From NCBI GenBank assembly GCA_013178315.1, contig JABLWX010000057.1:1-33757 (forward strand): a stretch of DNA of 33,757 nt, read 5' to 3'. Below the pieces are notes generated by a model that worked only from the letters and a program-made list of their open reading frames with translations, ran no database searches and was not told where the DNA came from. This document shows positions 1 to 33,757 of this stretch, piece after piece. The stretch is from Candidatus Aminicenantota bacterium (GTDB taxonomy: Bacteria > Acidobacteriota > Aminicenantia > Aminicenantales > Saccharicenantaceae). Both the position numbers and the translations under genes were made by a program. Each line of letters begins with the position of its first letter. Within the stretch, counting starts at the first letter, position 1.

Positions 1-91
1 CGGGTAAAACGGCTGGCTGTTTCATTTTTCCAGGGCAGCTACCGCCTATTATGATAAAGGATAACCTGTAGCAGTTGAAATGAGGTAAGCC

Positions 92-826
92 ATGAAAAGA
101 CTTATGATGATTATCCTTTTATCAATTTTCCTGAGCACCGCGCTTTCGGCCGATGTTTATATCAAGACCGTGACCAAGGCCGACCCCATCAACGCCATGG
201 GTCAGAGCATTCCGGCCCGGGAAAGCATTTCCGAACAGTGGATAGGCGACGACTTCTATTTTGTGGAAACCGGGACAGGTCTGGCCTACCTCTATGATTT
301 CAGGCAAAACCTAATCTACATGATTTCGCACCGGACCAAATCTTACCTGGAGCTCAGGCCGCCGGTCAATTATACCAGCCTTCTTCCCCCGGAGCTGGCC
401 CCGATGGCCCAGGCCCTGGAACAGATGACCATCTCGGTCGAGCCAACCGGCGAAACCAAGATCATCAACAACATCAGGTGCCAGGGTTACCGGCTCCAGG
501 TGACCATGATGATGTACCCGGTGGAAATAAGCATCTGGGCTTCGACAGAACTGCCGGTCAACCTCAAATACTTTCTGGACAAGGTCTGGCCAGAATTCGC
601 GAAGCTGGAGCTCCGGGCCTCCGGCCAGGCTGTGGCTGAGCTCAGTAAGGTCAAGGGCCTGTGGATATCCCAGGAAAGCAAAGCCCAGATAATGGGCATG
701 GAAGTAAAAGCCAGGTCCGAGGTGGTGGAAATCAGCAAGAAAACTCCGCCGAGGGGCATCTATACCCTGCCCCAGGATTACCGGAAAAAGGACCGGCTGG
801 AAATGGCCGACCTCCAGGGTTTCTGA
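92..826 (+). CDS. Secreted DUF4412-like protein of unknown function
   Basis: The 244-residue product begins with a typical Sec signal peptide (basic MKR, hydrophobic core to about residue 17, cleavage likely after the LSA at 17-19), so it is probably periplasmic or outer-membrane associated. The mature part is a run of beta-prone segments: a repeated pattern of statements about a threonine/aspartate-rich strand near the N-terminus, an aromatic-rich stretch around residues 50-90 and a C-terminal strand ending in a conserved-looking 'YTLPQDY' near residue 227. This resembles DUF4412/LolA-like secreted beta proteins; the match is by general appearance only. No catalytic motif or cysteine pair stands out. 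An AGGT-type ribosome binding site lies about 6 bases before the ATG. It is followed by 190 bases without a gene and then gltX, so it is probably its own transcription unit. Function unknown. Confidence 0.75.
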   Translation: MKRLMMIILLSIFLSTALSADVYIKTVTKADPINAMGQSIPARESISEQWIGDDFYFVETGTGLAYLYDFRQNLIYMISHRTKSYLELRPPVNYTSLLPPELAPMAQALEQMTISVEPTGETKIINNIRCQGYRLQVTMMMYPVEISIWASTELPVNLKYFLDKVWPEFAKLELRASGQAVAELSKVKGLWISQESKAQIMGMEVKARSEVVEISKKTPPRGIYTLPQDYRKKDRLEMADLQGF

Positions 827-982
827 GCCCAACCCGCTCCTGGTTTGAAGATATCTGAATATAACAAAAGCACTATGCTCAACCTTTTTTCATTTATTAA
901 ATTATGGATATATTCTGTTCCAGGATTAAATCCAAAGTCATGGGTTAACTTTTAACATTACTGAAACACCTTCTCCCCTGCC

Positions 983-1011
983 TTGATTTTTGCCGGGGGT
1001 GGCATTATCCT
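983..1011 (+). promoter_or_regulatory. Possible gltX promoter (leaderless geometry)
   Basis: TTGATT (983-988), a 17-base spacer and TATCCT (1006-1011) form a weak sigma70-like promoter whose -10 box ends 6 bases before the gltX ATG. The G-rich GGGGGTGG at 995-1002 is too far from the ATG to be a normal ribosome binding site, so no Shine-Dalgarno is visible. Both boxes deviate from consensus (4 of 6 each); this is tentative. Confidence 0.35.
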
Positions 1012-1017
1012 TACCCT

Positions 1018-2520
1018 ATGAACGCAGAAGATAAAATACGGGTCCGTTTCGCTCCCAGCCCCACCGGCTACATCCACGTCGGCAATGCCCGCACCGCCCT
1101 CTTTAACTGGCTGTTTGCCCGGCAGAAGGGCGGGGTCTTTGTCCTCCGGGTGGAAGATACCGACATCGAAAGGTCGCGGGAAGAATACGAGCGCAACCTG
1201 ATCCAGGACCTGCGCTGGCTGGGTCTGGACTGGGACGAAGGTCCGGATGTCGGCGGGGATTTCGGACCCTACAGGCAGTCGGAAAGACTGGAACTTTACC
1301 ACAAATATGCCGTCCAGCTCCTGGAAGAAGGCAAGGCCTATTACTGCTTCTGTACCGCCGAAGAGCTGGAAAGCCAGAGACAGGCTGCCTTGGCCGAAGG
1401 CCGGATGCCGGTCTACAGCGGCAAGTGCCGGAACATCCCCCTTGATGAAGCCCGTAGGCGACTGGCCGCGGGAGAGGAGGGAGCCATCCGGCTTAAAGTT
1501 CCGGAGGAAGGTATTGTCCGGTTTGAAGACCTGGTCCGGGGCCTGGTGGAGTTTGACCTGAAACTCATCGGCGACCCGATCATCGTCAGGTCAAACGGCA
1601 TGCCGGCTTACAATTACGCCGTGGTCATAGACGATGCCCTGATGAACATCACCCATGTCATCAGGGGCGAAGACCACGTCAGCAACACCCCGCGCCAGAT
1701 ACTCCTCTACCAGGCCCTCGGCTGGAAGCTTCCAGTGTTTGCCCACCTGTCCATGGTTATGGGCAAGGACAACACCAGGCTGAGCAAGCGCCACGGGGCC
1801 ACCTCCGTGGACCAGTTCCGCCGCGATGGTATTCTGGCTGAAGCCCTGTGCAACTATCTTTCCTTCCTGGGCTGGTCCCCGCCCGAAGGAAACGAGGTCC
1901 TGCGCCTCGAAGAACTGGTCAGGCTGTTTGACCTCGGCCGGGTCAGCCGCTCAGCCGCCATTTTTGACTACGAGAAGCTTCACTGGTTGAACCGGCAGCA
2001 CATTAAACTCCTCAGCCCGGAGAAAAAGCTGGAGCTGGCTCTCCCCTACTTACAGGAAGCCGGGCTGGTTAGTAAAGAATTGGCCCTGGCCCAGAAAGAC
2101 TGGCTGAAAAGGGCGGTGGAAACTTTGATAGAAGGTGTCGACAAGTTCTCCGAACTTCCGCAAAAATTCTTGCTGCTATTTGATTTTGACCCGGGGAAAA
2201 TGGACGATGAGGCCCGGGAGATAATCCAGGCCGACTCGGCCAGAAAAGTGCTAACTGCCTTCATCCAGAAAACGGAAGGGCTTAAAGAATTCAATTACGA
2301 AATCTTCGCCGGGATCACCGGGGCCATCAAGAAAGAAACCGGCATCAAGGGCAAGGACCTGTTCCACCCGCTGCGGGTGGCTCTCACGGCCAGGGCTTCC
2401 GGCCTGGAACTGGATAAATTCATACCGCTGGTAGAAGAAGGGTCCAGGCTGGATTTTCCAAGAAAAATTAAAAGCTGCCTGGAAAGAATAAGGGAAATCT
2501 CTTCCTTACTGCAGGTTTAG
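1018..2520 (+). CDS. gltX: Glutamyl-tRNA synthetase
   Basis: Cytoplasmic class I aminoacyl-tRNA synthetase that charges tRNA(Glu) with glutamate. The 500-residue length is normal. The N-terminal 'FAPSPTGYIHVGNARTALFN' block carries the HIGH-type motif as HVGN (residues 20-23), and the KMSKS-type loop is RLSKR (254-258). A CxC pair near residues 110-112 followed by a YxxxC about 24 residues later matches the zinc-binding insertion seen in many bacterial GluRS enzymes. The C-terminal ~150 residues are helical, as expected for the anticodon-binding domain. The start at 1018 gives the standard N-terminus; no ribosome binding site is visible, which fits the possible leaderless promoter just upstream. 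The next gene, rlmB, begins 2 bases after the stop, so the two are co-transcribed. Whether the enzyme is discriminating or also charges tRNA(Gln) cannot be judged here. Confidence 0.97.
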   Translation: MNAEDKIRVRFAPSPTGYIHVGNARTALFNWLFARQKGGVFVLRVEDTDIERSREEYERNLIQDLRWLGLDWDEGPDVGGDFGPYRQSERLELYHKYAVQLLEEGKAYYCFCTAEELESQRQAALAEGRMPVYSGKCRNIPLDEARRRLAAGEEGAIRLKVPEEGIVRFEDLVRGLVEFDLKLIGDPIIVRSNGMPAYNYAVVIDDALMNITHVIRGEDHVSNTPRQILLYQALGWKLPVFAHLSMVMGKDNTRLSKRHGATSVDQFRRDGILAEALCNYLSFLGWSPPEGNEVLRLEELVRLFDLGRVSRSAAIFDYEKLHWLNRQHIKLLSPEKKLELALPYLQEAGLVSKELALAQKDWLKRAVETLIEGVDKFSELPQKFLLLFDFDPGKMDDEAREIIQADSARKVLTAFIQKTEGLKEFNYEIFAGITGAIKKETGIKGKDLFHPLRVALTARASGLELDKFIPLVEEGSRLDFPRKIKSCLERIREISSLLQV

Positions 2521-2522
2521 CC

Positions 2523-3263
2523 ATGGAACCAAAAGACAGGTTAGGCCGGCTCAATCCCATAATTGAATTCCTGAAATCCTCCCCGGGACGGCTGAACAAA
2601 ATCTTCATCCAGAAAGAAAAGGGACATTACCGGATTTCAGAAATAATCCGGCTGGCCAAGGCCAACCATATACCGCTGGTCTTTGCCCCGAGGGAAAAGC
2701 TGGATAACCTCTATCCGCATCACCAGGGGGCGGTGGCCCTCCTGGCCGAAAAAGAATACCTGGACCTGGAAGACCTGCTGGTTACCGACAGGCCGGCTTT
2801 CCTGGTTGTTCTGGACGAGGTGGTTGACCCCCAGAACGTCGGGGCCATCATCCGCAGCGCCGAGGGAGCCGGAGCAGACGGCCTCATCATGCAGGAACGT
2901 CACTCGGCCGGCTTGACCTCAACCGTGGCCACGGTGGCCGCCGGCGCCCTTTCCCACCTGAAGGTGGCCAGAGTGACCAACATCGCCCGGGCCATAGAGC
3001 GGCTCAAAGAAAAAGGCCTCTGGGTGGTGGGCGCGGCCGGGGAAGTCAGGACCAGGTGGTATGAGTTCGACTACACCCGGCCGGTGGCCGTGGTGCTGGG
3101 GTCTGAAGGATACGGATTGAGACCAAACATAAAGAACAAGTGCGATGCCCTGCTCTCCCTGCCGATGCTGGGCCAGGTGCAAAGCCTGAACGTCAGCGCC
3201 GCGGCCGCGGTTTTCTTTTATGAAGTGGTGCGCCAGAGGCTGCTGGCTGAGAGAAACAAATAA
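2523..3263 (+). CDS. rlmB: RlmB/TrmH-type SPOUT rRNA 2'-O-methyltransferase
   Basis: Predicted to transfer a methyl group from S-adenosylmethionine to a ribose 2'-OH, most likely G2251 of 23S rRNA. The 246-residue protein has an N-terminal substrate-binding domain (residues about 10-80, containing the 'HQGAVALLA' segment typical of RlmB) and a C-terminal SPOUT knot. The three SPOUT motifs are visible: motif 1 'DPQNVGAIIRSAEGAG' with its conserved Asn and Arg, motif 2 'VVLGSEGYGLRP', and motif 3 'LPMLGQVQSLNVSAAAA'. These are the normal catalytic and SAM-binding elements and all are intact. It lies 2 bases downstream of gltX, a common pairing of translation genes. The family also includes tRNA methyltransferases (TrmH), so the exact target nucleotide is inferred from the N-terminal domain type. 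Confidence 0.9.
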   Translation: MEPKDRLGRLNPIIEFLKSSPGRLNKIFIQKEKGHYRISEIIRLAKANHIPLVFAPREKLDNLYPHHQGAVALLAEKEYLDLEDLLVTDRPAFLVVLDEVVDPQNVGAIIRSAEGAGADGLIMQERHSAGLTSTVATVAAGALSHLKVARVTNIARAIERLKEKGLWVVGAAGEVRTRWYEFDYTRPVAVVLGSEGYGLRPNIKNKCDALLSLPMLGQVQSLNVSAAAAVFFYEVVRQRLLAERNK

Positions 3264-3476
3264 TATTACTAACCGGGAGACCTGCGTTTAGAGAGGGTGG
3301 TCCCAAACCGAGTTTATCCCACTTACCATATTCATCATAAAAAAACTGCAGGGTTTTTCTGATCATAAAATGGAATTGCCCCGGGGATCGTATAATGAAG
3401 TATTAATTATGCCAGGACCCGGGCGGCTCGACCTGCTTCGGCCAGGGCGGGTCGAAGCGATTCTGTCCCGTTTACA

Positions 3477-5111
3477 TCAGGAATCCATCACGCTGTCCAG
3501 GAAAATCTTTTCCACGTCTGGAATCGGAACCTCTTTCAATGCCGCCGCCACCCGCTCATCCTGGAGCAGCGGTTCCAGCTCCAAGCTGGTAAAGTAGCCG
3601 AGGGATTTATCGCCAACATCAGCCTTGAGTAACGCCTTAACCCGCTCGGCCACGACCGGGTTTTGCCTGACCACCTGATAAATCTGCCAGGCGGTCTTGA
3701 GCTTTTCGATTTCTCCGGCGCAGACGATTTTCCCTTTATTGATCAAGATCACCTCGTCGCAGACTTTTTCCACTTCGGGCAGAAGATGGGAAGAGAGAAA
3801 AATCGTGCTTCCTTTTTCTTTAAGCTCCAGGACGAGGTTCCTGATCTCGTACATAATCAACGGGTCCAGCCCGGTATAGGGCTCGTCAAAGACCAGGAAC
3901 TCAGGCTGGCCGAGGGTAGCCACCCCGAAGGCCACCTTCTGCACCGTTCCCTTGGATAAATTTTTGATGGCCCGGTCCAGGTGTTCTTCGAGCTTGAGTT
4001 TTTCGGCCAGGCTGACGGCCAGGCCGGAGGCCTGCTTTCTATTCAGCCCCTCATTCCTGGCCACAAAATAGAAGGTTTCCCGGACCGTAAGAAACGGGTA
4101 GAGGCTGGCCATTTCCTGGAGGTACCCGATTTTCGGCCTCTTCCTTCTGACACCGGCTTCCTGTGCCGGGAAATATTCCACCCGCCCGGATTGCGGTTTT
4201 AGAAACTCCAGGATGATCCTCAAGGTGGTGGTCTTCCCGGCGCCGTTGGGGCCAAGGAAACCGGTGAGTTTCCCCGGCTTTATAGTAAAATCCACTCCCC
4301 TCAGGGCTTCCTTGCCTTGCCTTCTCAGAAATCCTTCCGTGTAGGTCATCTTCAACCCGGAAACGCGGAGCCGGACCCGCCCCTCATCCGGTCCGGCCAG
4401 AACCAGGTTCTTTTTCCTGGCCCTGGAACGGAAGAGCCAGAAGGCCCAGAGAATAAAGCCGGCCGCGCCGGCCAGCAGCAGAGCCATCTGCCAGGCCACC
4501 GGCCTGGCCCAGACCGGCGCCACGAGAAGCCAGGCCGCGGTTTTCCATTGGAATTTGTCCAGCCCGCCACTCGCTATGTACCTCAGCATCTCAAAATATT
4601 TTTCTGAAAAATAAAGGGTGAAGACCTCGATTACCATGATGGCCGCAAAGTTTATGACCCCTCTAAACCTGGTAGCCAGGAAGAAACCGGCTGCACTGAA
4701 ATAGATGGCCTGCACCAGCCCGCGCCCCAGGAGCCGCAGGAGATAGACAACCGAAGAGAGTTCCCCGTTTATGGCCAGGCCAGCCAGGGCGGCCAGCCCG
4801 ACCACCACATAGGCCATGAAGATCAGCAGAAACAGGCCGAGAAGCTTCCCCCAGAACAGGCTGGAAATTTTGAAACGGCTCAGGAAAGGATCAATCTGCC
4901 TGGATTCAAATTCGTCAAAGACAAGCCCGCCGCTGAACAGAACGACCAGGAAGGCGAAAAAGGCCCCCATGTTCTTGGCCCCTTCTTCCGGGCTCCTGGT
5001 CACAAATATCAAGTACAAACAGTACAGAAGGTAAGCGGCTATGACGATTACCGATATGGTATTGGCCCGGAAAATTTTTTTCCAGGTGACTTTGGCTACC
5101 TCCCAGAGCAT
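3477..5111 (-). CDS. ABC-2 type exporter, permease and ATPase fused in one chain
   Basis: A 544-residue ABC transporter with the membrane domain first and the nucleotide-binding domain second. Residues about 15-230 hold roughly six hydrophobic segments typical of ABC-2 permeases. Residues about 245-470 form a complete ATPase: Walker A GPNGAGKT (287-294), signature LSKGTVQK (385-392, the LSKG form common in ABC-2 ATPases), Walker B FLVFDE (405-410), D-loop 'TGLDP' and H-loop histidine 442. About 75 residues follow, as in many CcmA/NatA-like ATPases. The start is supported by a strong AAAGGAGGGAGGG ribosome binding site directly upstream. In most bacteria these two parts are separate genes; here they are one frame without a break. 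A substrate is not evident (candidates include drugs, lipids or Na+). It stands alone, convergent with gltX-rlmB. Confidence 0.9.
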   Translation of the reverse strand: MLWEVAKVTWKKIFRANTISVIVIAAYLLYCLYLIFVTRSPEEGAKNMGAFFAFLVVLFSGGLVFDEFESRQIDPFLSRFKISSLFWGKLLGLFLLIFMAYVVVGLAALAGLAINGELSSVVYLLRLLGRGLVQAIYFSAAGFFLATRFRGVINFAAIMVIEVFTLYFSEKYFEMLRYIASGGLDKFQWKTAAWLLVAPVWARPVAWQMALLLAGAAGFILWAFWLFRSRARKKNLVLAGPDEGRVRLRVSGLKMTYTEGFLRRQGKEALRGVDFTIKPGKLTGFLGPNGAGKTTTLRIILEFLKPQSGRVEYFPAQEAGVRRKRPKIGYLQEMASLYPFLTVRETFYFVARNEGLNRKQASGLAVSLAEKLKLEEHLDRAIKNLSKGTVQKVAFGVATLGQPEFLVFDEPYTGLDPLIMYEIRNLVLELKEKGSTIFLSSHLLPEVEKVCDEVILINKGKIVCAGEIEKLKTAWQIYQVVRQNPVVAERVKALLKADVGDKSLGYFTSLELEPLLQDERVAAALKEVPIPDVEKIFLDSVMDS

Positions 5112-5141
5112 CCCTCCCTCCTTTTAATAAATGGATTCTAA

Positions 5142-5465
5142 TCAGGCACGGGTCACCTTCCTGACGTCCGAAGGAGCGAATGAACCAGGGCCCTGGCAGC
5201 AATCAGAACCAGAGGCGGATGTCAGACCAATGGAGTAAAGAACGAGCGCCCGGTGTTTTCTGAATTTAAGTCCGCCCCCCGGCATCGTCATAAACCAACT
5301 AGCAAGGCGTAAGCTCCGGCCTCTTAATCTTATTATCGACGGACGGGATTTGAGCTTCAAGAATTTTTTTATGTCATATCTCGATAAAAGTTCAGCTATC
5401 TCAAGAGCCTCATCAAGAACTTTTTTCTTGTTCAGGTTGCTCACACCCTTTTCGCCTGGCACCAA
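5142..5465 (-). CDS. Doubtful small ORF, possible gene remnant
   Basis: An open frame of 107 codons that starts only with TTG (or an internal GTG at 5444). Its first 45 or so residues (a Lys/Glu/Leu-rich amphipathic stretch such as 'LDEALEIAELLSRYDIKKFL') look protein-like, while the second half becomes irregular and Cys/Ser/Gly rich. Base and codon use differ from flanking genes. An AAAAGGG lies directly against the GTG, too close for a good ribosome binding site. No family was recognised. It may be a decayed gene or a chance frame; low confidence. Confidence 0.2.
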   Translation of the reverse strand: MVPGEKGVSNLNKKKVLDEALEIAELLSRYDIKKFLKLKSRPSIIRLRGRSLRLASWFMTMPGGGLKFRKHRALVLYSIGLTSASGSDCCQGPGSFAPSDVRKVTRA

Positions 5466-5530
5466 TCATCTCAATCCGGGACACCGGTCTTAACAACCCA
5501 GGGGATAACTCACCCCGCGGCCAACAGGAA

Positions 5531-5553
5531 GGGGGCTCCTCCCCGGAGCCCCC
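5531..5553. terminator. Perfect 9-bp GC hairpin, possible terminator
   Basis: GGGGGCTCC (5531-5539), loop TCCCC, GGAGCCCCC (5545-5553). The stem is perfect, but neither side has a strong T-tract (plus side continues TCAGGC, minus side TTCCTG). It could be a factor-assisted terminator or an RNA stability element. If it acts on the minus strand, it would end a transcript coming from the small frame at 5914-6063. Confidence 0.4.
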
Positions 5554-5913
5554 CTCAGGCTGTGTTCCTTTCGGTTCCCGGATCATCGTCCTTCACCCTG
5601 CCCGCACCACCAAGGGCCTGCCCTTACCTGGAAGAAGCCAGGCCGGGCCAACCTGAGATTAATTTCCAGGCACAGCTTAAGAACACCTCCGGCTTCCATT
5701 CTTTTAAGAAGACGCTGCCAGCCGGGGGAATTTCTCACGGGTAAAAAAATACTGAAAATGGCCAGCTTTTTCTTTTTTTGCCTTAAATCGATACCCTTAA
5801 ATCAAAACTTAATCAGTTCAGCCGCGGCCATAGCTTTAAGGGCTCGTGCCCGAAGGAGACGAGTTCCGGCGCCTTCTGGCTTAGTTCTGGATAGGCAGAG
5901 TATTTGTTAGTTG

Positions 5914-6063
5914 TCATTGCTGGCTGGTTTGCCTTCTTTCCATTAAAAGTACTAGCAAAATCATTAAGGGAGGAAGCCCTGCTTTTTCAAGTACCAACCC
6001 AATAGACCTCTCCGCTTTATAACCCCCATCCCTATGGCCGGACTGCCGCACCGCCGCTTCCAT
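5914..6063 (-). CDS. Hypothetical 49-residue small protein
   Basis: ATG at 6063 preceded by a good ribosome binding site (GGGGAAGGGGAG, about 3-5 bases before the start) and followed by 49 codons to a TGA at 5914. The N-terminal half is charged (Arg, Lys, Glu, His); the C-terminal half contains a short hydrophobic run 'LPPLMILLVLL' followed by a basic/polar tail 'MERRQTSQQ', suggesting a possible small membrane-associated peptide. The frame stays open further upstream to 6192, but that part overlaps the accA promoter and has no ribosome binding site. No family was recognised. The hairpin at 5531-5553 lies downstream. It is either a real small gene or a remnant. Confidence 0.35.
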   Translation of the reverse strand: MEAAVRQSGHRDGGYKAERSIGLVLEKAGLPPLMILLVLLMERRQTSQQ

Positions 6064-6113
6064 ATACTCCCCTTCCCCTGGATACCATGTCTTAACCGGA
6101 GAGAACGGCTGAC

Positions 6114-6143
6114 TTGACATAACCCGCTGGCTGTCTTTAATAT
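6114..6143 (+). promoter_or_regulatory. Likely accA operon promoter
   Basis: A consensus -35 TTGACA (6114-6119) with a -10 of TAATAT (6138-6143, 18-base spacer) or the overlapping TTTAAT (16-base spacer). The accA ATG follows about 48 bases later, with a GAGATAAGG ribosome binding site. It would drive accA-hisS-aspS. Confidence 0.6.
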
Positions 6144-6190
6144 ACTCTGGACGCCGGTTTTCTGATAAAATTATCCAGAAGAGATAAGGC

Positions 6191-7153
6191 ATGAAAGAAA
6201 AGCTCGATTTTTATTCTCTGGAGCGACCCATCATTGCCCTCAAAGAGCAGATAGAAGCCCTGGAGGGCAGCGAGGACTCCAACCGCCGGGAAAAAATTGC
6301 CGCCCTCAAGGCCCAGATCGAAAAGGAATGGGAAAAAATTGTCCCAAAACTGACCGCGGTCCATATCGTCCAGATAGCCCGGCATCCCAAGAGACCCTAC
6401 ACCCTGGACTATATCAAGGCCCTTTTCCAGGACTTCATGGAATTTCACGGCGACCGGCGCGTTGCCGACGACCCGGCCATAGTGGCCGGCCTGGCTTTCT
6501 ACAAGGGACAGACCGTGGCCGTCATCGGCCACCAGAAGGGCCGGACCACCAAGGCCCGGATAGAGCGCAACTTCGGCCAGCCCAACCCCGAGGGCTACCG
6601 CAAGGCCCTCCGGATCATGCAGATGGCCGAGAAATTCGGCTTTCCGGTAATTACCTTTGTTGATACCCCCGGAGCTTACCCAGGAATAGGGGCCGAAGAG
6701 CGGGGCCAGGCTGAAGCCATCGCCTACAACCTGAAAGTCATCTCCAGGCTGAAGACCCCCATCGTCAACGTCATCATCGGCGAGGGGGGAAGCGGAGGCG
6801 GACTAGGAATAGGCTTTGGCGACGCCCTGCTGATGCTGGAATATGCCTTTTATTCCGTCATCTCCCCCGAAGGCTGCGCCGCCATCCTCTGGAAGGACCA
6901 GGGGCCCACGGCCGTGGAACAGGCCGCGGAAAACCTGGGCATCCGGGCCCAGAAGTTATTTGAGCTCGGCATCATCGACAAGCTCATTCCCGAGCCACCG
7001 GGTGGAGCCCACATTGACTACGAAACCACCTTCAAGAATGTGGATAAACATCTCGGCCAGACCCTGAAGAAGCTGCAGCAGATGAGCCTGGATGACCTGC
7101 TGGCTGAACGCTACCGGAAAATCAGGCGCCAGGGCGTCTTTGAAACAAGATAA
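6191..7153 (+). CDS. accA: Acetyl-CoA carboxylase carboxyltransferase subunit alpha
   Basis: With AccD it forms the carboxyltransferase half of acetyl-CoA carboxylase, making malonyl-CoA for fatty-acid synthesis in the cytoplasm. At 320 residues it has the normal AccA length. Visible family features are the N-terminal helical region (residues about 5-55), the 'LDYIKALFQDFMEFHGDR' block near residue 75, 'VIGHQKGR', the 'VDTPGAYPGIGAEERGQ' loop and the 'VIIGEGGSGGGLGIGFGD' oxyanion-hole segment of the crotonase-like fold, all intact. The start is supported by a ribosome binding site and the upstream promoter. It heads a plus-strand operon with hisS (48 bases later) and aspS. accD, accB and accC are not in the window, so the enzyme's other subunits are encoded elsewhere. 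Confidence 0.97.
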   Translation: MKEKLDFYSLERPIIALKEQIEALEGSEDSNRREKIAALKAQIEKEWEKIVPKLTAVHIVQIARHPKRPYTLDYIKALFQDFMEFHGDRRVADDPAIVAGLAFYKGQTVAVIGHQKGRTTKARIERNFGQPNPEGYRKALRIMQMAEKFGFPVITFVDTPGAYPGIGAEERGQAEAIAYNLKVISRLKTPIVNVIIGEGGSGGGLGIGFGDALLMLEYAFYSVISPEGCAAILWKDQGPTAVEQAAENLGIRAQKLFELGIIDKLIPEPPGGAHIDYETTFKNVDKHLGQTLKKLQQMSLDDLLAERYRKIRRQGVFETR

Positions 7154-7201
7154 ACACAGGGTCAGGCCCCGACCGGAAGCAGAGGAGAAAAAATCCAGGA
7201 C

Positions 7202-8482
7202 ATGAGTACCGACCAGCCGAAAAAAGAAATCAGCGCCATCAAGGGCACTCACGACATCCTTCCCGGGGAAGCCCGCCTCTGGCAGGTGGCCGAAGCCCGG
7301 GCCAGGGAAATCTTCGAGCTCTACGGCTACCGCGAGCTCCGGGCCCCGGTGATCGAGCCAACCGAGCTTTTTGAGAAGGGCACCGGAGCCTCGTCCGATA
7401 TCGTCACCAAGGAAATGTACACCTTTACCGACAAGGGCGGGCGCTCGGTCACCCTCCGCCCGGAATACACCCCTTCGGTGGTCCGGGCCATCATCGAACA
7501 CCGCCTGGACCTGCAGAGCCAGCCCCTCCGCTATTACTACGTGGGTCCCATGTTTCGCTATGACCGGCCGCAGAAAGGACGTTACCGCCAGTTTCACCAG
7601 ATCGACATTGAAGTCTTCGGGGAAAAGGACCCGGCCGTGGACGCCGAAATCGTGGAAATGGCTCACCACCTTTTGAGCCAGCTCGGAGTGGAAAACGTCC
7701 TGACCCTTATTAACTCGGTCGGCTGCAAGAAATGCCGGCCGGCCTACGGCCGGGAATTAAGGCAGGCCGCCCTGGCCGCCCGGGACAGGCTCTGTCCCGA
7801 TTGCCAGAGGAAGGCCGAGGTCAACCCGCTGCGAATTTTCGACTGCAAGAACGAAGCCTGCCGGCAGGTGGCTTCAGGATTTCCCCTCATCATCGATTTC
7901 CTATGCGAGGAGTGCCGCGACCATTTTCAGAAGTTCAGGGATTACCTGGACCTCTTCGGGATTAAATATAAGGTCGAGCCCACCCTGGTCCGAGGCCTCG
8001 ATTACTACACCAAGACCGCCTTTGAAATAGTGGCCGAACACCTGGGTGCCCAGAACGCCATCTGCGGCGGCGGCCGCTACGACGACATGGTCCGGGAGTT
8101 TGGCGGCCCCGACCTCTGCGGCATCGGCTTTGCCATGGGAATGGAACGTTTGCTGTCGGTAGCCAGGATAGAAGTTCCCAAAGACAGCTTCGTCTACTTC
8201 GCCTACCTCGGCGACCTGGCCAAAAAAGAAAGCCTGCGGCTGGCCCGGGCCCTGCGGTCTGAAGGTATAGAATGCCTGGTCGAGTTCAGGGACCGGGGGA
8301 TGAAAGCTCACTTCAGCCGGGCCAACAAGCTGGGGGCCGACTGGGTGCTGATCATCGGCGAGGACGAGCTTAAAAAGGGAAAATACCAGCTTAAAGACAT
8401 GGTCAATTCCCGGCAGTTTGAGGGCTCAGCCCTGGAGCTGGTGGCAATTATCAAGGGCAAGAAAATTCTGGAAATAGGCTGA
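7202..8482 (+). CDS. hisS: Histidyl-tRNA synthetase
   Basis: Class II synthetase that charges tRNA(His). At 426 residues it is of normal length. Motif 1 lies near 'YGYRELRAPVIEP' (41-53). Motif 2 is 'FRYDRPQKGRYRQFHQ' (118-133), and the histidine-specific motifs are 'LVRGLDYY' (262-269) and 'GGGRYDDM' (289-296). The insertion domain carries four cysteine pairs (175/178, 198/201, 215/220, 235/238), which suggests bound metal; this cysteine-rich form occurs in a subset of bacterial HisRS enzymes. The C-terminal ~100 residues are the anticodon-binding domain. It starts 48 bases after accA with a GAGGAG-type site somewhat distant from the ATG, and aspS follows after 18 bases, consistent with one operon. 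Confidence 0.97.
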   Translation: MSTDQPKKEISAIKGTHDILPGEARLWQVAEARAREIFELYGYRELRAPVIEPTELFEKGTGASSDIVTKEMYTFTDKGGRSVTLRPEYTPSVVRAIIEHRLDLQSQPLRYYYVGPMFRYDRPQKGRYRQFHQIDIEVFGEKDPAVDAEIVEMAHHLLSQLGVENVLTLINSVGCKKCRPAYGRELRQAALAARDRLCPDCQRKAEVNPLRIFDCKNEACRQVASGFPLIIDFLCEECRDHFQKFRDYLDLFGIKYKVEPTLVRGLDYYTKTAFEIVAEHLGAQNAICGGGRYDDMVREFGGPDLCGIGFAMGMERLLSVARIEVPKDSFVYFAYLGDLAKKESLRLARALRSEGIECLVEFRDRGMKAHFSRANKLGADWVLIIGEDELKKGKYQLKDMVNSRQFEGSALELVAIIKGKKILEIG

Positions 8483-8500
8483 AACACACAGGAAAAAAAC

Positions 8501-10291
8501 ATGACCAATTCAGACAGAAACGGGGAATTGTGGACACGAACTGGCTACTGCGGCGAACTGCGGGCCAGAGACGCCGGGCGCCGGGTGGTCCTGGCCGGCT
8601 GGGTGCAGCGGGTCCGGGACATCGGCAGTCTGGTCTTCGTGGATTTGCGAGACCGGACCGGCCTGGTGCAACTGGTGGTGAGAAGTGACCGGCCGGAACT
8701 CCTGGAACAGGCCAAGAAATTGCGCGGCGAGTCTGTCATCCAGGTCCGCGGACTGGTTAATAAAAGGGAGCCCGAGGCTACCAATCGCGAACTTCCAACC
8801 GGAGAGATCGAGGTGGAAATCGAGGGCCTGGCCCTTCTCAACCAGGCGGAAACCCCGCCCTTCGTCATCTCCGACCCTCCCCAGGCGTCCGAGGAACTCC
8901 GGCTTAAATACCGTTACTTAGACCTGCGGCGGCCGGCCATGCAGAGAAATGTCATCCTGCGTCACCGGGCGGCGCTGCTCACCAGGAACTTCTTGAGCGA
9001 GCGGGGCTTCCTGGAAATAGAAACTCCCTTCCTGACCAAGTCCACCCCGGAAGGAGCCCGCGACTACCTGGTGCCCAGCCGCATTCATCACGGCAGGTTT
9101 TACGCCCTGCCCCAGTCGCCCCAGCTCTTCAAGCAGATCTTGATGGTCTCGGGCTTTGATCGCTATTTTCAAATTGTCAGGTGCTTTCGCGACGAAGACC
9201 TGAGGGCCGACCGCCAGCCGGAATTCACCCAGATTGACATCGAGATGAGCTTCATCCGGAGAGAAGAGCTCTTTGAGATGATAGAAGAACTCATGGTGGA
9301 ATTTTTTGCCCTCGGCGGCTACCGGGCGAGTCGACCTTTCCTGAAACTGAGCTACCAAGAGGCCATGAACCGTTACGGCTCGGACAAGCCCGACCTGAGA
9401 GATGAAATAGCCATAGAGGACCTGACGGAAATCGGCCGCACCTCGGGCTCGGAACTCCTGGGTGGAATTATCCAGAAAGGCGGAGTGCTCAAGGGACTCC
9501 TGGTCAAGGGCGGCGGCAGCTTTTCCCGCTCCCGGCTGGAAAAGCTGCAGGAAGAGGCAAAATCACTGGGCGCCGGTGGCTTAATCTGGATTAAAAAGGC
9601 AGAAGGCGGTCTGAAGAGTTCCCTCAAGCTGGAACAGGCTAAGCTCCAGGCCATCTGGCAGGCCCTTAAGGCTGAAGATCCGGACCTGGGACTGCTGGTG
9701 GCTGCCGAGAAAGCCACTGCCGTCAGGGTGCTGGGCGAATTCCGCAAGAATTTTATCCTGGAAAAAATTAAAGACGGCCGCCTGGACAAGTCCAGGTTGG
9801 CTTTCTGCTGGGTCACTGACTTTCCGCTCTTTGAATGGAGCGAGGAAGAGCAGAAAATTGTTTCCATGCACCACCCTTTTACCTCACCCAATCCGGATGA
9901 CCTGGCTTTCCTGGAAACAGACCCGTTCAAGGTTAAAGCCCTGGCCTACGACCTGGTGCTCAACGGTTATGAAGTGGGCGGCGGTTCCATCCGTATCCAC
10001 CAGCCGGAAATCCAGGCCAAAATATTCAAGATACTCGGCCTGACCCCCGACCAGACCCGGGAAAAATTCGGGTATTTCCTGGAAGCCCTGAAGTACGGAG
10101 CCCCACCCCACGGCGGCATCGCCCTCGGTTTTGACCGCCTGGTGATGCTCCTCTGCGGCGAAGAATCCATCCGGGAAGTCATTCCCTTCCCCAAGACCAC
10201 CAGCGCCCTGTGCCTGATGACCGGCTCCCCCTCGTCGGTTGACCCCCGCCAGCTGGAAGAGCTCGGCCTGGAAATAATCAGGAAGAAATAG
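8501..10291 (+). CDS. aspS: Aspartyl-tRNA synthetase, bacterial type
   Basis: Class IIb synthetase that charges tRNA(Asp). At 596 residues it matches the long bacterial type: N-terminal OB-fold anticodon-binding domain (about 15-115, '[23 protein letters not shown]'-like start), catalytic core with motif 2 '[19 protein letters not shown]' (228-246), the GAD insertion domain (about 285-415), and motif 3 '[13 protein letters not shown]' near the C-terminus. The ATG has an AGGA site 8 bases upstream. It is the last gene of the accA-hisS-aspS operon and ends 27 bases from the convergent outer-membrane gene. Whether it also charges tRNA(Asn) (the non-discriminating form) depends on gatCAB and asnS, which are not in this window. 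Confidence 0.97.
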
Positions 10292-10318
10292 AGACCTGTC
10301 GCCTCAACTTGAATTTTC

Positions 10319-10996
10319 TCAGGTTTTTTTAAGGACGAACTTCAATCCTATACTCAGTAGCAGGAGCCGGCTCTTTATGGTCGGGTAATACTCCAGGGTT
10401 CCCGTTCCCTGGCTCAGGTTGCTCAGCCCGTGAAAATAGCAGAACTCAACGAAGGGGCTGACCTTGTCCAGCCTGAACTCCAATCCGGCCCCGGCCACCA
10501 GGCCAAGGTCCATCTTTTTAGTATTCGGCTTCAGGTCAGAATCCGGCCCACCGGAAGAGGAACCGAAAGACTGGCCCCGGTGATTCAAGATAAAGGCCAG
10601 TTCATAGCCGGCCAGAAGGTAAGGGGCAATTTTCAGGTTCGGTCCAATTTTCACCAACCCGGTCTGGCTCAGGGTACCAAGCCTGTAATAATACGAGCCG
10701 GTCTTGGTATCCAGGTAATAAATCTCAAGCTCTGTCCCTTTCTGGAGGTAGCCCAGTCCCAGGATAAGACTGAGCGGAACCCGTGGCACCATTAATTCCA
10801 GGCCGGCTCCAAGCCCTAAACCGGTCCGATAGGCATTCTGATAACGAAGCTCCGGGATGCCGACAGGCACAGGAAGGCCCTGGTACCGGCTCAAGGCCAG
10901 CCCGCCCCAGGCCCTGAAACCGGTCTGAAGTCCAGCTGGATAAGCTGCCGTGACCAGACCGAAGACCAGAACTAAGACCAAGATTTTCTGGCGCAT
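10319..10996 (-). CDS. Putative outer-membrane beta-barrel protein
   Basis: A 225-residue protein with a clear signal peptide (MRQK, then a hydrophobic core through about residue 18, AYPA cleavage context). The mature chain is built of alternating hydrophobic/polar strands with many Gly, Tyr and Leu residues. Several strands look like transmembrane beta-hairpins ('LSLILGLGYLQKGTELEIYY', 'IAPYLLAGYELAFIL', 'MDLGLVAGAGLEFRL') and the last one ends in 'LLLLSIGLKFVLKKT'. The length and strand number suggest an eight- to ten-stranded barrel of the PorT/OmpW-like porin families; no specific family can be named with certainty. A GGGGAGGG ribosome binding site precedes the ATG. Upstream on the same strand, 74 bases away, is a small secreted-peptide gene, so the two may be co-transcribed. 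Confidence 0.75.
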   Translation of the reverse strand: MRQKILVLVLVFGLVTAAYPAGLQTGFRAWGGLALSRYQGLPVPVGIPELRYQNAYRTGLGLGAGLELMVPRVPLSLILGLGYLQKGTELEIYYLDTKTGSYYYRLGTLSQTGLVKIGPNLKIAPYLLAGYELAFILNHRGQSFGSSSGGPDSDLKPNTKKMDLGLVAGAGLEFRLDKVSPFVEFCYFHGLSNLSQGTGTLEYYPTIKSRLLLLSIGLKFVLKKT

Positions 10997-11070
10997 GGCC
11001 TACCCTCCCCAAAAATATTATCATACAAATCAAATGTCCCTTATACTGGCTAACTTCCAGGTTGACGAGT

Positions 11071-11226
11071 TTAAAAACCGATTTCCGGTAAGGTATACCA
11101 GCCCGGCCGCCCCGCATACCAGGCCGAATCCAGGCCTTCCCAGAGCCTGATGGCGGGCCTGACTTCAGCCAGCAGGGCCGTGGCCACAACAGACAAAATG
11201 AGGAAAAATAGCAGGCCTTTTTTCAT
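11071..11226 (-). CDS. Small secreted peptide, 51 residues
   Basis: A short frame with strong gene signals: ATG at 11226, an AAGGGGAG ribosome binding site ending about 8 bases upstream, and a textbook signal peptide (MKK, then hydrophobic 'GLLFFLILSVVATALLA' with cleavage likely at residue 20). The mature peptide is about 31 residues and aromatic (three Trp, two Tyr), ending in 'YTLPEIGF'. A consensus TTGACA promoter lies upstream. It resembles the N-terminus of the secreted proteins nearby, so it could also be the remaining start of a longer lost gene, but the frame ends in a clean TAA 74 bases before the barrel gene. Function unknown; possible envelope peptide. Confidence 0.55.
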   Translation of the reverse strand: MKKGLLFFLILSVVATALLAEVRPAIRLWEGLDSAWYAGRPGWYTLPEIGF

Positions 11227-11246
11227 TTCGTCACTCCCCTTCTTAA

Positions 11247-11275
11247 AAATTAAAATGAAGACCGCCCCCTGTCAA
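11247..11275 (-). promoter_or_regulatory. Likely promoter of the small secreted peptide and barrel gene
   Basis: On the minus strand TTGACA (11275-11270), a 17-base spacer and TAATTT (11252-11247). The predicted start of transcription is about 14 bases before the ATG at 11226, just leaving room for the GGGGAG site. Confidence 0.5.
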
Positions 11276-11340
11276 GGAATCATGGGCCTGGCGATTCTTA
11301 ACTGGTCCACTCCGGGCTGGACCCGGCCCTGCTTAATGGC

Positions 11341-11372
11341 AAAAATAAGAAGGGCAGCCCGCAGGCTGCCCT
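11341..11372 (-). terminator. Rho-independent terminator of the M16 protease operon
   Basis: Perfect 9-bp stem AGGGCAGCC/GGCTGCCCT (11351-11359 with 11364-11372) with a 4-base loop. Read on the minus strand, it is followed by TCTTATTTTT. It lies 76 bases after the stop of the second M16 gene and separates this operon from the small secreted peptide promoter. Confidence 0.85.
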
Positions 11373-11447
11373 CTCCTCATCAAATCTCTCGCTGCTTGTA
11401 CTAAGCCAATTCTTCCCGGAAGATTTTCATTCTTTCCCGGGCAAAAC

Positions 11448-12914
11448 TCACTCCACCATCTGGCCGGTCAGCGGATCCAGCAGCTTGACCCGGTGAATCT
11501 TGCCCAGCCTGTCCAGTGGTCCGGGGAACTTGTCAGAGCCCTTGTTGCAGGGTTCGAAGTCACCCACGATCATTATGACCATCTTATCGGGCTGGATGTA
11601 CTTCTTGGCCACTTCCATCACCCTGTCTTTGGTCACCGCCCTGATCTTGTCCAGGTAGGTCGAGTAGTAATTCATGGGCTTGCCCTGGAGCTCCAGGTTG
11701 GCAAAGTTAACCATGGTCCCTATCGGGCTCTGGAAGAAATCGGCAAAGCTTTCCAGGTAATAGTTGATGGCCGTTTCCATTTCCGCGTCCGAAACCGGCT
11801 CCTTCCTGATGCGGTCAAACTCCTTCAGGATTAGAGAAATGGCGTAGCCAACAGTTTCTGACTTGGTCTGGACGTAGCCGGAAAAAGTTCCGGGGAAACC
11901 CCACCTGTAGGTGAAACGGCTCCCGGTATTGTAGGCCAGTCCCTCGTCCGAGCGGACCTTGGAGGTAATCCTGGAGGTGAAGCTTCCCCCGCCCAGGATG
12001 AAATTCATCACCTGCACGGCAAAGTAATCGGGGTTGGTATCCTCAAGGCCGAGATGGCCCACGGAAACATAACCCTGGTTGATCTTCTTCTGGATGAAAT
12101 AGACGCCCGGCTCAGGCTCGGGGAAATTCTTGCTCATGGCCGGGAAGGACAGCGACTTGTTGGCCCACTTGGCCACATACTTGTTGACCTTGGTCTTGAG
12201 CTGTTCCCGGCTGAAATCACCGGCCGCGGCCAGGATGATATTTTTCGGGAAAAAGTACTTACCGTGGAAAGCCTTCAGGTCGGCCTGGGTCAGGCCCTCG
12301 ACCGTGGCCTTGGTGGCCTCGTAGGTCAAAGGATGCTCGCCATACAGGACCTTCTGGAATTCACGGTTGAGCACCAGGCTGGGGTTGTCGTTGGCCGAGC
12401 GCATCTGCTCTATCAGGCGGCCCTTGGCCAGCTTCAGGCTGTCTTCCCTGAACTCGGGGTTCATCAGGACATCGAAGAAAATGGCCAGCCCTTCATCCAG
12501 GTCCTTGCTCAGGACCGACATGGACAGGGTGGCCGTTCTCTCCCCCACCGAGAAATTCAGGGTTCCGCCCAGGAAATCTATCCTCTCTTCAATCTCCTGG
12601 CCAGTCCTGGTCTTGGTCCCACCTTTGATCAGGCACTCTGACAGCAGGTCATCCAGTCCGGCCTTGTCCTTGGGCACGTAGAGACCGCCGGTGTTGATGA
12701 TGGCGGTGATGTTAACTATGGGAAGTTCTCTTTCCTCCCTGATATAGGCCCGCAGCCCGTTGGCCAGCACCACCCGGAAGTTAGCCGGGTTGGGCGGTTC
12801 AAACTTGAGCGGAGGGAACTTCAGTTCCTCGGGCTTGTTGACCTGGGCCGTAACCAGGCTGACAGAGGACAGGACCAGCAGGATAAGTAAGAACATCGCT
12901 TTCAGGTTTTTCAT
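11448..12914 (-). CDS. M16B peptidase-like protein, non-catalytic subunit
   Basis: Partner subunit of a processing-peptidase-like M16 complex, probably periplasmic. The signal peptide is 'MKNLKAMFLLILLVLSSVSL' (starting at the second ATG); this start is preferred because the AAGGAGGG site sits 7 bases before it, whereas it abuts the ATG at 12920. The protein lacks the HxxEH zinc motif: the equivalent place reads 'GLDDLLSECLIKGGT'. It keeps the Arg/Tyr substrate-binding motif that the active partner lacks ('VRSDEGLAYNTGS'). This is the standard division of labour in heterodimeric M16B enzymes, with one subunit giving zinc and one giving the R/Y pair. It follows the catalytic gene by 12 bases and ends before a clear terminator. 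Substrate unknown; oligopeptides or secreted proteins are likely. Confidence 0.9.
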   Translation of the reverse strand: MKNLKAMFLLILLVLSSVSLVTAQVNKPEELKFPPLKFEPPNPANFRVVLANGLRAYIREERELPIVNITAIINTGGLYVPKDKAGLDDLLSECLIKGGTKTRTGQEIEERIDFLGGTLNFSVGERTATLSMSVLSKDLDEGLAIFFDVLMNPEFREDSLKLAKGRLIEQMRSANDNPSLVLNREFQKVLYGEHPLTYEATKATVEGLTQADLKAFHGKYFFPKNIILAAAGDFSREQLKTKVNKYVAKWANKSLSFPAMSKNFPEPEPGVYFIQKKINQGYVSVGHLGLEDTNPDYFAVQVMNFILGGGSFTSRITSKVRSDEGLAYNTGSRFTYRWGFPGTFSGYVQTKSETVGYAISLILKEFDRIRKEPVSDAEMETAINYYLESFADFFQSPIGTMVNFANLELQGKPMNYYSTYLDKIRAVTKDRVMEVAKKYIQPDKMVIMIVGDFEPCNKGSDKFPGPLDRLGKIHRVKLLDPLTGQMVE

Positions 12915-12926
12915 GGTCATCCCTCC

Positions 12927-14414
12927 TTATCTTCCCTGACCGCGGGTATAGACGGCCACCAGGCAGTTATCCTTGACGAAATACTTGGCAGCCACCTTTT
13001 TCACGTCGTCGGCGGTCACCTTCTTCAGGTCTTCCAGGTCGGTCAGAAGAGACCGCCAGCCCCGGTGGAGTTCCGCCCGGCCGACTCTCATGGCCAGAAA
13101 CATCGGGCTCTCCAGGCCCCGGATGAAACTGGCCTCGGTCCGGTTCTTGGCCTTCTGCAGCTCGTCCGCGGTCACCCCGTCTTTCTTTATTTTCTCGATT
13201 TCTTCCCAGACGTATTTTTCCAAGTCCTCGGGTTTTACGCCCTTCTGCATCTTGGGAACGATGTTAAAGGTAAAGGCCCCGACATACCACTGGGGCCTGG
13301 CCATGGCCATGGCCCGAACGGCAACGTCCTTCTCCTGGACCAGGGATTTGGTCAGTCGCCCGGTTTCTCCGGACAGAATCCCTGACAGGATATTCAGGGC
13401 CGGAACATCCGGGTCGCCTTCAGGGGGAATATGGAACCACATCTGCAGGTTGGGCATGCCCGGTCCCTGCCCGTACATTCTCTTCTCGGAATACTGGGGC
13501 GGGACACTGGTCCTGATCGGTTCCACGTCTTCGCCCCTAGGAATGCGGCCAAAGTACTTTTCGGCCAGCCGGATGATTTCTTCCGGCTTGAAGTCGCCAA
13601 CGTAAATGGCCACGGCGTTGTTGGGTATGTAGTATTTCCGGTTGAACTCGATCATATCCTTCTTGGTGATTTTTTTAAGGTCATCCATCCAGCCGATGAC
13701 CTGCCAGTGATAGGGCGAACCCACGTAGAAAGCGGCCCGGACCTGCTCGTTAAACAGGAAGCCCGGGTTATTCTCGCTGAGCCTTCTTTCTTCCATGACC
13801 ACGTCTTTTTCCGAGTAGAATTCGCGGAAGTAGGCGTTCATCATCCGGTCCGATTCCAGCAGCATCTGCAGCTCCACCTTGTTGGCCGGCAGGGTCACGT
13901 AGTAACCGGTCACCTCGTCCGAGGTGGAAGCGTTCAGGCCGGTGCCGCCGTTTTTCATGTAGGTTTCCCAGAGGTGGTCCTTGATGATGTACTTCTTCTG
14001 GGCCTTGACCAGCTCGTCCACCTGTTTCTGCCACTCGGCAATTTTCTGCTGGTCGCCGTTCTTCTTCCAGAACTTCTCCCGGTAAATCTTGTCCATCAAC
14101 TCGTCAATCTGGCGGTCGATGGCCGCGTCGGCCTCAAAATCGGTAACACCCATAATCCTGGTGCCCTTGAACATCATGTGTTCATGGAGATGGGCGATGC
14201 CGGTTATACCCGGCCGCTCGTTGATGGAACCGACCTTGTAGTAAACGTGGCAGACCACCCGGGGCACGCCGGGCTTGGGAATCATCAGGATTTTCATCCC
14301 GTTGGCCAGGACATGCTCCTTGACCTCCAGCTTGACCTGGGCCGTGGCCATGGCGCCCAGGGCCAGAAGCAGGAAGCAGCCCAGCCAGAGAACCGCAGCT
14401 TTTCTCAGGTTCAT
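12927..14414 (-). CDS. M16B zinc metallopeptidase, catalytic subunit
   Basis: Secreted zinc protease of the pitrilysin/processing peptidase family (495 residues, two repeated M16 domains). It has a signal peptide (MNLRK, then hydrophobic to about residue 25) and the inverted zinc motif HxxEH as HLHEH (75-79), with the downstream glutamate expected in the 'YYVTLPANKVELQMLLESDR' to 'EEKDVVMEERR' region. The domain-2 position where the Arg/Tyr pair usually lies reads 'TKSLVQEKDVAV' and lacks it, so the partner encoded 12 bases downstream is needed. The ATG has a very strong AAAGGAGGAGGT site. It is the first gene of a two-gene operon ending in the terminator at 11341-11372. The divergent permease promoter lies about 160 bases upstream. 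Confidence 0.93.
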   Translation of the reverse strand: MNLRKAAVLWLGCFLLLALGAMATAQVKLEVKEHVLANGMKILMIPKPGVPRVVCHVYYKVGSINERPGITGIAHLHEHMMFKGTRIMGVTDFEADAAIDRQIDELMDKIYREKFWKKNGDQQKIAEWQKQVDELVKAQKKYIIKDHLWETYMKNGGTGLNASTSDEVTGYYVTLPANKVELQMLLESDRMMNAYFREFYSEKDVVMEERRLSENNPGFLFNEQVRAAFYVGSPYHWQVIGWMDDLKKITKKDMIEFNRKYYIPNNAVAIYVGDFKPEEIIRLAEKYFGRIPRGEDVEPIRTSVPPQYSEKRMYGQGPGMPNLQMWFHIPPEGDPDVPALNILSGILSGETGRLTKSLVQEKDVAVRAMAMARPQWYVGAFTFNIVPKMQKGVKPEDLEKYVWEEIEKIKKDGVTADELQKAKNRTEASFIRGLESPMFLAMRVGRAELHRGWRSLLTDLEDLKKVTADDVKKVAAKYFVKDNCLVAVYTRGQGR

Positions 14415-14486
14415 GCCGTTACCTCCTCCTTTAGAAAAGATTATTTCCGGTAATTGCCATCAGAGTTAGCTGGAAATAAAACCAGG

Positions 14487-14516
14487 CCTCTATTTATGAC
14501 GAAAGAGGTCTTTTTT
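14487..14516 (+). terminator. Terminator-like hairpin in the divergent spacer
   Basis: CCTCT (14487-14491) pairs with AGAGG (14504-14508), followed by TC and six T residues (14511-14516) on the plus strand. No plus-strand gene ends upstream, so it would only stop antisense transcripts leaving the M16 genes. The stem is short; it may be chance. Confidence 0.25.
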
Positions 14517-14577
14517 CTCTTCCCTCTTTCTATTCATTCAATGACTCCAATTTTTTATTTATTACTTATCTTTTTTC

Positions 14578-14606
14578 TTGTCAAACGAAATCAGGATGAG
14601 TATTAT
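14578..14606 (+). promoter_or_regulatory. Likely promoter of the amino-acid permease
   Basis: TTGTCA (14578-14583), a 17-base spacer and TATTAT (14601-14606). The permease ATG follows 41 bases later, after an AAGGAG ribosome binding site. Confidence 0.6.
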
Positions 14607-14647
14607 TCAACACTTAAAGCATTTTTGACCGCGCAAGGAGAAGCCCG

Positions 14648-16039
14648 ATGAACCTCTGGGTCAAGAAAAGGCCGGAAGACCTGCAGGAAGCTTCCGAACA
14701 TACCCAGCTCCGCAAGAGCCTGAGAGCCGTGGACCTGGCTGCCCTGGGCATAGGCTCGGTGGTGGGCACGGGAATCTTCGTGGCCACCGGGCAGGGAGCC
14801 CACCTGGCCGGCCCCGGCGTCCTCCTGTCTTTCATCATCGCCGCCATTACGGCCGGGCTGTGCGCCCTGACTTACTCGGAGCTGGCCAGCATGTTTCCCG
14901 TGGCCGGGAGCACCTATTCCTATTCTTACGCCGCCTTTGGAGAAGTTATCGCCTGGATAATCGGCTGGGACCTGATGCTGGAATACCTGGTCTCGGGCAG
15001 CGCCGTGGCCTCCGGCTGGTCAACCACCTTCATCGGGCTGCTGGAAAACCTGGGGGTGAAACTGCCCAGGGCCCTCTGCCTGACTCCCCTGGCCGGGGGC
15101 ATCGTCGACCTGCCGGCCATCTTGATAACCCTGCTTATCACCTGGATCCTTTACCTGGGAATAAGAGAAAGCTCTATCACCAACAATATTATTGTGGTTC
15201 TGAAAATTACGGTCATCGTGCTGTTCATCGTGCTGGGCATAAGTCATGTCAATTTCAGCAACCTGACGCCATTTGCCCCCTTCGGCTGGAAAGGTATCAT
15301 GGCCGGGGCAGCCATCATATTCTTTGCCTACATTGGGTTTGATGCCGTTTCCACAGCCGCCGAAGAAACCATAAACCCCAAGAAAGATGTTCCTCTCGGG
15401 CTGATGCTCTGCCTGGCCGTGGTCATTGTGCTCTACGTGGGCGTGGCCTTTGTCCTGACCGGCCTGGTACCGTTCAAGGATATAGACGTGGGCAATGCCC
15501 TGCCGGCCGCTCTGGCCAGGATTGGCATCCGCTGGGGCGGAGCCCTGGTGGCCACCGGCGGCATCATCGGGATGATTTCCACCCTCCTGATAACCGTCTA
15601 TGGCCAGGTCCGGATATTCATGGTCATGGCCAGGGATGGTCTGCTGCCCCAGGTTTTTTCCCGCGTCCATCCCGTGCACCGCACCCCGGCCACCTGCACC
15701 TGGATAACCGGGGCCCTGACGGCCATCATCGCCGGCTTCTTCCCCCTGGGGGTTATTATCGAGCTCTGCAACATAGGCACCCTGTTCGCCTTCATCCTGG
15801 TTTCGGTGGGGGTCATCGTCCTGAAGCACACCCAGCCCCAGGTGGAAAGGAAGTTCCGGACACCGCTGGTGCCGTTCACTCCGCTGGTGACCATAGGCTT
15901 TTGCCTCTACCTGATGGCCAGCCTGCCAGCCCTGACCTGGCTGAGGTTCACCGCCTGGCTGGCCGCCGGACTTCTGATATATTTTGCCTACGGAATGCAA
16001 CACTCCAAGCTGCAGAACCGGCATCTGAACGCCCGGTAA
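14648..16039 (+). CDS. APC-family amino-acid permease (cationic amino acid transporter type)
   Basis: Inner-membrane transporter of 463 residues with about twelve hydrophobic segments. The first carries the APC motif 'GIGSVVGTGIFVATG' (residues about 35-50), where backbone carbonyls bind the amino acid. The next segments contain 'YSELASMFPVAGSTYSYSY' near residue 75-95 and 'GWDLMLEYLVSGSAVASGWS' near 105-125, both characteristic of the CAT/YfnA-like branch of the APC superfamily. The short C-terminal tail ends after the last membrane helix. A promoter (14578-14606) and an AAGGAG site support the start. It is a single-gene unit by spacing, with 355 bases before the radical SAM gene. The exact substrate (cationic, branched-chain or other amino acid) cannot be fixed from sequence. 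Confidence 0.9.
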   Translation: MNLWVKKRPEDLQEASEHTQLRKSLRAVDLAALGIGSVVGTGIFVATGQGAHLAGPGVLLSFIIAAITAGLCALTYSELASMFPVAGSTYSYSYAAFGEVIAWIIGWDLMLEYLVSGSAVASGWSTTFIGLLENLGVKLPRALCLTPLAGGIVDLPAILITLLITWILYLGIRESSITNNIIVVLKITVIVLFIVLGISHVNFSNLTPFAPFGWKGIMAGAAIIFFAYIGFDAVSTAAEETINPKKDVPLGLMLCLAVVIVLYVGVAFVLTGLVPFKDIDVGNALPAALARIGIRWGGALVATGGIIGMISTLLITVYGQVRIFMVMARDGLLPQVFSRVHPVHRTPATCTWITGALTAIIAGFFPLGVIIELCNIGTLFAFILVSVGVIVLKHTQPQVERKFRTPLVPFTPLVTIGFCLYLMASLPALTWLRFTAWLAAGLLIYFAYGMQHSKLQNRHLNAR

Positions 16040-16279
16040 TTCTGGTTGCCAGGCCTGTCATCAACTAGATGCTGCTCGCACTTCAGAACTATCAGGAGAA
16101 TAATATCGGCCCGGGTTTCGCCTGTGGTTTCCGGGAATCTTGTTTAGCTGGCAAATCGTCCTGGCCCTGTCTGTCCTTCTAACTTATTGTAATTCAGTGC
16201 TTTAAAAAATTCCCCCGGTTAAATCTGGTCAGCCCAGGTATTCTTCTTCGGGCCCGGCCTGAGTGCCCGACATCAAAAC
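16040..16279. other. Spacer after the permease, no gene seen
   Basis: Together with the promoter and leader to 16394, this 355-base gap separates the permease from the radical SAM gene. In this part I see no protein frame with a ribosome binding site, no clear terminator (only a 4-bp CTGG/CCAG stem just after the permease stop) and no recognisable RNA. Confidence 0.4.
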
Positions 16280-16307
16280 TTGACAGCACCCTTAAAAATC
16301 ATATTAT
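16280..16307 (+). promoter_or_regulatory. Likely promoter of the radical SAM gene
   Basis: Consensus TTGACA (16280-16285), a 16-base spacer and TATTAT (16302-16307). It predicts an 80-base AT-rich leader before the ATG at 16395. Confidence 0.65.
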
Positions 16308-16355
16308 TTGATATGTAGTCAGGGGTAAGGGTTTTAATTTCATAATTATTAATAA

Positions 16356-16381
16356 CTCAACCGCTTTGCCTTTCGGTTGAG
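16356..16381 (+). promoter_or_regulatory. Leader hairpin touching the ribosome binding site
   Basis: CTCAACCG (16356-16363) and CGGTTGAG (16374-16381) form a perfect 8-bp stem with a 10-base loop. The 3' arm ends directly at the GGGAGG ribosome binding site (16382-16387) of the radical SAM gene. Such a placement could limit ribosome access or stabilise the message; no ligand-binding core is recognisable. Confidence 0.45.
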
Positions 16382-16394
16382 GGGAGGCTACTCC

Positions 16395-17900
16395 ATGACT
16401 ACCGAAAGAGAGCGCGCCTACCGTCGCCGGCAGGCCAGGGCGGCCAAGCTCAGAACCATCTCCAGGTTCATCCCCGTGCTAAAAACCATAAAACCGGCCG
16501 CTTACCTGCTGGCCAATTCCTGGGAAAAGCAGTTGCGCAAGAATACCCAGCTGGCCATGGCCAGGGGTAACAAGCCGCCAGGGGCTGTCCGCGACCGGGC
16601 CGAGATGGGTATTGCCATTCTCAGGACCGTCAGCCGGGCCATCATCGAAGACCGCCTGTCACCTCAAACCGTCCAGAAACTGCTGAATATTCTGATCGGT
16701 GATGCCATCATCAAGGAAGGAGAAATCCCCATAAGGGAAAAGTTCCGCAACCAGTTCGGGGTCAATCCTCCCGGCTTCCTGCTCATCAGCCCCACCAAGA
16801 AATGCAACCTCTATTGCATCGGCTGTTATGCCGACTCTGACCGGACGGAAATAAAGCTCTCCTGGCCGGTACTGGACCGCCTGGCCACCGAATCCAAGGA
16901 ACTGTGGGGGGCCAAGTTCCTGGTAATCAGCGGCGGCGAACCCCTGCTCTATGAAGATGAAGGTCACAGCCTGATGGACCTGGTGGAAAAACATGGCGAC
17001 ACGTTCTTCCTGATGTATACCAACGGGACCCTGATCGACGAGAACATGGCCAGAAGGATGGCCCGGGCCGGGAACATAATGCCGGCCATCTCGGTCGAGG
17101 GCCTGCGGGAATCAACCGACAAAAGGCGGGGCCGCGGCGTCTTCGACCGCATCCTGCAGGCCTTTGACCATCTCCGGAAAGAAAAAGTTTTTTACGGCAT
17201 CTCGGTGACCGTAACCAGGAACAACGCCGAGGAGGTTTTTTCGGACGAGGTTATAGATTTTTACTTCAACCAGCAGGGTGTGCATTTCGCCTGGGTCTTT
17301 CAGTACATGCCCATCGGCCGGGCCTTCACCCTGGACCTGCTGCCCTCACCCGAACAGCGGCTGCGCCTGTACCGGCGGGCCTGGGAGCTGGTCTATAACC
17401 GGCACATTTTCCTGATTGACTTCTGGAACAGCGGCACGTCCACCCACGGTTGTATCTCGGCCGGGCGTTCGGGCGGTTACCTGGTGGTAAACTGGGACGG
17501 AACAGTAACCCCCTGCGTTTTTGTCCCCTACTCTCCCGTCAACATTTATGAAATCTATGGCCAGGGTAAGAACCTGATCGACGTCTGGGCCCATCCCTTC
17601 TTCGCCGACCTCAGGCAATGGCAGAGGGATTACGGCTACGGCAAGAACCTGGCAGTGGATGGCCCGGTCAGGAACTGGATCATGCCCTGCCCGATGCGCG
17701 ACCACTTCGTTGACCTCTACCCTCTCTTGCAGAAACACCACCCCCATCCCATCGACGACAATGCCGCCGAGGCCCTGGCTGACCCAGAATATTACCAGGG
17801 GCTGGTGGAATATGACCGGAAGGTGGCAGCTCTGCTGGACCCGGTCTGGGAAGAAAATTACCTGAAATACCCGGCCGATTTGGAGCAGAAGGCAGGGTGA
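16395..17900 (+). CDS. Radical SAM protein with SPASM-like C-terminus, function unknown
   Basis: A 501-residue iron-sulfur enzyme predicted to cleave S-adenosylmethionine to a 5'-deoxyadenosyl radical. The cluster motif is CxxxCxxC as C137, C141, C144 ('CNLYCIGCYA'), followed by the SAM-binding 'SGGEPLL' (179-185) and 'YTNGTLI'. The C-terminal third has further cysteines (C353, C374, C432) in contexts such as 'GCISAGRSGGYLVVNWDGTV' and 'PCPMRDH', resembling a reduced SPASM/twitch domain that holds an extra cluster. The N-terminal ~120 residues are basic and helical, and are not part of the radical SAM core. The ATG at 16395 is preferred to the upstream TTG at 16377 because the GGGGAGG site lies 7 bases before it. 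No substrate peptide gene is adjacent, so a peptide-modifying role is not shown. Confidence 0.85.
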   Translation: MTTERERAYRRRQARAAKLRTISRFIPVLKTIKPAAYLLANSWEKQLRKNTQLAMARGNKPPGAVRDRAEMGIAILRTVSRAIIEDRLSPQTVQKLLNILIGDAIIKEGEIPIREKFRNQFGVNPPGFLLISPTKKCNLYCIGCYADSDRTEIKLSWPVLDRLATESKELWGAKFLVISGGEPLLYEDEGHSLMDLVEKHGDTFFLMYTNGTLIDENMARRMARAGNIMPAISVEGLRESTDKRRGRGVFDRILQAFDHLRKEKVFYGISVTVTRNNAEEVFSDEVIDFYFNQQGVHFAWVFQYMPIGRAFTLDLLPSPEQRLRLYRRAWELVYNRHIFLIDFWNSGTSTHGCISAGRSGGYLVVNWDGTVTPCVFVPYSPVNIYEIYGQGKNLIDVWAHPFFADLRQWQRDYGYGKNLAVDGPVRNWIMPCPMRDHFVDLYPLLQKHHPHPIDDNAAEALADPEYYQGLVEYDRKVAALLDPVWEENYLKYPADLEQKAG

Positions 17901-18084
17901 GACTATATTCTCATGATTCTGGAAACCGCACCTAACCTCTTACTGGCTCTGGGGCAAACTTATCAGGTTTAGCCCATAACGGGGGGGTAATCTGGTACAT
18001 ATAATCTTAATCGGGATTCGGGCCGGGAAACACTTCTCTAAATCTCAATAGAGCTATTCCGGCGAAGGGCGAACATCCGTGGGC

Positions 18085-18115
18085 CCTGCGCCTGAACAGA
18101 GGCAGAAAACGCAGG
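18085..18115. other. Nested hairpin in the convergent spacer
   Basis: Between the radical SAM gene (+) and manC (-), the 269-base spacer has CCTGC...GCAGG (18085-18089/18111-18115) enclosing GCCT...AGGC (18090-18093/18100-18103). It may be a bidirectional transcript end, but no T-tract is next to it. No gene was seen in the rest of the spacer. Confidence 0.25.
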
Positions 18116-18169
18116 TGAGGAAGGAACTTCCCTTTCCCCGCTTATCATTTGATTTATTTTGTTACTGGC

Positions 18170-19285
18170 TCACAGATATTCCGGGCCATCTTTCTTCAGC
18201 TTTTCCACCAGCTCGCGAACCTTCTGGTCCTGGTCCTTGCGGCAGATGAGCAGGGCATCACCGGCATTGACCACGATCAGGTTCTCCACCCCGATCAGGG
18301 CGGTCAGCCGGCCCGGGTTGAAGACCAGGCAATTCCTGGCCTCCAGGGGCAGAAGCCGGCCCCGGGAAACATTGCAGTCTTCATCCTCCGGGAGGTAATC
18401 GTAAAGAGCGCTCCAGGAGCCCAGGTCCGACCAGCCGAAATCTCCCGGGCTCATCAGCGAGCCGTAGATTTTTTCGATCAGGGCATAGTCTATGGACAGG
18501 GCCGGAATTTCCATGAAAACCCGGCGGATTTCCTGCCGGTCGTTCCTTCTCAGCGCCGGCAGTAGCTTAATCCAGGCCGAGAACATTTCCGGGGCGTAAT
18601 CCCTGAGGTTTTCGGCGAAGGTATCGGCCCGCCAGAGAAAGATGCCGCTGTTCCAGTAATATTCACCCGACTGCATGAACTCCAGGGCGGTGGGCAGGTC
18701 GGGTTTTTCCCGGAAACCCCTGACCTGGTAGAATTTTTCCCCGTTTATTTCCTGGCGCTGGTTGCGGGAGACGTGGATGTAGCCATAGCCGGTGGCCGGA
18801 GAAACCGGCGGGATCCCGAACATCACTATCTTCTTAAAACGGTAAGCGGCCTCGGCCGCCAGAATTAATTTTCTCCTGAACTCATCGACGTCCTTGATAA
18901 AATGGTCGGCCGGAAGGGCAATGACCACGGCTTCCGGGTTCTTAAGATACAGGCTGGCCGTGGTCAGGACCAGGGAGGGCGCGGTGTTGCGAGCCTCCGG
19001 TTCCAGCAAAAAATTATTATCCGGCAACCGGGGCAGCAACCGCTTCAAAATCCTGGTCTGCTCGGCCACGGCAATGGTATATATCCTGGAAGGAGGTACC
19101 AGGCCCTTCAGGCGGCTGACCGTTTCCTCTATCAGAGATTTCTCGCTTATGATTTTCAGGTACTGCTTGGGGTTCTGCTGGCGGCTGAGAGGCCAGAACC
19201 TGGTGCCGCTGCCGCCGGCCAGGATTACCACCCTCAGGTCCAGTTTCTTCCGGTTGCTTTTTCTGTTTGATTTTTTTCCGGCCAC
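18170..19285 (-). CDS. manC: Mannose-1-phosphate guanylyltransferase
   Basis: Makes GDP-mannose from mannose-1-phosphate and GTP for cell-surface polysaccharide. The nucleotidyltransferase signature is near the N-terminus ('VVILAGGSGTRFWPLS' with GTRFWP and the following 'NPKQYL'). 'ALPADHFIKD', 'GYGYI' and 'GDFGWSDLGSW' are also typical of the family. The chain has one domain only (no fused phosphomannose isomerase). The longest frame starts with TTG at 19321, but the GTG at 19285, with a GGGAG site 9 bases upstream, is preferred and gives 371 residues. It follows manB/algC by 42 bases and is the last gene of the pyrG-kdsC-manB-manC run. A related sugar-1-phosphate substrate is possible, but the neighbouring mutase supports mannose. 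Confidence 0.88.
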   Translation of the reverse strand: MAGKKSNRKSNRKKLDLRVVILAGGSGTRFWPLSRQQNPKQYLKIISEKSLIEETVSRLKGLVPPSRIYTIAVAEQTRILKRLLPRLPDNNFLLEPEARNTAPSLVLTTASLYLKNPEAVVIALPADHFIKDVDEFRRKLILAAEAAYRFKKIVMFGIPPVSPATGYGYIHVSRNQRQEINGEKFYQVRGFREKPDLPTALEFMQSGEYYWNSGIFLWRADTFAENLRDYAPEMFSAWIKLLPALRRNDRQEIRRVFMEIPALSIDYALIEKIYGSLMSPGDFGWSDLGSWSALYDYLPEDEDCNVSRGRLLPLEARNCLVFNPGRLTALIGVENLIVVNAGDALLICRKDQDQKVRELVEKLKKDGPEYL

Positions 19286-19327
19286 TTCTATCTCTCCCTT
19301 TAAGCCTATCTTAAGGCTCAACTTGCC

Positions 19328-20710
19328 TTACCCGGCATTGAGCTTTCTTATTACCCCTTCCAGGACGCCGTGAACTTCAGAACGAATCCTCTCCAGGTCT
19401 TCCGGGCTGGAGGCCTCAAAGCGGAGCACCAGGACCGGCTGGGTGTTGGAGGCCCGCAGCAGGCCCCAGCCCCGGTCGAACACGGCCCGGACTCCGTCAA
19501 TGTCTATGATCTGCCTTACCCCGGGACGCTGGCTCAGGGCTTCCTTGACCATTTCCACTATCCTGAACTTAACTTCATCGGAAGCATAGATCCTTATTTC
19601 CGGGGTATTGTAGGTCCGGGGCAGGTCGGCCAGGTACCGGGAAAGCTTGCGGTCGGAGCGGGAAACTATTTCCAGCAGCCTGGATGAAGCATAGATGGCA
19701 TCATCAAAACCGAACCAGCGGTCGGCGAAGAAAATGTGCCCGCTCATCTCCCCGGCTAACAATGCCTTCTCTTCACGGATTTTCTTCTTGATGAGCGAAT
19801 GCCCGGTTTTCCACATTATCGGCCGGCCGCCGAGTCGCCTGATTTCATCGTACAGGACCTGCGAAGCCTTGACCTCGGAAATGACTGCCGCTCCCGGGTG
19901 GCTGGCCAGCAGGTCGCGGGCAAAAATGATCATCAACTGGTCGCCCCAGATGATCTGGCCGGTATCGTCCACGGCCCCGAGCCGGTCGGCATCACCGTCG
20001 TAGGCAATGCCCAGTTCGGCCCCGCGGTCTTTTACCGTGGTTATTAAATCCTTCAGGGCTTCGGGCAGGGTGGGGTCGGGATGATGGTTGGGGAAACGGC
20101 CATCCATCTCGGTATAAAGCTCGATGACCTCGGCTCCCAGCCGGCGGAAGAGCGGCGCCGCCACCGGGCCGGCCGTGCCGTTGCCCGGGTCGATCACCAC
20201 CCGGACCGGCCTGGCCAGCCTGACCTGCGAGGCCACGTAGTCGATGTATTCAGGAATGGGATTATACTCGCTGCGGCTGCCGCGGCCAGCCGGCTTTAAA
20301 AAATCTTCTGCTTCTATGATCCGGTAAAGGTCCTGGATGCCCTCTCCGTATAACGTTTCTTCACCGACCATGACCTTGAACCCGTTAAACTCGGGCGGGT
20401 TGTGGGAGCCGGTAATCATCACCGCGGCTTCCATCTTTTTGTAAAAAACGGAAAAATAGACGAGCGGGGTGGGCACCACCCCCAGGTCCACCACCCGGCA
20501 GCCAGAAGAGAGCAGGCCTTCGGTCAGACCCTGGGCCAAAGCGGGCGAGCTGAGCCGGCAATCGCGGCCGACGGCCACTTCCTTCTTCCCGGCTTTCTGA
20601 ACCTTGCTGGCCACCGCCCGGCCGATGACCGTGGCCAGCTCCGGAGTCAGGTCTTCCCCGACCACTCCCCTGATATCGTACTCACGAAATATTTCCTTCC
20701 TGACTTTCAT
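19328..20710 (-). CDS. manB: Phosphomannomutase/phosphoglucomutase
   Basis: Interconverts hexose 6-phosphate and hexose 1-phosphate, giving mannose-1-phosphate for ManC and/or glucose-1-phosphate. The 460-residue alpha-D-phosphohexomutase has all four active-site loops: phosphoserine loop 'TGSHNP' with catalytic Ser102, magnesium loop 'DGDADR' (238-243), sugar-binding loop 'GEMSGHIFF', and phosphate-binding loop 'RASNTQPVLVLRFEA' near the C-terminus. The N-terminus 'FREYDIRG' is the AlgC-type form that uses both mannose and glucose. The ATG has a GGAGGAG site 5 bases upstream. The TATAAT at about 39 bases before the ATG could be an internal promoter but no clear -35 was seen. It follows kdsC by 39 bases and precedes manC. 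The symbol could equally be algC. Confidence 0.92.
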   Translation of the reverse strand: MKVRKEIFREYDIRGVVGEDLTPELATVIGRAVASKVQKAGKKEVAVGRDCRLSSPALAQGLTEGLLSSGCRVVDLGVVPTPLVYFSVFYKKMEAAVMITGSHNPPEFNGFKVMVGEETLYGEGIQDLYRIIEAEDFLKPAGRGSRSEYNPIPEYIDYVASQVRLARPVRVVIDPGNGTAGPVAAPLFRRLGAEVIELYTEMDGRFPNHHPDPTLPEALKDLITTVKDRGAELGIAYDGDADRLGAVDDTGQIIWGDQLMIIFARDLLASHPGAAVISEVKASQVLYDEIRRLGGRPIMWKTGHSLIKKKIREEKALLAGEMSGHIFFADRWFGFDDAIYASSRLLEIVSRSDRKLSRYLADLPRTYNTPEIRIYASDEVKFRIVEMVKEALSQRPGVRQIIDIDGVRAVFDRGWGLLRASNTQPVLVLRFEASSPEDLERIRSEVHGVLEGVIRKLNAG

Positions 20711-20749
20711 TCACTCCTCCGGCGCCTGCACAGATAGCTTATTATATTT

Positions 20750-21325
20750 TTATTGAGTTTGTGAACTTCTTTTTATGTCCGCAGCCCGGGCGGCCAGCTC
20801 TTTCCAGCGTCCCTGGGCTTTGAGTATGAATTCAATAACCTCGCGGACGGCCCCGCGGCCACCCGGCCGTGAGCAGCGGTACCTGGCCGCTTTTCTTATG
20901 GCCGGGTGAGCATCGGCCACGGCCACCGGGAAGCCCACCATCCTCATCACTTCCAGGTCTCCCAGGTCGTCCCCGATAAAGGCTATCTCGGACAGGTCAA
21001 GGTTATGTCGCTCGACAATATCCAGGAGAACTTTCTTCTTATCCAGTATGCCCTGATGGAGTTCCTGGAGGCCCAGGCGGCTGGCTCTGATTTCCAGGGC
21101 GCGAGAAGTCTTGCCAGTTATTATCCCGGTCTTGAGCCCGGCCAGGTGAGCCAGGAAGATGCCCAGGCCGTCATGAACGTGGTAGGCTTTAATTTCCTCG
21201 CCGTCCGGAAGCACATAAATCGTCCCGTCGGTGAGCGTGCCATCGACGTCCATCAGGACCAGGCTCACCTTCCGGGCCCGTCTGGCTTGAAGAGAATTAC
21301 GCAACCTGGTCAGAAGCCTAAGCAT
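20750..21325 (-). CDS. kdsC: Kdo-8-phosphate phosphatase (KdsC)
   Basis: HAD-superfamily phosphatase that releases Kdo from Kdo-8-phosphate in lipopolysaccharide synthesis. The 191-residue length is typical. The nucleophile motif is 'DVDGTLTDG' (Asp26 and Asp28), followed by 'HDGLGI', 'GIITGKTS', a lysine in 'LDKKKVL' and the metal-binding 'FIGDDLGDLEVM'. The C-terminal 'GGRGAVREVIEFIL' is the KdsC-specific tail that closes over the neighbouring subunit of the tetramer. The ribosome binding site is weak (AGAGA). It lies 52 bases after pyrG. CTP made by PyrG is used to activate Kdo as CMP-Kdo, so the pair makes metabolic sense. kdsA and kdsB are not in the window. Confidence 0.93.
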   Translation of the reverse strand: MLRLLTRLRNSLQARRARKVSLVLMDVDGTLTDGTIYVLPDGEEIKAYHVHDGLGIFLAHLAGLKTGIITGKTSRALEIRASRLGLQELHQGILDKKKVLLDIVERHNLDLSEIAFIGDDLGDLEVMRMVGFPVAVADAHPAIRKAARYRCSRPGGRGAVREVIEFILKAQGRWKELAARAADIKRSSQTQ

Positions 21326-21377
21326 TTTTCTATCTCTTTTATTATCTATTAGTTAGTGGGCCATGCCACAATCTGGC

Positions 21378-22979
21378 TTATTTCTTTTTTCTGAAGCGAT
21401 AGGCCGCCCGGATAAAAGAGCTGAACAGCGGATGCGGCTCCAGCGGCCGCGACTTGAATTCCGGGTGGAACTGGCAGCCGAGAAACCAGGGATGTTTCTT
21501 CAATTCAATTATTTCCACCAGGCCATGCTCCGGGTTTTTCCCGGAAACCACCAGGCCGGCTGCGGTGAGTGGTTTTTCGTACTCGGGATTGAACTCATAG
21601 CGATGGCGGTGGCGCTCGCTGATGGCTTCGCTCCTGTATATGTTGTAAGCCAGGGTGCCCTTTTTAAGCAGGCAATTATAAGCCCCCAGCCTCATGGTCC
21701 CGCCCAGGTCGGAATCTTTTCGCAGCAACCGCCACAGGCGGAAAATCTTGTGCGGTGAACGTTCGTCAAATTCCTCGCTGTGCGCGCCCTTCAGGCCGGC
21801 CACGTGGCGGGCAAACTCCACCGTGGCACACTGCATGCCCAGGCAGATGCCGAAAAAGGGCAGGCCCTTTTCCCTGGCATACTGGATGGCCTTGATTTTT
21901 CCCTCCACCCCGCGCTGACCGAATCCGCCAGGCACCAGAAGTCCGTCCTTGTTCCTGAGAATCCGGGCCGGCTGGCCCCGCTCCAGGTCCTCGGCTTCAA
22001 TCCAGTCGATGTTTACCCGGACCCGGTTGGCCAACCCCCCGTGGTCCAGTGCCTGGTACAGGCTCAGGTATGAATCATGAAGCCCGATGTATTTCCCGAC
22101 CATGGCAATGTTGACTTCACCTTCCGGATGATGCCGCCGCCAGACCAGCTCCTGCCAGCGCCCGAGGTCAGGCTGCCTGGCCTCCAGGGACAGCTTCTTC
22201 AGTATGATCCGGTCAAGGCCTTCGGTGGCGAAGTTCAGCGGAATGTCGTAGATGGAAGGCGCGTCCACGGCGGTGATGACCGCTTCCAGCGGGACGTTGG
22301 TGAACAGGGCTATCTTGCCCTTGATATCGGCCGGCAATTCCCGGTCGCTCCGGCAGAGCAGAATGTCCGGCTGGATACCGATGGCCCGCAGCTCCTTGAC
22401 GCTATGCTGGGTGGGCTTGGTCTTGAGCTCGCCCGAGGTTCCAACGTAAGGAACCAGGGTCAGGTGGATGAACAGGGTATTTTCCAGGCCCAGGGACAGC
22501 CTCATCTGCCTGATGGCTTCGAGGAAAGGCTGGCTTTCGATGTCGCCCACCGTTCCGCCGATTTCCACGATGACGATATCATTGTTCCCTGCCACCGAGT
22601 AAAAGGCGTTCTTGATTTCGTCGGTGACATGTGGAATCACCTGGACGGTCTTCCCGAGGTAGTCTCCCCTTCTCTCTTTTCTGATGATGGCTTCGTAGAT
22701 CTTGCCGGCCGTCCAGTTGTGAAGCCTGCTGGTCCGGGTGGAGGTGAAGCGCTCGTAGTGCCCGAGGTCCAGGTCGGTTTCGGCCCCGTCATCGGTGACA
22801 TAGACTTCACCGTGCTGAAAGGGGCTCATGGTGCCGGGGTCGACGTTGAGGTAGGGATCAAATTTTTGCAGGGTGATTTTATATCCATGGGATTCCAGTA
22901 AGAGCCCGATGGAAGCTGCAGCAATCCCCTTTCCCAGGCCAGAAATCACACCGCCGGTTACGAATATAAACTTACTCAT
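21378..22979 (-). CDS. pyrG: CTP synthase (glutamine-hydrolysing)
   Basis: Converts UTP to CTP using ATP and glutamine. The 533-residue length fits the family. The N-terminal synthetase domain begins with '[18 protein letters not shown]', the signature start with its P-loop; the C-terminal class I amidotransferase domain has the cysteine nucleophile in 'GICLGMQCA' and ends with the histidine/glutamate motif 'HPEF'. The frame is open 10 codons further (to 23009) but that would place the start at the predicted transcription start (about 23005), so the ATG at 22979 is preferred; it also gives the conserved N-terminus, with a GGAAAGAAG site upstream. The promoter TTGAGC-N17-TATAAT lies at 23012-23040. 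It is first in a four-gene run with kdsC, manB and manC. Confidence 0.97.
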
Positions 22980-23011
22980 CTCGGTCTTCTTTCCGTGATT
23001 ATTTGACATTG

Positions 23012-23040
23012 ATTATAAAACTATTCTCTCCGCCGCTCAA
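23012..23040 (-). promoter_or_regulatory. pyrG operon promoter
   Basis: On the minus strand TTGAGC (23040-23035), a 17-base spacer and a perfect TATAAT (23017-23012). Transcription would start near 23005, leaving a leader of about 26 bases before the ATG at 22979. Confidence 0.75.
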
Positions 23041-23755
23041 CCTTCGCCCCGGAGATCCTTGCCCAAATCTGGCAATATCCAGGACCCGAGTTAAAAACAT
23101 GACTTATTGCCATCTGGCCCAGTCTTAACCGCCCCGAGTCGCAACCGGGCAAGGGCACCAGAACTCGCGGGCTGAAAATATTAAGAAAGACATCCTTTTT
23201 ATGGCAACCAGGCCGGGCTGTTAGCCTGGCAAAGGACCGAAAGCCGCACGGAGCTCTTTACCCGGAAAGCCATTTTCAAAAGACCCGGGCCCCTCACCGG
23301 CTTTTAATTCTCGCCGCGGGGAACCTCCGCGTGGTCATTTTTCCCCATAAAATTTACGCTATAAGTCCGACAACAACGATAATTAAACGCAGGCGAAGGA
23401 GCTCGGTGGTGACGTCAAGAGACCATAAATTAACTAAACACCGTGCTCGGCCTGCAAGCACTTTAAGAATTTCAAGCGCCGCTGGCCGGCCCGGGCGAGC
23501 TACAGCCGTCGCCACGAGTTAATCAAGGCTCCCGGCAAGGGGGCACGGCCGGCTAACATATGAATACATATTCATATATCAGGTGATTGAAGGCGGTCTA
23601 ATATATGAACACTCATTCATATATCAGCAGTTCTAATTCTCCTTAACATATGAACGGTTATTCATATATTAGGGCCCGATGGAACTGAACAGCTCGCCTT
23701 ATTTGATTAACTGGCAGGGCCAGGAAATGGCAATGGTCGTCAACCGGCCGGGACT
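23041..23755. other. Gene-free region between pyrG and the bactofilin gene
   Basis: About 715 bases without a convincing protein gene on either strand. The frame at 23331-23522 (+) is basic, low-complexity and has no ribosome binding site. The region carries the pyrG promoter at its left edge and an array of three palindromes at 23554-23672. No tRNA, known riboswitch or other RNA was recognised, though the remaining GC-rich stretches could fold. Confidence 0.55.
23554..23672. repeat. Three 29-bp palindromic direct repeats with an exact 45-bp period
   Basis: Units at 23554-23582, 23599-23627 and 23644-23672, separated by two unrelated 16-base spacers. Each unit has the form TAAY-ATATGAAY-N4-ATTCATAT-ATYAG: 8-bp arms (23558-23565/23570-23577, 23603-23610/23615-23622, 23648-23655/23660-23667) around a variable 4-base centre. 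The arms are conserved while centre and spacers vary, which points to a binding site for a dimeric protein used three times on the helix. It lies 84 bases beyond the end of the parA-parB-bactofilin run. Spacers of 16 bases rule out a CRISPR array. Confidence 0.9.
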
Positions 23756-24157
23756 TCAGGCCTGCTGCTTGACTCCCGTGGTCTCTTGAGGAGTGACGGA
23801 AACCTCGGTGGTCTGACAGCTGGCTTCCAGGTAGGCTCCCTCTTCCACCACCAGGCGTGGCGTAATCAGCGAGCCATACACCCGGCCGCGGTTATGGACC
23901 TCAATTCTTTCTCTGGCCTGGAGATTTCCCCTTATTTCTCCGTTTATGATAAGCTGGCCGACTTTAACATCGGCCTCAACTTTACCTTTTTCGCCGATTA
24001 TCAGCATGGCGTCAGAAAAGATCTTGCCCTGGAAATAACCTTCTATCCGAAAAGAGCCCTTGAAATTCAATTCGCCTTTAAGTTCGGTCCCGTGATCAAT
24101 CAGACCGGCCAGACGGGATTCTTCCACGATTTCTCTCCCTTTTTCTTTTTCTTTCAT
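23756..24157 (-). CDS. Bactofilin (polymer-forming cytoskeletal protein)
   Basis: A 133-residue bactofilin, which self-assembles without nucleotide into cytoplasmic or membrane-bound filaments. The core, residues about 18-115, is a right-handed beta-helix built of short repeats with regular small hydrophobic steps ('LKGELNFKGSFRIEGYFQGKI', split by Gly and Val). The N-terminus is charged ([10 protein letters not shown]) and the C-terminal ~20 residues are Thr/Gln rich and probably disordered. Its ATG overlaps the stop of parB (ATGA), so translation is coupled to parB. In Myxococcus, bactofilins position the ParABS segregation machinery, which fits this linkage. It is the last gene of the mnmE-mnmG-parA-parB chain, and the palindrome array follows. 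Confidence 0.92.
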   Translation of the reverse strand: MKEKEKGREIVEESRLAGLIDHGTELKGELNFKGSFRIEGYFQGKIFSDAMLIIGEKGKVEADVKVGQLIINGEIRGNLQARERIEVHNRGRVYGSLITPRLVVEEGAYLEASCQTTEVSVTPQETTGVKQQA

Positions 24158-25002
24158 TTTTTCGCTCCTTTTATCTTATCATAAATGCGGTTGAGGTCGT
24201 CCAGAGAAAAATAAAATATCCTGATTGCGCCTTTGTTGCGGTTGCCGGAGATGGTTACCTTGGTCCCAAGAAACCTGACCAGCTCTTCTTCAACGGCTCT
24301 CAGGTCGGGGTCCTCCAGGCTCTTCTGGGCCCGAGGCGGTTTCTCCCTGTATCTCTGAACCAGCTTTTCTGTTTCCCTGACCGATAGCTGTTTTTCGACC
24401 ACCAGCCGAGCTGCCTGCTGCTGCAGCTCGGTTTCTTCCAGGGCCAGTATGGCCCGGGCCTGCCCCATGGACAGCTTTCCTTCCAGTATGTAATTTTTTA
24501 CTTCCTCTGGAAGTTTCAACAACCTCAGGTAGTTGGCCACAGAAGCCCGGTCCTTGCCAACCCTATCGGCGATTTCCTGCTGGGTTAGCCCGAGCTCTGA
24601 GCTTAACTGCTGAAAAGCCTGGGCAATTTCCAGCGGATTCAGGTCCTCCCGGTGAATATTTTCTATCAGCTGAATCTCAAGCTGCTTATCTTTGGTGAGG
24701 TTTCTGATGATCACCGGGATGGAGCGCAGGCCAGCTTTCCGGGCAGCCCGCCATCTCCTCTCGCCAACCACTATGCGGTAATAATCATCCTCGGGCACCA
24801 CCAGGACCGGCTGTATTATTCCGGTTTCCCTGATGGAACGAGCCAGTTCCTCAATAGACTGGTCGTCAAAAATGGTCCGTGGTTGCTGAGGATTCGGCTG
24901 AACCTTGTCTATTTCCACCTCAGCATAACGGTCTTCTTTAAGGATTCCAAATTCTTCGGGAATAAAGGCCCCCAGTCCCTTTCCCAGTGCTTTCTTGGTC
25001 AT
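24154..25002 (-). CDS. parB: Chromosome partition protein ParB
   Basis: CTP-dependent DNA clamp that loads at parS and spreads to form the partition complex. The 282 residues include the N-terminal ParA-activating '[10 protein letters not shown]' (4-13), the CTPase domain with the 'GERRWRA' box (about 78-84) and the '[12 protein letters not shown]' box (about 113-124; the usual Gln is His here). A helix-turn-helix region follows ('[20 protein letters not shown]', about 138-157), then a C-terminal dimerisation domain. Start and stop both overlap neighbours by ATGA (parA upstream, bactofilin downstream). A perfect parS site lies about 760 bases upstream, in mnmG. Confidence 0.96.
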
Positions 25003-25754
25003 TTCTTCATCAACTCCTCTGCCAGATTCATGTAGGCTTCGGCCCCCTTCGATTTCGGGTCGTAGATGATTACCGGTTTCCCGAAGCTGGGAGCCTCAGC
25101 CAGCCTGATGCTCCTCGGTATTATGGTGTTGAGGAGCACCCCTCGCAACGAATTTTTTATTTCGTCGGCCACCTGCCTGGCTAAATTAGTTCTCTCGTCA
25201 AACATCGTCAAGAGAATGCCTTCTATGTATAGCTGCGGGTTGAAATAGGTCCGGACCATGTCCAGGGTATGGAACAGGTCGGGAATTCCTTCCATGCAGA
25301 AAAACTCGGCTTGAACCGGGATCAGAATCGAATCGGCCGCCGACAGGGCATTGATGGTCAGGAAACCCAGCGAAGGCGGACAATCTATCAGGATAAAATT
25401 GAACAGTTTCCTGGCTTCCTGGAGGGCAACTTTCAGCCGTTTTTCCCGGCCTTCTATCTGGTAAAGCTCGGCTTCTGCCCCGCTCAGTTCTGGTGAACAA
25501 CCGCACAGGAAAAGATTATCCAGCGCTGTTTTAGCCAGGCATTGCATAACATCCTGCCCGTTGAGCAGGGCCTGGTAAATCCCTTTGCCTTTTTCCTTGG
25601 GGTGGCCCAGACCAACCGTGGCCATGCCTTGAGGGTCGAGGTCCACGATTAGAACCCGCAGGTTCTTCAGGGCCAGGGAGGCCCCGAGGTTGATGGTGGT
25701 AGTGGTCTTGCCCACACCGCCTTTTTGATTGGCTACAGCAATAATCTTATTCAT
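24999..25754 (-). CDS. parA: Chromosome partition ATPase ParA (Soj)
   Basis: Deviant Walker ATPase that drives ParB/parS segregation by dynamic DNA binding. 251 residues from the ATG at 25754; this start gives the conserved '[20 protein letters not shown]' N-terminus with the KGGVGKTT motif at residues 11-18. Other family motifs are '[10 protein letters not shown]' and '[14 protein letters not shown]'. The frame is open to 25814, but the extra 20 residues include 'MFHVEH', which is simply the translation of the parS palindrome, so the longer start is rejected. The ATG overlaps the mnmG stop by 8 bases (ATGAATAA), giving translational coupling, and no separate strong ribosome binding site is seen. 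The parS site lies just before it. Confidence 0.96.
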
Positions 25755-27630
25755 CTGGCTCGCATGTTCCACGTGGAACATTATTCCCGAGGCCCTTTTT
25801 CCTGATGACCTCAAGATATAGATAAATATTATAGACAGCCGCTGGCGTAATTCCAGAGATTTTTTTAATCTGGCCGATGTTTTCTGGCCTGTTTTTTTCT
25901 AATTTCTCCACCTGTTCCCTGGTCAGGCCCGGGATTTCCCGGTAATTTACATCCCGGGGAACGGGCAGGTTATCAAGCTTCATTATCCTGGCGACCTCTT
26001 TCTCCTGCTTTCTCAAGTAGCCTTCATACTTAATTTCGGACTCAATAAACCTTATTTCTTCCGGGTTGAGCTCGAACGGAACCTCTATTTTTTCTAACAG
26101 CATTTCCCAGCTTATACGCGGCTTTCTCAGGTAATTGACGGCCGGGATAGACTCTCCTTTCTCATCTTTGAGTTTTTCACGGCCTAATAAATCCATTACT
26201 CTTTTTATTTTCTCCTGTTTTTTCAGGAAATTCTGGTAATCCTGCTCGCTGACCAGCCCCAGCTTGAAACCATAGGGCAAAAGCCTCTGGTCAGCATTAT
26301 CTATCCTTAAATTGAGTCGATATTCAGCCCGGGAAGTAAAAAGCCGGTAAGGCTCATCCACCCCGAGCGAAATCAGGTCGTCTATCAGCACCCCTATATA
26401 GGCCTCGTGCCTGCCCAGGATAAATGGTTCCCGGCCCCTGAGATTCAGGACGGCGTTCACTCCGGCTACAAGTCCCTGGGCCGCCGCTTCCTCATATCCC
26501 GAGGTTCCGTTTATCTGCCCGGCCAGAAATAAATTCTTAAACCTCCTGGTTTCCAGGGTGGGCTTCAGCTCGGCCGGGGAAACCGCGTCGTACTCAATGC
26601 CATAAGCTGGCCTCAGGATGCTGGCCTGGTCCAGACCGGGGATGCTCTGCAATATTTCCTTCTGGACTTCATAGGGAAGGCTGGAAGACAAACCGTTAAT
26701 ATAAATCTCAGAAGTGTTCAGGCCCTCCGGCTCCAGGAAAAACTGGTGGCGCGGGTGGTGGGGGAATTTCACCACCTTGTCTTCAATGGAGGGACAGTAC
26801 CTGGGGCCAATTCCCTTAATTTTGCCGCTGTAAAGGGGGGATTTATCCAGGTTCTTCTTGATTACCTGGTGGGTCCTCTCGTTGGTGTATCCCACATAGC
26901 AGATAACCAGATTCTTGAGCGTCCTTGTAGTCTTCAGGGAAAAAGGCACCGGGTCGTCATCCCCGGGTTGCGGCCTGAATTTTTCCCAGTCTATGCTGTT
27001 CCTGTCAAGGCGCATCGGGGTACCGGTCTTAAGCCTCAGGACCTTAAAGCCGCACTCTCTCAAAGATTGGGCCAGCTCGATTGCTGGGGGTTCGTTGGCC
27101 CTGCCGGCCGGGTAGCTGTTCAGTCCAATATGAATGAGCCCGTTAAGGAAAGTCCCCGGGGTGAGGATTACTGCCCCGGCTTTTATTTTCGTTCCGTCCT
27201 GGCAGATAACGCCTGTTACCCTGTCCCCATCAAATATCAACCGGGTAACGACTGCCTGGAGCAGCCTGAGGTTCCTGGTTTCTTCCAGCCATTTCTTCAT
27301 GGTCAGGCGGTAGGCAGCCTTATCGCACTGGGCCCGCGGGCCCTGGACCGCCCCGCCCCGGCTTCTGTTCAGAAGGCGGAAATGAATGCCGGCCTCGTCG
27401 GCCAGAAGGCCCATCAATCCGCCCAGGGCATCAATTTCCCTGACCAGGTGACCCTTGGCCAGCCCGCCTATGGCCGGATTGCAGGACATCTGGGCTATGG
27501 TTTCCAGGTTAATGGTTATAAGGCAGGTTGAGGCTCCCATCCGGGCCGAGGCCGCGGCCGCTTCGCAGCCGGCATGCCCGGCCCCCACGACCACCACCTC
27601 GTATTCCTCGGCAAATCTTTCCTGGCTCAT
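25747..27630 (-). CDS. mnmG: tRNA uridine 5-carboxymethylaminomethyl modification enzyme MnmG (GidA)
   Basis: FAD-dependent partner of MnmE that makes the cmnm5 group on U34 of several tRNAs. The 627-residue length is normal. The N-terminal dinucleotide fold is '[17 protein letters not shown]' (about 11-27); '[13 protein letters not shown]' and '[12 protein letters not shown]' are typical MnmG blocks, and the helical C-terminal domain contacts MnmE. The last residues 'VPRGT' followed by 'CEPDE' are unusual: they are encoded by a perfect parS palindrome (25765-25780), so the C-terminal tail is shaped by a DNA site. The start overlaps the mnmE stop by ATGA and the end overlaps parA by 8 bases. 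Confidence 0.96.
25765..25780. promoter_or_regulatory. parS chromosome partition site
   Basis: TGTTCCACGTGGAACA, a perfect 16-bp palindrome (18 bp if the flanking A and T are included). It differs from the Bacillus consensus only by a symmetric T-to-C/A-to-G change also accepted as a half-site in Pseudomonas. It lies in the final codons of mnmG, 11 bases before the parA ATG, inside a parA-parB locus. It would load ParB. Confidence 0.93.
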
Positions 27631-29003
27631 TTTCCTATGCAGAACCGGCTGAAAATCTGGTCCAGCACTTCCTGGCTCTTTATTTCCCCCGTTAGCTGCC
27701 CGATGGCTGGAAGAGCTTCCCTGATCGCCTCGGACACCAGCTCTTCCCCGGCACCTTCATCCAGCAGCTTCAACCCGCTCTCCAGGCTGCTCTTTATTCT
27801 GTCAACCAGAACCTTCTGGTGCTGGTGGAGGATGATTTCTTCCTGCTTTTCAAGCCGGGGAGCAAAGGTTTCGAGCATCTTTTTTCTGAGCTGGTCCAGG
27901 TTTTTCCCGGTCAGGGCCGAGATTTCAATCCAGTCCACCCCGGGACAGGAATTAAGGATTTTTTGCCGGTTGATAACCGGTTCCAGGTCGGATTTGTTAA
28001 AAACCAGTAACTTTTTCTTGTCATTGAACCTCTCGAGGAGGTTAAAATCTTCCGCGGTTTCTTCCCTGGAAGCATCCAGAACCACCAGCAGCCCGTCGGC
28101 TTTTTCAGCCAGCCTTTGGCCCCTGATAATTCCTTCTTCCTCCACCGGGTGGTTGGCCTGGCCGAACCCGGCCATGTCCACCAGCTTGATCAGAACGCCA
28201 TCAACCTGGATATTTTCCCTGATAAAGTCCCGGGTGGTCCCGGGGTAGGGGGTGACGATAGCCCTTTCCTCTTCCAGCAGAGCATTAAACAGGGTGGACT
28301 TGCCGACGTTGGTCTTCCCCAGGATGGCCACGGTCAGGCCTTCCAAAAGGGCCCGGCCCTGTTCATAACTCCCGGCCAGGCGGCCGAGCTCGTTGATTAA
28401 TTCCCCGAGAACCTTTCTGATCTGTCCGGGGTTTATTTCTATTTCTTCATCCGGAAACTCCAGGCTGGTCTCCACCAGCGTCAGCAGCTCAACGATTTTT
28501 TCCCTGACCCCGGCAATTTTCCTGGACAGGCTTCCTTCCATCTGCTTAAAAGAAATTCGGGCCTGGTCCAGGGAACAGGCCCGGATCAGGTCGTTTATGG
28601 CTTCAGCCTGAATGATATCGATCCGGCCGTTGAGGTAGGCCCGAAAGGTGAATTCTCCGGGATGAGCCAGCCTGGCCCCGGCCCTTATCCCCAGCCGGAC
28701 AGCTTCATTCAGTAAAATAGGGGAGCCATGAAGATGAATTTCTACCACCTCTTCGCGAGTATACGAATGGGGCGCGGGGAAATAGCATAGATAACCGGCA
28801 TCCAGGGTTTCCCGGGCCTCATCGTCCAGAAGATACCCGAAGCACATCTTCCGTGGGGTGATGGCCGGCTCTGGCTCTTTGATAGAAAAAATTTTCCTGG
28901 CAATGGCCAGGGCTTCCGGCCCGCTCAACCTGACAATGCCTATGCCCCCGTGTCCGGCCGGCGTGGAAACGGCAATGATGGTATCTTCCAGAGTCTGGTT
29001 CAT
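27627..29003 (-). CDS. mnmE: tRNA modification GTPase MnmE (TrmE)
   Basis: GTPase that works with MnmG on wobble uridines of tRNA. 458 residues: N-terminal folate-binding/dimerisation domain (about 1-120), helical domain, and a G domain inserted at about 220-375 with G1 GKTNVGKS (229-236), 'PGTTRD' switch I, 'DMAGFG' as the G3 box (usually DTAG) and 'NKSD' as G4. The C-terminal 'CIGK' (455-458) with its catalytic cysteine is intact. The ATG is preceded by a promoter with no room for a leader and has no ribosome binding site. It starts the overlapping chain mnmE-mnmG-parA-parB-bactofilin and lies 59 bases downstream of jag. Confidence 0.96.
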
Positions 29004-29009
29004 ATTACA

Positions 29010-29038
29010 ATTTTAATCGCAGAGATGGAGTTAGTAAA
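29010..29038 (-). promoter_or_regulatory. Likely mnmE promoter (leaderless geometry)
   Basis: On the minus strand TTTACT (29038-29033), a 17-base spacer and TAAAAT (29015-29010). Six bases separate the -10 box from the ATG, so transcription should begin at or next to the first codon. No purine-rich ribosome binding site is present between them. Confidence 0.55.
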
Positions 29039-29062
29039 CCGGAATGCGAGCCCGGGCTGTCC

Positions 29063-29740
29063 TCATTCCTGTTCGATCTTCTTTTTCTGGCTGTCGTCGG
29101 CCACGGGGTAGACCCGTACTTTTTTCAGGAAACCTTCGCCCAGGCTTTCGGTGGTCAGCCCGGGAATCTGGTTGACGGCGATGTGGATGATGCGTCTTTC
29201 ATAAGGGTTCATGAAATCGAGAATTTCTTCCTGGCCCGTTTCCTTGACCTTCCGGGCCACTTCCTGGGCATATTCCTTGAGCTGCTTCTCCTTCCGGCGC
29301 CGGAAGAACTCACAGTCGGCCTGGACCTTCTGGTTGGAAATCTTGTTCAGCACATGCTGGATGGCCAGCAGCAAGGCTCCGTCATTCTTTAGCAGAAGCT
29401 TGCGGTCCTCACCGTCAAAGACCACGTAAATCATCTGGTCTCGCTTCTTTACCTGGTAGGTGAGTTCCAGCGGGAAAACCTTCATCAGGTTCCTTAGAAA
29501 ATTCTCCACCGCCCCGGAATCATCGTCGTTCTTGAGCCAGGCCCTGATGACTATTTCCTTGTTCTTCAGACCGAACAGCTTGGTCTTTTCGGTCACGATT
29601 TCATAGTTGAACCGGTCGCGGGGGACCTTCATCACGTGCTCGGCCAGGCTCAGGGCATCTTCCAGGCTTCTGCCCTTAAATTCTTGTTTTTCAACAACTT
29701 GGCTGTGGTTGGGCTGATTATTTTTTTCTTCTTTTTCCAT
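29063..29740 (-). CDS. jag: Jag/KhpB RNA-binding protein (Jag_N, KH, R3H)
   Basis: Small RNA-binding protein commonly encoded next to yidC; it is linked to RNA regulation and cell elongation/division in other bacteria. 225 residues: Jag_N domain (about 18-70, 'EFKGRSLEDALSLAEHVMKV' onward), a KH-II domain (about 75-150) and an R3H domain ('ERRIIHIAVNQIPGLTTESL', about 179-198) with the Arg-x3-His motif that binds single-stranded nucleic acid. The first ~15 residues are Lys/Glu/Asn rich. Its ATG lies inside the end of yidC, overlapping by 23 bases, so it is translated with yidC. mnmE follows 59 bases later, from its own promoter. Confidence 0.93.
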   Translation of the reverse strand: MEKEEKNNQPNHSQVVEKQEFKGRSLEDALSLAEHVMKVPRDRFNYEIVTEKTKLFGLKNKEIVIRAWLKNDDDSGAVENFLRNLMKVFPLELTYQVKKRDQMIYVVFDGEDRKLLLKNDGALLLAIQHVLNKISNQKVQADCEFFRRRKEKQLKEYAQEVARKVKETGQEEILDFMNPYERRIIHIAVNQIPGLTTESLGEGFLKKVRVYPVADDSQKKKIEQE

Positions 29741-31421
29741 CGGACTCCCTCTTGCGAGCCATCATCCGGTTCATGATGGCCTGCTGAGCTATTTGCAGAA
29801 CATTGTTGGTCAACCAGTACAGGACCAGCCCGGCCTGAAAATTCATGAAGAAAATGGTGAAGATGAAGGGCATCAACAACATCATTTTTTGCTGGGCCGG
29901 GTCGGCCGTTGAAGGTGTCATCTTCTGGGAGATGAACTGGGTAACACCCATCAGAATTGGCGTCACGTAATAAGGATCTCTTACCGACAGGTCCTTTATC
30001 CAGAAAACAAACGGGCTGTGTCGGAATTCCACGGCCACCACCAACATCCGGAAGAAACCCCAGAAAACAGGTATCTGTATCAGCAGGGGCAGGCAGCCGC
30101 CGGCCGGGTTGATGCCGTGTTCCTTGTAAAGGCGCATCAGTTCCTCGTTCATCTGCCGCCGCTGCTCCATATCCTGCTTGGCCCGCTTGTACTTGGCCCG
30201 CAGGGCCTTAATCTTGGGCTGGATTTCGGCCATCCTGGCCATGGATTTGGTCGAGCTGTAGGTCAGCGGGAAGAAAATTATTTTAATGATCAGGGTCATA
30301 ATGATGATGGCCAGGCCCCAGTTGCCGACCTGGTTATGAAAATACTTGGTGGCCACCAGCAGCAACTCGGCAATGCCGCCGAAGAAACCGAAATTAATAA
30401 TTTTCTTGGCCTGATGGCCGTAGGCTTTAAGGCGGTCGTAATCCTTGGGCCCGAGAAAGGCTTCCCGCGGATGGCTGACCGCCAGGTAGAAGTAGGGGAT
30501 AACGGCGATTTTCCCGTCGGGCTGTTCCTCACTCTTCTCCTTCTTGAAAACCATGGCCTGGCTCGAAAGCGGGTCCATAAGGAAGATGGCGGCAAAGTAG
30601 TTTTCCTCGTAGGCTGCCCAGTCCAGGCCCGAATAGCGGACGGCCTCGTTCTCCAGGGTTATCTTCTTCTCCTGCAGCCGGAAAACTTTCCGGTCGCGGT
30701 TGGTCAGGAAGGCCGCTCCCCGGCTGGCACTGAACTTCTGCTTGAGTTCTTCCGGGCTGGGAGAGCCGATACCCGGCCCCCAGAGGATTACCGGGTCAAG
30801 TTCCTTTCCGGCCACCTCCAGGCTGATTTTGATCCCGAAGGTATAGTCCAGGCCGTTGAAGCTGAACTGCTTGCGGATTTTTACGGTATTCCCATCGGAA
30901 TACTCAAATATGAGGCTGGCCGTCTCACCCGGGCCGAGCTTCAGGTTGCCACCATCAAACTTATACAGGGCTCCGTTGACCCGGTCGGCCAGCTCCTGGT
31001 CGTCGAGCTTAAGGGCCAACGGATAGACTCCAAGCTGGGCCGCGCTCTCCGGGACCAGGTCCAGCGGCTCCGGACGGGGGTCTTGCCGCCCGGGTAATTT
31101 CTTGAGGTGTTTCTTTAACTTCCAGCTCTTGAGAACAGCGCCGCGGTTACTCCAGGTGGCTTCATAAAGAGGGGTATCAACCGTGATGGTTTCTTCCTGC
31201 TCGGCCGCCACTACCTCGGCCGGCGCTGCGGTTTGCCGGTCAACCGGTGCCGGGGGCGTTCCCCCGGGTTTTTCGGGCACCTGCCCGGTGGTTTCCTTTT
31301 CAACCGCAGCTGTCTGCTGGGGGATAGGCTGGGCCGGTTTATTGGGTTTTATGAACAGCAGTTGATAGAGAAACAGGATCAAGAACGACAGGAAAATGGC
31401 CAGTATCAGTCTTTTTTCCAT
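29718..31421 (-). CDS. yidC: Membrane protein insertase YidC
   Basis: Inserts and folds inner-membrane proteins, alone or with SecYEG. The 567-residue length and layout are of the Gram-negative type: N-terminal membrane anchor (residues 4-24), a Pro/Ala/Thr-rich linker (about 30-75), a large periplasmic beta-sandwich domain (about 75-330), then five membrane helices in the last ~220 residues. The groove arginine is in 'STKSMARMAEIQPK', and the cytoplasmic coiled hairpin follows ('LRAKYKRAKQDMEQRRQMN'). The C-terminus is basic (RKRESDGKRRKK), as expected for ribosome contact. An AAGAGGAG site lies 3-5 bases before the ATG. yidD lies 9 bases upstream and jag overlaps downstream. The periplasmic domain is independent evidence for a diderm cell. 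Confidence 0.97.
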   Translation of the reverse strand: MEKRLILAIFLSFLILFLYQLLFIKPNKPAQPIPQQTAAVEKETTGQVPEKPGGTPPAPVDRQTAAPAEVVAAEQEETITVDTPLYEATWSNRGAVLKSWKLKKHLKKLPGRQDPRPEPLDLVPESAAQLGVYPLALKLDDQELADRVNGALYKFDGGNLKLGPGETASLIFEYSDGNTVKIRKQFSFNGLDYTFGIKISLEVAGKELDPVILWGPGIGSPSPEELKQKFSASRGAAFLTNRDRKVFRLQEKKITLENEAVRYSGLDWAAYEENYFAAIFLMDPLSSQAMVFKKEKSEEQPDGKIAVIPYFYLAVSHPREAFLGPKDYDRLKAYGHQAKKIINFGFFGGIAELLLVATKYFHNQVGNWGLAIIIMTLIIKIIFFPLTYSSTKSMARMAEIQPKIKALRAKYKRAKQDMEQRRQMNEELMRLYKEHGINPAGGCLPLLIQIPVFWGFFRMLVVAVEFRHSPFVFWIKDLSVRDPYYVTPILMGVTQFISQKMTPSTADPAQQKMMLLMPFIFTIFFMNFQAGLVLYWLTNNVLQIAQQAIMNRMMARKRESDGKRRKK

Positions 31422-31430
31422 AATCTCCTC

Positions 31431-31640
31431 TTATGGTATAGGGTCAACGCCTCCCTGATGGAAAGGATGGCATTTCAAGAGCCTCTTGCCACCGAGCCAG
31501 CTGCCTTTCAGAAAGCCGTATTTCTTGATCGCCCCGTAGGTATACTCCGAACAGGTAGGGTAGAAGCGGCAATTGTGGCCAAGCAGTGGCGAAATCAAAA
31601 GCTGGTAAGCCCTGATCAGCCCGAGGGCAATATATTTCAT
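31431..31640 (-). CDS. yidD: YidD membrane protein insertion efficiency factor
   Basis: A 69-residue protein that aids YidC-dependent membrane insertion. It contains the family core '[25 protein letters not shown]', split as in all members: an amphipathic N-terminal helix, the cysteine motif '[10 protein letters not shown]' (24-33) and a third cysteine with 'KCHPFHQGG' near the end (residues 56-64). The length is typical and the frame is complete. A GGAG site precedes the ATG. It sits between rnpA and yidC in the universal order, 27 bases after rnpA and 9 bases before yidC. Confidence 0.96.
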
Positions 31641-31667
31641 CCGAAGCTCCGTCTTTCTTAGCCAGGT

Positions 31668-32009
31668 TCAGGAGGCCAGTCTCTGCAGGACCGCCATGAA
31701 ATCCGCGGTCAGCTCTTCCCGGTTTCGTTCGCCGGCATCCTTCTGGGCGATAAAAATCAGGTCCAGAGGACCGGGAAGCAAGATCTTATTTCTCCGGAAA
31801 AGCTCCCGGAATAGTCTTTTCAGCCTGTTCCGGACGGTGGCCTTTCCGATTTTCCGGCTGACCACTACCGCCATCCTCGAATATTCCAGCCCGTTCGGCT
31901 GAAACACCAGATGGAAATGCCTGCCTCTCAGCCGGCGGCCCTTCCTGTATAACTCAATAAAATCCTTTTTCCTGCGGATTCTCTCGACAGGTCTCAGTCG
32001 CTCATCCAT
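31668..32009 (-). CDS. rnpA: Ribonuclease P protein component
   Basis: Basic protein that helps the RNase P RNA cleave tRNA 5' leaders. 113 residues from the ATG at 32009; the frame can be extended by one TTG codon, but the ATG is preferred. The conserved RNR motif is 'KIGKATVRNRLKRLFRELFR' (about 53-72), and the N-terminal 'RRKKDFIELYRKGRRL' forms part of the basic RNA-binding face. The length is normal. Its ATG shares one base with the TGA of rpmH (TGATG), a tight translational coupling usual for this pair. The RNase P RNA gene itself is not in the window. Confidence 0.95.
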   Translation of the reverse strand: MDERLRPVERIRRKKDFIELYRKGRRLRGRHFHLVFQPNGLEYSRMAVVVSRKIGKATVRNRLKRLFRELFRRNKILLPGPLDLIFIAQKDAGERNREELTADFMAVLQRLAS

Positions 32010-32143
32010 CAAACCGCAAGTTTCTGGCGACCCTTGGCCCTTCTGTTTTTAATGACTTTCCGGCCACCCTTGGTGCTCATCCGGACCAGAAAGCCGTGTG
32101 TTTTTTTTCTTCTTCGGTTATTCGGCTGAAAAGTTCTCTTCAT
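32009..32143 (-). CDS. rpmH: Ribosomal protein bL34
   Basis: The 44-residue bL34 of the large ribosomal subunit, recognised by its start '[18 protein letters not shown]' and the following '[19 protein letters not shown]' with a final 'QKLAV'. It is complete and of standard length. It overlaps rnpA by one base. A promoter at 32175-32204 gives a leader of about 25 bases; the ribosome binding site is weak (AGAGAG). In many bacteria dnaA lies on the other side of rpmH; here the neighbour is the divergent carD gene instead. Confidence 0.97.
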
Positions 32144-32174
32144 TGTCGGCACTCTCTACCAGATTTAAGCTTGT

Positions 32175-32204
32175 ATCTTAAACGAAGACAAGCAGTTCTG
32201 TCAA
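32175..32204 (-). promoter_or_regulatory. rpmH operon promoter
   Basis: On the minus strand, consensus TTGACA (32204-32199), an 18-base spacer and TAAGAT (32180-32175). It would drive rpmH-rnpA-yidD-yidC-jag and is divergent from the carD promoter, with about 90 bases between the two -35 boxes. Confidence 0.65.
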
Positions 32205-32295
32205 GTGCCCCCGCCAGCCGGAATTTTGGGCCGGGTTCGGGCTGGTTCTGACCGGCTACGAGCCGCCCTCAGGCCCGGCCCGCCCCCAAGCCGGT

Positions 32296-32324
32296 TTGAC
32301 TATAAAAATAGGATAGACTATAAT
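32296..32324 (+). promoter_or_regulatory. carD promoter (near-consensus, leaderless geometry)
   Basis: TTGACT (32296-32301), a 17-base spacer and a perfect TATAAT (32319-32324). The in-frame ATG of carD is only 9 bases after the -10 box, so the transcript would have a leader of 0-5 bases and no ribosome binding site. Confidence 0.8.
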
Positions 32325-32333
32325 TTAGATGAA

Positions 32334-32852
32334 ATGCATTCGCTCAAAGTAGGTGACAAGGTTATCTATCCGGCCCAGGGCCTGGGAGTAATAGAAGATA
32401 TCCAGGAGGAGACCTACAACGGGCAGCTGGTCCGAACCTTTTATATCCGCCTGGCCATCAACAATACCCTGGTGGTCATCCCCAGCAATTCCGCCGCCGA
32501 AATCGGCCTGAGAAGGCCGGTCTCCCAGAAGAACGTCAACAAGTTCTTCCAGTACCTGAGGAAATGCTCGGTGGACATCAGCGCCGACTGGAAGGACCGC
32601 TACAAGGAAAATTTTGACCTGATGAAATCTGGCCAGCTGGAAGATATCGCCCAGGTCTACAAGATGCTTTTCCTGCTCAGCCAGAGCAAGCCCCTGTCCT
32701 TCCGGGAAAAAAAGATGCTGGAGAAATCACGGGAGCTGATCATCTGCGAGCTGGCCGCCTCCTCCGGCCTCCACCCCAGCAAAATCAGCGCCAAGCTGGA
32801 CCAGTGCCTGGCCGGGTGCCTCAAGGACCTGAAGTCTGGTTCCGCTTCATAA
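32334..32852 (+). CDS. carD: CarD family transcriptional regulator
   Basis: A 172-residue regulator that binds RNA polymerase beta and stabilises open promoter complexes, often at rRNA and housekeeping promoters. The N-terminal RNA-polymerase-interacting Tudor-like domain begins with 'MHSLKVGDKVIYPAQGLGVI' (1-20) and ends near residue 60. The helical C-terminal domain has the Trp-containing segment 'DISADWKDRYKENFDLM', which in mycobacterial CarD wedges into the minor groove at the -10 edge. The frame is open upstream to 32205, but the extra residues are Pro/Arg-rich and overlap the promoter, so the ATG at 32334 is used. It is followed after 10 bases by a CNNM-type membrane gene and is probably co-transcribed with it. 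Confidence 0.92.
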   Translation: MHSLKVGDKVIYPAQGLGVIEDIQEETYNGQLVRTFYIRLAINNTLVVIPSNSAAEIGLRRPVSQKNVNKFFQYLRKCSVDISADWKDRYKENFDLMKSGQLEDIAQVYKMLFLLSQSKPLSFREKKMLEKSRELIICELAASSGLHPSKISAKLDQCLAGCLKDLKSGSAS

Positions 32853-32862
32853 GTTATCTCCG

Positions 32863-33757
32863 ATGCTAACTCAAATAGGCCTGTTCCTTATGTTTCTGGT
32901 TTTAAGCGCTTTTTTCTCTTCTTCCGAGACGGCGTTCCTCTCGGTCAATCCCTATACCCTGGAAAACCTGGAGCGGAAGGGCTCGGGACGGGCCAGGCTC
33001 ATCAGGAAGATGCTGGCCCGGCTGAGCGAACTCCTGTCCACCATATTAATAGGGAATACCCTGGTCAACACGGCCGCCGCCTCCATCGCCACCTCGATAT
33101 TCGTCAGGCTGTCCCAAGACCCCAACCAGGCCGTGGTCCTGGCCACCTTGACCACCACCATTTTGATACTCATATTCGGGGAAATCACCCCCAAGACCAT
33201 TGCCGCCTACCGTCCCCTCCGGGCTACCAGCCTTTTTATTCACCCGATTCGGCTTTTCTACTATATCTTTTACCCCTTCACCTGGTTTTTTTCGCTTCTG
33301 ACCGGCCTGTTTGTGCCGAGAGAGGAGCGTCGTCGCTTCCCCGCCACCCGGCATCTGAGCGAGGAAGAAATCAAGCTGGTCATCAGCTCCGGGACCCGCG
33401 GACTGTCTCGCTTCAGGCGTAAAATGCTGGCCGGGGTCCTCGACCTCAGCCGGCGCCCGATAAAAGAAATCATGGTGCCCCGCACCCAGGTCCGGGCCCT
33501 GGAAATCAATTCTGGCCTGTCCGAAGTACTGAGGGTCATCCAGGAAAGTGGCTACTCCCGTTATCCTGTCTTCCGGGGCTCCTTCGACAACATCGAGGGA
33601 ATCGTCCATGCCAAGGACATCCTGCCCGTGATGCAGTCTCCGGCCGGATTCAACCTGAGCCGGCTGCTGCGCCGGCCGCTGTTCGTGCCTGAACTGGCCA
33701 GCATTGAACAGGTCCTGCTCCAAATGCAGGAAAAGGCCGTCCACCTGGCCCTGGTGG
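32863..33757 (+). CDS. CNNM/CorC-family membrane protein (partial, runs off the window)
   Basis: The first 298 codons of a protein of the hemolysin C/CorC (TlyC) family, thought to export or regulate Mg2+ or Co2+. The DUF21/CNNM membrane domain is seen as hydrophobic segments in residues about 3-20, 57-75, 85-105 and 125-150. It includes the 'AFFSSSETAFLSV' motif (16-28) and 'IGNTLVNTAAASIAT', 'FGEITPKTIA'. The first CBS domain begins around residue 205 ('IMVPRTQVRALEI', then 'YSRYPVFRGSFDNIEGIVHAKDI'). The rest of the CBS pair and the CorC C-terminal domain lie beyond the end. It starts 10 bases after carD, with no strong ribosome binding site. Confidence 0.88.
   Translation, partial: MLTQIGLFLMFLVLSAFFSSSETAFLSVNPYTLENLERKGSGRARLIRKMLARLSELLSTILIGNTLVNTAAASIATSIFVRLSQDPNQAVVLATLTTTILILIFGEITPKTIAAYRPLRATSLFIHPIRLFYYIFYPFTWFFSLLTGLFVPREERRRFPATRHLSEEEIKLVISSGTRGLSRFRRKMLAGVLDLSRRPIKEIMVPRTQVRALEINSGLSEVLRVIQESGYSRYPVFRGSFDNIEGIVHAKDILPVMQSPAGFNLSRLLRRPLFVPELASIEQVLLQMQEKAVHLALV

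Follow-up and report, generated by a model that had tools for sequence, protein, structure and literature searches.

Candidate ArsR/SmtB-type operators in triplicate beside parAB, and like sites across the chromosome, in Candidatus Saccharicenans

Proteins of the ArsR/SmtB family are a textbook example of metal sensors that act locally. Other sequence-specific systems mark partition loci or whole chromosomes: sopC of plasmid F lies beyond a parB-type gene and is built of tandem repeats that carry inverted repeats, Noc is a relative of ParB, and SlmA has sites that are excluded from the terminus. Operators of the ArsR/SmtB family are 12-2-12 inverted repeats (PMC8790569, PMC5658604), and those described consist of a single repeat or two, sited at the beginning of the gene they regulate or close to it (PMC8790569). 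SlmA has 24-52 SBS sites per nucleoid (PMC3573117). Noc has sequence-specific NBS sites dispersed round the chromosome (PMC4331003).

Here we describe an array of three inverted repeats in a window of 33,757 nucleotides (the whole stretch of DNA analysed, from contig JABLWX010000057.1) of a Candidatus Saccharicenans genome, G000, and compare it with related genomes. The genomes are draft metagenome assemblies, the gene calls are home-made and crude, and the analysis is entirely computational. On balance we lean towards reading the array as three adjacent operators for an ArsR/SmtB dimer, within a chromosome-wide network of ~50 sites that would mostly mark the DNA at fixed positions along the borders of genes.

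The array and its neighbours

The array consists of three 28-bp dyads, 45 and 45 bp apart from start to start, between the bactofilin gene and pyrG. Sites 1 (TAACATATGAATACATATTCATATATCA, 23554..23581) and 2 (TAATATATGAACACTCATTCATATATCA, 23599..23626) were assigned as ArsR/SmtB-type dyads by pattern match and consensus. Site 3 (TAACATATGAACGGTTATTCATATATTA, 23644..23671), assigned by pattern match, occupies the genus-wide best-conserved position and lies ~85-88 bp past the bactofilin stop codon; all three are given without strand. The preliminary description had reported these three starts, the 45-bp period and the variable centres and spacers, and all of this was borne out. Searching the window with ATATGAAY-N4-ATTCATAT at ≤3 mismatches gave 6 matches, the three sites on both strands, against 0.24 expected, and none of 100 shuffles reached 6. 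The array is the sole tandem cluster detected in G000, and an Rfam scan of the window matched no family.

The bactofilin gene (23756..24157, minus strand; Pfam PF04519) closes a parA-parB-bactofilin run, and the array lies just past its 3' end. Upstream in the run are parB (24154..25002, minus strand; Pfam) and parA (24999..25781, minus strand; Pfam and gene call). The canonical parS TGTTCCACGTGGAACA, at 25765..25780 and given without strand, stands apart from the array, as the preliminary description had held. We take the parAB neighbourhood to be typical of replication origins, and in G009 the GC skew changes sign near the parAB/array locus. The next downstream gene is pyrG, encoding CTP synthase (21378..23009, minus strand; Pfam), with a likely promoter, TTGAGC-17-TATAAT, at 23012..23040 on the minus strand that is conserved in relatives. 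More than 500 bp separate this promoter from the array, which thus lacks the placement of a promoter operator, close to where a regulated gene begins; a role as pyrG operator was rejected because the likely promoter is too distant.

The expectation that the array follows parB and bactofilin in relatives held for most genomes that have an array, but the 45-bp period proved not to be general. The first site lies 84-93 bp past the bactofilin stop in G000, G014, G011, G004, G009, G010 and G002, and in these genomes the distance from array to pyrG varies from ~420 to 870 bp. The spacing is 45/45 in G000, G011 and G014, 48 in G015, 44 in G009, 26 bp in G010 and G002 and 67 bp in G005, and G004 has one site alone; strict 45-bp phasing was rejected, since the period is not conserved among relatives. 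No site was found at the bactofilin locus in G003, G013, G006, G008 or G001. The last three have neither the ArsR gene described below nor the array and retain the bactofilin locus, and in G006 no substitute palindrome was found there.

A genus-restricted set of sites

With at most one arm mismatch the same dyad occurs ~50 times in G000, scattered singly apart from the array (49 matches at one mismatch; 64 at three mismatches, against 7-9 for the control). The control pattern, the dyad read backwards, gave zero matches at one mismatch. The consensus spans ~28 bp, TRAY-ATATGAA-Y-RR-YY-R-TTCATAT-RTYA, and the copies are unrelated beyond those bases. It matches the 12-2-12 inverted-repeat geometry of ArsR/SmtB operators (AACATATGAACG-GT-TATTCATATATT). 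The motif is sharp, with 7 nearly invariant bases per half-site and a flat profile outside, an invariance that is partly inflated because the sites were picked as near-perfect matches; even so, loosening the search to three mismatches brought in few further sites over background. By eye, the outer positions 0 and 21 vary independently (T-A 26, T-G 10, C-A 8, C-G 5), as expected for the half-sites of a protein dimer and not for an RNA stem; a hairpin or RNA element was rejected, as these positions show no covariation. The earlier reading of the repeats as dyad sites for a dimeric regulator stands as far as protein-dimer operators are concerned, but in place of the TetR-like binder then suggested, one of the ArsR/SmtB family is likelier.

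Outside the genus Candidatus Saccharicenans there are 0-2 sites per genome. All carriers in the genus have 25-58 sites except the early-branching G012, G003 and G013, which have 9, 13 and 19. Positions are widely shared: 43 of the 48 sites in G014, and 25 of 37 in the more distant G009, occupy a gap bounded on both sides by orthologues of the genes that flank a G000 site. Sites shared in place with G000 number 4 of 19 in G013, 2 of 13 in G003 and 1 of 9 in G012. In 8 of the 9 G000-G009 pairs examined, the sequence beside the site mostly aligns no better than shuffled sequence, and the dyad persists in these pairs with a changed centre; L075 is an exception with a conserved promoter-like flank, and L048 and L065 show weak similarity on one flank. 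No conserved sequence was found beside the examined convergent sites between G000 and G009, so that no conserved ncRNA was seen there, and a hidden conserved RNA beside convergent sites was rejected on the same unalignable flanks (L075 excepted). Beside one site (L075:760-1190, on contig C9 of G000, and L206), the upstream region is conserved to G009 and carries ACACAATATATTGTATAGGT-type boxes, which resemble NrdR boxes, ahead of a 742-aa gene.

Of the 44 G000 sites that lie in gaps, 10 are between convergent genes, 7 between divergent and 27 between tandem ones, compared with 18, 32 and 50% by gap length. The deficit in divergent gaps has P 0.014 and the convergent excess is not significant, under a null that is approximate because gap lengths were taken from regions selected for containing sites. 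Over the genome, placement is mixed and shows no bias towards promoters. Among comparable G000-G009 cases, the distance to a stop codon was kept in 20 and that to a start in 11, and tandem gaps alone give no clear preference. At L035:5049, L052:5090 and L068:4802 the adjacent gene has its predicted start codon inside the dyad, at the ATG of ATATGAA, likewise in G014 and G009, and placement is operator-like at arsR itself, L034, L049 and L063. A few dyads fall inside predicted genes; those at L042:5021, L045:5051 and L072:5025 are conserved in G009 too, and may reflect either coding constraint or faulty gene calls. The Pfam-scanned neighbours, assorted housekeeping and other genes, showed no functional theme. 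No regular spacing or clustering of sites was found along contigs, the distribution being like random in G009 and G014. A nearly site-free stretch of ~400 kb was seen in G009 (contig C10, ~216-632 kb; L296-L315 cover 230-630 kb), in an assembly of unordered contigs; there is no GC-skew switch in it, and thus it does not look like the terminus.

The ArsR gene that accompanies the sites

Four HTH_5 genes are present in G000, and the top scorer is an ArsR-family gene of 138 aa at C65:24651-25064, outside the window. Its product matches PF01022 (1.6e-15), NF033788 (87.9 bits, cut-off 55) and the SmtB chain 1r1t (E 4.8e-13), and by these profile and structure-sequence matches it has an ArsR-type winged-helix DNA-binding domain. 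The AlphaFold model, which is of low confidence, shows the expected helix order with residues 92-138 unstructured; the tail of the protein is rich in lysine and varies among orthologues. A dyad of 12-2-12 form lies in the gene's own promoter, 20 bp ahead of the start codon. The dyad also precedes the arsR orthologues of the genus wherever upstream DNA was covered, and ArsR homologues in G020, G029 and G035. These three genomes have a single site, directly upstream of a homologue with a CVC box, which is followed, by eye, by an ArsC-like frame in G020 and a permease-like frame in G029 and G035. A perfect site precedes an ArsR homologue in G026, where the gene is interrupted by a stop. Single copies of ATATGAAGATATATTCATAT in G019, G023 and G022 (L027, L028 and L029; two other genera) lie, by eye, just before a radical-SAM-like frame and not before arsR.

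Gene and sites occur together. An arsR orthologue (E <1e-30) is present in 12 of 12 many-site congeners (G002-G005, G007, G009-G015) and in none of the 6 site-less genomes (G001, G006, G008, G016, G017, G018), which have nothing or weak paralogues (Fisher P 5e-5, phylogeny not corrected for). In the pyrG tree, which leaves out G016 and G010, the site-less G001, G008, G017 and G018 form one clade, and G006 falls, with starred support, within the carrier clade. G006 has neither the gene nor the sites and thus seems to have lost the two together. The missing arsR of G001 and G008 is less secure because these assemblies are only 74% and 63% complete, which does not weaken their total absence of sites. 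The tree places few independent events behind this co-occurrence, roughly a single gain and a single loss. Taken with the promoter dyads, the comparison makes it highly probable that a dimer of this ArsR (C65:24651-25064) binds the dyad sites.

The ELCVC metal box is absent from most carriers, which have ELCVG instead (ELCVR in G004), so the box expected of an As(III) sensor was not found in them; the change from C to G amounts to loss of one cysteine of the arsenic box. CVC is retained in the early-branching G003, G012 and G013 and in the homologues outside the genus, and the G007 protein is truncated. Since ELCVG is found in metal sensors too, as ELCV(C/G)D, ArsR may sense a metal other than arsenic. 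The shift from CVC to CVG appears tied to the lineage with most sites, a link that is suggestive only, because ELCVG occurs in metal sensors and the shift is essentially one event. A site at L039:5081 lies 80 bp before a gene for an SO_0444/SaoE-like efflux permease, divergent from an MgtE-like gene and ~8 kb from arsR, and is possibly a remnant of the original ArsR target.

Possible roles and comparison with known systems

Genome comparison shows a network of sites that is conserved, mostly intergenic, restricted to the genus and tracks one ArsR gene. In the mechanism that we propose, an ArsR/SmtB dimer would occupy each dyad, and at most sites the bound protein would be a fixed mark at gene borders and not a classical promoter repressor. 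The three adjacent sites close to the presumed origin of replication would be the densest or strongest landing place for ArsR, which probably still acts as a repressor at the arsR promoter and at the smaller number of sites that lie close to gene starts. That the main role of bound ArsR is positional, architectural or insulating, and not promoter repression, we put forward tentatively. With a little more reserve we suggest that an arsenic-type ArsR may have come to act over the whole chromosome in an architectural or positional role, its operator multiplying from the single copy at the arsR promoter to ~50 fixed intergenic sites and the As(III) cysteine pair being lost in the site-richest lineage, while the lysine-rich tail may contact DNA or partners.

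An ordinary large ArsR regulon, in which every site represses a nearby promoter, including those of unannotated sRNAs or antisense transcripts, is in our judgement rather unlikely. ArsR-family proteins are repressors, and the arsR promoter and several start-proximal sites (L034, L049, L063, L035, L052, L068) fit such a regulon, as does the site before the efflux gene; the site edges resemble a weak -35/-10 pair, and with home-made gene calls, unannotated small genes may occupy the gaps. However, convergent genes flank 10 of the 44 gap sites and fewer sites than expected fall in divergent gaps, the examined convergent sites have no conserved ncRNA next to them in the comparison with G009, the neighbours lack a common function, and the likely pyrG promoter is too far from the array to be served by it. 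It is improbable that another protein binds the dispersed sites and that the arsR-promoter site is shared by chance or crosstalk. The centre of the G000 arsR site, GATATA, does depart from the common Y-RRYY-R, and further proteins could share the phylogenetic pattern of ArsR, but the site before arsR, both in carriers and in genomes of other genera, has arms that match exactly over 14 bases, and arsR and sites co-occur and seem to have been co-lost.

The preliminary description had envisaged a sopC-like centromere for ParB, that is, a second site here for partition or anchoring, with ParB or the bactofilin as its partner. We now regard this as very improbable, even with the only tandem cluster in G000, the near-constant distance from the bactofilin stop and the parAB neighbourhood in its favour. 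The locus persists without an array in G006, G008 and G001, where ArsR is missing, which leaves a ParB-dependent centromere unsupported; moreover, the same dyad recurs ~50 times elsewhere, and a canonical parS is present. These scattered copies answer a check that the preliminary description had set: they do argue against a locus-specific site, but the corollary attached to them, a mobile palindromic repeat, is not supported. A mobile or selfish repeat of the REP/MITE kind could give many dispersed, mostly intergenic copies confined to one genus, yet we give it hardly any credence, as the copies share nothing beyond ~28 bp, lack hairpin-type covariation at positions 0 and 21, and occupy orthologous positions, with differing centres, among diverged species.

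The favoured reading, ArsR/SmtB operators within a network of mostly fixed marks, hints at a metal-sensor repressor that has become a chromosome-wide DNA-marking protein. A search of one literature library with narrow terms found no paper linking the ArsR family with nucleoid-associated or genome-wide binding, with ChIP-seq or convergent genes, or with dispersed palindromes or chromosome organization. Candidatus Saccharicenans forms a natural series in which to study how a repressor of local reach turns into a protein of the whole chromosome, with ~50 near-perfect sites at gene borders gained within one genus, graded across species and lost with the gene.

The array is also a caution, since its place beside parB makes it tempting to misread as a centromere. 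Like sopC, it is made of tandem inverted-repeat units beyond a parB-type gene; unlike sopC, its site is genome-wide, its spacing is variable, and it is missing wherever ArsR is missing though the locus remains. Sequence-specific sites dispersed over the chromosome are shared with Noc and its NBS, but Noc is ParB-related and the candidate binder here is ArsR-type. With the ArsR/SmtB operators of smt, zia and nmtA the sites share the dyad geometry, the TGAA/TTCA core and a dyad in the ArsR-family gene's own promoter, and they differ in being ~50 in number, mostly off promoters and conserved in place across species. The known parallel is SlmA with its SBS, a TetR-family nucleoid occlusion factor in which, as proposed here for ArsR, a one-domain type of repressor has come to mark DNA throughout the chromosome, although SlmA belongs to a different protein family and reads a different motif.
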